Below are positions 1-64,000 of a DNA stretch of 64,000 nucleotides, piece by piece. The stretch comes from Nocardia takedensis NBRC 100417 (GTDB lineage: Bacteria > Actinomycetota > Actinomycetes > Mycobacteriales > Mycobacteriaceae). Position 1 is the first letter of the stretch. The number at the start of each line of letters is the position of its first letter. The DNA lies in the NCBI RefSeq assembly GCF_000308695.1, contig NZ_BAGG01000009.1:1-64000 (forward strand). The letters run 5' to 3'. A model generated the notes under the pieces. The model was not told where the DNA came from, searched no databases, and saw only the letters and a program-made list of their open reading frames with translations. Made by a program: the position numbers and the translations under genes.

Positions 1-453
1 TACCGCCACCGCGGCGGCGAACCACTCTTCCCTCCGGGCCTGACCACCGGCGCGCGACTGAACTTCGCCGAACGCCTCGACTACAGCCGTCGTGAAGGAC
101 TCGCCGGCGGGCGCGTGTTCACCGATCTGGGCGCGGTGCTGATCGAGACCGTGGAACGGGCATTGAAGGACGCCGGAATCGGGTTGGACGACATCACACG
201 TGTCGTCCACGACGGTTTCCACCGCGACGCCGTCCACGCGATCCTGCTCGACCCCTTGGGAATCGAGGAACAACGCGGCATCTTCGACTACACCCGCACC
301 GTCGGCCACGCCGGACCCGTCGACCACATCCGAGGACTGGAACACCTGTGGCGCACCGGCGCGGTCAGGGCCGGCGAGCACGTGCTGCTGCTCAGCGACG
401 CACCCGGCATGGAGGTCGCGTGCGCGGTGCTCCAGATCCTGACCGACGCCTGA
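1..453 (+). CDS. 3-oxoacyl-ACP synthase III (FabH-like), C-terminal part
   Basis: The reading frame is open from the first base, so the gene starts outside the window; about 150 residues remain. The piece looks like the C-terminal half of a thiolase-fold KAS III enzyme: an amphipathic 'ERALKDAGI' helix, a short acidic segment and a glycine-containing 'GEHVLLLSDAPGMEVACAVL' end, where FabH proteins place the last core strand. Such enzymes condense an acyl-CoA with malonyl-ACP. The catalytic Cys and most of the active site lie outside, so the family call rests on the C-terminal pattern only. The gene converges on the ABC ATPase gene with 10 bp between the stop codons. Confidence 0.6.
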   Translation, partial: YRHRGGEPLFPPGLTTGARLNFAERLDYSRREGLAGGRVFTDLGAVLIETVERALKDAGIGLDDITRVVHDGFHRDAVHAILLDPLGIEEQRGIFDYTRTVGHAGPVDHIRGLEHLWRTGAVRAGEHVLLLSDAPGMEVACAVLQILTDA

Positions 454-463
454 ACACGGCGGG

Positions 464-1153
464 TCAGTCCTGAGCGGGGACCACCCCGCGATCGGCCACG
501 AGCCGCCCCGCATCCAGGGTTATCTCGCGCTTGACACACGCGCGTAGCGATTGTTCGTGCGAGGCCACCACGATCGTGCGGCCCTCGTAGTTCAGATCCA
601 TCAACACATCCAGCACCGCGGCGGCCGTGTGCGGGTCCAGATTGGCAGTCGGGTCGTCGGCGAGCACGACGGTGGGATCATCGGCCAGCACCCGAGCGAT
701 CGCCGCGCGTTGCTGCTGGCCCCCCGACAACATCCCCGGCAACTTGTCCGCCTCCTCGGCGATGCCGAGCCGAGCGAGCCACCACCGCGCCGACGCCTCA
801 CGCTCGCCCACGCTCCCACCGGCGCGGATGTTCATCACGACGTTCTCGCACACCGTGAGATTGGGCCGCAGCTCGACACCCTGCGACGCCAACCCGACTC
901 TGTGCCGACACCGGCCACCACCGCGCCGGTCCGACACCGGTGCGCCCGTCACGGTCACGATCGTTCCCGAGCTCGGGCGTTCCACGCCTGCGAGCAGGCG
1001 TAGCAGCGTGGACTTACCACTGCCCGAACGACCCACCACCGCGAGGAAATCGCCCTCGCGAACGGTCAGGCTGACCATGTCCAGCGCGCGGACCTCACGG
1101 CCCGCGACCCGATACCGCTTGACCACCTCGGTGAGGGTATAGACAGTCCCCAC
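464..1153 (-). CDS. ABC transporter ATP-binding protein (MacB/LolD-like), orphan
   Basis: A 229-residue nucleotide-binding domain of the LolD/MacB exporter type. The motifs run in order: Walker A GRSGSGKST near residue 40, a Q-loop glutamine in 'GLASQG', signature LSGGQQQR, Walker B 'VVLADDP', D-loop 'ANLD' and switch His in 'VASHEQ'. The residue after the Walker B aspartate is Asp, where nearly all active ABC ATPases have the catalytic Glu, so hydrolysis could be slow. The start is a GTG at 1153 with GTGAGG just upstream. No permease gene lies next to it in the window, so the substrate is unknown. Confidence 0.85.
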   Translation of the reverse strand: MGTVYTLTEVVKRYRVAGREVRALDMVSLTVREGDFLAVVGRSGSGKSTLLRLLAGVERPSSGTIVTVTGAPVSDRRGGGRCRHRVGLASQGVELRPNLTVCENVVMNIRAGGSVGEREASARWWLARLGIAEEADKLPGMLSGGQQQRAAIARVLADDPTVVLADDPTANLDPHTAAAVLDVLMDLNYEGRTIVVASHEQSLRACVKREITLDAGRLVADRGVVPAQD

Positions 1154-1390
1154 GGTGCCTCACTTCTTCCGGTCACACCGGCCGCCGGGCCGACGCCGTC
1201 GGCGGGATCGGCGCGAGATAGTATGTCCTGCAACAACAGTGCGTCCATCTCCACACCTGGACCTCAAACGATACAGACTGTCACCACACGCAACAGTTTG
1301 TACCCGAAGATCGTCTGACCAATCCTCGACGGAACCACCGTCACCGGCGCGGGAGGCCGACGTGCAGACCACGACCGGATCGGGCCGGGT

Positions 1391-2173
1391 TCACAGGGCT
1401 TGCAGGGTGTAGAGCGCGGCGGTGGTGACGGCGGTCGCGCCGAGGGCGTAGCGCAGTGCGCGTTCGGGCAGGCGCGGTTGCAGGTGCGCGCCGAGGTATC
1501 CGCCGACCAGACCACCCGCCCCGCAACTGATCCCGATGATCCAGTCCGGGGCGATATCGGCGCCGCCGGTGGTGACCCCGAGCACCGCGTAGGTGGCCGC
1601 ACCCGCGACCGAGGTGAGCAGGGTCGAGGTGAGCGCGGCGGGCGCTACCTCACCCATCGGAATCCCGCGTCCGACGAGGATCGGGCTGAGTAGCGAACCC
1701 CCGCCGATGCCGTAGATCCCGCCGACGACACCGACGACCAGCGCGGTCGCGGTGACGAACCGTCTCGACGGCCGCGGGCGGTCACCGCGGGCGCGAGCGG
1801 CGGTGCGCAGGCACAGCCATATCCCGAGCGGTCCCAGCAGCGCGGCCGCGATCAGTTTGAAGGTGGCCGCCTCCGGCAGCGCGAACACCCGCACGACCGC
1901 GCCGACGATCACGCCGGGCAGGGTGCCCGCCAGCAGCAGCCGGGTCAGCGGGCTGGTCAGGGGCGCGCGGCGACGGTAGCGGGCCAGCGCGCCGGGGATG
2001 GACACGACGTTGAACAGCAGATTGGTGGGAGTGACCGCGGGACTGGGCACGCCGAGCACGCTGATCTGCACCGGCAGCAGGAACACCGCCCCCGACACCC
2101 CGACCGGCGCGGTCACCACCGCGACCCCCAGTCCCGCCACGAAACTCGCCGCTACCAGGGCCCCGCTATCCAC
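1391..2173 (-). CDS. TauE/SafE-family membrane permease
   Basis: A 260-residue polytopic membrane protein with about eight hydrophobic segments and the two internally related halves usual in the TauE/SafE (DUF81) family. Visible landmarks are the N-terminal 'VGVSGAVFLLP' and the mid-protein 'GIYGIGGGSLLSPIL', the glycine-rich loop of the second half. Members export sulfite, sulfoacetate or related anions, or have unknown substrates. It lies 68 bp downstream of the CDF transporter gene on the same strand and is probably the third gene of an arsR-CDF-tauE transcript. The substrate cannot be told from the sequence. Confidence 0.85.
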   Translation of the reverse strand: MDSGALVAASFVAGLGVAVVTAPVGVSGAVFLLPVQISVLGVPSPAVTPTNLLFNVVSIPGALARYRRRAPLTSPLTRLLLAGTLPGVIVGAVVRVFALPEAATFKLIAAALLGPLGIWLCLRTAARARGDRPRPSRRFVTATALVVGVVGGIYGIGGGSLLSPILVGRGIPMGEVAPAALTSTLLTSVAGAATYAVLGVTTGGADIAPDWIIGISCGAGGLVGGYLGAHLQPRLPERALRYALGATAVTTAALYTLQAL

Positions 2174-2181
2174 CCACGAAC

Positions 2182-2221
2182 TATCCCAGCCGGACCGGCG
2201 GTATCCCAGCCGGACCGGCGG
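2182..2221. repeat. Perfect 20-bp tandem duplication
   Basis: Two head-to-tail copies of tatcccagccggaccggcgg occupy 2182-2201 and 2202-2221, just upstream of the TauE start (2173). They fill most of the gap between the CDF and TauE genes and would lie in the 5' leader or Shine-Dalgarno region of tauE. This may be a recent slippage duplication. Confidence 0.9.
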
Positions 2222-2241
2222 GGAGGCGGACGCGGGCGGTG

Positions 2242-2967
2242 TCAGGTTTTCGCATGCCCGGGCCGGTCACAGCAATCGCAGTCGTGGGGGGCTCGCTCGG
2301 TCCGAGTGAGCGCGGATGTCGATGTCGGGCAGCAGGTATCGCCCTTCCAGGCATTGCGGCCTTCCTTGACCGCAATCGCAGCGATCACCAGCGCGGTGAT
2401 CGGATCGGCCCACGACCAGCCGAACACGCCGTTGACCAGCAACCCGATCAGCAGCACCGCCGAGAGGTAGGTGCACAGCGAGGTCTGCTTGGAATCGGCG
2501 ACCGCCGAGGCGGAACCGAGCTCACGCCCGGCACGGCGTTGCGCGGCGGACAGGATCGGCATGATCACCAGACTCGCCGCGGCCAACCCGATCCCTACCG
2601 GCGAATGCCGGGCCTGCTCGGCGCCGAGCAGGGACCGGACCGAGTCGAGGGTGATGTAGGCGGCGAGCCCGAAGAACGAGAACGCGATGATCCGCAGCGC
2701 GACCTTCTCCCGTGCGGCGGGGTCGGGCCCGGCGAACTGCCAGGCCACCGCAGCCGCCGAGGACACCTCGATCATCGAATCCAGGCCGAAACCGATCAGC
2801 GCGGTCGAGGAGACCCGTGCGCCCTCGACCAGGGCGATGACAGCCTCGATCACGTTGTAGGAGATCGTGATCGCCACGAACCAGCGAATCCGCCGCGCCA
2901 GCAACGCCCGCCGATCCGCGCCCGGCGCGACGCCCGACGGCATCGAGGGCATACCGAGCGAGGCCAT
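2242..2967 (-). CDS. Cation diffusion facilitator (CDF) family metal transporter
   Basis: A 241-residue membrane protein of the short CDF type lacking the usual cytoplasmic C-terminal domain. Five or six membrane segments are visible. Acidic residues sit where CDF proteins bind metal: 'GFGLDSMIE' in the second helix and 'WSWADPITAL' in the fifth. The C-terminal tail is rich in Cys and His (GDTCC, then HDCDCC), a plausible soft-metal ligand cluster. The ATG at 2967 shares one base with the TGA of the ArsR gene (TGATG), so translation is probably coupled to the repressor. Zn, Cd or Co/Ni efflux is likely; the metal is not determined. Confidence 0.85.
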   Translation of the reverse strand: MASLGMPSMPSGVAPGADRRALLARRIRWFVAITISYNVIEAVIALVEGARVSSTALIGFGLDSMIEVSSAAAVAWQFAGPDPAAREKVALRIIAFSFFGLAAYITLDSVRSLLGAEQARHSPVGIGLAAASLVIMPILSAAQRRAGRELGSASAVADSKQTSLCTYLSAVLLIGLLVNGVFGWSWADPITALVIAAIAVKEGRNAWKGDTCCPTSTSALTRTERAPHDCDCCDRPGHAKT

Positions 2968-3311
2968 CAGCAGCACACCTCGCTCTCCGAAGACGGGCAG
3001 CAGGCCGGATCGACGGCCAGCACCAGCCCCAGCAGGTCCTCGAGCGCACGCCCGATACGAGGGTCGGCCAACTCGTAGCGGGCACGGCGGCCTTCGGGGA
3101 CCGCGACCACCAGCCCGCATCCACGCAGGCACGCCAGATGATTGGACAGGATCTGACGCGAGACCCCGATAGTCTCGGCGAGGTCGGAGGGATATCCCGG
3201 CGCGGAGCGCAGGCTCAGCAGGATCTGTGTCCGGGTCGGATCCGACAGGGCATGTCCGAAGCGGGCCAGCGCGTCGCGGTGCACTACGGTCTCCACACGC
3301 AAACAATACAT
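2967..3311 (-). CDS. ArsR/SmtB-family metal-sensing repressor, CmtR-like
   Basis: A 114-residue winged-helix repressor. The recognition helix region 'SRQILSNHLACLRGCGL' carries a Cys-X3-Cys pair (C61, C65) at the position used by mycobacterial CmtR for Cd/Pb. Further cysteines at the C terminus (C104, C105, C113, C114) could complete the site. It is coupled to the CDF gene it presumably controls. The start is uncertain: the ATG at 3311 lies inside a palindrome and has no ribosome-binding site, whereas a GTG five codons downstream (METVVHRDAL) would fit a leaderless mRNA. CmtR in M. tuberculosis instead controls a P-type ATPase. Confidence 0.85.
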   Translation of the reverse strand: MYCLRVETVVHRDALARFGHALSDPTRTQILLSLRSAPGYPSDLAETIGVSRQILSNHLACLRGCGLVVAVPEGRRARYELADPRIGRALEDLLGLVLAVDPACCPSSESEVCC

Positions 3312-3323
3312 CCTAATCTGTAT
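3306..3323. promoter_or_regulatory. Probable ArsR/CmtR-type operator
   Basis: Inverted repeat ATACA (3306-3310), 8-bp spacer, TGTAT (3319-3323). It overlaps the annotated arsR start codon and a TAGGAT hexamer that could be a -10 box on the minus strand. Its location and symmetry suit an autorepressor site. Confidence 0.5.
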
Positions 3324-3338
3324 CCAGAAAATAGTGGA

Positions 3339-3700
3339 CTATGGTGGTGGTGTGCGTGCCGCGTTGTCTCGGTCGAGGTTGCGGTAGACCGTCTTGTGAG
3401 GGACGCCGGAGGTCTCGGCGATGTGCGCGACGGTGTAGCGGCGTATGCCGTGCAACAGGAACCGTCCGGCGGAGGCGGTGGTGGTCGATGCCCTGCTTGA
3501 GCAGTGACAGATCGATACCGCGCTCGTCGAGTCGGGCGGCGGGTTCGCTCGTGTGCCGCACCGACCGGCACGGGCGCGAGAGCCGGGTGATGACGAGTTC
3601 GACACCGCGGCGCAGGTGGTCGAAGCATTTGTCCCACTCCGGGCACCGCGCCGGCTTCCCCGATGCCTTGTCGACCCAGATCCTGGGGGCCACCGTCGCC
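3339..3700 (-). pseudogene. Resolvase/invertase (serine recombinase) remnant, frameshifted
   Basis: Two minus-strand frames together spell a Tn3-type serine resolvase without its N terminus. The first frame gives 'ASGKPARCPEWDKCFDHLRR', then 'ELVITRLSR' and 'LLKQGID'. A frame change near 3490 follows, and the second frame continues 'TTTASAGRFLLH' and, after an apparent internal deletion, the C-terminal helix-turn-helix 'IAETSGVPHKTVYRNLD'. The N-terminal catalytic serine region is missing. This is a decayed trace of a transposon or integron-like insertion inside a metal-resistance block. Confidence 0.75.
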
Positions 3701-3804
3701 GCCGCGGGCCGGTACCGCGGTGTGCACCGTCGGTCCCTGAACCGTCCGGTCCGGAGGAATCGGGGCCCAGGCGTCGCCCCGCCCGGCCCCAACCCCCGCC
3801 CCGG

Positions 3805-4473
3805 TTATCGGGATGCGCGCCGGGCGCGGAACAGGGCCGTGACCGCCGCGGCGACGGCGAGCACGCCCAAGGCCAGACCGGCGATGGCCAGCTGGCGGGT
3901 GGTGTCGCCGGGCTCGGCGTGCGCCGGGGTCGGCGCGGCGGCGGATTCACTGCTGTGGGAGTGCGATTCGCCCACGGTCGGGGACCCTGCCAACACCAGC
4001 ACCGGCAGCGGGTACTCCGGTTCGGGTGCCCCGGCGAGGCTGGGCTGGTCCCAGGTCACGATCGTGCCGTCGCTGTAGGTCTGCACGGCCCGGAAGGCGA
4101 TGGTGTCGACCGCGGGCAGGGGGCCCGCGTAGAGGGCGAAGCGTTGGAATTGTCCCGGCCCCACCGTGGCGTCGGTGTCGGCATTCCAGGTGACCGAAGT
4201 CGCCATCGTCGACGGGTCGCGTGTCACGGTGGCGTTCCAGCCGGGCAGGGGTTCGGTGCGGGCAGTCTTGAGCCCAGGCAGGTCGATGGTCAACGCCGTG
4301 GTGAAGGCGTGCTCGGATTCGTTGGAGATCCGGAACGTGAGCACGCTCGAGGAGCCGGGTTTCGCGCCGGGCGCCTCGACCGCCAGATGCGCCGAGGCGA
4401 CGCCACCGGCCGCCACGGTGACGGTCGTGGCGACCGCGACGGTGAAACCGAGCCGCCGCAGAACTGTGTTCAT
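3805..4473 (-). CDS. ycnI: YcnI-family copper-binding membrane-anchored protein (DUF1775)
   Basis: A 222-residue protein with a signal peptide ending 'GVASA', followed directly by His (mature start HLAVEAPGAKPGS). An N-terminal histidine after cleavage is the copper ligand known in YcnI proteins. The conserved 'TWDQP' tryptophan segment lies near residue 140. After a His/Ser-rich linker there is one C-terminal membrane helix ending in RARRASR. The ATG at 4473 was chosen because it begins a normal signal peptide; the frame runs open upstream. It is the last gene of the lpqS-like/cysK2/MFS series, which supports a copper-related role outside the membrane. Confidence 0.85.
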   Translation of the reverse strand: MNTVLRRLGFTVAVATTVTVAAGGVASAHLAVEAPGAKPGSSSVLTFRISNESEHAFTTALTIDLPGLKTARTEPLPGWNATVTRDPSTMATSVTWNADTDATVGPGQFQRFALYAGPLPAVDTIAFRAVQTYSDGTIVTWDQPSLAGAPEPEYPLPVLVLAGSPTVGESHSHSSESAAAPTPAHAEPGDTTRQLAIAGLALGVLAVAAAVTALFRARRASR

Positions 4474-4583
4474 CTCATATGTCCTGTCCGAAGGGGAATG
4501 TGTGCGGATGGTCGCGCCTGTTGTCGGGGGGCTTCGACCGAGCACCCGTTCGACCGGTCTCCGCCCGAGAAGTCGCCGGGGCC

Positions 4584-6023
4584 TCACCGGCGCCCGACCG
4601 GGAACCGGCGGTGATCGCCTCCGGCGACCGGCCAGCTGCCGGGCGGGGAGGTCCGCTCGACGAGTCCTCCGTCGTGGGCGGCGAGTCGTGGCATCGGTAC
4701 GGTCGGGAAATCCGCGCCGAGGAAGACGCCCTCGGACAGTCGGCGGGGACCGGGCGCCCGGTGGCCTGCGGTGCGCGATTGTGGTGACGCGGCCGTGGCC
4801 GGGCCCGGCTCGGAGGTCGCCAGCCGCCGCAGCGCCCAGGTCGAGGCGAGGCCGATGACGGCCAGACCCGCCCAGACCGCCCAGTCCGCGCCCGCGTCGT
4901 GGGCCGCGCCCACGACGGTGCCGGTGGCGAGGTTGCCGAGGAGGATGCCGACACCGACGACGGTGTTGTAGAAGCCGTAGTGGGTGGCCACGAGACGGTC
5001 ACCGGACAGGGTCACGACGGTGTCCATCTCGAACGGGAACACCGCGGCGGTGCCGACCGCGAGCAGGGTGGTGGTCAGCAGCAGAGCGCCCACCGCCGCC
5101 GCGGTGCCGAAGCGGGCGGTGCCGGGCACCGCGATCAACGGGACGAACGCCGCCGCGAGCACGCTCATCCCGGCGACCAGGCTCGTGGCCGGACCCCACC
5201 GGGCTCGTAAGAAGGCGGTGATCCGCAGTTGCCCTGCGACCGCGACGACCCCGGAGACGACGAACAGACCCGAAACCAGGATCTGAGACCGAGCACCCGC
5301 GATGAACTCCGCCTGCAACGGCAGGGCCAGATAGACCTGGAACGACAGCACATAGGAACCGATCATCGCCACCGAGAAACCGAGGAAACGCCGGTTGGAC
5401 ACCACGGTGCGCCAGTCCTCGAACACCGAGGTCGCCTCGGCGGGGGCCTCGGCGCGCCGGGGCGGCAGCGCGAGTAGTTGGGCGAGGGTCAGCGCGGCGA
5501 ACACCGCCGCGGCGACCGCGGCGGTGAGCCGGAACTCCAGCGTCATCAAGGCGAGCCCGACCAGCGGACCCGCCAGTATTCCCGCCTGGTAGAACATGTT
5601 GAACACGGCGAAGGCTTCCAGACGGCGCTCACCGGCGTCGGCGGCCAGGTACGCGCGCACCGCGGGATTGAACAGGGCTCCGGCGAAACCGGTCGCCGCC
5701 GAGGCGATCAGGACACCGGGCAGCGAGTCCGCCACGACCAGCAGCGCGAATCCGCCGGTCCGCAGCAGACACCCCGCCACGATCAACGGTTTGTAGCCGA
5801 GCCGGTCGGCGAGGGTGCCTCCGATCAGGAACATGCCCTGTTGGGAGAAGTTGCGCACGCCCAGCACCAGTCCCACCGCCCACGCCGCCAGCCCCAGCGG
5901 TCCGGCCAGGTAGCCGGCCAGATACGGCATCAGCATGTAGAAGCCCAGGTTGATGCCGAACTGGTTGATCATCAGCAGCCGGGCGGGCAGATCGAATCCG
6001 GCGAATCTGGCGTACACGCTCAC
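4584..6023 (-). CDS. MFS transporter (Rv0849-like)
   Basis: A 479-residue major facilitator with about twelve membrane helices. The loop motif '[15 protein letters not shown]' between helices 2 and 3 is the MFS signature. About 50 polar C-terminal residues follow the last helix and look poorly ordered. The GTG start at 6023 overlaps the TGA of cysK2 as GTGA, so the two genes are coupled; the frame also runs open through cysK2, which is not coding in this frame. A cysK2-MFS pair downstream of lpqS is also found in M. tuberculosis (Rv0847-Rv0849, part of the copper-responsive RicR regulon, from memory). The substrate is unknown; a thiol or S-sulfocysteine derivative is an inference from the neighbour. 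Confidence 0.85.
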
Positions 6024-7144
6024 GACGGAGTCCCCGCGGCCACGGACGGCTCGGGTGCGCTCACCGTCGTGCAGCGCGTCCATCGGGTCACCACCCGCTG
6101 CCCCGAGTGGGCGATGGTGTCGGGTTCGACCGGCGGGGTGGCGTCGAGCAGGCCGTGCTGGGCGCAGTAGGTGTCGTTGTAGACAGTGTCGAAGTAGCGG
6201 TGCGGTCCGTCGGGGAACACCGCGGCGATCTGTGTGTCGGCGGAGGTGACCCGCGCGGCCCAGCCAGCGACCAACGCCACCGCGCCGACGCTCCATCCGC
6301 CGCTGGCGTGGTGGGTCGCGGCCAGGGTGCGCGCGGCCCACACCGCTTCGGCCGGGGCGACCCAGTGCACCTCGTCGAAGGCGTCGTAGTCGACGTTGGC
6401 GGGCAAGATGCTCGACCCCAGCCCGCGCATCAGGCGCGGCCCGGCCGGTTGACCGAAAATCGTCGAGGAGATCGTGTCGACACCGATGAGGGTCATCTCC
6501 GGGTTGAACCGGCGCAGCACGCGGGCGATCCCGGCGGAGTGGCCTCCGGTGCCGACCGCGCATACCAGGACATCGACGGTGCCCAATTGCTCGATCAATT
6601 CCCGGGCCAGAGCGTCGTAGCTGTCGACGTTGTCCGGGTTGTTGTACTGGTCGGGGCACCAGGCGCCGGGATTGGCGGCCAGCAGTCGAGCGACCCGGTC
6701 GCGGCGTGCCTGTTGCCAGCCGCCGCTGGGATGTGCCTCGGTGACCAGTTCGACGGTGGTGCCGTAGGCACCCAGCATCCGGGCCACGATCGGTTCCAGG
6801 CCGGGATCGGTGACCACGGTCACCGGGTGCTGATGCACCATGCCGGCCAGCGCGAGTCCGAGTCCGAGGGTGCCGCTGCTGGATTCGACGATACGGGCCC
6901 CCGGACGCAGCTCGCCGCGCTCGCGGGCGCGGCGGACCATGTGCAGCGCGGGACGGTCCTTCATCCCGCCGGGATTGAAGCCTTCGAGCTTGGCCCAGAA
7001 GCCGCGTCCGACTCCGGCCAACGGTTGGCCGATCCACAACACCGGGGTGTTGCCGACCAGCCCGCGGGGTGCGTCTGCGGTCAGCGGTGCTGCCGGTTTC
7101 CGGCCGGCGGGTTCGAGATCGCGCAGGGGCACGACATTGTTCAT
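6020..7144 (-). CDS. cysK2: CysK2-like PLP-dependent cysteine (S-sulfocysteine) synthase
   Basis: A 374-residue fold-type II PLP enzyme. The PLP lysine lies in '[11 protein letters not shown]', one residue shorter than the usual GGS(V/M)KDR loop. '[12 protein letters not shown]' is the substrate-binding loop and 'GTGGHSAG' the phosphate-binding loop. M. tuberculosis CysK2 uses O-phosphoserine and thiosulfate to make S-sulfocysteine; the assignment here rests on sequence style and on the same gene order (lpqS-cysK2-MFS). The related siderophore enzyme SbnA is an alternative, but its partner SbnB is absent. A GAAGAG ribosome-binding site precedes the ATG at 7144. Confidence 0.75.
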
Positions 7145-7248
7145 GGGGCTGTCTCTTCTCTGCAACGGCGTCCGCGTTCGACGGCGCGCCACGACGGGTG
7201 GGCAGCAGATTCCCGCCGCCGAGAACACCTCGGCGCGGGCGCGGCCGA

Positions 7249-7656
7249 TCAGCGTCGGGCGATGCAGAACAGAGTCAGAAGGGTCCGCCCGGTAGCGGAC
7301 ATCGAGGGGCGCGGGGGGCCACGCACACCCCCGGCGGACACCGCCGGACCCGGCGCCGCCACCAGCACCGAGGTCACCGCCGCGAGCAGCAAAGCCACGA
7401 CAGTCAGCGAGACGACCCCCGGTGGCAGTGCCGGAGAGGCGCAGTGCACGCGGTGGTCGACACAATGGTCGATGATCGGCGATGCGAGATCGTCGTGGAC
7501 GGCGCCCGAGTCCCGCTCGGCGACCGCGTGCGAGCCACCGCCGTGTTGGGCATGTTGCTGGGCCAGTCGGCAGTCCAGACCGGGAACGACCACCAAGGCC
7601 ACCAGCGCCAACACCACCAGCCAGCTACCAGGCCGCAATCGAACGAGGAAATCCAC
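7249..7656 (-). CDS. LpqS-like His/Cys-rich membrane protein
   Basis: About 135 residues from a GTG at 7656. A hydrophobic N-terminal segment is followed by a His/Cys-rich extracytoplasmic stretch ([23 protein letters not shown]), a second hydrophobic segment, and the C-terminal end '[14 protein letters not shown]'. That end and the position before cysK2 recall mycobacterial LpqS, a copper-induced lipoprotein. Unlike a lipobox, the cysteine after the first hydrophobic segment is preceded by 'GLD', so lipidation is doubtful. The start is uncertain because no strong ribosome-binding site is seen and the frame stays open to 7812. Copper binding by the His/Cys stretch is an inference. Confidence 0.6.
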
Positions 7657-7824
7657 GATGACACGACAGTAACGAAATCGTAACGACCCGCGCAACCGCG
7701 CGAGTGGACCCGACCGTCCGCCGGCGCCGGTGGTCCCGGTCGTCGCGCGGAACTTCGATTCAGGGCGCGAATCGCGGCCGGGCCGCGTACGCAGCTCGTG
7801 CCCCATTCGCACCTCCTCGGCCGA

Positions 7825-8094
7825 TCATCGTGTCCGCAAATATTTTTCGTGTCGTCCACCCGAGTCTATCTGAGGCGGGTCGGCATCCGCGTCAACCGAT
7901 CTACTATCTCGGTACGTAATAAGTTTGCGATCAGACGCGCTACCCGACGGGGCGTCCATCGATGGCGATCGGTTGGGGAATCGACAATCGCCCGCCACGC
8001 CGAACCCGCAGGCCGTGAACACAGCTCGTCCCTGCCCGCCCGACTCCTCGGCAATCGCCCCGAGAACCCCGCATAGTAGCCCCACAATGATCAC
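7825..8094 (-). CDS. Small hypothetical membrane protein (doubtful)
   Basis: A GTG at 8094 preceded by TGAGG opens an 89-residue frame. The first 20 residues (IIVGLLCGVLGAIAEESGG) form one membrane segment. The remainder is polar and shows no family pattern. Its 3' part overlaps a TTGACG promoter-like sequence that may serve the lpqS-like gene, so the reading frame could be accidental or degraded. Confidence 0.3.
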   Translation of the reverse strand: MIIVGLLCGVLGAIAEESGGQGRAVFTACGFGVAGDCRFPNRSPSMDAPSGSASDRKLITYRDSRSVDADADPPQIDSGGRHEKYLRTR

Positions 8095-8125
8095 GACGCA
8101 GACCTCACGGAGCTCATGACCGGCG

Positions 8126-8314
8126 TTGCGGTTGGTGGCCGCGACCTCGATCGCCGCCGCGGCGGCGATGTTCGTTGCTGTCCCCGCCGCAGCGGCCCCG
8201 CCGTCGGCAGGGACCGGTGGACATATCTTAAACGACGGCAACGGAGGCAACGGGCACGGCAACCCCCGTGTCGACTACGGCCACCACCAGGACGGCAGCG
8301 GCCGCAGTCGCTAG
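8126..8314 (+). CDS. Small secreted Gly/His-rich protein (hypothetical)
   Basis: A 62-residue frame from a TTG at 8126 with GGAG 14 bases upstream and an in-frame stop just before. Residues 1-24 read as a clean signal peptide (MRLVAATSIAAAAAMFVAVP, then AAAA). The mature 38 residues are Gly/Asn/His-rich (GGNGHGNPRVDYGHHQDG). No family is recognised. The signal peptide is the main support; the spacing to the ribosome-binding site is long. It lies divergent from the lpqS-like/cysK2 group. Confidence 0.4.
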   Translation: MRLVAATSIAAAAAMFVAVPAAAAPPSAGTGGHILNDGNGGNGHGNPRVDYGHHQDGSGRSR

Positions 8315-8315
8315 C

Positions 8316-8462
8316 CCTGCGGCGCGGCCGGTACAGGTAGGCCCTGCTGTGACGGTGCCGCAACAACCATCCTTTGTGATATAGGTTGTCCATTGTGGTC
8401 ATCACCGTGATGCAGGCGATCTCGCGATCGCCGAGGATCACTTGACGCACCTCACGCGCACT
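8316..8462 (-). pseudogene. BlaI/MecI/CopY-family repressor remnant
   Basis: The minus strand encodes about 48 residues matching the centre of a BlaI/CopY winged helix: 'REVRQVILGDREIACITVMT', then 'TMDNLYHKGWLLR' and 'SRAYLYRPRRR'. The normal N-terminal helix and the C-terminal dimerisation half are absent, and unrelated sequence lies on both sides. The rest of the 8315-8796 interval shows no other gene. BlaI/CopY proteins repress beta-lactamase or copper-export genes; here only the fossil remains. Confidence 0.7.
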
Positions 8463-8796
8463 CGCCAGGCACCGGCCAGATCGTGTCCATCGCCACCGAC
8501 TCCAATTCCCCCGAATCAGGACCTGCCCGGCACGAGCGGATCTCAGTTTCCGATAAGCGGCTGCCGAGGAGGACGACGGCGGTTCCGCTGCCAGTGCTCG
8601 GTTACCGGAATCCGGGTTGGCGGGTGGGTGCGGCCGGCCAGATACGGCAGTCCGAATGCGAGGCTGGACTGGATCCTGAGGACGGGCCATTCACGACGCC
8701 CCTCGCGGTTGCCGAACCCAGACCCAGCCACGGCCCGACGATTTCGGCCACACGCCATCTGTGCGCCGACCAGCAGATTGAAGAATCGTTCGGTTC

Positions 8797-9918
8797 CTAG
8801 TTGGCGCTGAACTTGTACACCGATCCGCCAGGTTGTTTACGTCCAGAGTTCTCCTGTGGTGTCGGTATGAACGATCGCAGCACTGCGGGAGGGATGGCGA
8901 GGGGCTCGGCCGCGGCCCGGTAGGGCCGGTCTCCGAATCGTCGGCTCAGGAGTGTCCATAGCAGCAGCGGGCTTTCGTTGCCTACCTCGACCGGTTCTTC
9001 CTTGCGCCAGCCCTTCGCGGACAACTGTACGAACAACGACCTCGTTCGAGTGTCGGTGATCAACTCGAGTGCCGCCGCTCTCATGATCAAAGCTTGTATG
9101 GATACTCCCCAGGTGGCCTTGATCCGCGCGTAGTCAGTCAAAGTTGTTGCATCAGAAAGTATCTCAACGGCCCGGGAGCGCGGGACGAGTAGGGCAGATG
9201 CGAACTTGTTGGCCTCGTTCTCCGGGTCGTTTGCTCGGGGGCGGAACGTATGTAAGACCATGTGCCCGACTTCGTGTGCGATTGTGAATCGCTGTCGATC
9301 ACCGTGCGTGCCCGGGAAGAATCCGATCAGGCCGCTGGCGCCGAGGCCGCCCCAGTACGAGGCTCCGAAATGGCCTCCTCCTGCTGGCGCTTCGTCGCCC
9401 TCGATCTGTGGGGGCACGATAGGGGCCACGGCGACGCCGGCACGTTCCAGTGCGCGCGTGAGATGCGGGATCGGTGCGGCAGGTGCAAGGCGTAGCGCTT
9501 CTCTGGTTTGATCGGCCAAGTGGTTGATTTCGTCGTCGGTCACCGACTCCTGGGTCACAAAGGGGAGGTCGGCAACCGGGTACCTGCCCTCCGTGATCAA
9601 GCCATTCGAGACTCGGTATCCCTCGCCGTACCACCGATGAATCCGTCGAGTCATGGTCCTGCTTGCGCCCGCTAGCTTTCGAAACCGCAGCGAGTCCAGA
9701 GGGATCGAGCTCGACTCGACCCGGAAAAAGCTCAGCGGGGTTCCGGTGGAGTCTGCGATGATCTTGAGTTCGGCTGAGGTTGCGTCACGAGAATGAGTCT
9801 CCACTTCGGACAGCCAGGATTGACCGAGGCCGGTCATTCCGGACAGTTGCTGCTGCGTGAACCCGAACAGTTCGCGCAGCGCGCGTATCCGCTCACCCGG
9901 AGATGCCGGGAGCATCAT
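8797..9918 (-). CDS. XRE-family regulator with ImmA/IrrE metallopeptidase domain
   Basis: A 373-residue two-domain protein. Residues 8-62 form an XRE helix-turn-helix (GERIRALRELFGFTQQQLS, then SWLSEVETHSRD). A zincin of the ImmA/IrrE type follows, with 'FTIAHEVGHMVLH' as the HExxH site and 'NEANKFASALLVP' as the downstream glutamate helix. Such proteins cleave repressors in mobile elements or act in toxin-antitoxin-like modules. The ATG at 9918 follows an AGGAAGG site and lies inside the end of the upstream gene, so the two are coupled. Base composition is less GC-rich than in neighbouring core genes, suggesting transfer. Confidence 0.85.
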   Translation of the reverse strand: MMLPASPGERIRALRELFGFTQQQLSGMTGLGQSWLSEVETHSRDATSAELKIIADSTGTPLSFFRVESSSIPLDSLRFRKLAGASRTMTRRIHRWYGEGYRVSNGLITEGRYPVADLPFVTQESVTDDEINHLADQTREALRLAPAAPIPHLTRALERAGVAVAPIVPPQIEGDEAPAGGGHFGASYWGGLGASGLIGFFPGTHGDRQRFTIAHEVGHMVLHTFRPRANDPENEANKFASALLVPRSRAVEILSDATTLTDYARIKATWGVSIQALIMRAAALELITDTRTRSLFVQLSAKGWRKEEPVEVGNESPLLLWTLLSRRFGDRPYRAAAEPLAIPPAVLRSFIPTPQENSGRKQPGGSVYKFSAN

Positions 9919-10531
9919 CACCACCTTCCTCTTCCGCTTCGGGAATCCAAAGATCCAAGCCCTCATCAGTCGGCTGGAACTCGAGATCGGACAACTCCTG
10001 AGCAGTTTCGGGGAGCACGAACTCGAGATCGACCTTGGCCCGTTCTCCCCACCTCCACGGACCGATCGTACGAACGATCCGGAAAGTGGGTGTCGCTGAC
10101 TCTCGATCTATCCGCCACACGCCGAGCAAGCGGTCGTTCGCTTCTCCGCTGAGCGGGAGTTGGGGCGGCAACGGCGGGTTGCTGAAATACGCCTGGCGAG
10201 CCTCGTTGGTGCCGGGAGGGGGGATGTAGTCGTCTGCGTGCGCGTGCAGCAGGTGAACTCGATAGTTACCGTCGCTCAGCCACAGGGCGCCGTTCTGTGA
10301 GTGTCGGCCTGCCAACTTCCATGCACCGAGCGAGCCGACTCTTGCTTGGTGCAACTTATGATGGGCGAGCGCGCGAATCGTGTGAGTCGCGTGCCAGCCA
10401 TAGAGATCAGCATCCGCGAGCTCGGGCAGGCGCGAACGGCGGATCTGCTCAGCCCAGGCAAAGGTGTCGTGGAGCGGCTCGCACAGGTCGGACAACGCCG
10501 ATCGCACCCGCTCCACGTGCTCCTTAATCAT
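9893..10531 (-). CDS. Hypothetical protein, partner of the XRE-ImmA/IrrE gene
   Basis: About 212 residues from the ATG at 10531; the frame is open to 10639. No known family is recognised. The protein has a helical N-terminal region (MIKEHVERVRSALSDL), a His/Trp-rich central part (LYGWHATHTIRALAHHKLHQ) and an acidic C terminus. A TATTAT hexamer ends 7 bases before the ATG, as expected for a leaderless actinobacterial transcript. The last 26 bases overlap the XRE-ImmA/IrrE gene, and its own start overlaps the preceding stop as ATGA. A two-gene regulatory or toxin-antitoxin-like module is an inference from that layout. Confidence 0.7.
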   Translation of the reverse strand: MIKEHVERVRSALSDLCEPLHDTFAWAEQIRRSRLPELADADLYGWHATHTIRALAHHKLHQARVGSLGAWKLAGRHSQNGALWLSDGNYRVHLLHAHADDYIPPPGTNEARQAYFSNPPLPPQLPLSGEANDRLLGVWRIDRESATPTFRIVRTIGPWRWGERAKVDLEFVLPETAQELSDLEFQPTDEGLDLWIPEAEEEGGDDAPGISG

Positions 10532-11331
10532 GGCGTCGATAATATCAGGAAGAAAGTTAAGGTGCTGTGTCTCTTCGGTAGCTGGCGTGTCTGTCTCCCG
10601 CCCGAGTAGATGTTCGCCGCGCTGCGGGGTGCCACCCACGTGTGGGGAGCGTGCATTCGCGGTCGGCCGGAAATGACCCAGGTCCGCGTCCTCGAATTCG
10701 CGCAGGCGGTGATGGGCTTCCGGATCGACCCCTGACCTGCCTGCGAGCCGCCGCGGTGGCGGGTCTGCGGCAACCTCGCGAGTGCCGGTTGTGTGATGAC
10801 GCCGTCATCACCGGTTCCGCGAAAGGCCAGGTCGGCGCATGATGACTGGGTCATCACCCGGATGGTACTGTTGAGCTTCGTAATGTCATGAATCGTCCTG
10901 AAAAGCGGTTGAACAGCGGCGATGTCGACGCGTTGGCTGATTGACCTGCGCATTTCCGGCGATCCGTACCGGGGTTCGATTCCCCCAGGCGGCTCCATTT
11001 CTGAATCAATTCCCGCTGGTTGTGGCGTGCCCGGTTCCTCGCGGTGGGGGTTCTGCCGTTGCAGCGCCTCGATCAGGTGGTGGGCGGCGGTGGCCGGTTC
11101 GAGGGGGCCGCACATTTCGCGGAGGGACGCGAGTCGGGTACACGCGTTCAGTGATTCGTGGGTCGGGATGTATTCCTTCAGGCGTTGCGCCTCGGTGGAC
11201 TGTTGGAAGGCGAGGACGAGTGTGATGTCGTCTAAGTGCGCGGTTTCGCGGCCGATCGCCGCTGGGTCCCCGTCGAAGAAGGCGTCGGTGTCCAGTAGTT
11301 GCGCTTTTCCGGACCGCTTCGGTGACGGCAT
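10528..11331 (-). CDS. Hypothetical protein, 3' half possibly non-genuine
   Basis: The frame starts at an ATG (11331) 8 bases after GAGGGG and runs 267 residues. The first 95 residues (MPSPKRSGKAQLLDTDAFFD, then PAAIGRETAHLDDITLVLAF) look like real protein. From about residue 110 the frame crosses the antisense of a tRNA 3'-end-like sequence and then reads as low-quality sequence. The stop overlaps the next start as ATGA, which favours expression of the whole frame, but the original gene may have been truncated by integration at the tRNA-like site. No family is recognised. Confidence 0.45.
   Translation of the reverse strand: MPSPKRSGKAQLLDTDAFFDGDPAAIGRETAHLDDITLVLAFQQSTEAQRLKEYIPTHESLNACTRLASLREMCGPLEPATAAHHLIEALQRQNPHREEPGTPQPAGIDSEMEPPGGIEPRYGSPEMRRSISQRVDIAAVQPLFRTIHDITKLNSTIRVMTQSSCADLAFRGTGDDGVITQPALARLPQTRHRGGSQAGQGSIRKPITACANSRTRTWVISGRPRMHAPHTWVAPRSAANIYSGGRQTRQLPKRHSTLTFFLILSTP
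10970..10997 (+). other. tRNA 3'-end-like sequence (candidate attachment site)
   Basis: cggggttcgattccccc forms a T-arm with canonical TTCGATT loop, followed by aggcggc, a discriminator t and cca. The acceptor end would pair with a 5' GCCGCCT, as I recall for actinobacterial tRNA-Thr, but no such 5' half lies upstream and the anticodon arm does not fold. It is therefore a 3' fragment only, the part typically duplicated when an element integrates at a tRNA gene. Confidence 0.5.
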
Positions 11332-11482
11332 CTTCTGCACCCCTCACCCATCGTGCTGCGGCGTTCGGCGAGACATCTGGTTGTCGAGTTGTCCGCCACG
11401 GCAGGTGCTTTCGCGTGCTCGCGGTGGTCGAGGGGTGCGGACGAGAAGATCGACTCCGGTTCCCCGCGGGCCGATGACTTGC

Positions 11483-11575
11483 TATGATCGAGCGGTCACG
11501 TAAGTGACGTCGAGTGGTGAGGACCGCCCTGCGTAGACGGCCCCCACCGATGGGTTACCTGATCCGTACTCGACG
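11483..11575 (+). ncRNA. Candidate structured RNA with its own promoter
   Basis: A TATGAT -10-like hexamer lies at 11483-11488. Downstream are a small hairpin GTCAC/GTGAC (11495-11508) and a long-range 8-bp closing stem CGTCGAGT (11508-11515) with ACTCGACG (11568-11575). Inside the stem, GGTG (11516-11519) pairs with CACC (11545-11548), with a CCG/CGG inner helix. The nested pairing suggests a folded RNA; no known class was recognised. Its 3' end overlaps the small gene on the other strand. Confidence 0.35.
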
Positions 11576-11671
11576 GACCAGAGCGAGCGCCCCGGCGATC
11601 GCGGCAGCCAGTATCAGTGACATGCCGTAGTCGACCGGGGCGTTACCCTTTTTCCGGCGATGTTTCGCCAT
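11555..11671 (-). CDS. Small membrane protein, 38 residues
   Basis: An ATG at 11671 follows a near-perfect Shine-Dalgarno (AAGGAGGTGAT). The product begins with a basic segment MAKHRRKKG, has one hydrophobic helix (GMSLILAAAIAGALALV) and ends RRVRIR, so it is a single-pass protein with basic residues on both sides. No family is recognised. The strong ribosome-binding site is the best evidence that it is expressed. The coding strand is antisense to the 3' end of the candidate structured RNA. Confidence 0.6.
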   Translation of the reverse strand: MAKHRRKKGNAPVDYGMSLILAAAIAGALALVRRVRIR

Positions 11672-11822
11672 CTCCCCATCACCTCCTTCCTGGGCGCGGT
11701 GTGTGGACCTTGTCCACCGCCCCTCGGCTGGAGGTGTCTTCACTCTACGGCAGCCCCGTGGTCAAAAAGCAACTGGCACAGCGGGTTTCGGACTTATGAC
11801 AAGTGTTCGGTAGGTATGCCGA

Positions 11823-12638
11823 ACGTCCAACAGCCGCTCGCTCGGGCCGACTCGAACGGTTGCGACCGGGCCGTGGCTGGGGGCGGGGGAGCGGCCGACG
11901 GTGGTGATCGCGCCGGGGGTTTCGGGGCAGGCGGACCGGTGCGCGATGTCGGTGGCGTTCTCGACGGGGATGACGGTGTTCACCGATCCGTCGCCGGGGA
12001 TCTCGGCCAATCAGGAGTAGCCGTCCTCGGCGGTGTGGAGCGGGTTGGGGGCGCGGGTGCTGGTCGTGGACTACATCGGCTTGGGGACGCCAGGGATCCA
12101 CACGTTCGCGAATCGGATCGAAGGGGCGCACGCGGTGCTGGACGCGGCGCGGGCGGCGAACGCGCTGGCCGGGGTCGACGCCGACGCGCCCGTGGTCTTC
12201 TGGGGATATTCGCAGGGCGGGGGTGCGACGGCGGCCGCGGCGGAGATGCAGCCGACCTACGCGCCGGAATTGAATCTGAAGGGGACCTGGGCGGGCGGGC
12301 CGGTGGCGGATCTGGCGGCGATCCTCGAACGGATCGACGGCGCGTTGATCGGCGGGGTGGTGGGGTCCTCGCGCCCGGCGACCCCGGTGTTGATCACCAG
12401 CGGACGCAACGACGACACCGTCCCCTACGGGCAGGCTCGGCAGTTGGCGCTGGATTGGTGCGCGCAGGGGGCGACGGTCACCTTCCGCACCAACGAACTG
12501 CCGCCGATCCTGCCGGGCGCGACCATTCCGGCGCATTTCGGGCCGGAGCTCATCGAAGGATTCGGTCCCGACAACGCCGTCACCTACCTGCTGGATCGCC
12601 TCGCGGACAAGCCGGTCTCCGGGTGCTCGCCGGCTTGA
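11823..12638 (+). pseudogene. Secretory lipase (LIP family) gene, 5'-truncated and with an internal TAG
   Basis: One plus-strand frame reads as a fungal-type secretory lipase. 'PTVVIAPGVSGQADRCAMSV' and 'TVFTDPSPGISANQE' are followed by a TAG at 12018-12020. The same frame then continues 'WSGLGARVLVVDYIGLGTPG', the nucleophile elbow 'FWGYSQGGGATAAAA', and 'TSGRNDDTVPYGQA' with the acid residue. The signal peptide and first 70-odd residues of the family are absent upstream of 11823. Loss of the 5' end plus an in-frame stop means no complete enzyme is made; a restart at the GTG 12033 would give only the C-terminal half. Confidence 0.8.
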
Positions 12639-12823
12639 TCGGTCGCGGTCGGGGCGGTCTGTGGTCGGTCACGGACCACCCCCATCGGATTCATGACGTG
12701 CCCGGATTTCGCGTTGAACAGCGGATTCCGGGCCGTCGGGTGAGGACTCTGGTCGCAGTCCGGTACGTGGCGGGACAGCAGCCGCGCCGGGAGCGACAGC
12801 GATTTCACGCGGGAAGGTTTCGG

Positions 12824-14017
12824 ATGGGGACAAGGACTTGGGGACGATTGTGGATGGTCGCGATGGCGGTGACGGCGTGCGCGGTCTCCGGGGGCGTCGG
12901 GAACGCGGTGCCGCAGGCGACCGCCCCCGACAAGCCGGTGACCGAACAGCAACTGGCCGACTACATCGCCGACGGGTTGAAGGTCCGTCCGGTGGCGGGG
13001 ACCGGATCGGCGTGCAGTTCGGGTAGCGGCACGGGGTCGGGCAACGGGTCCGGCGACTGCTACGGCGGGTCCGGCAGCAGTTCGGGGTCGGCGGGCGGAT
13101 CTGCCAGCGACACCGTGGGTTTCGGCCCGTCGATGACGTCGTGGGTCTCGGCGTTCGGCTACGGGCTCCAGCATCCGGACGCCGCGCCGCCCGGAACCAA
13201 CGACTGGTCCTGCAAGCCGACCGCGGCGCATCCGCGCCCGGTGATCGCGCTGCACGGCACCTGGATGAACGCCTACAACGGTTTCGCGTTCATGGGACAG
13301 CCGTTGAAGGACGCCGGGTTCTGCGTGTTCACCTTCAACTACGGGCGCTCGAATCTGCTCCAGGGCGGCGGGCTCGGTTCGCTGCTGCCCGGGGTGATGG
13401 GCACCGGCTACATCCAGGATTCGGCCGATCAGGTGGCGCTGTTCGTGGATCGGGTGCTGGCGGCGACGGGGGCCGACGAGGTCGACGTCATCGCGCATTC
13501 GCAGGGTGGTGCGCTGGCGAACTGGTACACCAAGTTCGACGGCGGCGCGGCGAAGGTGAACAAGCTCATCACCTTCGGGGCCACCCATCACGGCACCACC
13601 TTGGACGGGATCGGCGCGCTCGGCCGCGCGATCAACAACCTGGGGATCGATGTGCTCGGCCTGGTGGAGATCTTCGTGGGGCACGCGGGAATCCAGCAGA
13701 CGGTCGGCTCGGATTTCGTGAACACCCTGAACGCGAACGGTGACACGGTGGCAGGCGTCGACTACACGGTCGTCGGCACCCGCTACGACGAGGTCACCAC
13801 CCCGTTCGACCTGACCTTCCTGAAGGCGGGCCCGGGCGCGACGGTGAACAACATCGTCTTGCAGGACGGCTGCGAATCCGATGTCTCCGACCATCTGACG
13901 CTGATGTATTCGCCGCGCGCGCTGTCGATCGCGCTGCGGGCCCTGGATCCGGCGGGCCATCCGGACCTGGTGTGCTCGTTCAATCCGTGGCTGGTCGGCG
14001 GCGGTGGTTCGCTCTAG
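12824..14017 (+). CDS. Secreted lipase/esterase, alpha/beta hydrolase (lipase class 2 type)
   Basis: A 397-residue secreted enzyme. The N-terminal signal peptide (MGTRTWGRLWMVAMAVTACA) is followed by a Gly/Ser-rich linker with few charged residues (near residues 65-95). The catalytic domain starts near 'SWVSAFGYGLQHPDAAPPG'. 'VIALHGTWMNAYNGF' is the oxyanion loop and 'VIAHSQGGALANWY' carries the nucleophilic serine; the C-terminal 'SDHLTLMYSP' supplies the catalytic histidine. It resembles actinobacterial and Bacillus EstA-type triacylglycerol lipases. GGGAAGG precedes the ATG at 12824. It follows the broken LIP-family gene on the same strand. Confidence 0.85.
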   Translation: MGTRTWGRLWMVAMAVTACAVSGGVGNAVPQATAPDKPVTEQQLADYIADGLKVRPVAGTGSACSSGSGTGSGNGSGDCYGGSGSSSGSAGGSASDTVGFGPSMTSWVSAFGYGLQHPDAAPPGTNDWSCKPTAAHPRPVIALHGTWMNAYNGFAFMGQPLKDAGFCVFTFNYGRSNLLQGGGLGSLLPGVMGTGYIQDSADQVALFVDRVLAATGADEVDVIAHSQGGALANWYTKFDGGAAKVNKLITFGATHHGTTLDGIGALGRAINNLGIDVLGLVEIFVGHAGIQQTVGSDFVNTLNANGDTVAGVDYTVVGTRYDEVTTPFDLTFLKAGPGATVNNIVLQDGCESDVSDHLTLMYSPRALSIALRALDPAGHPDLVCSFNPWLVGGGGSL

Positions 14018-14075
14018 CGGACGATTACGGGACACCGGAAGGGTGGCGGTGAACGGCTACCGCTACCCTTCGTGC

Positions 14076-14117
14076 GGGGGAAGCTCCTTCGGATACGTGA
14101 TCAGCGGAGCTTCCCCC
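14076..14117. terminator. Bidirectional terminator hairpin
   Basis: Perfect 12-bp arms gggggaagctcc (14076-14087) and ggagcttccccc (14106-14117), loop 18 bases. It sits between the convergent lipase gene (ends 14017) and alpha/beta hydrolase gene (ends 14156). Confidence 0.75.
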
Positions 14118-14155
14118 TCTTCCGAACCACCCCGGGCTCAGGGGATTTCGCTCGC

Positions 14156-15211
14156 TCAGACGGCGGTCGCCGCGGGGCGGGCGCCGCGTTCGGCGATCCG
14201 GCCCAGGACCGCGTTGAAGCGGTCGATGGCTTCCACGTTGCCCAGGTGGCCGGTCGGGAAGACGTGGTAATCGGCCAGAGTGCCCGCCGCTTCGAGGATT
14301 TCGGCGATGCGCCGCGACATCCGCTCGGGCAGCAGCAGGTCGTTCGCGCCGGCGATGACGGTGGTCGGGACGCTGAGATGCTTGGCGGAATCGCCGAGGT
14401 TCATGTCGACGAGGGCGGCGGCGTGCAGGCCGCGGGTCAGCGGGCGACAGCCGCGGATGATCCCGAGCGCGAAGGAGACTTCGTCGGCGGTGGCCTTGGG
14501 ATTCATGACCCGGTTCTTGAGCACCGCGCTGACCAGCGGGCCGCCGGGTACCGGGAACGGGGAGAACAGCAAGGTCTCGGCGATCAGGCCGGGCATGCGG
14601 ATCGGGTTGCCGCGCAGGGTGATTTGACGTGCGGACACCGTCAGCGGCTTGTTGAGCAGCGGCAGCATGTCGGTCTCGTAGCGGACCTCGCCGGAGGTGG
14701 TGTTGAGCAGCACGACTTCGCTCGCCCGCTCGGCGACCTGGTCGGGGAAGTGAGCGGCCCACGCCTGCAACGTCATCCCGCCCATGCTGTGCCCGACGAG
14801 GACGGCCCGCTTGCCGCGCGGGAGCGCCGCTTCGAGGACGGCTTCGAGATCCTCGGCGAGCGTGGCGGGGCCGAGGGCGGCGCGGCCGAGGGCGCTCTCG
14901 CCGTGGCCGCGCTGATCGTAGGTGAGCACCCGGTAGCGATCGGCGAACGCGTTGATCTGCGGGTACCAGTACTCGATGCTGCAACTCCACCCGTGGATGA
15001 GCACGATGGGGTCGCCGTCGGCGGGCCCGTAGGCGTGCACCCGCAGGCGCGCCCCGTCGGCGGTGGTCACGGGGATGACGTCGTGCGGCGCGGTGGGCTT
15101 GTTCAACAGCGCGGTGGCGTACTTGCGATTCCGCATCCCGGCGCGATAGGCGGCCGTGAGCGGCTCGGTTCCGCGTAGCGACGCGAGCGTCTTCATCGAC
15201 GTGACCAGCAT
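14156..15211 (-). CDS. Alpha/beta hydrolase
   Basis: A 351-residue hydrolase. 'IVLIHGWSCSIEYWYPQI' is the oxyanion segment, 'DQRGHGES' the conserved turn, 'LVGHSMGGMTLQAW' the nucleophile elbow with Ser, 'VIAGANDLLLP' the acid segment and 'FPTGHLGNVE' the catalytic His. No signal peptide is seen, so it is probably cytoplasmic. An AAGGAG site precedes the ATG at 15211. The substrate is unknown; ester or lipid hydrolases of this type are abundant in Nocardia. Confidence 0.85.
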   Translation of the reverse strand: MLVTSMKTLASLRGTEPLTAAYRAGMRNRKYATALLNKPTAPHDVIPVTTADGARLRVHAYGPADGDPIVLIHGWSCSIEYWYPQINAFADRYRVLTYDQRGHGESALGRAALGPATLAEDLEAVLEAALPRGKRAVLVGHSMGGMTLQAWAAHFPDQVAERASEVVLLNTTSGEVRYETDMLPLLNKPLTVSARQITLRGNPIRMPGLIAETLLFSPFPVPGGPLVSAVLKNRVMNPKATADEVSFALGIIRGCRPLTRGLHAAALVDMNLGDSAKHLSVPTTVIAGANDLLLPERMSRRIAEILEAAGTLADYHVFPTGHLGNVEAIDRFNAVLGRIAERGARPAATAV

Positions 15212-15515
15212 TCGAGCACTCCTTTGTGTCTGCCGTTACCGTACCGTGCAAGCTGGGGTGCTAGCTAGTGCAAGCGTCGGTTGCGGAAATCCTGGCTCGA
15301 AAGCGCGGATACCCGGTATTCGGTCCGGCGAACCTGCCCCGTGCGCGAAAGATCGAACACCGCTCACCAGGGGAAACGCCCGGGTGTGAGGCGGTGTTCG
15401 GCGCTGGGACGTCGTGACCGCTCGCATACTTCCGATATCGCGAGCGCGGTCACGGACGCTACGACTCCGCCGCCCCGGATCTGTCCGGGGCTCGGCGGAG
15501 TCGGGAATCGGGCGC
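15212..15515. other. Intergenic region, no gene seen
   Basis: About 300 bases between two minus-strand genes. It holds the promoter region of the alpha/beta hydrolase gene on its left side and a strong hairpin (15463-15502) on its right. No coding pattern or known RNA was seen in either strand. Confidence 0.5.
15463..15502 (-). terminator. Terminator hairpin downstream of the small hypothetical gene
   Basis: Outer arms gactccgccg (15463-15472) and cggcggagtc (15493-15502) enclose a second stem ccccgga/tccgggg, with a small CT bulge and a 4-base loop. The long GC stem begins 13 bases after the stop codon of the 15516-15785 gene. Confidence 0.7.
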
Positions 15516-15785
15516 TCAGCCCGGGGTGAGGAGTTCCGCGATCAGTTCGGGGACGACCAGGCAGACCTGATCGTCGGGGTGGAAGTCCACCCGCGGGTCG
15601 CGGTGACGCGGTGCTCGGACGAACACCACCACCGACGACCCGTCACCGGGATCTATCTCTACCGCGACCGAACCCGCGGTTTCGCCCTCCAGGGCGCCCT
15701 GCCAGCGGCCGACATGCCCGAATTCGAGCCTGCGTGCCGAACTGACCCCAAACGCGTCGAGCCGGGTAACACCAGCGGCATCCAC
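15516..15785 (-). CDS. Small hypothetical protein
   Basis: An 89-residue frame from a GTG at 15785. The protein reads MDAAGVTRLDAFGVSSARRL at the start, is acidic in the middle (EIDPGDGSSVVVFVR) and ends VVPELIAELLTPG. It looks like a small soluble beta-rich domain, but no family is recognised. A strong hairpin directly follows the stop. The ribosome-binding site is weak and the start uncertain. It is divergent from the DUF2752 gene. Confidence 0.55.
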   Translation of the reverse strand: MDAAGVTRLDAFGVSSARRLEFGHVGRWQGALEGETAGSVAVEIDPGDGSSVVVFVRAPRHRDPRVDFHPDDQVCLVVPELIAELLTPG

Positions 15786-15964
15786 GTCGGGAAATGCTAC
15801 GGGAGCAGCGGAAACGCCGGAGCGAATCGATCATGTTCGACGCCTGAGCGGCTAGGATGCGCCGTCCCGGGCCCCACTGTGGTGGCGGCTCGGCGGTGCG
15901 GCCGATTACCGTGTCGACTGTGGAGGGCACGCACGTCCCGGGCGAAACGGCCGCGGAGTCGATC

Positions 15965-16396
15965 ATGGCGAAATACACCTCGCCGCCGAAGCATCGCGGC
16001 TGGCGCGCGATGCCGATTCCGCTGCTGACGGCGGGGGTCGGCCTCGGTGCGGTGGCGCTGCTGGCGGTGCGTGACCCCCACGTGGAGGGGTCCTACGGCT
16101 ACTGCCCGGTCTACGCGCTCACCGGTTTGTACTGCCCCGGTTGCGGGGGGATGCGCGCGGTGCACAACCTGACCGAGGGCCGCGTCCTGGACGCGCTGCA
16201 CAGCAACCTGATCGCGGTCCCCCTGCTGTTCGGGCTCGCGCTGTGGGTGGGGTCGTGGATCGTGCGGGCCTGGCGTGGTGAACGGTTGGTGCTGCCGCGG
16301 ATCGAGCGCACCACCATGTACGCCCTGCTCGGCCTGATCGCGGTGTACTCCGTCCTGCGCAACACGCCGTGGGGCGGGTGGCTGACCCCCGTCTGA
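15965..16396 (+). CDS. DUF2752 membrane protein
   Basis: A 143-residue protein with three hydrophobic segments. The family hallmark 'YCPGCGGMRAVHNLTEGR', a Cys-Pro-x-Cys-Gly motif preceded by another Cys (SYGYCPVYALTGL), lies between the first and second segments. 'VYSVLRNTPW' near the C terminus is also typical. The function of DUF2752 proteins is unknown. The ATG at 15965 has CGGAG upstream and gives the usual length; the frame is open further 5'. Confidence 0.8.
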   Translation: MAKYTSPPKHRGWRAMPIPLLTAGVGLGAVALLAVRDPHVEGSYGYCPVYALTGLYCPGCGGMRAVHNLTEGRVLDALHSNLIAVPLLFGLALWVGSWIVRAWRGERLVLPRIERTTMYALLGLIAVYSVLRNTPWGGWLTPV

Positions 16397-16442
16397 CCGG
16401 AAACGGCTGCTTGACCCCGCGCGAGACGGGCAAGCTTCGAAT

Positions 16443-16631
16443 ATGAGCGACACGTTGAAGCAGCGCATCCGGGCCAAGCTGTTGCGCCAGTTGGACGAGG
16501 ACGGCGCACCGGACGCCGAACAGGACGACACCCGCCAGGTCGCGATCGAGAACGATCTGGAGACCCTCGCGGCCGTCGCCGACGACGATCCCATCGTCGA
16601 GGAACTGGCCTCGCGCTACCTGGTCTTCTGA
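16443..16631 (+). CDS. Small acidic hypothetical protein, 62 residues
   Basis: MSDTLKQRIRAKLLRQLDED begins a basic amphipathic helix; the rest is acidic (ENDLETLAAVADDDPIVEEL) and ends in SRYLVF. It is soluble, with no membrane segment and no recognised family. It lies downstream of the DUF2752 gene on the same strand and converges with the M1 peptidase gene with a single base between the stop codons. Confidence 0.6.
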   Translation: MSDTLKQRIRAKLLRQLDEDGAPDAEQDDTRQVAIENDLETLAAVADDDPIVEELASRYLVF

Positions 16632-16632
16632 T

Positions 16633-17973
16633 TCAGCGCTTGTGCCCCGCGGGCGGCAACTGCGGCAGGACTTGGGCGCGCAGCCACCCGTCCCACAGCG
16701 GACGCAGGGACGCGCGGGTGTAGTGCCCGGCCAGATCGGTGAACTCCTCGGCGTCGACCGAGGCGTGCCGGTAGCGGGAGGTCCAGTCGCGCAGCAGGTC
16801 GAAGAAGGCGCTGTCGCCGAGTTCCAGGCGCAGCGCGTGCAGGGTGAGCGCGCCGCGCTTGTAGACCCGGTCGTCGAACATGCGCGCGGGCCCGGGATCG
16901 CCGACGACGAGGTCCTGCGGTTGCCGCGACAGGTTCTGGCGCGCGGCCCTGGCCTGTTGGTCGGCGGTCGGACCGCCGGAAGCCTCCGACCAGATCCATT
17001 CGGCGTAACAGGCGAAACCCTCGTGCAACCAGATGTCGCGCCACCGGCGGATGGTGAGGCTGTTGCCGAACCACTGGTGGGCCAGTTCGTGGGCGACCAG
17101 TCGTTCCGAACCGCGCCTGCCGTCGCAGTGGTTCGCGCCGAACACCGAGATCCCCTGGGCCTCGATGGGGATCTCCAGGTCGTCGTCGGTGACGGCGACG
17201 GTGTAGGCCCCGAAGGGGTACGGGCCGAACTTCTCGGCGAACACCTCCATCATCTGCGGTTGCCGCGCGAAATCGTGCTCGAAGGCGGCGCGCAGACGCG
17301 GCGGCACCACCGCGTGCATCGGGACCCGCGCGTGCGGGGAGCCGACCCGGTAGCGGCGATAGGGCCCGATCTGGATGGTCGCCAGGTAGCTGGCCATCGG
17401 CTCGGGTTGGTCGTAGATCCAGGTGGTCTGACTGGCTTTGGTCTGCTTGCCGACCAGAGCCCCGTTGGCCAGCGCGTAGTACGGGGTGTCGGTGGTGATC
17501 GCGATCCGGTAGCTGGCCTTGGAACTCGGGTGGTCGTCACACGGGAACCAGGAGGCCGCGCCGTTGGGCTGACTGGCCACCAGCGAGCCCTCCGACAGTT
17601 CCTCCCAGCCGACCTCGCCCCACGGCCCGCGCACCGGCTTGGGCACGCCGCTGTACTGGATCAGCAGCGCGAGCACGCCGCCCGCCGGAATCCGCTGCTG
17701 CGGAGTGACGACCAGCTTGCCGCGCTGGTGGGTGTACTTGGCCGCCTTCGCCCCGTTGACGAAAACCTTGGACACGACCAGCGATTGGGACAGGTCGAAG
17801 GCGAAGCGGGGACGCACCTCGGTGGTGACCGCCGTCAGCTCGGCCCGACCCGAGAGTCGGTTGCTGGCGACCTTGTAGGTCAGCGCCAACTCGTAGCGCG
17901 ACACCCGGTAGCCGCGGTTCCCGTTCTGGGGTAGGTATTCGTCGATGGGCGCGTCGTAGAACTTGCTCGCCAT
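16633..17973 (-). CDS. M1-family zinc metallopeptidase (aminopeptidase)
   Basis: A 446-residue M1 peptidase consisting of the N-terminal beta domain and the catalytic domain, without the long C-terminal helical domain of full aminopeptidase N. The zinc site is 'VAHELAHQWFGNSL' with the third ligand Glu in 'WLHEGFACYAEW'. In place of the GxMEN exopeptidase motif it has 'IEAQGIS', so strict aminopeptidase activity is not assured. The ATG at 17973 overlaps the TGA of the NRPS-like gene by one base (TGATG), so the two are translated together. No signal peptide is seen. Confidence 0.9.
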   Translation of the reverse strand: MASKFYDAPIDEYLPQNGNRGYRVSRYELALTYKVASNRLSGRAELTAVTTEVRPRFAFDLSQSLVVSKVFVNGAKAAKYTHQRGKLVVTPQQRIPAGGVLALLIQYSGVPKPVRGPWGEVGWEELSEGSLVASQPNGAASWFPCDDHPSSKASYRIAITTDTPYYALANGALVGKQTKASQTTWIYDQPEPMASYLATIQIGPYRRYRVGSPHARVPMHAVVPPRLRAAFEHDFARQPQMMEVFAEKFGPYPFGAYTVAVTDDDLEIPIEAQGISVFGANHCDGRRGSERLVAHELAHQWFGNSLTIRRWRDIWLHEGFACYAEWIWSEASGGPTADQQARAARQNLSRQPQDLVVGDPGPARMFDDRVYKRGALTLHALRLELGDSAFFDLLRDWTSRYRHASVDAEEFTDLAGHYTRASLRPLWDGWLRAQVLPQLPPAGHKR

Positions 17974-20900
17974 CAACGTGTCGCTTTCGTCGCTTCCGGT
18001 TCGGCCGCGGGGGAGACCGGACTCGTCCACGGCGCGATCGGATTTCCCCACCAGCGCGTGGACGGCGGGACGGCGTCGCCGCGCATCACCAGCGAGGCGG
18101 GGCCGATGGTGGCGCCGGCGCCGATCACCGCCGCGGGCAACGCGACACAGTGCGGACCGAGGGTCGCGCCCGCGCCCAGGGTGACGGTGTCCATCGCCAT
18201 GATCCGATCGTGGAACAGGTGGGTCTGCACGACGCAGCCGCGTTCCACGGTCGCGCCGTCACCGAGTGTCACCAGGTCTGCCTCCGGAAGCCAGTAGGAC
18301 TCGCACCATACCCCGCGGCCGATGCGCGCGCCGAGTCCGCGCAACCACAGGTTCAGCACGGGTGTACCCGTCGCGGCGCGCGCGAACCAGGGGGCCGCGA
18401 CCGTTTCCACGAAGGTGTCGGCAACCTCGTTGCGCCACACGAACGAGCTCCACAGCGGATGTTCCTCGGCCCGGATCCGGCCGACCAGCAACCATTTCGC
18501 GGCCACCGCGCTGCCGCAGGCGACCGCGCCCGCGGCCAGCAGCACCACACCGCTGAGCAACGCGGTGGGCAGGTGACCGAGCGTCTGCGCCAGCCACGCC
18601 AGCGTGAACAGCACGCCGAGGCCGATGGCGAAGGTCACCAGGACCGGGATCAGTCGGCAGGTCTCCACGATCGCGCGGGCGATGCGCAGGCGTGGCGGCG
18701 GATCGAAGGTGCGTTCGGCGCCGGACTTCTCCGAGGCCCGGCGCAGCCGCACCGGCGGGCTGCCCAGCCACGACGAGCCCGCCTTCGCCTTGGTCGGCGC
18801 GGCCGAGAGCACCGCGACCAGACCGTTCTTCGGGACCCGCCGCCCCGGCGCGGTCATGCCGGAATTGCCGAGGAACGCGCGCTTGCCGACCTTGGCCTCG
18901 CCGATGTGCAGCCAGCCGCCGCCCAATTCGTAACTGGCGATCATGGTGTCGTCGGCGAGGAAGGCCCCGTCGGCGACGGTGGTGAACTTGGGCAGCAGCA
19001 GCACCGTCGACGCCTCGACCGATTTGCCGACCTTCGCGCCGAGCAGGCGCAGCCAGATCGGGGTGAGCAGGCTGGCGTAGAGCGGGAACAGGAAGGTGCG
19101 CGCGGAGTCGAGCAGGCGTTCGGTGGCCCACGCCTGCCAGCCGATCCGGCTGCGCACCGGGTGGTACCCCTCGCGCAGGCCGATGCTGAACAGGCGCACC
19201 GCGACGATCGTGATCGCCGCGTAGACGGCCAGACTCAGCAGCGTCGCCACCGGCAGGATGGCGAAGGCGCGACCCAGCCCTGCGGTGAGCGTCGCGGTGT
19301 CGCGGATCCACCACGCGATGAACACACCGCCCGCGGCCAGTCCGAGCACGGGCACCGCGGCCAGCACCATCGAGGTGACGCCGAAGATCGCGATCCAGTG
19401 CGTCGCGCGCGCGGGCGAGTGGTCGGGCCAGCGGTGCCGGGCCTTGCCGACCTTCACCGCGGGCGAACCCGCCCATTCCTGATCGGCCTTGACCTTGCCG
19501 CTGACCGCCGAACCCGGCGCGATCTCGGCGTTCTTGCCGATCCTCGTGCCGGGCAGCAGGATCGAGCGCGAACCGACCACCGCGCCGGGGCCGATGACGA
19601 TCGGGCCGATGTGCACCAGGTCGCCGTCGATCCAGTAGCCGGACAGGTCGACCTCGGGTTCGACGCTGCATCCGTCGCCGAGTTCGAGCATGCCGGTGAC
19701 CGGCGGCAGGGTGTGCAGGTCGACGCCGCGTCCGATCTTCGCGCCCAACATCCGCGCGAACGGCACCATCCACGGCGCGCCCGACAGGTTCTCCGCGCCG
19801 CTGGCCTCGGACAGTCGCACGGCCGCCCACAGGCGCAGGTGTTCGCGTCCGCCGCGCGGATAACTGCCGGGTTCGATGCCCGTCAGCAGGGTCCACGCGC
19901 CCAGCACGCACAGCGTCATCCGGCCCGGCGGGGTGATGAACAGCACGAACGCCGCCAGCGCCCACCACCAGGACAGGTGCGGCAGCCACGGCAGCGAGCC
20001 GGACCAGGCCGCGACATTGCCGACGGTGGCCAGCCAGGTCAGCCACTGCAAGCCGGTGAGAGTGGTCAGCGGGACGGTGGCCAGCACTTGGAACAGTTGC
20101 GCGCGCAGCGGGGTGGGCCGCACGTGCCGGTCCTCGACGGCCGCCACGGGGGCGCTGTCGTCCAGGTAGGCGGCCAGCGCGCCGAGGCGGGGATGGTCGT
20201 AGAGGTCGGCGACCGCGACGCGCGGATACCGTTCGCGCAGCGCGGCGACCAACTGCGCGGCGGCCAGCGAGCCGCCGCCGACGTCGAAGAAATCGGTGTC
20301 GGGGCTGGTGACCTCCGCGCCGAGGATCGAATCCCACAGGCCCGCCACCCACTGCGCGGTGGGGCTCAGCCCGGCCTCGGCGTCGATGTCCTTGCGCTTG
20401 GGCAGCGGCCAGGGCAGCGCGTCGCGGTCGACCTTGCCGGAGGTCCGGGTCGGCAGTTCGGCGACCACGGCCAGACGCGGCACCATCGGCGCGGGCAGTT
20501 GTTCGGCGAGCAGGTCGCGGGCGGCCTTGACGTCGTAGTCGGGTTCCGGGCCCGCCAGGTAGCCGACCAGGATCTTGTTGCCCGCCTTGGTGGTGCGGAT
20601 CGCGGTCGCCGCGCCGGTGACGCCGGGCAGGTGTTGCAGGGCGTTGTCGATCTCGCCGAGTTCGATGCGGCGGCCGCCGATCTTGATCTGGTCGTCGGCG
20701 CGGCCGAGGAAGATCAGTCCCGCGCTCTCGTTGCGCACCAGATCACCGCTGCGGTAGGCGCGCTCCCAGCCGAGCGAGGGCAGCGGGGCGTACTTCTCGG
20801 CGTCCTTCGCGGGGTCGAGATAACGGGCCAGACCGACGCCGCCGATGACCAGTTCCCCGGATTCGCCCTCGCCCACCGGGTTTCCGGCGGCGTCGACCAC

Positions 20901-21926
20901 GGCCAGGTCCCAGCCGTCCAGCGGCAGGCCGATCCGTACCGGCCAGTCACCGGTGAGCAGGGCGGCGCAGGCGACCACGGTGGCTTCGGTGGGGCCGTAG
21001 GTGTTCCACACCTCGCGGTCCTCGGTCCCGGCGAGACGTTCGGCCAGTTCGGGCGGCACCGCCTCGCCGCCGAAGATCAGCAGGCGCACCGGGTCGAGGG
21101 CCTCGGCGGGCCAGGTGGCCGCCAGGGTCGGCACCGTGGAGACGACGCTGATCTCCCGGCGGACCAGCCACGGCCCGAGATCGGCGCCGGTGCGCACCAG
21201 CGCGCGGGGCGCGGGGACCAGGCACGCGCCGTTGCGCCAGGCCAGCCACATCTCCTCGCAGGAGGCGTCGAAGGCCACCGACAGACCGGCCAACACCCGG
21301 TCCTCGGGGCCGATCGGCGCGTCGGGCAGGAACAGGCGGGCCTCGGCGTCGACGAAGGCCGCGGCGTTGCGATGGGTGACCGCGACGCCCTTGGGGGTGC
21401 CGGTGGAACCGGAGGTGAAGATGATCCACGCGTCGTCGCCCGGGTCCGGCGATGCCGTGCCGATCTCGGCCGCGGGGCGCTCGGGATCGGTGATCTCGAT
21501 CCCGTCGCCGGTGACGACCGCGCTGACCTTCGCCTCGCCGAACACCAGTCTGGCGCGTTCGTCGGGATCGTCGGCGTCGACGGGGACGTAGGCGGCGCCC
21601 GCGTGCAGGACCGCGAGAATCGTGACGTACAACTCGTAGCCGCCCGACGGCATCCGCACGCCGACGCGGTCGCCCGCGCGCACGCCCGCCTCGGCCAGTC
21701 GGGCGACGGCGTCATCGATCTCGGCGAGCAGTTCGGCGTAGGTCAGGACGTTGTCGCCGTCATCGATCGCGGCGGCGTCGGGGTAGGTCAGCGCGGTGTC
21801 GGCGAGGATGTCGACCAGGGTGCGCACGGGTGCGGCGAGGTCGCCGCGTTGCAGCGGATCGGTCCGGGGCGACTCGGCGTCCGCGGAGTCCGCTCCGGTC
21901 GCGGTATCGATCTGCGGATGCGGCAT
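17973..21926 (-). CDS. Pls/PosA-type NRPS-like protein: adenylation, carrier, membrane LbetaH domains
   Basis: A 1317-residue protein. An adenylation domain fills residues 20-515, with A3 'FTSGSTGTPKG' (near 169), A5 'NTYGPTEATV', A7 'YRSGDLV' and A10 'TSGKVDRDALP' with the catalytic Lys near 497. A carrier domain follows with Ser near 551 in 'DVGGGSLAAAQL'. The rest alternates membrane helices with three hexapeptide-repeat (left-handed beta-helix) segments near 745-830, 990-1080 and 1225-1300, as in epsilon-poly-lysine synthetase Pls and PosA relatives. No condensation or thioesterase domain is present. The product is not known; it may link one amino acid repeatedly or to a surface acceptor. 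The ATG at 21926 was chosen for its AGGA site. Confidence 0.85.
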   Translation of the reverse strand: MPHPQIDTATGADSADAESPRTDPLQRGDLAAPVRTLVDILADTALTYPDAAAIDDGDNVLTYAELLAEIDDAVARLAEAGVRAGDRVGVRMPSGGYELYVTILAVLHAGAAYVPVDADDPDERARLVFGEAKVSAVVTGDGIEITDPERPAAEIGTASPDPGDDAWIIFTSGSTGTPKGVAVTHRNAAAFVDAEARLFLPDAPIGPEDRVLAGLSVAFDASCEEMWLAWRNGACLVPAPRALVRTGADLGPWLVRREISVVSTVPTLAATWPAEALDPVRLLIFGGEAVPPELAERLAGTEDREVWNTYGPTEATVVACAALLTGDWPVRIGLPLDGWDLAVVDAAGNPVGEGESGELVIGGVGLARYLDPAKDAEKYAPLPSLGWERAYRSGDLVRNESAGLIFLGRADDQIKIGGRRIELGEIDNALQHLPGVTGAATAIRTTKAGNKILVGYLAGPEPDYDVKAARDLLAEQLPAPMVPRLAVVAELPTRTSGKVDRDALPWPLPKRKDIDAEAGLSPTAQWVAGLWDSILGAEVTSPDTDFFDVGGGSLAAAQLVAALRERYPRVAVADLYDHPRLGALAAYLDDSAPVAAVEDRHVRPTPLRAQLFQVLATVPLTTLTGLQWLTWLATVGNVAAWSGSLPWLPHLSWWWALAAFVLFITPPGRMTLCVLGAWTLLTGIEPGSYPRGGREHLRLWAAVRLSEASGAENLSGAPWMVPFARMLGAKIGRGVDLHTLPPVTGMLELGDGCSVEPEVDLSGYWIDGDLVHIGPIVIGPGAVVGSRSILLPGTRIGKNAEIAPGSAVSGKVKADQEWAGSPAVKVGKARHRWPDHSPARATHWIAIFGVTSMVLAAVPVLGLAAGGVFIAWWIRDTATLTAGLGRAFAILPVATLLSLAVYAAITIVAVRLFSIGLREGYHPVRSRIGWQAWATERLLDSARTFLFPLYASLLTPIWLRLLGAKVGKSVEASTVLLLPKFTTVADGAFLADDTMIASYELGGGWLHIGEAKVGKRAFLGNSGMTAPGRRVPKNGLVAVLSAAPTKAKAGSSWLGSPPVRLRRASEKSGAERTFDPPPRLRIARAIVETCRLIPVLVTFAIGLGVLFTLAWLAQTLGHLPTALLSGVVLLAAGAVACGSAVAAKWLLVGRIRAEEHPLWSSFVWRNEVADTFVETVAAPWFARAATGTPVLNLWLRGLGARIGRGVWCESYWLPEADLVTLGDGATVERGCVVQTHLFHDRIMAMDTVTLGAGATLGPHCVALPAAVIGAGATIGPASLVMRGDAVPPSTRWWGNPIAPWTSPVSPAAEPEATKATR

Positions 21927-22149
21927 GACGTCCTGCCCACCTCTCATTGACCCGACCGACCTTCACCGTTGTTGTTCCACACGAGGGTTACCAGCGGGCA
22001 AACACGCCGGTAGACCGACTGTCCACGGTACCCGGGGTACCGGGAGAAGCCGCGCCGCAAGGCTCGGCCGGCCAGGGTTTCGTCCTCACCGAGCGCCTCG
22101 AGGGCGAACCGGAAGGTGGTTGACAGCTCCTCGGTGCGTCTGTCACTCT

Positions 22150-22270
22150 CTGATCAGGTCATGAGTACCAGCGTCAAGCCCCGGCTAGCTGGTCGGCAAC
22201 CCTCCTCCGCGGCGGGGTGCTCCGGGTGACGACCGGGCCGTAGCCCGACCGGGTACGGCAAGCGCGGACT
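22150..22270 (+). promoter_or_regulatory. SAM-IV riboswitch
   Basis: The leader of the class V aminotransferase gene contains, in order, ggtcatgagt, cagcgtcaagccccggct, gctggtcggcaaccctcc, ccgcggcggggtgctccggg and tgacgacc, which is the conserved core of the actinobacterial SAM-IV aptamer (ggtc 22157-22160 pairs with gacc 22230-22233). A further stem (gggc/gccc) lies 3' of P1, as in the class. SAM-IV elements bind S-adenosylmethionine and normally reduce expression of sulfur or methionine genes. Confidence 0.85.
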
Positions 22271-22315
22271 CGATGAATTCCCACGTGACGAGTCCCTGGA
22301 CCGATGGGATCCGTG

Positions 22316-23632
22316 ATGACCACCGTTGCCGATCAGACCTGTACCGCTCTCGCTCGCGTGTCGGGTGACGACCTGCGCGTGCCGCTCGTGCAGGGCGGGA
22401 CGGCCGAGTACGCCAACTTCGACTACGCGGCGAGCGCCCCCGCCCTCGCGGCGGTCACCGACCGCATCGCGCAACTGCTGCCCTACTACGCCAGCGTGCA
22501 CCGCGGCGCGGGCTACGCCTCCCGGATCTCCACGGAATGCTATGAGTCCGCACGTGATTCGGTGCGCGAGTTCGTCGGCGCCGCCGACGACCAGGTGGTC
22601 GTGTTCACCCGCAACACCACCGACGCGCTGAGCCTGCTGTCGACCTGCGTACCCGGCGACACCGTGGTCCTCGACACCGAACATCACGCGAATTTCCTGC
22701 CGTGGCTGCGCAACGGCCGCCGGGTGGTGCCCGCCGCCGACACCCTGGACGAGACGATCGGCCGGATCGTCGCCGAACTGTGCGCGAAACCGGCCGCGCT
22801 GCTGGCGATCACGGGTGCGTCCAACGTCACCGGCGAGGTGCTGCCGATCGAACGACTGGCCCGGGTGGCCCACGACTGCGGCGCCCGCATCCTGGTCGAC
22901 GCCGCGCAGTTGGCCCCGCACCGCCGCATCGATCTGCGCGCGGCGGGCGTCGACTACCTGGCCTTCTCCGGGCACAAGCTCTACGCGCCGTTCGGCGCGG
23001 GCGTGCTGGTGGGCCGGCGTGACTGGCTCGACCAGGCCGATCCCTACCTGCCCGGCGGCGGCGCGGTGGTCGAGGTCGGCGTCGAGACGACGAAATGGGC
23101 CTGCGCGCCGCAGCGCCACGAGGGCGGGTCGCCGAACGTGCTGGGCGTGGCCGCGCTGGCCGCGGCCTGCGAGGCGCTGGCCGCCATCGATCCCGAGGCG
23201 CTGGCCGCGCACGAGCACCTGCTGGCCGAGCGGTTGCGCACCGGCCTGAGCGCGGTGCCCGGTGTGAGTCTGCTGCGGGTGTGGTCCGACAGCCCCGATT
23301 CGGTCGGCATCGTCGCGTTCACCCTCGACGGTTTCGAACCCGGTCACGTCGCCGCCTACCTGTCGGCCGAACACGGCATCGGCGTGCGCGACGGCCGCTT
23401 CTGCGCCCACCCCCTGCTGGCCCGTCTCGGCATCGACGGCGCGCTGCGCGCCAGCATCGGCCTCGGCACCGACTCCGCCGACGTCGACCGCCTGATCGAG
23501 GCGATCACCACCCTCGTCGCCACCGGCCCCGACTGGAACTACGCCCGCACCGACGGCCACTGGAACCCCACCCCCGAAACCCGCCCCCTCACCCCCGGCC
23601 CCGAAGGCGCAGCCCCCTGCACCATCGCCTGA
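22316..23632 (+). CDS. Aminotransferase class V (cysteine desulfurase/SufS-like)
   Basis: A 438-residue fold-type I PLP enzyme. The PLP lysine is K221 in 'FSGHKLYAPFGAGVL', preceded by 'ILVDAAQLAPH' (PLP-binding Asp) and 'ITGASNVTGEVLPI'. The overall plan is that of cysteine desulfurase/selenocysteine lyase relatives, but the catalytic Cys loop of SufS is not evident, so a C-S lyase or other beta-elimination role is equally possible. The SAM-IV riboswitch just upstream argues for sulfur amino acid metabolism. The ATG at 22316 is favoured; an ATG at 22304 and GTG at 22313 are in frame. Confidence 0.8.
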   Translation: MTTVADQTCTALARVSGDDLRVPLVQGGTAEYANFDYAASAPALAAVTDRIAQLLPYYASVHRGAGYASRISTECYESARDSVREFVGAADDQVVVFTRNTTDALSLLSTCVPGDTVVLDTEHHANFLPWLRNGRRVVPAADTLDETIGRIVAELCAKPAALLAITGASNVTGEVLPIERLARVAHDCGARILVDAAQLAPHRRIDLRAAGVDYLAFSGHKLYAPFGAGVLVGRRDWLDQADPYLPGGGAVVEVGVETTKWACAPQRHEGGSPNVLGVAALAAACEALAAIDPEALAAHEHLLAERLRTGLSAVPGVSLLRVWSDSPDSVGIVAFTLDGFEPGHVAAYLSAEHGIGVRDGRFCAHPLLARLGIDGALRASIGLGTDSADVDRLIEAITTLVATGPDWNYARTDGHWNPTPETRPLTPGPEGAAPCTIA

Positions 23633-23705
23633 CCGTCGCCGTATCGGGCGCGACGCCCGATACACTCGGCCGGAATCGACAACCGTATCGAGGGTGGGTA
23701 TCGCG

Positions 23706-24305
23706 ATGACTGTATTGCCCGCCTGGGCCGCCGATCCGGGCGCTCTGGTGATCTCCGAAGCGAGCTACGACGCACTGCCCGAGGAGGTGCGCGGCCAGAT
23801 CGAAGTCATCGACGGCCACGTGTTGTTCTGCCGCAGCGGGAGTCTGCAACACAACAATGTCGCCAGGCGACTGGCCAACCACTTGGAGGCCGCGCGTCCG
23901 GACGAGCCGTGTACCGGAGTGGTCACCGACTTCGAGATGCACTACCTCCACGGGCGACCGGGCAGCCCCGGATTCTCGTTCCGGCGTCCCGACGTCGCGC
24001 TGCACCGATGCCTGGACGAGGACCGGAAACTGACGACCGAGGATGTCCTCTTGGTGGCCGAGGTGGTGTCACCCGGATCGGAGTACACCGACACCGTCGA
24101 CAAACGTGCGGAGTACGCCCACGAGGGCATTCCGATCTATCTGGTCGTCCACCTCGACGCCGAGCGGCGGGTGAAGATCATCCAGGAGTATCGGCTCGAC
24201 TGGGCCAGTCGCAGCTACCGACTGGCCGAGACGCATCAGGACTCGTTGCGGCTGACCGGCCCCTTTCCGGTCGATATCCCGTTCAAGGTGCTGGATCAGG
24301 GCTGA
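23706..24305 (+). CDS. Uma2-family (DUF820) putative restriction-endonuclease-fold protein
   Basis: A 199-residue protein with the PD-(D/E)XK-type plan of the Uma2 family: 'YDALPEEVRGQIEVIDGHVL' near the N terminus, 'RRPDVALHR' with the acidic metal ligand, then 'VLLVAEVVSPGSEYTDTVDK' holding the E-V-SP core and downstream Lys, and 'GIPIYLVVHLD'. Family members are very numerous in actinobacteria and cyanobacteria and their biological role is unresolved. The ATG at 23706 has GAGGGTGGG upstream. Confidence 0.85.
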   Translation: MTVLPAWAADPGALVISEASYDALPEEVRGQIEVIDGHVLFCRSGSLQHNNVARRLANHLEAARPDEPCTGVVTDFEMHYLHGRPGSPGFSFRRPDVALHRCLDEDRKLTTEDVLLVAEVVSPGSEYTDTVDKRAEYAHEGIPIYLVVHLDAERRVKIIQEYRLDWASRSYRLAETHQDSLRLTGPFPVDIPFKVLDQG

Positions 24306-24310
24306 GGGGG

Positions 24311-24862
24311 TTATTCGTCGAGGGGGGTGGGGCGGTGGTAGCGGCCGTTGTAGTAGAGGAGGGGGGCGGCGGCGGGTTCGTCGGTGGTGTCGTCGTGGAC
24401 TCGGGTGACCAGGCCGACGACGAAGGTGTGGTCGCCGAGGGGGATGAGGCGGTCGACGGCGGCGCGGACCCAGATGGGGGTGCCGTGCAGGACGGGTTCG
24501 CCGGTGTCCAGCGCGGACCACAGGGAGCGGTCGCTGAAGCGTTCCGCGGCGGTGCGGGAGAACCGTTTGGCCAGGTCGTGCTGGTGTTCGCCGAGGAAGT
24601 GGATGACCACCGAGCGCGCGCCGAGCATGGCGTCCAGGCTCGAGGAGGTGTGGGCGATGTTGAACGAGACCAGCGGCGGGTGCAGCGACAGCGACGCGAA
24701 CGAGGTCGCGGTGAAGCCGACCGGGCCGTTGCCCGAATCCAGGGTGACGACGGTGACGCCCGCGGGGTAGCGGCGCATCGAGGCCCGGTAGAGCTCGGCG
24801 GTGATCCCGCTCGGGTCGTCCGGGATCGGGAGATCGGTCTCGGGCCGTGGTGCTTCGGTCAC
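24311..24862 (-). CDS. Flavin reductase family protein
   Basis: A 183-residue FMN-binding split-barrel of the flavin reductase-like family (HsaB/HpaC type). The core '[14 protein letters not shown]', '[20 protein letters not shown]' and '[17 protein letters not shown]' are typical of short-chain NAD(P)H:flavin oxidoreductases that feed reduced flavin to a monooxygenase. No monooxygenase gene is adjacent, so the partner is unknown. It converges with the Uma2 gene and lies 21 bp downstream of the YbaK-like gene on the same strand. Confidence 0.85.
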
Positions 24863-24883
24863 GTGACCAAAACTACGCCGGAT

Positions 24884-25360
24884 TCAGTCGACGTCGAGGG
24901 GGAGGCCCGCGGTGATTCGCACCAGTTCGCGAAAGGATGTGCGGAAGATCGTGTTCGGGTGTCCGCCCGCCGCCCAGACCTCGCGGTACGCGGCCAGGGC
25001 GTTGTCCACCCAGGTCGGCAGGTTGGTGGGGTGGCCGACCGGTGCGATGCCGCCCAGCGGTTGGCCGGTGACTTCGCGCGCCAGGCGGGCGGGGGCGGGG
25101 GCGAGCGTGCCTTCGAGTCGTTCGCCGGTGCGCGGCAGGTCGACTTGGTGCGCGCCGGAGACCAGCAGCAGCACCGGGTCGTCGTCGAGCAGGAACACCA
25201 GCGATTTGGTGATGGCGCCCACGTCGACGCCGAGCGCTTTGGCGGCGTCCTCGGCGGTGTGGGTGGCCTCGGGTTGGCTGACGATGACCCCGTGGTGGCC
25301 GCGCGCGATCAAGGTATCGGAGACCCGGCACGCGACCGGTGGTAACGACGCCCTGCGCAT
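24884..25360 (-). CDS. YbaK/EbsC-family aminoacyl-tRNA deacylase-like protein
   Basis: A 158-residue single-domain protein of the YbaK/ProX editing family. 'AEDAAKALGVDVGAITKSLV' carries the conserved Lys, 'LLLVSGAHQVDL' the central strand, and 'GQPLGGIAPVGHP' the GGxxPxGH loop. Free-standing members hydrolyse mischarged Cys-tRNA(Pro) or Ala-tRNA. It probably shares a transcript with the flavin reductase gene downstream. Confidence 0.85.
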   Translation of the reverse strand: MRRASLPPVACRVSDTLIARGHHGVIVSQPEATHTAEDAAKALGVDVGAITKSLVFLLDDDPVLLLVSGAHQVDLPRTGERLEGTLAPAPARLAREVTGQPLGGIAPVGHPTNLPTWVDNALAAYREVWAAGGHPNTIFRTSFRELVRITAGLPLDVD

Positions 25361-25407
25361 GGCACCAGGGTAGAGCGGCGTGGGCGCGCGTGTCCGGTGT
25401 TACGGTG

Positions 25408-25728
25408 TCAGTAGTCGGGATAGCCGGCTTCGGGACCCAGCATCCGGTCGATCCTGATCCGGGTGACGCGGCCGAGTTCGGTGATCGTGCGTCGCGAGAG
25501 TTGTTCGGCGGGAACGGAGTCCAGCGCGCGTTCCAGGTCGGCGGGGGACAGCGCCAGCAGTTCGAGGTCGGCGTCGGTGAGTAGTGCGTCGCGGTCGGCG
25601 TAGGGGCGCGCGCCGGCGAGGGTGATCGCCCAGGTGACGTTTCCGCAGCACGCGTAGAGCGCGTGGACGGCACGGCCGTGCGGCAGGGTGTTGAAGCGGT
25701 CGAGCCCGATCCCTCGATGAATCAGCAC
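25408..25728 (-). CDS. OHCU decarboxylase-like protein, internally shortened
   Basis: A 106-residue protein whose start 'GLDRFNTLPHGRAVHALYAC', continuing 'CGNVTWAITLAGARPYADRD', matches the N-terminal part of 2-oxo-4-hydroxy-4-carboxy-5-ureidoimidazoline decarboxylase, and whose end 'PAEQLSRRTITELGRVTRIR' matches its C-terminal helix. The normal middle, with the 'HPRIG' loop and catalytic His and Glu (family about 165 residues), is missing. It may be non-catalytic or have a different activity. No other ureide pathway gene is nearby. Confidence 0.65.
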   Translation of the reverse strand: MLIHRGIGLDRFNTLPHGRAVHALYACCGNVTWAITLAGARPYADRDALLTDADLELLALSPADLERALDSVPAEQLSRRTITELGRVTRIRIDRMLGPEAGYPDY

Positions 25729-25944
25729 GGCGTTTCTCCGAACCGGTGGCGTGGATTAGCTGACGCGTAGATTGTGGCGTTCGCGCAGGTCCGGGAGCTA
25801 CTGCGCCACACCGAATTAGCATGATGTTTATCTGTGTGCGACACGATTCGCCGAGGTGGTGCCCGGTGCGGGGGGTGAGCGGGCGCGCGGTCCGGTTCCG
25901 GGGATACCGGGACCGGGTCGGGACGGTCTCGATACGCTGTACAA

Positions 25945-26766
25945 ATGACTGATTGGCAGGCTTTCTCCGTCGAAATCAAGGACCACGTCGCCCAGGTGAC
26001 GTTGATCGGTCCCGGCAAGGGCAATGTGATGGGGCCGGATTTCTGGCGTGAGCTGCCGGAACTGTTCGCCGAACTGGACGCCGACGGCGAGGTCCGCGTC
26101 ATCGTGCTCACCGGGTCGGGCAAGAACTTCTCCTACGGCCTGGACCTGACCGGGATGTCGGGCACTTTCGCGTCGCTGCTGGCCGACCGGGCCTTCGCCG
26201 CCCCGCGCACCGATTTCCTGGTCGAACTGCGCAAGATGCAGGCGTCGATCACCGCCGTGGCGGACTGCCGTAAGCCGGTCATCGCGGCCGTCTCGGGGTG
26301 GTGCGTCGGCGGTGGCCTGGATCTGATCGCGGCCGCCGATATCCGCTTGGCCAGCGCGGAGGCCAAGTTCAGCCTGCGTGAGGCGAAGGTCGCGATCGTG
26401 GCCGACGTGGGCTCGCTGCACCGGTTGCCCGGCATCATCGGCGAGGGGCAGTTGCGCGAGTTGGCCTACACCGGCAAGGACATCGACGCGGCGCGCGCCG
26501 AGAAGATCGGTCTGGTCAGCGATGTCTACCCCGATCAGGACGCGGTTCTGGACGCCGCGCACGCGATGGCGCGCGAGATCGCCGCCAATCCGCCGCTGGT
26601 GGTGCAGGGCATCAAGGACGTGCTGGATCAGCGCACCAAGGACACCGTCGCCGCCGGTCTGCGCTACGTCGCGGCCTGGAATTCGGCGTTCCTGCCGTCG
26701 GAGGACCTCACCGAGGCCGTGCAGGCCGTATTCGAAAAGCGGGAGCCGCGTTTCCAAGGTCGCTAG
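25945..26766 (+). CDS. Enoyl-CoA hydratase/isomerase (dienoyl-CoA isomerase-like, EchA21-like)
   Basis: A 273-residue crotonase. The oxyanion loops are 'LTGSGKNFSYGLDLTGM' and 'AAVSGWCVGGGLDLIAAADI'. The segment 'FSLREAKVAIVADVGSLHRL' carries Glu and Asp residues where delta3,5-delta2,4-dienoyl-CoA isomerases have their catalytic acids, rather than the two Glu of hydratases. It therefore probably isomerises unsaturated acyl-CoA in beta-oxidation. It is a single gene with a short tail before the MarR operator. Confidence 0.8.
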   Translation: MTDWQAFSVEIKDHVAQVTLIGPGKGNVMGPDFWRELPELFAELDADGEVRVIVLTGSGKNFSYGLDLTGMSGTFASLLADRAFAAPRTDFLVELRKMQASITAVADCRKPVIAAVSGWCVGGGLDLIAAADIRLASAEAKFSLREAKVAIVADVGSLHRLPGIIGEGQLRELAYTGKDIDAARAEKIGLVSDVYPDQDAVLDAAHAMAREIAANPPLVVQGIKDVLDQRTKDTVAAGLRYVAAWNSAFLPSEDLTEAVQAVFEKREPRFQGR

Positions 26767-26800
26767 ATCGGCTTGCGTTCGCCGTCCGGTCACCGACATA

Positions 26801-26832
26801 CTTGCGTCACGCAACTAATTGTTTGACGCAAG
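26801..26832. promoter_or_regulatory. MarR-type operator
   Basis: Perfect arms CTTGCGTCA (26801-26809) and TGACGCAAG (26824-26832), 14 bp apart, with a smaller palindrome TTGCGT/ACGCAA nested in the left half (26802-26814). It ends just before the AAAGGTG ribosome-binding site of the MarR gene, an ideal autoregulation site for the regulator-efflux operon. Confidence 0.75.
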
Positions 26833-26844
26833 TAAAGGTGAACC

Positions 26845-27351
26845 GTGAATCCGGACGAACGGTCGATCGACACGATCGCGGTCCAGCTCACCCGGCTCCA
26901 GCGCATCCGTGAACGGACCGCCGCCGCCATCCGCACCGCCGACGGTGTCGATCCGGCGGCGTTCGCGCTGCTGTTCCGGCTCCTCCAGGACGGCCCGATG
27001 CGCTCGGGCGCGCTCGCCGAGGCGGTGTACAGCGACGCCTCCACGGTGAGCCGACAGGTCGGCATGCTGGTCGAGCGTGACTTGGTGCGCCGCGAACCCG
27101 ACCCCGCCGACGGCCGCGCCGCGGTCCTCACGGTCACCGACCACGGGCGCGAGGTCGCCGAACGGATTCGCCGCCGACGCCACGAGAACCTCACCCGCGT
27201 CACGGCGGACTGGTCCACCGAGGACCGCGTCCTGTTGGCCGACTTGCTCGAACGATTCGTCGACGACTTCGATCGCGCGCGAACCAGCATGGTCTCGCTG
27301 TTGCGCGATCAGCCCGACACCGGATGTCGGCCCGACAACGGCGACGAGTAG
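26845..27351 (+). CDS. MarR-family transcriptional regulator
   Basis: A 168-residue winged-helix protein. The recognition helix region is 'SDASTVSRQVGMLVERDLVR' and the wing 'REPDPADGRAAVLTVTDHGR' is the family hallmark. It starts at a GTG with AAAGGTG upstream. It lies 12 bp before a DHA2-type efflux gene on the same strand and directly after a 32-bp palindromic operator, so it very likely represses its own operon and is released by a toxic ligand exported by the pump. Confidence 0.9.
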   Translation: MNPDERSIDTIAVQLTRLQRIRERTAAAIRTADGVDPAAFALLFRLLQDGPMRSGALAEAVYSDASTVSRQVGMLVERDLVRREPDPADGRAAVLTVTDHGREVAERIRRRRHENLTRVTADWSTEDRVLLADLLERFVDDFDRARTSMVSLLRDQPDTGCRPDNGDE

Positions 27352-27363
27352 GGAGAACCGAGC

Positions 27364-29286
27364 GTGACGGCGGACATCGAGAACACGGCCACCGACAGAC
27401 CCCGGACCGACGACCGGAACGCCGTGAACGCGGCGGGTTTCACCCACCGGCAGATCCTGACCATCCTGTCCGGCCTCATGCTCGGCATGCTGCTGGCCGC
27501 CCTCGACCAGACCATCGTCTCCACGGCCATCCGCACCATCGCCGACGACCTCAACGGCTACTCGATGCAGGCATGGGCCACCACGGCCTACCTCATCACC
27601 GCCACCTTGGCGACTCCGCTCTACGGCAAACTTTCCGACATGTACGGCCGCAAGCCGTTCTTCATGACCGCCATCGTGCTGTTCGTGGTCGGCTCGCTGC
27701 TGTGCACGCTGGCGCAGTCGATGTATCAACTCGCGGCCTTCCGCGCCTTCCAAGGGCTCGGCGCGGGTGGACTCATGGCGCTGGCGCTGGCGATCCTCGG
27801 CGATATCGTCGCCCCCCGCGAACGCGCCCGCTACCAGGGCTATCTGATCGCGGTCTTCGGCTCCTCGAGCGTGCTCGGCCCGGTGCTCGGCGGTCTGTTC
27901 GCCGGACAGGACTCGCTGCTCGGGGTCAGCGGTTGGCGGTGGGTGTTCCTGGTGAACGTGCCGCTCGGGCTGATCGCGCTGGCGGTCGTGGCGCGGGTAC
28001 TGCACCTGCCCGCGCGCCCGCGCTCCACCGACCGGGTGGACTGGCTGGGCGTGCTGGTACTGGCGATCGGGCTCGCGCCGCTTCTCGTGGTCGCCGAACA
28101 GGGGCACGAATGGGGTTGGGGCAGTACGAAATCGATCACCTGTTATGTGATCGGCGCGGTCGGCGTGCTCGGGTTCGTCGCGGTGGAACGGGCCATGAAG
28201 GACAAGGCGCTGATCCCGTTGCGGATCTTCGCCGACCGCACCTTCGCCCTCGGCGTGGTCATCGCGGTGGTCGTCGGCGCGGCCATGTTCGGCGGGATCT
28301 CGTTGGCGCCGCAGTACCTGCAGGTGGTGCGCGGCGCGAGTCCGACCGTCGCCGGTCTCCAGATGCTGCCGCTGGTGCTGGGCATGATGACCGGTTCGGT
28401 GCTGGCCGGACAGATGATCTCGCGCACCGGCCGCTACCGCAGGCATCCGATTCTCGGCGGCCTCACCCTGACCCTCGGAATGTTCCTGCTGCACTACCTC
28501 GACGCCGACACCCCGCTGTGGCTGGCGATGGTCTTCATGTTCTGCGCGGGATTCGGCCTCGGCAACATCCTGCAACCGCTGACCCTGGCGTTGCAGAACG
28601 CGTTGCCGCCCAGCGATATGGGTGTGTCGACGGCGGCGGCCACCTTCTTCCGCCAGATCGGCGGCACCTTCGGCGTCGCGATCTTCCTGTCGATCCTGTT
28701 CGCCCGCACGCCGGACCGGATCGCCGACCAATTGCGTTCGGCCGCCGACGATCCGACATTCCAGCAGGCGGTGGCGGCCGGGGCCGCGGGCAACCGGCCC
28801 GAGGACGCCGCGCTGGCGAAAGGTCTGCTCGCCCACGACACTTCCGCCGCGAGCGAGGTACTGCGCGACAGTTCGATCATCCAGCGGCTCAGTCCCGCCC
28901 TGGCGCGGCCGTTCCAGGTCGGGTTCGCCGAGGCGATGTCGACGGTGTTCCTGGTCGGCGCGGGCGTCGCTCTGGTCGGGTTTGTGCTGGTGTTGTTCTG
29001 GAAGGAGATTCCGCTGCGCACGGCGGGCGGTATCCAGGCGGCGGGCGAACCGACACCCGAACCCGTTGCCGCCGTGGTCGGCCCGACCGGACTGCCGCCC
29101 GTGGGGGAGTCGAACGCGGCGATGCCGAACGCAGCGGTCCCGGATGTCGTGGTCCCGGATGTCGTGGTCCCGGATGTCGTGGTCCCGGATGTCGTGGTCC
29201 CGGATGTCGAGGAATCGAACGCCGCGACACCGAAGTCGGCAGGGCCGGACGCGGAACCCGAACGCGGTGGGGCGGATCGGCGCTGA
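27364..29286 (+). CDS. DHA2-family (EmrB/QacA) multidrug efflux MFS transporter
   Basis: A 640-residue protein with 14 predicted membrane helices. Landmarks are 'MLAALDQTIVSTAIRTIADD' (motif D1), 'PLYGKLSDMYGRKPFF' (motif A) and 'GSSSVLGPVLGGLFAG' (motif C, antiporter). A soluble insert lies before the final helix (near residues 465-515). After that helix the C-terminal tail of about 90 residues is disordered and contains a five-copy PDVVV repeat. It starts at a GTG 12 bp after the MarR gene. Export of lipophilic drugs by proton antiport is expected. Confidence 0.9.
   Translation: MTADIENTATDRPRTDDRNAVNAAGFTHRQILTILSGLMLGMLLAALDQTIVSTAIRTIADDLNGYSMQAWATTAYLITATLATPLYGKLSDMYGRKPFFMTAIVLFVVGSLLCTLAQSMYQLAAFRAFQGLGAGGLMALALAILGDIVAPRERARYQGYLIAVFGSSSVLGPVLGGLFAGQDSLLGVSGWRWVFLVNVPLGLIALAVVARVLHLPARPRSTDRVDWLGVLVLAIGLAPLLVVAEQGHEWGWGSTKSITCYVIGAVGVLGFVAVERAMKDKALIPLRIFADRTFALGVVIAVVVGAAMFGGISLAPQYLQVVRGASPTVAGLQMLPLVLGMMTGSVLAGQMISRTGRYRRHPILGGLTLTLGMFLLHYLDADTPLWLAMVFMFCAGFGLGNILQPLTLALQNALPPSDMGVSTAAATFFRQIGGTFGVAIFLSILFARTPDRIADQLRSAADDPTFQQAVAAGAAGNRPEDAALAKGLLAHDTSAASEVLRDSSIIQRLSPALARPFQVGFAEAMSTVFLVGAGVALVGFVLVLFWKEIPLRTAGGIQAAGEPTPEPVAAVVGPTGLPPVGESNAAMPNAAVPDVVVPDVVVPDVVVPDVVVPDVEESNAATPKSAGPDAEPERGGADRR
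29136..29210. repeat. 15-bp tandem repeat, five copies, in the efflux pump tail
   Basis: ggtcccggatgtcgt is repeated head-to-tail at 29136, 29151, 29166, 29181 and 29196; the first four copies are identical and the last ends in a instead of t. Each unit encodes five residues (PDVVV), so copy number can change without a frameshift. Such near-identical copies suggest a recent or variable array. Confidence 0.9.
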
Positions 29287-29446
29287 GGTGGGGTCCGCAC
29301 CGCACCCAAGGGTGGGGCGGGTGATTCGCCCGAGGGGAGGGTTGTTCGCCCCCTAGGGGTGGCTGTTTCCGGTGGTCGGCGGCCATAACGTTGTTCTCAT
29401 CGGAAGCCGGGAACGTCCCGGATCGCGAACCTCAGGAGAACACCAC

Positions 29447-29686
29447 ATGCGGATCACATCGCTCGTCGCCGCCGGCCTGATCGCCACCGCTGCCGTCGCC
29501 GGGGTGTCGACGGCAGCATCGGCCTCCGCCGCGCCGCAGTACCACACCGCGTCCACCGGGTACTACTACGGCACCTACGCCACCCTGGAAGCCTGCCGCG
29601 CCGACGGCGAGTCGCCGAGCACCGGCGGCTGGTACTGGGAGTGCGTGGAGACCTGGAGCGGCTGGGATCTCTACATCTACTACTGA
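29447..29686 (+). CDS. Small secreted Tyr/Trp-rich protein
   Basis: A 79-residue protein with an AGGAG site and an ATG at 29447. Residues 1-28 are a signal peptide ([20 protein letters not shown], cleavage near 'ASASA'). The mature 51 residues hold two cysteines (EACRAD and WECVET), probably a disulfide, and many aromatic residues ([21 protein letters not shown]). Similar small secreted proteins are common in Nocardia and Streptomyces without known function. A strong terminator follows. Confidence 0.75.
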
Positions 29687-29699
29687 TCCCGCACAGAGT

Positions 29700-29729
29700 A
29701 AGGGGCGTCCGGAGATCCGGACGCCCCTT
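29700..29729. terminator. Bidirectional intrinsic terminator
   Basis: Perfect 13-bp arms aaggggcgtccgg (29700-29712) and ccggacgcccctt (29717-29729) with a 4-base loop agat. It separates the convergent secreted-protein and ppa genes. Confidence 0.9.
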
Positions 29730-29748
29730 CTCGCTGTTCGAAACCGGC

Positions 29749-30237
29749 TCAGTGGCCCTGTTCCTGCAGGCGCTTCAGCGACGCTTCCACCTCGGCCTCG
29801 GCCTCGGCGCGACCGACCCACTCCGAGCCCTTCACGTACTTGCCCGGCTCCAGATCCTTGTACCGCTCGAAGAAGTGCTTGATGGCGGCCAACTCGAATT
29901 CCGGCACGTCGGCCAGATCCTGGATGTGCGCCCAGCGCGGGTCGCCCGCGGGCACGCACAACACCTTGGCGTCGCCGCCCGCCTCGTCCTCCATCTTGTA
30001 CATCGCGACCGGACGGGCCTCGACGATCACGCCCGGGAACACCGAATCGGGCAGCAGGACCAGCGCGTCCAGCGGGTCGCCGTCCTCGCCGAGGGTGTTC
30101 TCGATGAAGCCGTAGTCGGCCGGGTAGGCCATCGACGTGTAGAGGTAGCGATCCAGCCGCACGCGGCCGGTCTCGTGGTCGACCTCGTACTTGTTGCGGG
30201 ACCCCTTCGGGATCTCGATGGTGACGTCGAACTCCAC
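29749..30237 (-). CDS. ppa: Inorganic pyrophosphatase
   Basis: A 162-residue family I soluble pyrophosphatase. '[13 protein letters not shown]' carries the substrate-binding Lys/Arg, and '[12 protein letters not shown]' is the metal-binding signature with three aspartates. '[14 protein letters not shown]' near the C terminus is typical. It hydrolyses PPi to drive biosynthetic reactions in the cytoplasm. It is divergent from dacB, as in M. tuberculosis (Rv3628 and Rv3627c). Confidence 0.95.
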
Positions 30238-30446
30238 GCCATCTCCTTCTATGGTGCATTCATCGGCTCAGCTGGCGCGCACGCCGACTCGCCATGCTGT
30301 TCGGGGGAACGGTAGCGGTACGAGGATAGTGTGGTCGGCGGAGCCGATACTTTGAAGGGCGGTGATCGGCGCACGGCGTCGATCGCGGTGGTGCACGACA
30401 AACGTCGATCGGTGTGCGGCGGCGGAGTCAGGGAGACGGCGGGCCA

Positions 30447-31919
30447 ATGGTTGGTAACGGACGCAACATCGGTGAATTGGCCGCCAGACGGCGGCGCCGG
30501 ACCTGGATCGCCCTCGGGCTGAGTTTCGTCGTCGTGGTCGCGGTGCTCGTCGCGGGCCTGGTGATCGTGCGGCCGTGGACCCCCGAATTCCGGCACGGCG
30601 GCCTGACCGTCGCCGAACCGCCCGCGCCCGTCCGTCCCACCCCTCGACTCGTCCCCGCTCCCGCGAGCGCGCCCGCGCCCAGTCCGGCGGGCATCGGCGC
30701 GGCGCTGGGCCCGGTGGTCGGCAATCCGGATCTCGGCGCGTTCACCGGCATCGTCACCGACGCCGACAGCGCCACGACGCTGTGGAGTTCGGACCCGACC
30801 AAGCCGATGATCCCGTCCTCGACGGCCAAGATCCTGACCACCGCCGCGGCGCTGCTCGCGCTGCCCGAGGACCAGCGGGTGGTCACCCGGGTCGTCACGG
30901 GTTCGGCGGCGGGGGAGGCCGTGCTGGTCGGCGGCGGCGACCCCACCCTGACCGCGCGCCCCGACGGCCTCGGCTACTACCCGAACAGCGCCCGACTCTC
31001 GGATCTGGTCGAGCAGATCCGGTCCTCGGGCCGTCCGGTGGACACCATCGTCGTCGACACCTCCGCCTACACGGGGGCGACGATGGCGCAGGGCTGGGAC
31101 CCGATCGACGTGCCGGAAGGCTCGATCGCCCCGATCGAGTCGGTGATGATCGACGGCGGCAGGCTCGACCCGCTGGTCGAATACTCGCCGCGCACCTCGA
31201 CCCCGGCCTTGGACGCGGGACGGCAGTTGGCGACCGCGCTCGGACTCGACCCGTCGCGAGTGCGGGCCGGGTCCGCCGTGGCGGGCGCGGCCGAGTTGGC
31301 CAGCGTGCGGTCCGCGCCGTTGCGCGACCGGTTGCGCGACATGATGGTGCATTCGGACAATGTGCTCGCCGAGACGATCGGCCGGGAGATCGCCGTCGCC
31401 ACCGGACGCGAACCCTCCTTCGCGGGCGCGGTCGCCGCGGTGGCCGACACGCTGCGTAAGGCCGGATTCGACCTGACCGGGGCGACGATGTTCGACGGCA
31501 GCGGCTTGTCGGTCGACGACCGCCTGCCCGCGCGCCTGCTCGACGAGATCCTGGCCACCGCCGCCCGCGCGGACGGTGTGGGCGCGGGCGGCGAGGCCAC
31601 GACGGTGCAGTCCGGGCAGGCGAAGCCGCGGACCGACGAACTGGCCGCCACCCTGGCCCCGCTGCTCGACGCGCTCCCGGTCGCGGGGGCGACGGGGTCG
31701 CTGACCAGTCGGTATGTCACCGCGAATCGCGGGGCCGCCGGATGGGTGCGCGCCAAGACCGGAACTCTCTCGGTCGCCAGCGCGTTGGTCGGATATGTGC
31801 TCGACCGGGACGGCCGGGTGCTGACCTTCGCGCTGATGTCCAACGATCGGCCGCCCGAGGTGAGCAGACCAGCCTTGGACGCCATCGCGGGCACGCTGCG
31901 CAACTGCGGATGCTCGTGA
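30447..31919 (+). CDS. dacB: D-alanyl-D-alanine carboxypeptidase/endopeptidase (PBP4, S13 family)
   Basis: A 490-residue penicillin-binding protein with an N-terminal membrane anchor (IALGLSFVVVVAVLVAGLVI) followed by a Pro/Ala-rich linker. The three active-site motifs are present: SxxK in 'PSSTAKILTTAA', SxN in 'VHSDNVLAET' and KTG in 'RAKTGTLSVASA'. It trims peptidoglycan stem peptides outside the membrane. The ATG at 30447 has GGGAGA upstream. It is the first gene of the dacB-metalloprotease-tilS-hpt series. Confidence 0.9.
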   Translation: MVGNGRNIGELAARRRRRTWIALGLSFVVVVAVLVAGLVIVRPWTPEFRHGGLTVAEPPAPVRPTPRLVPAPASAPAPSPAGIGAALGPVVGNPDLGAFTGIVTDADSATTLWSSDPTKPMIPSSTAKILTTAAALLALPEDQRVVTRVVTGSAAGEAVLVGGGDPTLTARPDGLGYYPNSARLSDLVEQIRSSGRPVDTIVVDTSAYTGATMAQGWDPIDVPEGSIAPIESVMIDGGRLDPLVEYSPRTSTPALDAGRQLATALGLDPSRVRAGSAVAGAAELASVRSAPLRDRLRDMMVHSDNVLAETIGREIAVATGREPSFAGAVAAVADTLRKAGFDLTGATMFDGSGLSVDDRLPARLLDEILATAARADGVGAGGEATTVQSGQAKPRTDELAATLAPLLDALPVAGATGSLTSRYVTANRGAAGWVRAKTGTLSVASALVGYVLDRDGRVLTFALMSNDRPPEVSRPALDAIAGTLRNCGCS

Positions 31920-31932
31920 CAGGTGGTTGACC

Positions 31933-33042
31933 ATGTTCGAAGGCGCTGACACAGCGGGCGAGTCCGATATCGCGGTCCCCGACCAGGACCAGCGGCCCGG
32001 TAGACGCAGCGGTCTGACCGGTGCCGTCGACTGGCGACTGGCCGCGCGCACCGGCGGCGCGCTGGTGCCGCCCGGCCCGCGCACGTCCCGGTTCTTCGCC
32101 GAACAGGCCGTGGAGGAACTGGCGCGGGCTTCGGTGCGCGCCGAAGGGCCGGTGCGCGAGGTCACCGGGTTGCTCGACGACCGTCCGGTGCCCGCCGCCC
32201 GGATCGTGGACAGGCGCGGCTGGATCGGGGCCGCCGCGGATTCGATGGCCGCGCTGACGGGTACCGAGGCCGAGCCCGCGGGCCGATTCGCCGGGAAGCC
32301 CGCGGGGGTGCAGGCCGGGGCGATGCTGGCGTTCCTGTCCACCGCGATCCTCGGCCAGTACGACCCGTTCACCGGCGAGGACGGCACGCTGCTGCTGGTC
32401 GCCCCGAACATCGTCGCCGTGGAACGGTTGCTAGGTGTCGCGCCCAGCGATTTCCGGTTCTGGGTGTGCTTGCACGAGGTGACCCACCGGGTGCAGTTCT
32501 CCTCCGCGCCGTGGCTGGCCGACTACATGAAGGCCAATGTCGAGATCCTCGGCGAGGTCGGCGACGAACCGATGGCCGAGATGCTCTCGCGCCTGGTCGA
32601 GGAGGTGCGCGAACGCCGCCGCGGCGGCGGGGCCGACGATCCCGCGAGCCGCGGCATCGTCGGGTTGCTGCGCGCCACCCAGGCTCCCGCGCAGCGCGAG
32701 GCGCTGGACCGGATGCTGATGCTGGGCACCCTGCTCGAAGGGCACGCCGACCACGTCATGGACGCGGTCGGCCCGGCGGTGGTTCCCACAGTCGAGCAGA
32801 TCCGCGCGGCCTTCGACAAGCGCCGCACGCGTCCGACCAACCCGATCCAGCGCCTGTTGCGCGCCTTGCTCGGCGTGGACGCGAAGGTGGCGCAGTACGT
32901 GCGCGGCAAGGCGTTCGTCGACCACGTCGTCGGGCGCGTCGGGATGACGGAGTTCAACGTCGTCTGGACCGACGACTACACCCTTCCGCTACCGGAGGAG
33001 ATCGAGGACGGTGACCGCTGGATCGCGCGGGTGCTCGGCTGA
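31933..33042 (+). CDS. Zinc-dependent metalloprotease (DUF2342, 'F420 biosynthesis-associated')
   Basis: A 369-residue zincin-like protein with 'FWVCLHEVTHRVQFSSAPWL' as the HExxH site and a conserved downstream helix (LEGHADHVMDAVG) that probably gives the third ligand. The family is restricted to actinobacteria and always lies between dacB and tilS; its annotation as F420-associated comes from phylogenetic co-occurrence, and the substrate is unknown. AGGTGG is 6 bases before the ATG at 31933. Confidence 0.85.
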   Translation: MFEGADTAGESDIAVPDQDQRPGRRSGLTGAVDWRLAARTGGALVPPGPRTSRFFAEQAVEELARASVRAEGPVREVTGLLDDRPVPAARIVDRRGWIGAAADSMAALTGTEAEPAGRFAGKPAGVQAGAMLAFLSTAILGQYDPFTGEDGTLLLVAPNIVAVERLLGVAPSDFRFWVCLHEVTHRVQFSSAPWLADYMKANVEILGEVGDEPMAEMLSRLVEEVRERRRGGGADDPASRGIVGLLRATQAPAQREALDRMLMLGTLLEGHADHVMDAVGPAVVPTVEQIRAAFDKRRTRPTNPIQRLLRALLGVDAKVAQYVRGKAFVDHVVGRVGMTEFNVVWTDDYTLPLPEEIEDGDRWIARVLG

Positions 33043-33087
33043 GCCCGCGCGGCCGACCGGCGACCCTCGGATCGGTACTCTGCGGAT

Positions 33088-34143
33088 ATGGGCCGTAGAG
33101 CAGCAGCGCCCGATCCCGCGGCGCGCAGGCTGCCCGAGACGGCCGCCGTCCTCGAGGTGCGCCGCGCCGTGCGGATGTGGTTGCGGCAGTTCACGACCGG
33201 CGACGAGGGCGCGGTGGCGGTGGCGCTGTCCGGCGGGGCCGATTCGCTCGCGCTGACCGCCGCCGCCGTCGTGGAGGCCCCCGCGGTGGACGCGTTGATC
33301 GTGGACCACGGACTCCAGGCCGGATCGGATCGCGTGGCCGCGGAAGCGGCGGCCACGGCCACCGCGTTGGGCTGTCGTTCCGCGCGGGTGCTGCCGGTTG
33401 TGGTCGACCGGTCCGGCGGCCTCGAGGCGGCGGCGCGGCGGGCCCGCTACGGCGCGTTGGCGGCGGCGCGGGCGGGCGGTCCGGTCCTGCTCGGCCACAC
33501 CCTCGACGATCAGGCCGAGACGGTGTTGCTGGGCCTCGCGCGTGGCTCCGGTGGACGCTCGATCCAAGGGATGGCCGCCTACAGCGCGCCCTGGGGGCGG
33601 CCGCTGCTGGGCGTGCGCCGCGCGGTCACCAGGGCGCTGTGCGCCGACCTGGGCGTTCGGGTCTTCGAGGACCCGCACAACAGCGCGCCCGAGTTCACCC
33701 GGGTACGGGTACGCCACGAAGTGCTGCCGCTGCTCGAGGACGTCCTGGGCGGCGGAGTCGCCGAAGCGCTGGCCCGCACGTCCGCGCAGTTGCGCGAGGA
33801 CGTCGCGGTCCTGGACGAATTGGCCGAGGAGTTGCTGGCTGCGGCGGCCGCGGGCGGAGAGGACGCGACCGCACCCGGCGATCATGCGGTGACCCTCGCG
33901 GTGGAGATCCTCGCCACGGCCCCCGCCGCGCTGCGCCGCCGGGCGATCCGGGCGTGGCTGCTCGACGGTGGCGCGAAAGCCCTGACCGACAAACACCTGC
34001 GTTCGGTGGACGCGCTGGTCACGGCTTGGCGCGGTCAGGGCGGGGTGGCCGTGGGCGGCGGATCGCCGGGGACGAGGTTGGTCGCCGCGCGCGAACGTGG
34101 CAGGCTGACACTGCGGTGGCGTCGGTCGACGCCACCGCAGTGA
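33088..34143 (+). CDS. tilS: tRNA(Ile)-lysidine synthase
   Basis: A 351-residue N-type ATP pyrophosphatase. The PP-loop is '[15 protein letters not shown]' near residue 50, followed by 'LIVDHGLQ' and '[20 protein letters not shown]', all conserved in TilS. '[12 protein letters not shown]' marks the tRNA-binding region. It converts C34 of tRNA(Ile2) to lysidine so that AUA is read as Ile. It is followed by hpt with an overlapping alternative start. Confidence 0.95.
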
Positions 34144-34202
34144 CTGATGCCGATCGGGCTTCGGCCCGTGGGGCCGACGACCACGGAAGGACACCACACC
34201 TC

Positions 34203-34757
34203 GTGTACGAGGACGACATCGCGTCGGTGCTGATCACCCGGGAACAGATCGCCGCCAAGACCGAGGAACTGGCGAAGATCATCGCCGAACGCTATCCGGT
34301 CGGCGCCCCGGAAGGGGATCTGCTGCTGGTCGGCGTGCTCAAGGGCGCGATCTTCTTCATGACCGATCTCGCCAAAGCGCTGCCCATCCCCACCCAGATG
34401 GAATTCATGGCCGTGTCCTCCTACGGTTCGTCCACCTCGTCCTCGGGCGTGGTGCGGATCATGAAGGATCTGGACAAGGACATCGCGGGACGCAACGTCC
34501 TGATCGTCGAGGACATCATCGATTCGGGGCTCACCCTGTCCTGGTTGATGCGCAACCTGTCGACCCGCAACCCGGCCTCCCTCGAGGTGGTGACGTTGCT
34601 CCGCAAACCGGACGCGCTGCGCACCCCGGTCGAGGTCGCCCACGTCGGCTTCGACATCCCCAACGAGTTCGTGGTCGGGTACGGCTTGGACTTCGCCGAG
34701 CGCTACCGCGACCTGCCCTACATCGGGACGCTGAACCCGAAGGTCTACGGCGGCTGA
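34203..34757 (+). CDS. hpt: Hypoxanthine phosphoribosyltransferase
   Basis: A 184-residue PRTase. The PRPP loop is '[17 protein letters not shown]', with '[15 protein letters not shown]' and the flexible loop '[13 protein letters not shown]', all typical of HPRT. It salvages hypoxanthine and guanine. The GTG at 34203 gives the usual length with AAGGA about 11 bases upstream. A GTG at 34140 overlapping the tilS stop (GTGA) would add 21 residues and is an alternative. Its 3' end overlaps the convergent pseudokinase gene by 13 bp. Confidence 0.95.
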
Positions 34758-36865
34758 ACCCCGGCGGGCGCCTGGACGCGTTCCAGCGCCCGCAGGTCCT
34801 TCTCCATCGCCAGCGAAAGCAGGTACACGCCGACGAAGGCGATCAGGCTGCCCAGGGCCAGGACCCGCACCTCCACGATGATCTCGGTCAGGTCGGCGGG
34901 TGTGAGCAGGGTCGCGCCCGCGACGGCCGCCAGCGGGATCGATGCCGCGACGACGAGCCAGATCCCGCTGCGCCGCCGCAGTTTCCGCAGGCGGACCGCG
35001 TCCTGCCCGCCGTCTGTCGCGTCGCCGCCGATGTCACCGTGCGCGAGGAACATCGGGTACAGGCAGCGCACGACGTAGAAGTTGACCAGGAAGAACGGGT
35101 ACACCAGCGCGACCGCGCCGCAGATCGCGTGCATGGCGATGAAATGGGTGTAGTCGTAGGCCCGGATCGCGTCGGAGGTGCCGCGGATGACCAGCGGGAA
35201 CGACATCCCCGACAGCATCCAGAGGGTGAAGATCACCGCCACGGCGCGGTCGCCGAAGACGATCGCGTCGGTCCTGGCCCGGCGCAGTGTCTCCTCGGAG
35301 AAGCGTCCGCCCCTGCGCAATCCGTAGGGCACCAGGATCAGGTGCCGTCCGAAGTACGCGAGTATCACCGTGCCGAAACCGAATCCGACGAAGTTGACGA
35401 TCGCGGTGCCGATGTCGAGTCGGTGCGCGGCCTGATCGGTCAGCTTGTCGATGATCAGCATTCGGTTGTAGTCGACGTTGAAGACCGAGGCCAGCGCGTT
35501 GGGCACGGCGATGGCGAGGGTGATCAACGGAATCCGCCAGCGCCGCAACCGCCGTCGCGGACTGTGCTGCGGCGGGTCGACCAGGTCACGGGCGCGCGGG
35601 TCCAGGCACAGGTCCAGTTGCCGGGCCAGGATCGCGGCGTCGGCCCAGCGACGGTCAGGATCGTATTCCAGGCAGGTCGTCAGGACGCGCCGCAGCGCGG
35701 CCGGGCAGTCGGCGGGCAGTCGGCGCAGCGCCGCCTCGGGCGGTCCCGCGCGCCGGGTGGCGGTGTCGTCGGAGTCGGCGAAGGGCCGCGCGCCGGTGAG
35801 CAGTTCCCACAGCAGCAGTCCGAGCGAGTAGACGCTCGGGCGCTGATCGACCGCGGTGGCGGGATCTTCCGGCGCGCGGTAGGCCGGGTCGGCCGCCGCG
35901 TCGGCGATGTCGGCGATCTTCGGTTCGCCCTCGGCGGTGAACAGGACGGTGTCGGGGGTGAGCGCGCGATAGCGCACCCCGTGCCGGTCGGCGTGGTCGA
36001 CGGCGTCGGCGAGGCGTCTGCCCAGCCAGGCCACCGTCTCCGGCCAACTGAGTCGGGCGAGCTCGGCGCGCACGGGGGAGTCGGCGGGCCGGATCTCGCC
36101 GGTGCGTTCCATCGCGGCGTCGACCGAGCGCAGCAGCAGCGCGCCGCCGTCGGTCTCGGGCCCGGTGCGGACCCGGTCCAGGACGTCGCGGGCGGTGCCG
36201 CCGGGCAGGTACTGCGTGTAGACGAGCCTGCCGGACCCGGTGGGGGTCAGCAGCGGGCGGTGGTCGAAGACCCGCAGGATGTGCGGGTGGTCCAAGCGGG
36301 CGACCCGGTGCCGGTCACCGTGACCCTCGAACAGCCACACCGCGACCAGGCGCTGCATGGACCGCTGGCGCGCCAGGAAACAGCGGCCGGGCGCGACGGC
36401 GTCGAGTTCGGTGCGCAGGTCGAAATCGTCGAGGCGCTGCCCGGCCTCGAGCGCGCCGAGCGGTCGGTCCAGGGTGAGCGCGGCGGCGTCGGCCGCGAGG
36501 TCCTGCTGCTCCAGGCGTTCGCGGACGGCCGCGGCGAAATCAGGGTAGTCGGCGAGGAAATCGGTCAGCGGCAGCGGCGCTCGGTCGCGACGCGCGGCGA
36601 ACTCCTCGCAGATCAGTTCGACCAGCGCCGGGCTGTCGGCCATCTCCGGGTAGTCCGCGCGATAGGAGCCGACGGTGCGTCCCTCGCCGGGGCGTTCCCA
36701 GCGGTGCCGCAGGTCGATGCGGATCAGGTCGGTGAGGACCGCGGCACGCGCCACCCCGGCGTCGGGGACGAATTCGGCCAGTTCCGGCGGCGGTCGGTCG
36801 CCGTGCAGCGCGCGCCGCCACGCCGCGGTGAAGCGGGTGACGGCCTCGGCCCAGTGCACCGTCAC
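34745..36865 (-). CDS. Membrane pseudokinase, paralogue of the adjacent Ser/Thr kinase
   Basis: A 706-residue protein with the same plan as its upstream neighbour: an N-terminal helical domain ([13 protein letters not shown]), a kinase-like domain (near residues 145-430) and about six C-terminal membrane helices. All catalytic elements are lost: the Gly-rich loop reads '[11 protein letters not shown]', VAxK is VAVW, the HRD loop is '[15 protein letters not shown]', and DFG is 'IADIADA'. The fold-specific '[17 protein letters not shown]' is kept. The GTG start overlaps the kinase stop as GTGA, so both are made together. It is likely a scaffold or allosteric partner of the kinase. Confidence 0.85.
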
Positions 36866-39498
36866 TTCGGCGGATCCGCCGCGACGCGGTCCCGGCGGCG
36901 GTTCGGCCGCCCGTCGCGCCGTCGCTCGGACTCCTGCCCACCCGGATCGACCACCCGTTCCAGGGCGCGCAGATCCGCCTCCAGCGCGCGGAACAGCAGG
37001 TACGAGCCGACGAAGGCGATGATCGCCCCCGCGCACAGCACCCGCACGGCGACGATCACCATCGGGATATCGGTCGGCGGCAGGAAGGTCACGCCCGCGA
37101 CCGCCAGCAGCGGCACCGACGCCGCCACCGCGAGGTAGCCGTTGCAGCGCCGGTCCAGGTTGCGCAGCCACACGGCGTCCTCGGCGCTGATCTCGCCGTG
37201 CCGCAGGAAGATCGGGTAGATGCACCGCACGATGTAGAAGGTGGCCAGGAAGAACGGGTAGGAGGCCGCGATCGCGCCGCACACCAGGATCGAGGCGAGG
37301 AAGTGCACGACCGCCCGCGCGGTGATCTCGCCGGTCGCCAGTTGCAGCGCCACCGGGAAGGTCAGGCCCGCCAGCACCCACAGCACGAACGGGACCACCA
37401 CCACGCGGTCGCCCATCAGCAGCGCGTCGGATCGGGCGCGGCGCAGGGTGTCCGGGTCGTAGCGTTTGCCTTTGCGCAGGCCGCGCGGCACCGCGAGCAC
37501 GTAGCGGGACATGTAGACGATCAAGGCCAGGCCGAGCGGGAAGAACACCACGTTCACCACGCCGGTGATCACCAGGAAGATCCGTTGGGCGTCCTCGTCC
37601 ATGCGGTCGACGATCAACTGCTGGTTGTGGTTGATGTTGTAGAGCGAGGCCAGCACGTTCGGCACGCCCACCGCCAGCAGCAGCACCGGCACGATCCAGC
37701 GCCGCAGCCGCAGCCGCCAACTGCCGGGAGCCGGGTCGACCAGTTCCCGCGCCCGCGGGTCGAGGCACAGTTCCAGTTGTTTGGCCAGCGTCTCCCCGTT
37801 GGCCCAGCGGTCGTCGCGGTCGGGGGCCAGACAGGTCAGCAGGATGCGGCGCAGGGCGGCCGGGCAGTCGTCGGGGACCTGTCGCAGCGCCGCGTCCTCC
37901 ACCCCCGCGCCGCGCCGTTCGAGCATGGCCTCCAGTGTGGTGTCGTCGCCGTGGGCGTCCGCGCCCGCGGTGGAGTCGTCGAAGGGTTTCGCGCCGGTCA
38001 GCAGTTCCCACAGCACCACGCCGAGGGCGTAGATGTCGGAGCGGGTGTCCAGATCGGCGGCCCCGCGCGAGCGGCCGGGATGGCACGCCTCCAACTGTTC
38101 GGGCGACATGTAGGCCAGCGACCCGCCGAAGTAGGCGACCGGACTCGTGCCCTCCACGTTGCGGCTGAAGCTGATGTTGAAATCGGCCAGTTTCGGCACG
38201 CCCTCGGCGGTGAGCAGCACGTTCGCCGGTTTCACGTCGCGGTGCAGTACGCCGTGCGCGGAGGCGTAGTCCAGCGCCTCGGCCAACCGGCGGCCCAGCC
38301 ACGCTACCGTCTCCGGCCAGCTCAGTTCGGCGATCTCGGCGCGCACGCTGGAATCGGTGGGCCGGATCTCGCCCTTCTCCTCCATCGCCGCGTCCACCGC
38401 GTCCAGCAGCAGACGGCCGCTGCGTTCGGCGGCCGGGGTGGCGCGCACCCGGCGCAGCACCCCGAGCAGGGTGCCGCCCGGCAGGAACTGCATGTACAGC
38501 AGCCGCAACCGGCGGGCGTCACCGCGCGTCTCGTCGCCGGTGTCGAGCAGTCGCTGGTCGAAGACCCGCACGATGTAGTCGTGGTCGAGTTGGGCCAGCG
38601 TCTGCGGTTCGGTGCCGTGGTCGGCGGAGATCTTCACCGCGACCAGTCGTTGCAGCGACCGCTGCCTGGCCAGGAAGACCCGCGCGAACGCGCCGCTGCC
38701 GAGTCCGGTGAGCAGGTCGAAGTCGTCGATGCGCTGACCGATCCTGATCCGGTCGAGCGCGGCGAAACGGCCGGGGTCGTTTCCGGCCGTGGTGCCGATC
38801 TCGGTGTCGGCGCCCGGTTCGGAGCCCGTGGCGGCCGCGGTCGCGCTCAGGTCGAACGGCGCGGCGGCGGTGCCGTCCAGGTCGGCGGCAGCGGTGCCGT
38901 CCGGGTCGTGCGCGGCGGTGCCGTCGAGGTCGGGCCCCGCGCCGACGGTCGCGTCCCCGCCCGGTGACATCCGGGTGGAGTCCTCCAGGGCCGAGCGGCG
39001 GGTGCTCTGATCGATGTCGTCGGCGTTGAGCAGGTCGCGCAACTCGGCGGCCTGACCGGGATACTCGCGCAGGCAGTCGCGGGGGTCGACCCGTTCGCCG
39101 CTGTGCCTGCGGACCACGAACTCCTCGTAGACCAGGCCCGCGGGCAACGCGTCGGGCGCGAGTTCGGGAAATTCCGCGCAGTAGTCGCCGAGGCGTTTGC
39201 GGGCGGCGGCTGTGGCGCCCGCCGGACGCGGCGCGCGCAGCCAGCGGTGCCGCAGATCGACCCGGATCAGTTCGATCAGGGCCTGCTTGCGGAGGGTGTC
39301 GGCGTCGGGCAGGTAGGCGGCGATCTCGGGAAGCTCGGTGGCACCCAGGCCGGCCGCGTCGGCGCGGGCGGCGGACTCCCATGCGGCGGCGAAAGCCGTC
39401 ACGGCGTCGGCCGCCGGCGTCGAGACGGAACCGCGGCCGGCGGTTCCGCTGTCGGAAACCGTGTCCGGACCGGGATCGTTCTCGGCGTCGGCACTCAT
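36862..39498 (-). CDS. Membrane Ser/Thr protein kinase, probably active
   Basis: An 878-residue protein. An N-terminal helical domain (LIELIRVDLRHRWLRA, then FVVRRHSGERVDPRDCLREY) resembles one I know from planctomycete kinases. A low-complexity linker with DLDGTAA-like repeats follows. The kinase domain (near 265-575) has 'GLGSGAFARVFLA', 'VAVKISADHG', 'HRDVKPANVLL', 'LADFNISFS' and 'YMSPEQ'. The C terminus has about six membrane helices reminiscent of class III adenylate cyclase membrane domains, ending in a basic tail. There are no PASTA repeats, unlike PknB. The ATG at 39498 with GAGG upstream was chosen over the open frame to 39579. Confidence 0.85.
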   Translation of the reverse strand: MSADAENDPGPDTVSDSGTAGRGSVSTPAADAVTAFAAAWESAARADAAGLGATELPEIAAYLPDADTLRKQALIELIRVDLRHRWLRAPRPAGATAAARKRLGDYCAEFPELAPDALPAGLVYEEFVVRRHSGERVDPRDCLREYPGQAAELRDLLNADDIDQSTRRSALEDSTRMSPGGDATVGAGPDLDGTAAHDPDGTAAADLDGTAAAPFDLSATAAATGSEPGADTEIGTTAGNDPGRFAALDRIRIGQRIDDFDLLTGLGSGAFARVFLARQRSLQRLVAVKISADHGTEPQTLAQLDHDYIVRVFDQRLLDTGDETRGDARRLRLLYMQFLPGGTLLGVLRRVRATPAAERSGRLLLDAVDAAMEEKGEIRPTDSSVRAEIAELSWPETVAWLGRRLAEALDYASAHGVLHRDVKPANVLLTAEGVPKLADFNISFSRNVEGTSPVAYFGGSLAYMSPEQLEACHPGRSRGAADLDTRSDIYALGVVLWELLTGAKPFDDSTAGADAHGDDTTLEAMLERRGAGVEDAALRQVPDDCPAALRRILLTCLAPDRDDRWANGETLAKQLELCLDPRARELVDPAPGSWRLRLRRWIVPVLLLAVGVPNVLASLYNINHNQQLIVDRMDEDAQRIFLVITGVVNVVFFPLGLALIVYMSRYVLAVPRGLRKGKRYDPDTLRRARSDALLMGDRVVVVPFVLWVLAGLTFPVALQLATGEITARAVVHFLASILVCGAIAASYPFFLATFYIVRCIYPIFLRHGEISAEDAVWLRNLDRRCNGYLAVAASVPLLAVAGVTFLPPTDIPMVIVAVRVLCAGAIIAFVGSYLLFRALEADLRALERVVDPGGQESERRRDGRPNRRRDRVAADPPK

Positions 39499-39660
39499 TC
39501 GGGAACCTCGGGCCTGGGCGGATGTCGCTGACTCCGCGCTGATCGGTCGGTGGCCGTGTCGGATGAATTTCCGCCACACCCGACTTCATCATCCCCCGAG
39601 CGGTATCCGAAATGATACTTTGCGGCGCGAGAGCGGATCACCCGATTACCAGACGAGGCG

Positions 39661-40953
39661 ATGGGGGCGTATCAGCACATGTACGACACTGTGACGCGAG
39701 TGGTGGTCGATCGAGTGGCGCCGGGTCGCCGCGCCCCCGCTCTCCCACGCACCGCCGAGGACATCCTCTCGGCCGTGCACGAGGGTGCCCTGATCCCGTC
39801 GGAGCTGGTCGCGGCGGCCTTGGCCCGGATCGCGGTGGCCGACCGGGAGCTCAACGCCTTCACCGTCGTTCGCGCCGAACAGGCCGTCGCCGAGGCGCGC
39901 GCGCTGGAATGTCGCGAGGATCTGGACATGCTCGCGCTGGCCGGTGTGCCGGTCGCGGTGGAACACGCGGTCGCGAGTCCGGTGCTGGGTCGCCTGCGCG
40001 AGGCGGGCGCGGTGCTCGCCGGGACGACCTCGGGGGCGGGCGCAGGGCCGCGCGCCGACGTCGCGGAGTCGCGCACCCGCAATCCGTGGAATCCGGATCT
40101 GGCGGGCGGCGGTGCGGCGGCAGCGGTGGCGGCGGGGCTGGTTCCGCTCGCGGTCGGCGCGGACGCGTTCGGCGCGGTCCGCCTCGGCGCGGCGCGCTGC
40201 GGGGTCTTCGGCTTCTCGCCCGGCCGCCGCGGGCCGTCGGCGCGACCGGGGCCCGCCGAACACAGCGTGGTGGCGACCTCGGTGGCCGACGCGGCCTTGG
40301 CGCTGTCGGTGCTGGCCGCCCGTCCCGATCCGGTCGACGGCGATCCGCCGCGCCGACTACGCATCGGGGTGGCCGTCGATCCGCCCCACCGGCTGTTCCG
40401 GGTGGACGGGGAGTGGGCTGCCGCGGCGTGGCGGGCGGCCGCGGCGACCGAGGCCGAAGGACATCTCGTCGAGCCGGTCACGCTGCCGTACGGCGCGGGC
40501 GTCTACGAGGCCCTGCTACGCAGAGTCACCGGCCTATCCGACGGCGACCTGTCCGAGGAGCTGTCCCCCGGTCTCCTATCGCCGAGATCCGCCCGACTAC
40601 GGCACTTGGTTCGCCCCGCGCAACTCGATCGGATCGAGGCGCGACTACTGGAACTGTTCGACAGCTACGACGTCGTGATCACACCGACGCTCGCCGCCCC
40701 GCCGCCTCGCGCGCGGAACCGCGCCGCGCGGGGCAGGCTCCCCGATATTCTCTCGGCCGCTCGTTCGGCGGCCTTCACCGCGATGTGGGACCTGCTCGGC
40801 TGGCCCGCCGCCTCGATCCCGATGGGATCGCATTCCCGTTCGGCCACACCGTTGGCCGCCCAATTCGTCGGCCAGCCCGGCAGTGAGTCCACCCTGTTGC
40901 GGCTGGCCGCCCAGGTGGAGCGGCGCGAGCCGTGGCGGCGCGTCGCCGGATGA
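39661..40953 (+). CDS. Amidase-signature-fold protein lacking the catalytic triad
   Basis: A 430-residue protein clearly built on the amidase signature fold: 'RIAVADRELNAFTVV', 'GVPVAVEHAVA', 'NPWNPDLAGGGAAAAVAAGL', 'VPLAVGADAFGAVRLGAARC' and the late 'WPAASIPMG'. All three catalytic residues are changed: Lys of VAVKD is Glu, the cis-Ser of GGSSGGS is Ala, and the nucleophile Ser of GGSIR is Ala. The region between VAVE and the next helix is also shortened. It is probably non-enzymatic. It is divergent from the kinase/pseudokinase pair with 162 bp between. An ATG at 39679 is an alternative start. Confidence 0.8.
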   Translation: MGAYQHMYDTVTRVVVDRVAPGRRAPALPRTAEDILSAVHEGALIPSELVAAALARIAVADRELNAFTVVRAEQAVAEARALECREDLDMLALAGVPVAVEHAVASPVLGRLREAGAVLAGTTSGAGAGPRADVAESRTRNPWNPDLAGGGAAAAVAAGLVPLAVGADAFGAVRLGAARCGVFGFSPGRRGPSARPGPAEHSVVATSVADAALALSVLAARPDPVDGDPPRRLRIGVAVDPPHRLFRVDGEWAAAAWRAAAATEAEGHLVEPVTLPYGAGVYEALLRRVTGLSDGDLSEELSPGLLSPRSARLRHLVRPAQLDRIEARLLELFDSYDVVITPTLAAPPPRARNRAARGRLPDILSAARSAAFTAMWDLLGWPAASIPMGSHSRSATPLAAQFVGQPGSESTLLRLAAQVERREPWRRVAG

Positions 40954-40971
40954 CCACGCGCCGAGCCCGCC

Positions 40972-41850
40972 TCAGTTCTGCGCGGTGGCGCTGAAGCCGC
41001 CGTCCACGGCGCGTCCGGCGAATTCCAGGATGGTGGGCCGCGAGTCGTCGGCCCGCCAGGCGACCGCGAGTTCGCACGGCGCGAGTCCGGCGACCGGGCG
41101 CGCGGTCAGTCCGGGCCACCGGTACATCGGGACGTTGTTCTCGGCGAGCAGACATACGCCGAGTCCGAGGCTGACGGCCTCGAGCTTGTCCTCCGGTGTG
41201 GCGGCTTCCGCCCCGATCTTGGCCGGTCGGCCGTTGCGGGCGTCGTTGCCGAGCCAGAAGTCACGGACCGCGCCCGCTTCGGAGGGCAGCGCGACGAACG
41301 GTTCGTCGAGCAGGTCGGCGAATTCGATGCTCTCCTGGTCGGCGAGGGCGTGGTTCTCCGGTAGCAGGACCCAGCGCGGTTCGGTGCGCAGCACCTGCCA
41401 TCGGTAGCGATTGGGGTCGGGGAGCGGTAACCAGACCATCGCGAGGTCGGCCTGTCGCCCGGCCAAGCCGCTGGACGGGTCGGTCCAGGACGCGGCGTGC
41501 AGCGCGAGGCGGTGGCCGCTGGCGCTCTCCAGGTCGTTGAGCAGGCCGCGGCCGAGGGCGGATTGGATGCCGACGCGCAGCACCTCACCCGCCTCCTGGA
41601 GCGAGACGTTGGTGACTTCCCAGAGTTCGAGGATCTTGCGCGCGCCTTCGAGCAATTCCTTGCCCGCGACGGTCAGGGCGACGCTGCGCTGATTGCGGTC
41701 GAACAGGACCACGTCCAGCTGACGTTCCAGCTGGCGGATCTGACGCGACAGGGTGGGCTGTGCGATGTGCAGCCGCTGGGCGGCGTTGGTGAAATGCAGT
41801 TCCTCAGCGACGGCGACGAAATACCGCAGGTCGCGCAAATGCGGGTCCAT
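40972..41850 (-). CDS. LysR-family transcriptional regulator
   Basis: A 292-residue regulator. The N-terminal helix-turn-helix 'EELHFTNAAQRLHIAQPTLS' and 'RQIRQLERQLDVVLFDRNQR' are typical; an effector domain follows from about residue 90 (EVLRVGIQSALGRGLLNDL). The effector is unknown. It ends 18 bp from the convergent amidase-like gene, and its upstream side faces the end of the SDR gene, so no obvious target gene is divergent from it. Confidence 0.9.
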   Translation of the reverse strand: MDPHLRDLRYFVAVAEELHFTNAAQRLHIAQPTLSRQIRQLERQLDVVLFDRNQRSVALTVAGKELLEGARKILELWEVTNVSLQEAGEVLRVGIQSALGRGLLNDLESASGHRLALHAASWTDPSSGLAGRQADLAMVWLPLPDPNRYRWQVLRTEPRWVLLPENHALADQESIEFADLLDEPFVALPSEAGAVRDFWLGNDARNGRPAKIGAEAATPEDKLEAVSLGLGVCLLAENNVPMYRWPGLTARPVAGLAPCELAVAWRADDSRPTILEFAGRAVDGGFSATAQN

Positions 41851-42282
41851 AGCCCCTTGCTATCAGAATTGGTCGGTAATTTCCACCCTAATCAGGCGAG
41901 GAAGTCCGAATACGTGCTCAGAAACAGTCGACAGGTTTGTTAGAGACAGCATATTGGTTACAGAGGACTTGTGCATCAGTGACCGGGCTAATCTTCGGCA
42001 GGTGGGGTTCGCGCGGCGTGATGGGGCTCTCATGGTCACGTGACCAGCGAAAATGTCGCGTGCGTCCGGTTCCGCGGGTCGCGGCGCCGGCGCGTCGGCG
42101 ATCCGGCGGGAAATTGGTCGGATGTCCGATAAGTAGTCTTTTCGGACCGGAAGGTGACTTTGGTCACAATCTGGTTTGTTCGGCCGGATATCGGTCGGAC
42201 AAGTTGTCCCGGACGGATCGTCGGAAATGGGGGCGGGGCGCCCGGTCCACGACCCGACGCCCCGCGACTCACCCGCCGTGCC
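41851..42282. other. Intergenic region with a 12-bp palindrome
   Basis: No gene is seen in these 430 bases. The region is less GC-rich than its surroundings. It holds a perfect palindrome GGTCACGTGACC (42034-42045) and a second inverted repeat GTGAC/GTCAC (42154-42167). Either could be a regulator site for the LysR gene; no ribosome-binding site or conserved RNA was recognised. Confidence 0.5.
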
Positions 42283-43116
42283 TCACACCCCGCGCGCCCG
42301 CTCCTCGTAGGCCTTGCGGCGCTCGGCGTCCACGTCGTCGAGGAACGCGTGACCCGAACCGAGCGACCGGCCGATCGCGTCACCCAGCGGCGTCGGCAGG
42401 AAATTCACCACCTGCGAGATGATCCCCGCCGTGCGCGTCACCCGCACCTTCGACTTCGGCGACACGATCAGTCCGACGATCGCCGCCGCGATCTCCTCGG
42501 GTTCGGCCGCGCGCATCGCCTTCGGCGCGGTCACCCCCGACCCGAGTTCGGTGTTGGTCAGCGTCGGCAGCACCGAGGAGATGTGCACCCCCGAACCCCG
42601 GTACTCCTCGCGCAGCGTGTCCGAGAAACCCAGCACCGCGTGTTTGCTCGCGTTGTAGGTCGCCAGTCCGGGGATGTGGCTCTCACCCGCGAGCGAGGCG
42701 ATGTTGATGATGTGGCCGCTGCGCCGCGGCAACATCCGGCGCAACGCCGATTTCGAGCCGAGAATCACGCCGTACACGTTGATCTCGAGAATTCGTCTCG
42801 TCAGCGCGTCGGGTTCGTCCACCACCCGGCCCGTCGGCATGATGCCCGCGTTGTTGATCACCACGTCGATCGGCCCGATGGTGCGCTCCACCTCGTCCAG
42901 GAAACTCTCGAACGAAGCGCCGTCGGTGACGTCGAGTTTCCCGTACACCTCGAAATCCCGGGCCGAACCGGATTCCTTGACGGTCGTCTCGTCGATGTCG
43001 CCGATGGCGATCTTCGCGCCGAGGGCCTGCAAGGCGACGGCGGTGGCAAGGCCGATGCCGCGCGCGCCGCCGGTGATGACGACGACCTTGCCGCGGATCT
43101 TGTCGGTGGAACTCAC
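42283..43116 (-). CDS. Short-chain dehydrogenase/reductase (SDR)
   Basis: A 277-residue classical SDR: 'VVVITGGARGIGLATAVAL' binds the cofactor, followed by 'VVINNAGIMPTGRV', the catalytic Ser in 'HIINIASLAGE' and 'YNASKHAVLG'. The Asp after beta-2 (IAIGDID) suggests NAD. The GTG start overlaps the aldehyde dehydrogenase stop as GTGA. As an operon with an aldehyde dehydrogenase and with a divergent PucR regulator, it probably oxidises an alcohol to an aldehyde or ketone. The substrate is unknown. Confidence 0.85.
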   Translation of the reverse strand: MSSTDKIRGKVVVITGGARGIGLATAVALQALGAKIAIGDIDETTVKESGSARDFEVYGKLDVTDGASFESFLDEVERTIGPIDVVINNAGIMPTGRVVDEPDALTRRILEINVYGVILGSKSALRRMLPRRSGHIINIASLAGESHIPGLATYNASKHAVLGFSDTLREEYRGSGVHISSVLPTLTNTELGSGVTAPKAMRAAEPEEIAAAIVGLIVSPKSKVRVTRTAGIISQVVNFLPTPLGDAIGRSLGSGHAFLDDVDAERRKAYEERARGV

Positions 43117-44696
43117 TTGCGGTCTCCGGTCAGCTTGAGCAGGGCGGGGATGTCGATGCGGCGCAGACCGCGCGCGCCCGCAGCGCGCATCGCCCCCACC
43201 GCCATCAGCAGATTCCGGGAATTGACCGGATACCAGAACAATTCGCGTTCCTGGGTGGGCAGGATCGGCTTGGTGATGGCCTGCTGACGGCAGTACTTGC
43301 GCACGCCCGCCGCGCCACCCCAGCGCGCCCCCACACCGGACTGCCCCCAACCGCCCATCGGCAGCGCGTAGGAGAACAGATTGGCGAACACGTCGTTGAT
43401 GTTGACCGCGCCCGCGTTCAACTGCCGGGCGATCCGCTCGCCGCGTTCCTTGTCGCCGGTCCACACCGAGGCCGACAGGCCGTAGATGGAGTCGTTGGCC
43501 AGACGGATCGCCTCGGCCTCGTCGGCCACCTTCATCACCGGCAGCGTCGGGCCGAAGGTCTCCTCGGCCACGCACGACATGGTGTGGTCCACGTCGACCA
43601 GCACGGTCGGCTCGAAGAATGTGCCCTGCCCCGTCGGTTTGCCGCCGGTCAGCACCTTCGCGCCCGCCGCGACGGCCTCGTCCACGTGCCGCTGGACGAT
43701 GCGCACCTGGTTCTCGTTGGCCAGCGCGCCGACATCGTGGTTGAGCCCGCGCCCGTCGATGCCCTGCCGCAGACCCTTGACGTTCTCGGTCAGCTTGGCG
43801 ACGAATTCGTCGTAGACCGCGGCCTCCACGTAGACGCGCTCGACGGAAATGCACACCTGGCCCGCGTTGAACATGCCGCCGAAGGCGATGCCCGCCGCGG
43901 CCCGGTCGATGTCGGCGTCGGCCAACACGATCGCCGGATCCTTGCCGCCCAGTTCCAGGCTGTAGGGGATCAGTCGGTCCACGCAGGCCGCCGCGATCTT
44001 CTTGCCGGTCGCGGTGGACCCGGTGAACTGGAGGTAATCGACGTTCGCGACCACCGCCGCGCCCGTCGCGCCCGCGCCGGTGAGCACCTTGAACACCGGG
44101 GGCGCGCCGATCTCGGCCCAGCCCCTGGCCAGTTCCAGCGCCGAGAGCGGAGTCACCTCCGAGGGCTTGAGCAGCACGGCCGCCCCCGCGGCCAGCGCCG
44201 GGACGACGTCCATGATCGGCATCGCCAGCGGGAAGTTCCACGGCGTGATCACCCCGACCACCGGATACGGCCGGTAGGCGGTGGTCAACTTCTTGACCCG
44301 GGCCAGCGGGCTGTGCGGAGAGGGGTGATCATCGGCGAGGAATTTCGCCGCACGGCGCGCGTAGTAGCCGATCACATCCGCGCCGAAGGCCGGATCGATG
44401 AGCGCGTCGGCGCGCGGCTTGGAGGTCTCGGACTGCAACACGTCCGACAGGTGCTCGGTGTTGTCGATCAGCCAGTCCTGGAGTTTGAGCAGCCACTCCT
44501 TGCGGCCGTCGGGGCCGATGGCCTCCCACTCCGGCTGGAACAGCCGTAGTTCCCTGACCGCGGCGGCGACGTCCTCGGCGCTGTGGTCGGTCACGGTGCC
44601 GACGATCTCGCCGGTACCGGGATTGCGTACTTCGATCCCGCCGGGCTCGCCCGCGTTCGCTCCCGGCGCGTCCTGTCGCCGCTCGGTATTGGTCAC
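43113..44696 (-). CDS. Aldehyde dehydrogenase (succinate-semialdehyde type)
   Basis: A 527-residue NAD(P)-dependent ALDH. 'VVGVITPWNFPLAMP' and 'LKPSEVTPLSALELA' bind cofactor, 'YSLELGGKDPAIVLADADID' has the general-base Glu and 'FNAGQVCISVERVYV' the nucleophilic Cys. The 'MGGWGQSGVGARWG' end is normal. It resembles mycobacterial succinate-semialdehyde dehydrogenase family members; the true substrate is not shown. First gene of a two-gene operon divergent from the PucR gene by 187 bp. Confidence 0.9.
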   Translation of the reverse strand: MTNTERRQDAPGANAGEPGGIEVRNPGTGEIVGTVTDHSAEDVAAAVRELRLFQPEWEAIGPDGRKEWLLKLQDWLIDNTEHLSDVLQSETSKPRADALIDPAFGADVIGYYARRAAKFLADDHPSPHSPLARVKKLTTAYRPYPVVGVITPWNFPLAMPIMDVVPALAAGAAVLLKPSEVTPLSALELARGWAEIGAPPVFKVLTGAGATGAAVVANVDYLQFTGSTATGKKIAAACVDRLIPYSLELGGKDPAIVLADADIDRAAAGIAFGGMFNAGQVCISVERVYVEAAVYDEFVAKLTENVKGLRQGIDGRGLNHDVGALANENQVRIVQRHVDEAVAAGAKVLTGGKPTGQGTFFEPTVLVDVDHTMSCVAEETFGPTLPVMKVADEAEAIRLANDSIYGLSASVWTGDKERGERIARQLNAGAVNINDVFANLFSYALPMGGWGQSGVGARWGGAAGVRKYCRQQAITKPILPTQERELFWYPVNSRNLLMAVGAMRAAGARGLRRIDIPALLKLTGDRK

Positions 44697-44883
44697 TGCT
44701 GATCTCCCACTGCCGTCGTGCTGTGAACCGCTGGAGCCGACTCTGTGAACCAGCTCACTGTTCTATGATCGTGACACAATCCGCGGTGACATTCTTGGCC
44801 CGATACGTCAATGACATCGCCGTGTTTTGTACTCCGGTGCCAAACGGTCGGAGTGGTGGTACGGCAGGTGAGGGGTACCGGCG

Positions 44884-46170
44884 ATGGCGGCGGCACCGGA
44901 ACGCGTCGGACCCGACAGCGAAGTCGTGCGCGACTGGCTGGCGGAATACGCCTACGAGACCATGCGCGGGGACACCCTGGAACGGGTCGTGGAACGGCTC
45001 GACAGCGCGATCGTCGCCAAGGTTCCCGAACTCGCGGACCGCGACATGCGCCGCGACCTGGCCGCCAGCACCCGCTCGCATGCCAGGACCATGCTCGGCA
45101 GCCTCACCTCCGACGGTTTCGAGTTCGCCCTCGCCGAGGAGGCGCACGCGCTGGCGCGCACCATCGCCCGCCGCGGCTTCGAACTACGTGTCCTGCTGCG
45201 CACCTATCACGTCGGCATGGACGCCGTTCTGGACTACATGACCGACGCCGTCGACCAACTCGACGCGCCGCCGGAGATCGAACGGGCGATCATGCTGCGG
45301 TTGTTCGACCGCGCGACCAAATGGGTCAGCATGTCGGTGGAACGGCTCACCGACACCTACATGGAAGAACGCGAGCGGGTCCTGCGCGCCGCGCTCAACC
45401 GGCGCACCGAGACCGTCCGCGCGATCCTCGCCGGCGACGATCTCGACGTCGACCAGGCCTCGGCGCGGCTGGGCTACCGGCTCACCCGGCACCATCTGGC
45501 TTTCGTGCTGTGGGCCGACGGCGGCGACGGCGGCGGGGACGGGGAGATGATCGGCCTGCTCGATCGGGTCGCCGCGCGCATCGGCGCGGCGCTGGGCAGC
45601 GCCAACGTGCTGACCCTGCCGTCCGGCGCCAGCGGTTCCTGGGCGTGGGCGGGCTTCGACGACCCCGCCCGCGCCGCCGAACTGGCCGTTCCCGGCTCGC
45701 TGGACAAAGCCGTACAGGGGGCGATCGACGCGCCGGTCCGGGTGGCCTTCGGGGTGCCCGCCCCGCATGTCGCCGGCTTCCGCGACAGTCACCGGGAGGC
45801 GGTGGCGGCGCGGCAGGTCGTCGAGCGCGGGCCGGGGCGCGCGCGGCTGACCGCCTACCGGTCGGTGGAGATCGCCTACCTCGCCGGCGCCGACGACGCG
45901 GCGATGCACCGGCTCATCGCGCGGGAACTGCGCGCCCTGGCCGGTCGCGACGCCAACTCCGCGCGCCTGCGCGAAACCCTGCACGCCTACCTGCTCGCCC
46001 ACCGCAGCCCCGAGGGCACGGCGAAACTGCTAGGGGTCCACAAGAACACCGTGCGCTACCGAATCCAGCGGATCGAGGAACTGCTGGGGCATCCGATCGA
46101 GCAGCGCAGCCTGCCGCTCGAGATCGCGCTGGCCTGCGTCGCCGCCTACGGGCTCGACGCACTGCCGTGA
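44884..46170 (+). CDS. PucR-family helix-turn-helix regulator
   Basis: A 428-residue regulator. The N-terminal half is helical (RDDL-type sensor, unknown ligand), the middle resembles the GGDEF-like PucR domain, and the C terminus carries the diagnostic helix-turn-helix 'GTAKLLGVHKNTVRYRIQRI' near residue 390. Such proteins usually activate nearby catabolic genes. Its divergent position to the ALDH-SDR operon makes that operon the likely target. ATG at 44884 follows GGGGTACCGGCG; the ribosome-binding site is weak. Confidence 0.85.
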   Translation: MAAAPERVGPDSEVVRDWLAEYAYETMRGDTLERVVERLDSAIVAKVPELADRDMRRDLAASTRSHARTMLGSLTSDGFEFALAEEAHALARTIARRGFELRVLLRTYHVGMDAVLDYMTDAVDQLDAPPEIERAIMLRLFDRATKWVSMSVERLTDTYMEERERVLRAALNRRTETVRAILAGDDLDVDQASARLGYRLTRHHLAFVLWADGGDGGGDGEMIGLLDRVAARIGAALGSANVLTLPSGASGSWAWAGFDDPARAAELAVPGSLDKAVQGAIDAPVRVAFGVPAPHVAGFRDSHREAVAARQVVERGPGRARLTAYRSVEIAYLAGADDAAMHRLIARELRALAGRDANSARLRETLHAYLLAHRSPEGTAKLLGVHKNTVRYRIQRIEELLGHPIEQRSLPLEIALACVAAYGLDALP

Positions 46171-46174
46171 CGGG

Positions 46175-46429
46175 TTATTCGGTGCCGGTGCGGCCGGCGC
46201 GCAAGGGCGCGTCCGACGTCGCGGGAGCCGGGGCCTGGGGCAGGTCCGCCAGCAATTGGGTGGTCGCCGCCGCGATCGCGGTGACCGCTTTGTCCACCGC
46301 CGCCTTGGTGGCGGTGCTCAGGCCGGAGACACCACCGACCGTGCGCACGTACTGCAGTGCGGCGGCGTAGATCTCCTGCTCGGTAGCGGCAGGTTCCAGA
46401 CCTCGCAGGAGGGTGATGTTGTCGCGCAT
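46175..46429 (-). CDS. DUF2277 family protein
   Basis: An 84-residue helical protein. 'MRDNITLLRGLEPAATEQEI' and 'AAALQYVRTVGGVSG' match the N-terminal pattern of DUF2277 (R-N-I-xx-L-xx-xEPxATxxEI), followed by a long helix and a polar tail. The function is unknown. It converges on the PucR gene with 4 bp between the stop codons. Confidence 0.8.
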   Translation of the reverse strand: MRDNITLLRGLEPAATEQEIYAAALQYVRTVGGVSGLSTATKAAVDKAVTAIAAATTQLLADLPQAPAPATSDAPLRAGRTGTE

Positions 46430-46558
46430 GCGTGCAGATTAGTCCTGATAACGGCGATTCGGCAGGACAAGTTTGCGACTGTGTGAAAATATCCGCCGTC
46501 TCGGGCCGGTTGGGGCAACCGCACGCCCCGCGCCTGCCGATGGGGAACAATCGAAGAC

Positions 46559-47398
46559 ATGCCAGCCCGCGGTGTAGCCCCGTTGACCACGTTCCCCTAC
46601 GCAGAATTGGACAAACGGGAAGAGGATCACTGGTCGGGCGCCGCGATCTCCGATGACGAATTGCGCGCGCTGGCGCTCGGCGGTTTCTATTCCGCGCGCT
46701 GGGACGCCTTCCACGACGCGCTGCTGCTCGGTCCCGAACGCGATCATCCGCTCGGCGACCGGCGCGAACTGGCCATCGACACGCTGACCGGCGCGTGGGG
46801 CATCACCGACAGCACCGAGGCCCAGGCGTCGATGGAACAGTTGCTCGAAGGGATGCACGCCCCGCTCTACGCGCTGGTCCACCCCTTGGTCATGGCCTCG
46901 ATCAACGCCAGCGAACGCGACCGCTTCGGCGAACGCGCCGACCGGCACCGCGCCTTCCTGCGCCAGGTCGGCTCGTTCCGCGGCATGGACAACCCGGAGG
47001 CGCTGGTCCGCGACTACGACATCTGGTCCCAGGCCATCAAGATCGGTTTCACCGACCACCTGGCCCGTCCGCTGCCCAGCGACATCCACGCGTGGGATCT
47101 GGCCCGGGTCGTGGCGGTCGCCCGGATGGCCTACACCGCCGGCTACCTCGAGGCCGACACCGCCTGGGGCTACCTGCACCGGGCGCTGCCGCTCGCGCAG
47201 CGCAAATATCGCAACTGGCGGCAGTTCGGCGACGCCTACCTGGCCGGCTGGACCTACTGGCAGGCGTGCGAGGACCTCGCCGAACTCAAGAACGGCGGCG
47301 TCGACCGTCGCCTGGAACTGCTGCGGCTGTGGATGCGGCCCACGAGTCCGTGGCGGCGCATCGGACTCAACGACGACGGGCCCACGCTCGCGAGTTGA
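46559..47398 (+). CDS. DUF1266 domain protein
   Basis: A 279-residue soluble helical protein. The N-terminal 'LRALALGGFYSARW', 'LTGAWGITDSTEA' and the C-terminal block 'HAWDLARVVAVARMAYTAGY', followed by 'WGYLHRALPLAQRKYRNWRQ' and 'YLAGWTYWQ', form the Trp-rich DUF1266 pattern. Some DUF1266 proteins occur in contact-dependent or polymorphic toxin settings, but nothing adjacent supports that here. The function is unknown. Confidence 0.75.
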   Translation: MPARGVAPLTTFPYAELDKREEDHWSGAAISDDELRALALGGFYSARWDAFHDALLLGPERDHPLGDRRELAIDTLTGAWGITDSTEAQASMEQLLEGMHAPLYALVHPLVMASINASERDRFGERADRHRAFLRQVGSFRGMDNPEALVRDYDIWSQAIKIGFTDHLARPLPSDIHAWDLARVVAVARMAYTAGYLEADTAWGYLHRALPLAQRKYRNWRQFGDAYLAGWTYWQACEDLAELKNGGVDRRLELLRLWMRPTSPWRRIGLNDDGPTLAS

Positions 47399-47437
47399 CG
47401 ACGCGGTGTGGCGGTCGCGACGACCGCCACACCCGGT

Positions 47438-48376
47438 CTATCCGCCGTCGGGCAGCGAGCGCAGGATGCCGCGGCCGTACCGCTGGAACTGCGCGTCGTC
47501 GACCATGCCGAGCGAATGCCGCTCGACCAGCAGTTCCCACTCCGAATACAGTTGCGACACACCGGGATCGGCCGGACCGGCGGCCCCGTCGGCGGCTTCG
47601 CGGCGCACCGCGAAATTCACCGCGCAGGTGACCCGCTCGGTATCGGCGCGATCCTCGCCCGAGAACCGGAACGTCAGGTGACCGTCGTGCACGTCGATAC
47701 CGCCCGAGCCCCGGCCCGAGGCGACCTCGCCCGCGACGCCCTCGGTGGCGCGCGCCCACAGGATCACCGGGATCGGCAGTTCGTGGGCGTAGCGGTCGTC
47801 GGGATCGATCGAGACGAACAGCAGTCGCCCGGTGGTCGCGGCCAGCAGTCCGTCGCCGCTGCCCAGCGGCGCGTGCGCGCGCACCAAGGCCGTCTCGAGC
47901 ACGTACTCCTCGGCGGTGACGTAGCGGTTGAGGGCGGCGATCGCGGGCCCGGCCTCGCGATGGGGCGTCATCCGGCGCACCGCGCGCTCCACATCCGCGC
48001 GGGTGGGACCGCTCTCGGCCCAGGTCGGCGCGGGCGGGCGCAGGTCGGGGGCGGCGACGTCGACGCGACGGCCGCCGAGGATCTGGGTGTTGATCCGCTC
48101 GACGATCTCCGCCGCGGCGGGGACATCGTGTTCGGCGATGAGCACCGGCAACGGCGTGCGGTCCGCGGGCACACCGGTCAGCACCGGTGTCGGGTAGCGC
48201 AGGTAGATCTCGATGACGACCGCGTCGTCGGCACGCCGGTTGAGCCGGACCTTGAGCAGGTCGGTGACCGGCACGTCGAGCACGCGCTCGCCTTCGCCGC
48301 CCGGTCGCAGAACGGTCAACCGCCCGCGTCCGTGGCGCACTATCGCCGTGGGTGTTCGTAGCTCGACTATGTCCAT
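47438..48376 (-). CDS. PH-like (DUF4429-like) protein with a SHOCT-like C terminus
   Basis: A 312-residue soluble protein. The N-terminal 'MDIVELRTPTAIVRHGRGRL' segment and the second 'DGLLAATTGRLLFVSIDPDD' segment each look like a pleckstrin-type or DUF4429-like beta sandwich. A helical C terminus 'SQLYSEWELLVERHSLGMVD' followed by 'DAQFQRYGRGIL' resembles SHOCT motifs, which often regulate membrane-bound or oligomeric proteins. No enzyme motif is visible. The family call is tentative. Confidence 0.55.
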   Translation of the reverse strand: MDIVELRTPTAIVRHGRGRLTVLRPGGEGERVLDVPVTDLLKVRLNRRADDAVVIEIYLRYPTPVLTGVPADRTPLPVLIAEHDVPAAAEIVERINTQILGGRRVDVAAPDLRPPAPTWAESGPTRADVERAVRRMTPHREAGPAIAALNRYVTAEEYVLETALVRAHAPLGSGDGLLAATTGRLLFVSIDPDDRYAHELPIPVILWARATEGVAGEVASGRGSGGIDVHDGHLTFRFSGEDRADTERVTCAVNFAVRREAADGAAGPADPGVSQLYSEWELLVERHSLGMVDDAQFQRYGRGILRSLPDGG

Positions 48377-48829
48377 ACCCCCTGCGCTCTTGTCTGATGC
48401 GGTGGCTGTGTGCGTTGATCGGTAGTCGCTACCGTTCGCTTACCCGCCGTGGCGGGAATTCCTCGGGGCGTGTGCGCCGTGCCCTCGCCGCCTTCCCCGG
48501 GCCCTGGCCCGCACCGGAATGTTGTGTCGTCGCTCACGATAGGCCGAACATGCCATGATTGTGACGACTCGGGGTAAACCGGAGCGAGGATCTCGGGAAC
48601 CACCGTCGTTCCCCGGCCGTTTACCTGTCGAACCGCACCAACTGCCGAACTGCGCGATGTATCGAGTAGACCGTACGCGGTAACGTGGCATGTCCGCATC
48701 CGAAACTCGTCGCGGCGAGGTGAGGGTGGGGCCGACCCTTCGCGGCGGAATGCGTGAACAACGCGGCCCGACGTTCAGCTAGGCAGACCCGGAGACACCG
48801 GAAAGGACTGGCCTCGCGGCCGACGCTCT
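48377..48829. other. Intergenic region upstream of ftsH
   Basis: About 450 bases carrying the divergent promoters of ftsH and the PH-like gene. A GGTAG/CTACC hairpin lies near 48420-48432. No gene or known riboswitch was recognised. The ribosome-binding site of ftsH is weak (CCGACGCTCT before the ATG), and a GGCC/GGCC stem lies just upstream of it. Confidence 0.5.
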
Positions 48830-51217
<2,388 letters not shown>

Positions 51218-51341
51218 TCCGTGAACCCCTCGCGTGCGCGCACGCGAGGGTAGGTCATGTGCTCGGATCGAGTGGCCGTTACGCTCGGTCATCGGGGTGC
51301 CCAACGATTGCCCGCACCCGTGATTTTGGAGGTGTGCTCGT

Positions 51342-52001
51342 TTGTCGGCCAACCATGACATCGTCGGTCGGACTCGCAACGGCGCCGACGGGGCCGACTC
51401 CGCGCCCGATCTGGTCGCCCTCGAGACCGGGCGACCTTTCGACCAGGACCGCGCGGAGGCCGCCGTCCGCGAACTGCTGCTCGCCGTCGGCGAGAATCCG
51501 GACCGTCCCGGTCTGCTCGACACCCCGGCCCGCGTGGCCCGCGCCTACCGCGAGATGTTCGCCGGGCTCTACCAGGAACCCGACGCGGTCCTGAACACCA
51601 CCTTCGACGAAGGACACCAGGAATTGGTGCTGGTCCGCGACATCCCCATGTACTCCACCTGCGAACACCACCTGGTGTCGTTCCACGGTGTCGCGCACGT
51701 CGGCTACATCCCCGGCCCGCAGGGGCGCGTCACCGGGCTGTCCAAGCTGGCCAGGGTGGTCGACCTGTACGCCAAGCGCCCGCAGGTCCAGGAACGGCTG
51801 ACCAGCCAGATCGCCGACGCGGTCATGCGCAAACTCGATCCGCGCGGCGCGATCGTCGTCGTCGAGGCCGAACACCTGTGCATGGCCATGCGCGGGATCC
51901 GCAAGCCCGGCGCCAGCACCACCACCTCCGCCGTGCGCGGCCTGTTGCAGACCAACGCCGCCTCGCGCGCGGAGGCACTCGATCTCATTCTGCGAAAGTG
52001 A
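51342..52001 (+). CDS. folE: GTP cyclohydrolase I
   Basis: A 219-residue enzyme that makes dihydroneopterin triphosphate, the first step of folate synthesis. 'TRPA'-type start of the domain is '[15 protein letters not shown]', and '[20 protein letters not shown]' holds the zinc Cys/His; '[20 protein letters not shown]' and '[11 protein letters not shown]' are also typical. The start is a TTG at 51342 with GGAGG 9 bases upstream. First gene of the folate cluster after ftsH. Confidence 0.97.
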
Positions 52002-52050
52002 GGCGGTACGCGGTGTCCGAACGCTGGAGGGTCACCGTCGAGGTGAGCCG

Positions 52051-52926
52051 GTGACCCGCGTGGGCAATGTGGGGCCGCGCGACGGACGCGGCTGCGTCGT
52101 CATGGGCGTGGTCAACGTGACCAGCGATTCCTTCTCCGACGGCGGCCGCTACCTGGACACCGACCGTGCTGTCGCGCACGGCATCGCCCTGCACCGCGCC
52201 GGAGCCGACATCATCGACGTCGGCGGCGAATCCACCCGTCCCGGCGCGGCCCGCGTCGATCCGCGCACCGAGGCCGCGCGGGTCACCCCCGTCATCCGCG
52301 GACTGGTCGCGGCCGGTGTGCCGACCAGCGTGGACACCATGCGCGCCACCGTCGCCGAGGCCGCGATCGGCGCGGGCGTCTGGCTGGTCAACGATGTCTC
52401 CGGCGGTCGCGCCGACCCCGATATGGTGCAGGTCGTCGCCGCCGCGAACATCCCGTGGATTCTCATGCACTGGCGCGCGGGGGCCGACTACCGGCACAGC
52501 GGTCCCGCCGACCACTACGACGACGTCGTCGCCGAAGTCCGCGCCGAACTGAACACCCAGGTCGAGAAGGCCATCGCCGCCGGGGTGGACCCGTCGCGGC
52601 TGATCCTGGACCCGGGCTTGGGTTTCGCCAAGAACGCCGAACACAACTGGGCGCTGCTGGCGGCGCTGCCGCGCCTGGTCGCCGACGGCCTGCCGTTGCT
52701 GATCGGCGCGTCCCGCAAACGCTTCCTCGGGGCTCTGCTCGCGGACCGCAGCGGTGAACCCCGCCTGCCCGACGGTCGGGAGACCGCGACCGCCACGGTG
52801 TCCGCGCTGGCCGCCTGGCACGGCGCGTGGGGTGTGCGCGTGCACGATGTGCGCGCCTCGCTGGACGCCATCGCCGTCACCGAGGCGTGGCAGCGCGCCG
52901 CGACGACCCGCGGATCCGCCCGATGA
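52051..52926 (+). CDS. folP: Dihydropteroate synthase
   Basis: A 291-residue TIM-barrel enzyme joining p-aminobenzoate to dihydropterin pyrophosphate; it is the sulfonamide target. '[18 protein letters not shown]' is the pterin/pyrophosphate loop, '[14 protein letters not shown]' the second signature, and '[12 protein letters not shown]' the C-terminal Ser-Arg-Lys phosphate site. It starts at a GTG at 52051 and ends with an ATGA overlap with folB. Confidence 0.97.
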
Positions 52927-53315
52927 CCCGCCCGTCGGACCGCATCGAACTGCGCGGCCTGCGCGTCTTCGGCCACCACGGCGTCTTCGACCACGAACGC
53001 CGCGACGGCCAGGAGTTCCTGGTCGACCTCACCGTCTGGACCGATTTCACCCGCGCCGCCGCCTCCGACGACCTCGCCGACACCCTCGACTACGGCGCAC
53101 TCGCCGAACAGGCCGTCGCCATCGTCGCGGGCCCCCCGCGCGACCTGATCGAAACCGTCGTCAGCGAGATCGCCGACACCCTCTTCACCGACCCCCGCAT
53201 CGCCACCCTCGAAGTGGTCCTGCACAAACCCTCCGCCCCCATCCCGCACACTTTCGCCGACGTCCGCGTGTCCACCACCCGCACGCGGCGCGAACCGGGC
53301 GAGGTGCGCCGATGA
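52923..53315 (+). CDS. folB: Dihydroneopterin aldolase
   Basis: A 130-residue aldolase converting dihydroneopterin to hydroxymethyl-dihydropterin. '[20 protein letters not shown]' and 'LDYGALAE' are characteristic; the catalytic Lys is in '[11 protein letters not shown]'. The ATG at 52923 overlaps the folP stop (ATGA) and its own stop overlaps folK in the same way, so the three proteins are probably made at matched levels. Confidence 0.95.
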
Positions 53316-53854
53316 CCCGGGCGGTGCTCTCGATCGGCTCGAATCTGGGCGACCGACTCGGCTACCTGCGCGGGGTCGTCGACGGTTTCGGCGAGCGGGT
53401 GACGGCGGTCTCGTCGGTGTACTCGACCGCGCCGTGGGGCGGCGTCGAACAGGAGGACTATCTCAACGCGGTCCTGCTGGTGGAGGACCCGTCGTTCGAG
53501 TGCGGGGACTGGCTGGCCGCCGGGCATCGTCTGGAAGCGCGGGCCGAACGGGTGCGCGAGACACGCTGGGGTGCGCGCACCCTCGATGTGGATGTCGTCT
53601 GGTGTGGTGCGGGCGGCGAGGCGGTGCACAGCGACGATCCGGTGTTGACGTTGCCGCATCCGCGCGCGCACGAACGCGCCTTCGTCCTGATGCCGTGGGC
53701 GGAGGTGGAACCGGCCGCGGAGCTGCGAGTGGGCGATATCACACGCGGTGTGGTGGACTGGCTCGCGGCGCTGCCCGCGACCGAGCGCGACGGGGTGCGC
53801 CGGACCGAGTTGTCGCTGCGTGGGCAAGCCGATGGGGTGGGGAACCGACCGTGA
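53312..53854 (+). CDS. folK: 2-amino-4-hydroxy-6-hydroxymethyldihydropteridine pyrophosphokinase
   Basis: A 180-residue HPPK. '[16 protein letters not shown]' and '[20 protein letters not shown]' form the pterin site; '[15 protein letters not shown]' holds the ATP/Mg-binding Asp pair; '[16 protein letters not shown]' is the signature near the end. It activates the pterin for FolP. Start ATGA-overlaps folB; the stop GTGA-overlaps the DUF3180 gene. Confidence 0.95.
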
Positions 53855-54321
53855 AACCGACGAAGTTGTGGGATCTCGGGGCCACTGTGTTGGTGGCCGC
53901 GGTGGTGGCGTGGATCGCCACCCGGGTCGCCTACGACAGTTTCCCGCCGATCTCGGTGTTCGCGGGGGCCTCGCTGTATCCGGTGGCGGCGATCGAGGTG
54001 GTGTTGGCGTTCGTGGTGCGGGCGCGGGTGCGCGATCAGGAGGTCGGGGGCGGGTTGCACCAGTTGCATCCGATCACGGCGGCGCGGGCGGTGGCGTTGG
54101 CCAAGGCGTCCTCGCAGGTGGGGTCGATCGCGGCGGGCGTGTGGCTGGGTTTCCTGTGCTGGGTGTTCCCGCAGCGCGGCACGTTGCGGGCCGCGGCCGC
54201 CGATTCGCCGGGGGCGATCGTGGGCATGCTCGCCGGTGTCGCGCTGGTCGCGGCGGCATTGTGGCTCGAGTATTGCTGTCGCGCGCCGGACGACCCTTCC
54301 GACGATCCAGCGACTACTTAG
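53851..54321 (+). CDS. DUF3180 membrane protein
   Basis: A 156-residue protein with four hydrophobic helices: 'LWDLGATVLVAAVVAWIATR', 'FAGASLYPVAAIEVVLAFVV', the Gly/Val-rich third and a final 'MLAGVALVAAALWLEYC'. The loop 'HPITAARAVALAKASSQVGS' between the second and third is the family's most conserved part. It corresponds in position to Rv3605c of M. tuberculosis. The function is unknown; the conserved place at the end of the folate genes suggests a linked role. Confidence 0.85.
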   Translation: MKPTKLWDLGATVLVAAVVAWIATRVAYDSFPPISVFAGASLYPVAAIEVVLAFVVRARVRDQEVGGGLHQLHPITAARAVALAKASSQVGSIAAGVWLGFLCWVFPQRGTLRAAAADSPGAIVGMLAGVALVAAALWLEYCCRAPDDPSDDPATT

Positions 54322-54391
54322 CAACTACTTCCGGCTTGTACCACAGGAGACTTTGTGGGCGGCCCGCGACGCGCAGGCTACCCTGGCGTGC

Positions 54392-55462
54392 ATGGTTTCA
54401 CCCTCCCGTAGCAGCACTTCCCGTCGACGGCGGGACGAAGCGGGAAAACTGTTCGTGGGCGCGTTGGTTCTTCTCGGACTGGTTGCCAGCGTTTTTCTGG
54501 TTTTCAGCAATAGTCTGCAATTCGTTCGGATCGGCCTGGTAGCGGCCCTGTGGGCGGCCGCGATCGGCGCGCTCGCCGCGACCAGATTCCGCAAGGAAGC
54601 CTCGGTCGACAAGGCCAAGATCCGCGATCTGCAAACGGTGTACGAGTTGCAGCTCGAACGCGAGGTCACCGCCCGGCGCGAGTATGAACTCGGCGTCGAG
54701 GCCAGGGTTCGCGAAGAAGTGGGCGCCGACGCCGCGGAGATGGCCGCGTTGCGCGCGGAGTTGTCGGTGCTGCGCCAGAATCTGCAACGGCTGTTCGACG
54801 GCGATCTGCTCGTGGAGCGGCCCGCGCTGCACGCCGACGCGACGCGGATCGGCGAACTGGAGAGCCGTCCCGCAGGGCAGGCGAACCACAACTCGGCCGC
54901 GCCGGCGAACAATAGCTCCGCGAATGCCGAGAACTGGGCGGCGGAGCTGAACAACAGCATGACCCCGGTGTTCAGCATGACCCCGGTCTTCGTGCCCGAC
55001 CATCCCGAGCCGCCGCAGTTCGCCACCCCGTACGACGAGCCGGTGACGGCGGAGACCTCGGTGGTCTCGGTCGAGGACGACTACGACGACGACTACGACG
55101 AGCGTGACGAAGACCGCTCCGACCAGCGCGGACACGTCTCCGACACGCACGACACCGATCCGCTGCGCCGCCCGAAGGGCTGGTCGGACGCCTTCACCGA
55201 GGCCGAACCCGAGGCCGCCGACCCGGAGCCGTCGATTCCGATGCGGGTTCCGCCGCGCGATCCCGCGCCGACACCGCCGCCGCTGCCGCGCCTCGGCGGC
55301 CCGACCGCGCCGACCCCGCAGGTCGGCACGGCGGGTTCGCGTCGGCGTCGCCGTGACGACGAGGACGAGGTGGGCGCGCCCTCGCGCAAACTCTCGGTGG
55401 CCGAGATCATGGCCAACCTGCAATCGGAGAACGGCCGCTCCGACAACGGCGGGCGCGGGTAG
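54392..55462 (+). CDS. DUF6779 membrane protein (Rv3604c-like)
   Basis: A 356-residue protein with two N-terminal membrane helices (LFVGALVLLGLVASVFLVF and IGLVAALWAAAIGALAATRF), a long coiled coil (near 70-150, 'LEREVTARREYELGVEARVR') and a disordered acidic and Pro-rich tail. A short duplication 'SMTPVF' is visible. A small basic C-terminal segment 'RKLSVAEIMANL' is conserved-looking. The function is unknown. The start at ATG 54392 is preferred over the open frame upstream. Confidence 0.75.
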   Translation: MVSPSRSSTSRRRRDEAGKLFVGALVLLGLVASVFLVFSNSLQFVRIGLVAALWAAAIGALAATRFRKEASVDKAKIRDLQTVYELQLEREVTARREYELGVEARVREEVGADAAEMAALRAELSVLRQNLQRLFDGDLLVERPALHADATRIGELESRPAGQANHNSAAPANNSSANAENWAAELNNSMTPVFSMTPVFVPDHPEPPQFATPYDEPVTAETSVVSVEDDYDDDYDERDEDRSDQRGHVSDTHDTDPLRRPKGWSDAFTEAEPEAADPEPSIPMRVPPRDPAPTPPPLPRLGGPTAPTPQVGTAGSRRRRRDDEDEVGAPSRKLSVAEIMANLQSENGRSDNGGRG

Positions 55463-55568
55463 CGCAGATCACGCAGGGGCCCGTGGCATCGGGCCGCGGT
55501 CGGCCGATATCCTCGACCCGTAACGTCTGGTACCCGCGACGCGGGACTGGAACGACATCGAGAGGACA

Positions 55569-56534
55569 ATGGTGACCTCGAGAAGTGTGACTTCCGACGG
55601 TGTGCCCGAGGGCGGCGGTTCGGCCGGATTCGATCCGGCCCCCGCGCGCCTGACGGTCGGCATCGTCTCCGCGGGCCGGGTGGGTTCGGCTCTCGGCGTG
55701 GCCCTCGAGCGCGCCGGACACGTGGTGTTCGGCGTGTCCGCGATCTCGGACGCCTCGGTGCACCGGGCGCGGACGCGGTTGCCGGATTCGGAGATCCTGC
55801 CGGTCGAGGAGGTCGCCCGACGCAGCGAACTGCTGCTGCTCGCGGTGCCCGATTCGGAACTGGCCGGTCTGGCGCGCGGCCTGGCGGGCGCGGGCGTGGT
55901 GCGCGCGGGCACGATCGTCGCGCACACCTCGGGGGCGAACGGCGTGGCCGTGCTGGCCCCGCTGGCCGAACTCGGCGCGTTGCCGCTGGCGATCCACCCG
56001 GCGATGACGTTCACCGGGCACGACGAGGACATCGTCAACCTGGGCAACGCCTGCTTCGGCGTCACCGCCGCCGACGACATCGGCTACGCCATCGCGCAGT
56101 CGCTGGTGATCGAGATGGGTGGTGAGCCGGTCCGGGTGGCCGAGGCCGACCGGGCGCTCTACCACGCCGCGCTCGCGCACGGCAGCAACCACCTGGTGAC
56201 GGTGATCGTCGACGCGGTCGCCGCGTTGCGCGAAGCGCTGGCGGGCCCGGGTCTGCTCGGTCAGCAAACGGTCGACGACCAGCCGAACGGGCTGGCCGAA
56301 CGGTTGCTCGCGCCGCTGGCGTCGGCCGCGTTGGACAACGCGCTGCGCCGGGGGCGGGCCGCGCTGACCGGTCCGGTGGCCCGCGGCGACGTGGCCGCGG
56401 TGGCCGCGCACCTCGAGGCCCTGAACTCGGCCGACCCGCTGGTGGCCGACGCCTACCGCGCGCTGTCGCTGCGCACCGCGCAGTGGGCGGCCACCGATCC
56501 CGCACTGATCGACCTGTTGGAGGAACGCCGATGA
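55569..56534 (+). CDS. Rossmann-fold / DUF2520 protein (Rv3603c-like)
   Basis: A 321-residue protein with an N-terminal NAD(P)-binding Rossmann domain '[20 protein letters not shown]', '[14 protein letters not shown]' and '[11 protein letters not shown]', followed by the helical DUF2520 domain ([20 protein letters not shown]). The plan is that of 6-phosphogluconate/ketopantoate reductase relatives. It sits directly before panC, with an ATGA overlap, so a ketopantoate-reductase-like step in pantothenate synthesis is an inference. No panE is seen in the window. Confidence 0.85.
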
Positions 56535-57451
56535 CCGGGCAACCGCGGTACCGGCCGGGTGAATTGACCGTGCACCACGATCCGGCCGCGATGCACGCGG
56601 TCGCGAAGGCGCTGCGCGCGGTGGGCCGCACGGTGGGGTTGGTGCCCACGATGGGCGCGCTGCACGAGGGGCACCTGGAGATCGTGCGCCGCGCCAAGCG
56701 CACCAACCAGGTGGTGATCGTGTCGATCTTCGTCAATCCGCTGCAATTCGGCGCGAACGAGGATCTGGACAAGTACCCGCGCACCCTGGACGCCGATGTC
56801 GCGCTGCTGCGCGCCGAGGGCGTGGACCTGGTGTTCGCGCCCAGTGCCGCCGAGATGTATCCCGACGGCCCGCGCACGATGGTGCATCCGGGCCCGCTGG
56901 GCGCGCAGTTGGAGGGCGCGAGCAGGCCGACGCATTTCGCGGGCATGCTGACCGTGGTCGCGAAACTGCTGCGGATCGCCGTGCCGACCGAGGCGTTCTT
57001 CGGCGAGAAGGACTACCAGCAGCTGACCTTGATCCGGCAGATGGTCCGCGATCTGAACTTCGACGTGAAGATCGTGCCGCTGCCGACCGTGCGCGAGGCC
57101 GACGGGCTCGCGCTGTCCTCGCGCAACCGGTATCTCGATGCGGCGCAACGGGAATCGGCCCTGGCGTTGTCGGCCGCGCTGGCCGCGGGCGCGCACGCGG
57201 GCGGTCTCGGCGCGCGGGCCGTGCTCGAGGCCGCGCGCGCGGTACTCGACCAGTCCTCCGGCATCGAGCTGGACTATCTCGAACTGCGTTCCGCCACACT
57301 CGATTCCGCGCCCGAGTCGGGTAACGCGCGACTGCTGGTCGCCGCGAAGGTAGGCGCGACCAGGCTGATCGACAACGCCGCCGTCACGCTCGGCGCGAGC
57401 ATCGACGGCCATCCCACCGTATCGACCACCTCCGCTCGGACCGCGGGCTAG
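56531..57451 (+). CDS. panC: Pantothenate synthetase
   Basis: A 306-residue enzyme that joins pantoate and beta-alanine using ATP. '[20 protein letters not shown]' has the HxGH nucleotide motif, '[20 protein letters not shown]' the pantoate site, '[16 protein letters not shown]' the KMSK-like loop and '[15 protein letters not shown]' the C-terminal signature. The ATG overlaps the preceding stop. With panD just downstream and coaX following, it forms the pantothenate-to-CoA route. Confidence 0.96.
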
Positions 57452-57464
57452 AAAGGCGACGAAG

Positions 57465-57884
57465 ATGTTGCGCACCATGATGAAGTCCAAGATCCACCGG
57501 GCCACCGTCACCCACGCCGACCTGCACTACGTCGGTTCGGTGACCGTGGATCAGGATCTGCTCGACGCCGCCGACCTGCTCGAGGGCGAGCAGGTCTGCA
57601 TCGTCGACATCGACAACGGCGCCCGCCTGGAGACCTATGTCATCGCGGGCGAGCGGGGTTCGGGTGTCATCGGGATCAACGGCGCCGCCGCGCATCTGGT
57701 CCATCCCGGTGATCTGGTGATCCTGATCGCCTACGGCATGATGAACGAGCAGGAGATCGCCGCCTACGAGCCGAAGGTGGTCTTCGTCGACGATCGCAAC
57801 CGTCCGGTCGAGTTGGGCGCGGATCCCGCGCACGCGCCGGAGGGTTCCGGGCTGACCTCGCCTCGTACGCTGAGCTTCGCCTGA
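57465..57884 (+). CDS. panD: Aspartate 1-decarboxylase proenzyme
   Basis: A 139-residue proenzyme that self-cleaves between G24 and S25 ('HYVGSVTV') to give the pyruvoyl cofactor; it decarboxylates aspartate to beta-alanine for PanC. '[14 protein letters not shown]' at the N terminus and '[20 protein letters not shown]' at the centre are characteristic. The gene begins 13 bp after panC. Confidence 0.97.
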
Positions 57885-57930
57885 CCCACCCCCACCCCCC
57901 ACCTCTCACGACCCCGGGATCGGTTGAGCA

Positions 57931-58722
57931 ATGCTGCTGACCATCGACGTCCGCAACACCAGCATCGAGTTGGGCCTGTTCGCGGGCAGCGGCGCGCACG
58001 CCAGGCTCGAACGGCACTGGCGGATGCACACCAATCCGCTGCTGACCGCGGACGAATTCGCCATGCAGGTGCGCGGCCTGGTCGGCGAGGACCTCGCGCA
58101 GGTGATGGGCGTGTCCGCGCTGTCCACGGTGCCGCCGGTGCTGCGGGAATTGCGCACGATGCTCGACCGGTATTGGCAGCACGTGCCGCACGTGGTCGTG
58201 GAACCCGGTGTGCGAACGGGAATTCCGCTGCTGGTCGACAATCCCAAGGAGATCGGCGCAGACCGCATCGTGAACACCCTTGCGGCACATCACCGTTTCG
58301 GTTCAGCGGCAATTGTCGTCGATTTCGGCACGGCCACCACCGTCGACCTCGTTTCGGCGAAGGGTGAATTTCTCGGCGGCGTGCTCGCGCCGGGCGTGGA
58401 GATCGCGGGCGAGGCGTTGATCGAGCGGGCGGCGTTGCGGCGCGTCGAATTGGCGCGGCCGCGCTCGGTGGTCGGCAAGAATACTGTCGAGGCCATTCAA
58501 TCCGGCGCGGTTTTCGGTTTCGCCGGCATGGTGGACGGCCTGATCGATCGCATTCGCGACGAGTTCGACGCATTCGCGGGCGACGACGTCGCGGTGGTGG
58601 CGACCGGATTCAGCGCGCCGTTGATCGTGGCGGAGTCCGAGACCATCGATCACCACGAACCGCATCTGACCCTGACCGGCCTGCGATTGGTCTACGAGCG
58701 CAATCAGGCGCGACGGAAGTGA
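57931..58722 (+). CDS. coaX: Type III pantothenate kinase
   Basis: A 263-residue ASKHA-fold kinase. '[16 protein letters not shown]' is the phosphate-1 motif, '[18 protein letters not shown]' with '[20 protein letters not shown]' the adenosine/phosphate motifs, and '[20 protein letters not shown]' is typical. It phosphorylates pantothenate as the first CoA step. It is the last of the folate-pantothenate series. Confidence 0.95.
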
Positions 58723-58770
58723 ACGGCGCGACGCGCGCGGATGCGGCGCAGATCACCGTGGCGTGGGGTG

Positions 58771-58798
58771 TTGCGGCTCCGTCGGCCGCTGCTATGCT
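58771..58798 (+). promoter_or_regulatory. Promoter of the Cys-leader/cysteine dioxygenase unit
   Basis: TTGCGG (58771-58776), 16-bp spacer, TATGCT (58793-58798). The -10 box ends 7 bases before the ATG of the leader peptide, so transcription should begin at or next to that ATG, giving a leaderless mRNA. Confidence 0.65.
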
Positions 58799-58805
58799 CG
58801 CCGAC

Positions 58806-58850
58806 ATGTTCTCCAGTGTGAGCACCCGGGAGTGTTGTCGAGGCCGATAA
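58806..58850 (+). CDS. Leader peptide with adjacent Cys codons (MFSSVSTRECCRGR)
   Basis: A 14-residue ORF: ATG at 58806, two TGT Cys codons at 58833-58838, TAA at 58848. It starts 7 bases after a -10 box, so it is probably leaderless. Its Cys codons lie directly before the first of two overlapping hairpins, upstream of a cysteine dioxygenase gene. Short actinobacterial leader peptides with Cys are known to sense cysteine supply by ribosome stalling; here the role is inferred from layout. Confidence 0.65.
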   Translation: MFSSVSTRECCRGR

Positions 58851-58871
58851 GGGCCTCGACCGTTCGAGGCC
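58839..58871 (+). promoter_or_regulatory. Candidate attenuator: two mutually exclusive hairpins
   Basis: Three mutually complementary segments: CGAGGCC (58839-58845), GGCCTCGA (58852-58859) and TCGAGGCC (58864-58871). Segment 2 can pair with 1 (a stem just after the Cys codons) or with 3 (an 8-bp stem with 4-base loop). A ribosome at or just past the Cys codons would cover segment 1 and leave 2-3 to form. Which structure is the 'on' state is not clear from sequence. Confidence 0.65.
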
Positions 58872-58913
58872 GTCCGTGACCCTCGATCGTCGACACATGC
58901 TGGAGATGCGCTC

Positions 58914-59510
58914 ATGCGTTCATCTGTTCTCTCCCTCACGTCCGGACGGACGCCTCTCTCGGCCACCCCGCCGCTGGATCGCGCGGTCGCCTCGGCGCTG
59001 CCGACTCGGCTGCGGCCCGCCGACCTGCTGCGTCTGACCGACGAGGGTGCCGAGGACGTGCTCGCGGGCCGCTACGACCACCTGCTCCCGCCCGGCGGCG
59101 TCTGGCCGCTGGAGCGGCGCTGGGCGGCCCGGCTGCTCGCCGACGACGAGGTCGACGTCTGGCTCATCAGCTGGACCCCGGACAAATCCACCGAACTGCA
59201 CGATCACGCGGGCTCGCTCGGCGCGCTGACCGTGCTCAGCGGCGCGCTGTCGGAATTCCGTTGGAACGGAAAGGAATTACGCGGCCGCACGTTGACCGCG
59301 GGCGATCAGGCCTCCTTCCCGATCGGCTGGGTGCACGACGTCATGCGCGCGCCCGCGGCCGTGGAATCCGCCGGTCCGCTCGACCCGACACTGAGCGTGC
59401 ACGCCTATTCGCCGCCCCTCACCGCCATGTCGTACTACGAGGTGACCGGCCACGGCACCCTGCGACGCACCCGCACCGTTCTCACCGACCAGCCCGAAGG
59501 TGAACTCTGA
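58914..59510 (+). CDS. Cysteine dioxygenase family protein
   Basis: A 198-residue cupin. The metal-binding motif 'STELHDHAGSLGALTVLSG' (HxH) and the later His in 'GWVHDVMRA' form the iron site expected for thiol dioxygenases. The enzyme would oxidise cysteine (or a related thiol) to the sulfinate. The gene lies behind the Cys-codon leader and attenuator and 1 bp before a rhodanese gene, so it forms a sulfur-catabolic pair whose expression is likely tied to cysteine supply. Confidence 0.85.
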   Translation: MRSSVLSLTSGRTPLSATPPLDRAVASALPTRLRPADLLRLTDEGAEDVLAGRYDHLLPPGGVWPLERRWAARLLADDEVDVWLISWTPDKSTELHDHAGSLGALTVLSGALSEFRWNGKELRGRTLTAGDQASFPIGWVHDVMRAPAAVESAGPLDPTLSVHAYSPPLTAMSYYEVTGHGTLRRTRTVLTDQPEGEL

Positions 59511-59511
59511 C

Positions 59512-59940
59512 ATGAGCCTGACCATTGATCAGATGCTCGACAACGCCCGCGCCAAACTGACCCGCGTCTACGCCTTCGAGATTCCGCAGGCGCTGAGCAG
59601 GGGAGCGATCCTGGTCGATATCCGGCCCCAGGCCCAGCGCGACCGGGAGGGCACCCTGCCCGGCGCGCTGGTCATCGAACGCAATGTCCTGGAATGGCGC
59701 CTCGACCCCAGCAGTTCGGCCCGCCTGGCCGCGGCCACCGATCACGACGTGGAATGGATCATCCTGTGCTCGGAGGGCTACACCTCGAGCCTCGCGGCGG
59801 CCTCCTTGCAGGATCTGGGATTGCATCGCGCCACCGATCTGGTCGGCGGATATCAGGCGTTGAAGGCGGCCGGGCTGCTGACCGTCGGAATCCGCGCCGC
59901 GCATTTCACCCGCGAGGTCGCCTCGCTCGCCTCCCTCTGA
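59512..59940 (+). CDS. Rhodanese-like sulfurtransferase
   Basis: A 142-residue single rhodanese domain. 'GAILVDIRPQAQRDREGTLP' and the catalytic loop 'WIILCSEGYTSSLAAASLQD' with Cys are typical. It would transfer or oxidise sulfane sulfur. It starts 1 bp after the cysteine dioxygenase stop and is probably co-transcribed with it under the leader-peptide attenuator. A glutathione-type persulfide dioxygenase partner is not present here. Confidence 0.88.
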   Translation: MSLTIDQMLDNARAKLTRVYAFEIPQALSRGAILVDIRPQAQRDREGTLPGALVIERNVLEWRLDPSSSARLAAATDHDVEWIILCSEGYTSSLAAASLQDLGLHRATDLVGGYQALKAAGLLTVGIRAAHFTREVASLASL

Positions 59941-60212
59941 CACCCGCGTCCGCCGCCGCCCGCCGAACAGGTCGGCGGCGCAGCGATTTTCGTCCGGCGA
60001 CGATTCGTCCACCCCTGCCGGTCCCGGTGTTGAACCGTGCCCGTACCCGGCGTGCGACCAGTCCGATCGGCTATCGGTCAGCACTGGCCGGGCACCGCGC
60101 GAAACGATTTCCGGTGCCCGCTAGGGTAGTTGGTTGTGAGTGAGCGTAGCGAGCGATCCATAGGCGCGGCAGCATTGCTCGCGACCCTGCCGAGCATCTG
60201 CGAGGTGCGGCC

Positions 60213-61772
60213 GTGAGCGAGCCGCGTAACCCTTCGTCACCCGGGTCAGTTCCCCGCGGGCAAACCCCCGGCGCGGCTACCGGGGCCGACGACGTACCCG
60301 AGCAGATGCGTATTCGCCGGGAGAAGCGGGAGCGTTTGCTCGCCGCGGGCGGCGAGGCATATCCCGTGGTCGTGCCGCGCACCCATTCGCTCGCCGAAAT
60401 CCGGGCCGCGTACCCCGACCTGCCCGCCGATTCCCAGACCGGTGATCAGGTCGGCGTCGCCGGGCGGGTGATCTTCCTGCGCAATACCGGCAAGCTGTGT
60501 TTCGCCACCCTGCAAGAGGGCGACGGCACGAAGTTGCAGGCGATGATCAGCCTCAACGGCGTCGGGCCCGAGGCGCTTACCGCCTGGAAGTCCGACGTCG
60601 ATCTCGGCGATTTCGTCTTCGTGCACGGCGAGGTCATCGTGTCGCGCACCGGGGAATTGAGCGTGATGGCCGATTCCTGGTCGATGTCGGCCAAGTCGCT
60701 GCGCCCGTTGCCGGTCGCGCACAAGGAGATGAGCGAGGAATCGCGGGTCCGTCAGCGCTATGTCGACCTGATCGTGCGCCCCGAGGCCAGGGAAATGGCC
60801 AGGACCAGGGTCGCGGTCGTCAAGTCGCTGCGCGCGGCGCTGGAGCGGCGCGGATTCCTCGAGGTCGAGACCCCGATGTTGCAGACCCTGCACGGCGGGG
60901 CGGCGGCCAGGCCGTTCGTCACCCACTCCAATGCCCTCGATATCGACCTCTACCTGCGCATCGCTCCGGAACTGTTCCTGAAGCGGTGCGTGGTCGGCGG
61001 CCTGGAGAAGGTCTTCGAGATCAACCGCAACTTCCGCAACGAAGGCGCGGACTCCACGCATTCGCCGGAGTTCGCGATGCTGGAAACCTACGAGGCCTAC
61101 GGGACCTACGACGACTCGGCCCGGATGATCCGGGAATTGGTGCAGGAAGTCGCGCAAGAGGCTTTCGGCACCCAGGTGGTCACCCTGGCCGACGGGACCG
61201 AATACGATCTCGGCGGCGAGTGGGCGACCGTCGAGATGTACCCCTCGCTGTCGGACGCGCTGGGCGTGCCGGTGACGCCGGAAACGACGGTCGAGGAATT
61301 GCGGGCGCTCGCCGATCGGGTGGGACTCGAAATTCCGGAGGGCAAGGGCTACGGCCACGGCAAACTGGTAGAGGAACTCTGGGAGCACCAGTACGGGGAC
61401 AAGTTGTATGCCCCGACTTTCGTCCGCGACTTCCCGGTGGAGACTTCTCCGCTGACCCGGCAGCATCGCAGCAAGCCCGGAGTTACCGAGAAGTGGGATC
61501 TGTATGTGCGCGGCTTCGAGTTGGCAACCGGCTATTCGGAGTTGGTCGATCCCGTGATCCAACGGGAACGGTTCGTCGATCAGGCGCGGTTGGCCGCAGC
61601 CGGCGACGACGAGGCTATGGTGCTCGACGAAGACTTCCTCGCCGCGATGGAGCACGGCATGCCCCCGACAACCGGAACCGGTATGGGAATCGACCGGTTG
61701 TTGATGGCGCTGACGGGATTGGGAATCCGAGAAACAATACTGTTCCCCATTGTGCGTCCGGTCACTCGCTGA
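60213..61772 (+). CDS. lysS: Lysyl-tRNA synthetase (class II)
   Basis: A 519-residue class II synthetase. After an N-terminal extension of about 30 residues comes an OB-fold ('[20 protein letters not shown]'). Motif 2 is '[20 protein letters not shown]' and motif 3 '[17 protein letters not shown]'. It charges tRNA(Lys). The GTG at 60213 was taken as the start. It precedes lsr2, as in mycobacteria. Confidence 0.95.
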
Positions 61773-61800
61773 GTGGCGGTTTGCATAGACAAGTCTCGTC

Positions 61801-61828
61801 TTGGAATTTCCGGAATTCGAGGTATTCT
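61801..61828 (+). promoter_or_regulatory. Probable lsr2 promoter with an inverted repeat
   Basis: TTGGAA (61801-61806), 16-bp spacer, TATTCT (61823-61828). GAATT/AATTC arms (61804-61818) around TCCGG form a palindrome over the spacer. It lies about 60 bp before the lsr2 ATG and 30 bp after the lysS stop. Confidence 0.5.
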
Positions 61829-61886
61829 TGCCTCGGGTAATCGGCCTAGTATGCGGGTCGCACGATTTCGAGAGGACGTTCATCTC

Positions 61887-62249
61887 ATGGCAAAGAAGGT
61901 CACCGTTAGCCTGATCGACGATGTCGACGGTGAGTCCATCGCGGACGAGACCATCGAGTTCGCGATCGATGGTGTTTCGTACGAGATCGACCTGTCGACG
62001 GCGAATGCCTCGAAGCTGCGCGACGAGTTGGAGCAGTGGGTTTCCAGCGCGCGGCGGGTCAGCGGCCGTCGTCGCGTCAAGGCCGCCGCGGCAGGCGCCA
62101 CCGCGGGCCCCAAGAGCCGGGTTTCGATCGACCGCGAACAAAGCGCCGCAATTCGCGAGTGGGCTCGCCGGAATGGGCACAAGGTATCCGCGCGGGGTCG
62201 TATCTCCGCCGACATCACCGACGCGTACAACAAGGCTGCCAAGGGCTGA
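61887..62249 (+). CDS. lsr2: Nucleoid-associated protein Lsr2
   Basis: A 120-residue H-NS-like protein. The N-terminal dimerisation domain is '[20 protein letters not shown]' followed by '[20 protein letters not shown]'; after a basic linker the DNA-binding domain is '[20 protein letters not shown]' with the AT-hook-like RGR. It silences AT-rich transferred DNA, which is relevant to the accessory genes in this window. The ATG at 61887 is preceded by GAGAGGACG. A strong terminator follows. Confidence 0.97.
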
Positions 62250-62260
62250 CCCCGATCGGT

Positions 62261-62298
62261 CTGCCGCCCGGGCGAATCGTGCGACGCCCGGGCGGCAG
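62261..62298 (+). terminator. Terminator of lsr2
   Basis: Perfect 14-bp arms ctgccgcccgggcg (62261-62274) and cgcccgggcggcag (62285-62298) with a 10-base loop, followed by ccttgttt. It begins 11 bases after the lsr2 stop. Confidence 0.9.
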
Positions 62299-62494
62299 CC
62301 TTGTTTCCGGCGCCGTACCCGGCGCTCGCCAGGGGGCGGCGGCGCGGCCGATCGTGCACAGTGGGAAAGTGTCGGGCGGTCGAGCCCTCGTTCGACCCGC
62401 GCGGCCCGATCTTGCTCGTGATTCCCCGAGGCGGCACCATGGAAACCGTGGGTCGGGTGTCACTGGCGGTATGGAGAGACGAGGTATCGGCACA

Positions 62495-63118
62495 GTGACA
62501 GGATTCGTCGGATCATTCCTGCGATTCACCGACGACACGGGTCGTCAGCAGGAGTTGATGCTCACCCCCGATCGGCAGCGCATCACCATCGGGCGCTCCC
62601 CGCAGGCCGATCTGACCCTCGGGTGGGACGCCGAAGTCTCCCGTCTGCACGCCGCCGTCGAATATCTGGGCGCGCATTGGACCATCGTCGACGACGGCCT
62701 GTCCCGCAACGGCACCTTCGTCAACGGCGAACGCCTGGTCGGCAGACATCGACTGATGGCGGGCGACAAGATCCGCGTCGGCACCTCGCTGGTCTCCTTC
62801 CACGATTTCGGCGGCGCGGCCGAGGACATCACCCGTGCGGCCACCGGGGCCATGCCCACCCTGCGCTCGCTCACCGAGACCCAGCGGTCGGTGCTGATCG
62901 CGCTGTGCAGGCCCTACAAGAACGGTGCCGGATTCGCGACGCCCGCCTCCAACCAGCAGATCGCCGACGAGTTGTTCCTCAGCGTCGACGCGATCAAGAC
63001 CCATCTGCGCGCGCTGTTCGCGAAATTCGGGGTGGAGTCGCTGCCGCAGAACCAGAAGCGGGTGCGGTTGGCCTTTCTCGCCATGCAGAGCGGGATCATC
63101 TCCGAACGAGATCTGTGA
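62495..63118 (+). CDS. FHA-domain protein with C-terminal helix-turn-helix
   Basis: A 207-residue protein. The FHA domain (residues 5-100) has 'ITIGRSPQADLTL', 'VSRLHAAVEY' and 'LSRNGTFVNGERL', the phosphothreonine-binding core. The C-terminal half contains a LuxR/winged helix-like segment 'ASNQQIADELFLSVDAIKTH' and 'LRALFAKFGVESLP'. It could link phosphorylation by a Ser/Thr kinase to gene control. GTG at 62495 has GAGG about 10 bases upstream; an ATG at 62471 would add 8 residues. Confidence 0.8.
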   Translation: MTGFVGSFLRFTDDTGRQQELMLTPDRQRITIGRSPQADLTLGWDAEVSRLHAAVEYLGAHWTIVDDGLSRNGTFVNGERLVGRHRLMAGDKIRVGTSLVSFHDFGGAAEDITRAATGAMPTLRSLTETQRSVLIALCRPYKNGAGFATPASNQQIADELFLSVDAIKTHLRALFAKFGVESLPQNQKRVRLAFLAMQSGIISERDL

Positions 63119-63273
63119 GGCCGCTGCCCGCGATCGGCGCGGTCGAGGCGGAGGTAGACGCTCGCTGGTGTACCCGAGTCGCTGACACATGTTCACCGAG
63201 GTCGCGACGCGGTTGACTCGAGATATCGAACCGGAGGGGCCACCCCGACGGACATCCGAGTCAGGAGAAGCGC

Positions 63274-63858
63274 ATGCTCGCCGCCCGTATCGCCGCCTTG
63301 GTCGCGGCCACGCTCGCGACCGGACTGGTCGCCGGGGTCTTCTACGCCTACGCGATCTCGGTGATGCCCGCCCTGGCGCGCACCGAGGACCGCACGATCA
63401 TCGACGTGATGCAGAAGATCAACGTGGTGATCATCAATCCGTGGTTCATGATCGGATTCGTCGGCACCGTCGTCTTCGGCATCGCCACCGTCGTCCTGCA
63501 CCTGGGGTCCGAGCACCGCACCACGCTGATCTGGATCGGCGTCGCGCTGGCGCTGAACGTCATCGCCTTCGCGATCACCGCGGCCTGCAACGTCCCCTTG
63601 AACGATCAACTCATGGCGGCGGGCGACCCGGCGAGCGCGGCCGAGGCGGCCTCGGTCCGCGCCGACTTCGAATCCTCCTGGGTCCGTTGGAACATTGTTC
63701 GCGCCGTCGTGCACACCTTGGCCTTCCTGGTGCTGTGCGGTGCGCTGTTCGTCGGGGGAATCCAGCATGGCAAGCAATCGGTCCAGGCGGCGGTGCCGTC
63801 CGCGACCGGTGACTTCGCTCCGCAGGTGGTCGCCGGAACGCCGTTCCGGGGCTTCTGA
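63274..63858 (+). CDS. DUF1772 (anthrone oxygenase-like) membrane protein
   Basis: A 194-residue protein with four membrane helices: 'LVAATLATGLVAGVFYAYAI', a second 'FMIGFVGTVVFGIATVVLHL', a third 'WIGVALALNVIAFAITAACN' and a C-terminal 'VVHTLAFLVLCGALFVGGI'. 'NVPLNDQL' after helix three is conserved in DUF1772/anthrone oxygenase relatives. The substrate is unknown, and many bacterial members have no demonstrated activity. Confidence 0.8.
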   Translation: MLAARIAALVAATLATGLVAGVFYAYAISVMPALARTEDRTIIDVMQKINVVIINPWFMIGFVGTVVFGIATVVLHLGSEHRTTLIWIGVALALNVIAFAITAACNVPLNDQLMAAGDPASAAEAASVRADFESSWVRWNIVRAVVHTLAFLVLCGALFVGGIQHGKQSVQAAVPSATGDFAPQVVAGTPFRGF

Positions 63859-63863
63859 GCCGC

Positions 63864-63943
63864 ACACCGACCGCGGGGTCCGTTGCCGGGGCGTCGGGAG
63901 AAAAATCCCACACCCGCCCGCCAACGGGCCCCACGGTCGGTGT
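63864..63943. terminator. Long inverted repeat, probable terminator
   Basis: Left arm from ACACCGACCG (63864) through GGGG and CCGTTG (to 63885) pairs with right arm CAACGG (63922) through CCCC to CGGTCGGTGT (63943), about 22 bp with one mismatch and one G-T pair, loop 36 bases. It begins 5 bases after the stop of the DUF1772 gene. Confidence 0.65.
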
Positions 63944-64000
63944 TCGTCCACGATGATGGAGGTACGCGGTCGATGACGGGTAGCGGTCGAGCTGTTCGCT

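What the first reader, a model, noticed from the sequence alone, without database searches (positions are those of the whole stretch)
34745..39498. Membrane Ser/Thr kinase translationally coupled to a paralogous pseudokinase
The two genes share an unusual plan: an N-terminal helical domain, a kinase domain and about six C-terminal membrane helices. The first keeps every catalytic motif (GSGAFARV, VAVK, HRD, DFN). The second has lost all of them ([18 protein letters not shown]) but keeps the fold, and its GTG start overlaps the first gene's stop as GTGA. The N-terminal domain resembles one I know from planctomycete kinases, and the membrane part resembles class III adenylate cyclase membrane domains. 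A fixed kinase-pseudokinase membrane pair looks like an undescribed signalling unit.
Basis: partly seen in the sequence, partly recalled or inferred. Interest (0 to 1): 0.8.

Follow-up and report, generated by a model that had tools for sequence, protein, structure and literature searches.

The report
Membrane kinase paired with dead twin
In many Nocardia species a membrane-bound signalling kinase is encoded together with a catalytically disabled copy of itself that sequence comparison shows to be old and under selection, which suggests the two work as one unit, as some human receptor kinases do.

Summary
Two adjacent minus-strand genes, 51% identical over 609 aa, encode an N-terminal helical domain, a kinase domain and six predicted membrane segments. 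The first keeps VAVK, HRD and DFN. The second reads VAVW / YRA / ADI, and its GTG start overlaps the first gene's TGA. It is not a sequencing error and does not look like a pseudogene. The pseudokinases form one clade (97/100 support). In an even sample of 49 genomes of the genus, 26 carry one; 25 of these lie right behind an active kinase and one is cut by a contig start. None of the 97 other fully readable members is a pseudokinase. The 4-base overlap is kept in 37 of 40 named pairs, and dN/dS indicates purifying selection. The loss is graded: all 51 compared rows lack the beta3 lysine and an aligned glutamate, but 39 keep both catalytic aspartates and the asparagine; the window's copy is an extreme case. 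The planctomycete resemblance is supported by one kinase; the adenylate-cyclase resemblance is not supported. Most likely the pseudokinase is a membrane-embedded allosteric partner of the kinase. That step is inferred; nothing biochemical was tested.

The parts
36862..39498 (-). CDS of the active membrane Ser/Thr kinase (878 aa)
39025..39411 (-). kinase: N-terminal helical domain (about residues 30-158)
   Evidence: alignment; part of it matched to a planctomycete kinase
37732..38739 (-). kinase domain (about residues 254-589), with a short stretch between beta3 and the next conserved motif, an insert before helix E, and DFN
   Evidence: region 254-589 matched
36949..37707 (-). kinase: C-terminal membrane domain, six hydrophobic segments
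   Evidence: model
36862..36865 (-). GTGA overlap: stop of kinase and start of pseudokinase
   Evidence: conserved
34745..36865 (-). CDS of the pseudokinase (706 aa)
36482..36865 (-). pseudokinase: N-terminal helical domain (about residues 1-128)
35573..36442 (-). pseudokinase domain (about residues 142-431): Trp at the beta3 Lys position, YRA for HRD, ADI for DFG
34766..35542 (-). pseudokinase: C-terminal membrane domain, six hydrophobic segments

Best explanation
The two genes make one membrane signalling unit. The first is an active Hanks-type kinase with a six-segment membrane domain and a planctomycete-type N-terminal domain. The second is a paralogue whose kinase domain has become non-catalytic and now serves as an allosteric partner. 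The overlap lets both be made together, the shared membrane domains bring them into a hetero-oligomer, and the pseudokinase sets the activity of its partner in response to something read by the membrane or N-terminal domains. Shown here: the paralogy, one clade of pseudokinases, strict linkage in the loci read, conserved overlap, signs of purifying selection and an intact predicted fold. Inferred: catalytic silence, translational coupling, physical contact, allosteric control, and the nature of the signal.
For: One clade of pseudokinases with catalytic-motif columns left out (207 rows; 108 rows, 97/100 support and 96% of 200 bootstrap trees). In 49 genomes, 26 have a pseudokinase; 25 of 26 lie directly behind an active kinase (one of them, G026, with a broken frame) and the last is cut by a contig start; of the 102 other members read, 97 have VAVK-type Lys, HRD and DFN and none of the other five shows a substituted motif. 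Four-base overlap in 37 of 40 named kinase-pseudokinase pairs, against 0 of 11 tandem active-active pairs in Nocardia. dN/dS medians over 206 non-independent pairs: pseudokinase domain 0.258, partner kinase 0.109; membrane domain 0.183 against 0.189. Distances of the two partners correlate (r=0.65, 0 of 1000 permutations as high, 51 pairs). Model of the cytosolic part: pLDDT 89.5, M. tuberculosis PknB as nearest fold.
Against: No interaction or activity was tested. The correlation of distances is expected from shared descent alone. The kinase lives without the pseudokinase in many species, so it does not need it everywhere. In one Nocardia group the second tandem copy is itself active, so pairing does not demand a dead partner. 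39 of 51 rows keep the HRD-position Asp, the catalytic Asn and the DFG-position Asp, and five rows even read DFG, so some members may retain nucleotide binding or weak activity. dN/dS is by Nei-Gojobori in very GC-rich DNA and is only a relative measure.
Confidence: 0.6

Rival explanations
1. The pseudokinase is an inhibitor, decoy or docking substrate: it binds the kinase or its substrates and restrains or routes signalling instead of activating it.
For: The same linkage, overlap and selection. The activation loop and the stretch after beta3 have diverged. Kinases without the partner persist with intact motifs, so they may well act without it.
Against: Nothing in the sequence separates activation from inhibition.
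Confidence: 0.2
2. It is not fully dead: it binds ATP or has weak or changed catalysis, like some other kinases with Arg at the beta3 position, and the window's copy is the end of a decline.
For: 39 of 51 rows keep Asp, Asn and Asp of the active site; the beta3 residue is Arg in 50 of 51; five rows read DFG. ATP binding is modelled for an Arg-bearing family in PMC12599244 (section 7).
Against: All 51 rows lack the beta3 Lys and the aligned Glu conserved in every partner. The Phe of the partners' GAFARV loop is in none and its two Ala are in 10 and 8 of 51 rows; most of the activation-loop motif is gone. The window's copy has Trp, which could fill the pocket (inference).
Confidence: 0.15
3. A decaying duplicate on the way out.
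For: Faster change in the kinase domain than in the partner; 20 of 46 genomes with family members have no pseudokinase; in N. asiatica (L064) and G026 (L150) the reading frame is broken in its 5' part.
Against: Open frames across the genus (51 rows); dN/dS well under 1; membrane domain about as constrained as the partner's; overlap kept; one clade spread over the genus.
Confidence: 0.04

Closest known systems
Bacterial pseudokinase families ActPs1, ActPs2, ActPs3 and DYD (PMC12599244; abstract, sections 6, 7 and 12, part 1 of section 4, and passages seen)
   Same: Actinobacterial; Arg at the beta3 position in ActPs2 and DYD; membrane regions C-terminal to ActPs2; helix-C Glu missing in DYD
   Different: No HRN or DYD motif and no long activation-loop insertion; co-encoded with an active paralogue of the same build, which the sections and passages seen do not describe
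Planctomycete Hanks-type kinases (Paludisphaera borealis WP_076351742.1)
   Same: N-terminal helical domain (40% over 55 aa) and kinase domain with the same insert before helix E (38% over 254 aa)
   Different: TPR repeats at the C-terminus instead of this membrane domain; no second kinase among the five annotated features around it
MAD6 kinase of the MADS anti-phage system
   Same: Best PADLOC match of the active kinase, over its whole kinase domain, 156.3 bits
   Different: 107 bits against a curated cut-off of 460 in NCBIfam; the nine neighbouring genes scanned are housekeeping or metabolic by Pfam
Paralogous kinase-pseudokinase receptor pairs of animals, such as EGFR/HER2 with HER3 (recalled)
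   Same: A membrane pseudokinase related to its active partner
   Different: Different membrane topology; here the two genes overlap; dimerisation is untested
ChrS pseudokinase with HrrS in Corynebacterium glutamicum (PMC9491836; abstract and outline seen)
   Same: A dead membrane kinase acting through an active paralogue, with heterodimers shown by two-hybrid
   Different: Histidine kinases, and a laboratory-evolved frameshift, not a natural lineage

Membership tests
Hanks-type Ser/Thr kinase (gene 1) | Kinase domain with VAVK, HRDxxxxN and DFG-type Asp | tested here: met
   PF00069 104.5 bits against 31.7; motifs; DFN in place of DFG
Pseudokinase (gene 2) | Kinase fold kept | tested here: met
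   PF00069 33.3 bits against 31.7; model pLDDT 89.5, PknB nearest fold
Pseudokinase (gene 2) | Loss of catalytic residues | tested here: met
   Trp for beta3 Lys, Ala for HRD Asp, Thr for catalytic Asn; DFG-position Asp kept
Pseudokinase (gene 2) | No phosphotransfer | not testable with these tools
   needs purified protein
ActPs2 | HRD Asp replaced by Asn, DFG deletion in most, activation-loop extension of about 250 aa in about 90% (as stated in PMC12599244, section 7) | tested here: not met
   HRD-position residue is Asp in 41, Ala in 9 and Val in 1 of 51 rows; DFG-position Asp kept in 50 of 51; no long activation loop in the rows shown
ActPs2 | Arg for beta3 Lys | tested here: met
   50 of 51 rows of the clade, but Trp in the window
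DYD pseudokinases | DYD motif | tested here: not met
   at that place 36 DFA, 5 DFG, 4 DFT, 3 DFS, 1 DFR, 1 DIA, 1 EFS
MAD6 | NCBIfam score of at least 460 bits | tested here: not met
   107 and 76.5 bits
Class III adenylate cyclase membrane domain | Sequence or fold relationship to solved cyclase membrane domains | tested here: inconclusive
   no credible PDB sequence relative; only helical-bundle noise by fold
Planctomycete-type kinase N-terminal domain | Sequence relationship | tested here: met
   one planctomycete kinase, E=2e-5 for the single comparison; no wider survey was possible

The most novel reading that the evidence does not exclude
Nocardia evolved, once, a hetero-oligomeric membrane receptor made of an active Hanks-type kinase and a co-translated pseudokinase paralogue. 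It would be a bacterial counterpart of receptor pairs such as HER2/HER3, built from a Nocardiaceae six-segment membrane domain and a planctomycete-type kinase core, with species at every stage from the loss of the Lys-Glu pair to near-complete catalytic loss.
Probability: 0.4. Interest if true: 0.78.

Novelty: new variant of a known kind. Interest (0 to 1): 0.62.

Why it matters
[quoted passage not shown] Here the likely partner is known from the genome, both proteins are paralogues, and nature supplies single kinases, active-active tandems, mildly altered pseudokinases and strongly degenerate ones at largely syntenic loci. That makes the question of how a kinase becomes an allosteric partner directly testable in a bacterium.

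Tried and rejected
Sequencing error or frameshift in the window: rejected, because relatives of 68-72% identity are degenerate in the same motifs and the pseudokinases form one clade spread over the genus. The Trp itself, one base from an Arg codon, was seen in the window alone.

Filing under a known pseudokinase family: ActPs2 and DYD rejected on features read in PMC12599244. ActPs1 and ActPs3 were only compared loosely: no PQQ domain and no fusion to another annotated Pfam domain was found in the window's protein; their motif profiles were not searched.

Anti-phage kinase: PADLOC and NCBIfam hits to MAD6 and PD-T4-6 kinases lie in the kinase domain, and the MAD6 score is far below the NCBIfam cut-off. 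Rejected as membership.

Class III cyclase membrane domain: fold search gave mostly designed bundles, receptors and other helical proteins; absence from such a list is not proof. The PDB profile search found nothing credible. UNC-50 in Pfam at E=0.059, below cut-off, was ignored.

Wider planctomycete survey: no planctomycete genome handle could be had, so one plasmid-borne kinase is the only comparison.

Phages: 30 of 50,697 phage records hold a kinase-like match under 60% identity, none covering 80% of the query; not followed.

Link between the dead amidase next door and the pseudokinase: 18 of 18 loci with a changed amidase Lys carry a pseudokinase, but only four well-supported independent pairs exist, so it cannot be tested.

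Rows dropped before the trees: seven of 214 (partial, broken or misaligned ORFs: L064, L185, L106, L094, L182, L210, L213). The careful tree used 108 of the 207 rows, chosen by me. The named loci (L060-L139) and the numbered genomes (L146-L185) overlap as species, so their counts must not be added as independent.

Full report
What is in the window. Two minus-strand genes lie between a phosphoribosyltransferase gene that I read as hpt (PF00156) and a divergent amidase gene (PF01425). The first (36862-39498) encodes an 878-aa protein and the second (34745-36865) a 706-aa protein; they share the bases GTGA as stop and start. Over 609 residues they are 51% identical. Both score as protein kinases in Pfam, the second just above the cut-off (33.3 against 31.7 bits). 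Both carry an N-terminal helical domain and a C-terminal part with six hydrophobic segments. The active copy has DFN in place of DFG. The second copy has Trp for the beta3 Lys, YRA for HRD, Thr for the catalytic Asn, and keeps the Asp of the DFG position.

Where it occurs. A profile of the membrane domain (A1) found 80 named loci, most in Nocardia, the rest in Rhodococcus, Prescottella, Antrihabitans, Aldersonia and Skermania (best 80 of 133 kept). In 296 genomes of the phylum it matched only the three drawn from the window's genus (nine candidates scored per genome, so a weak test); in 201 of the family, 65 genomes in 13 of 31 genera (at most 13 candidates scored per genome). The window's genus is Nocardia: contigs of the numbered genomes have the lengths of named Nocardia records, for example 166328 bases for N. 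ninae. In the loci read, the membrane domain sits behind a kinase domain except where the frame could not be read.

The pseudokinase is always second in the pair. I took 49 genomes of the genus, drawn evenly (46 had a match, 130 matches), and fetched every matching place outside the window except one 38-residue match in G026. This gave 127 family members in 45 genomes (recounted). Twenty-five are pseudokinases: 23 with Arg at beta3, and two cut or frame-broken ones (G019, G026) that I assign by HHD and DFS/DFA. With the window, 26 of 49 genomes have one. Twenty-five of these 26 lie directly behind an active kinase; in G019 the contig begins inside the gene. Of the other 102 members, 97 show the beta3 Lys, HRD and DFN; L182 is cut by its contig start and shows HRD and DFN; L233 shows HRD and DFG without a readable Lys; three (L210, L213, L227) show no motif because the ORF with the membrane domain is out of frame or too short there, which I did not follow up. 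Among the 80 named loci: 40 kinase-pseudokinase, one with a partial pseudokinase, 23 single active, 11 two active, four three active, one with a broken first gene. The kinase can stand alone; a pseudokinase shown to be alone was not seen.

One origin, graded loss. With the catalytic-motif columns removed, all 51 pseudokinase rows form one side of a branch in a quick tree of 207 rows, and 29 chosen rows do so in a careful tree of 108 (97/100; 96% of 200 bootstrap trees). Fifty of 51 have Arg at beta3 and the window alone has Trp. The state Arg/Asp/Asn/Asp holds in 39 rows; the HRD Asp is kept in 41, Ala in nine including the window's, Val in one; the DFG-position Asp is kept in 50, and five rows even read DFG. 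All 51 also lack the Glu (residue 297 of the kinase) that every partner keeps; the Phe of the partners' glycine loop is gone in all and most of the activation-loop motif AYFGGSLAYM is gone. I take that Glu for the helix-C Glu; this is inference. The window's copy and its sister L160 are among the most degenerate.

Coupling and selection. The four-base overlap stands in 37 of 40 named kinase-pseudokinase pairs (mostly GTGA), in none of 11 active-active tandems of Nocardia (the locus with a broken first gene left out), and in six of seven pairs in Antrihabitans. Such overlaps are common in actinobacterial operons (recalled), so the point is its conservation, not its rarity; coupled translation itself is inferred. 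For 206 pairs of related loci the median dN/dS of the pseudokinase domain is 0.258, against 0.109 in the partner; the membrane domains are nearly equal (0.183 and 0.189), as are the N-terminal domains (0.254 over 158 pairs and 0.230). The pairs are not independent. The pattern is that of a protein that dropped catalysis but is kept.

Fold. AlphaFold2 models the N-terminal plus pseudokinase part with pLDDT 89.5, and PknB is the nearest solved fold (TM-score by target 0.76 and 0.81 for the chains at ranks 1 and 3). The membrane domain is modelled as long helices (pLDDT 82.6) with no credible match.

Ancestry. Among the 40 records listed of 585 plasmid records with a match, the best hit outside Nocardiaceae by bit score is a kinase of the planctomycete Paludisphaera borealis (139 bits). 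It shares the short region after beta3, the insert before helix E and part of the N-terminal domain, but ends in TPR repeats.

Neighbourhood. The locus is largely syntenic in the loci read: an amidase and a LysR gene on one side and hpt-tilS-dacB on the other, with a rearrangement in some Nocardia and a few loci without these genes (whose output was cut; Pfam names of the window's genes, gene names mine). In 41 of 63 kinase-pseudokinase loci (named and numbered sets together, overlapping in species) a PF04199 cyclase-family gene follows on the same strand within 200 bases, 15 to 37 bases in the 40 shown; it also follows the kinase in five single-kinase loci, two of them Aldersonia. In the window it is missing, and hpt overlaps the pseudokinase tail to tail by 13 bases.

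Mechanism. The simplest reading is a co-made hetero-oligomer in the membrane in which the pseudokinase controls its partner. The linkage, overlap, selection and shared membrane domain favour it; contact and control are inferred. An inhibitory or scaffolding role is equally allowed by sequence, and Arg-bearing members may still bind nucleotide.

Novelty. PMC12599244 (abstract, sections 6, 7 and 12, part 1 of section 4, and passages) lists bacterial pseudokinase families; those whose features I could test, ActPs2 and DYD, do not fit, and the terms 'tandem' and 'adjacent' do not occur in its text. My searches found no description of this pair in their listings; the library lacks most subscription papers and all preprints. 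PMC11032199 (passages only) describes planctomycete kinases with TPR or WD40 C-termini and does not use the word pseudokinase. PMC9491836 (abstract and outline) shows that a dead histidine kinase can act through a heterodimer with an active paralogue in another actinobacterium. I rate this a new variant of a known kind.

Noticed in passing
39661-40953 (+): The divergent neighbour is a PF01425 amidase whose Ser-cisSer-Lys triad (motifs recalled) is lost in the window. The Lys is changed in 18 of 83 loci read, all with a pseudokinase; at least five changes on the kinase tree, too few to test the link.
   Followed up: partly
L157, just downstream of the pseudokinase; not in the window: A PF04199 cyclase-family gene follows the pair in many Nocardia. 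Its metal motif reads HTGTHWGAPIH, with Gly where an Asp is usual (recalled).
   Followed up: partly
L083, L086-L089, L091-L093, L095, L099: A second, separate tandem copy that is still active occurs in the Nocardia alba/salmonicida/ignorata group; these second copies are shorter (open frames of about 650-700 aa).
   Followed up: partly
L195, L201, L212, L214, L234, L239, L242 (G045): The kinase family is expanded: one genome has nine members, seven of them unlinked to the pair, all seven with Lys and HRD.
   Followed up: no
L210, L213, L227: Unlinked family members whose membrane-domain ORF lacks readable kinase motifs: frame lesions or assembly errors.
   Followed up: no
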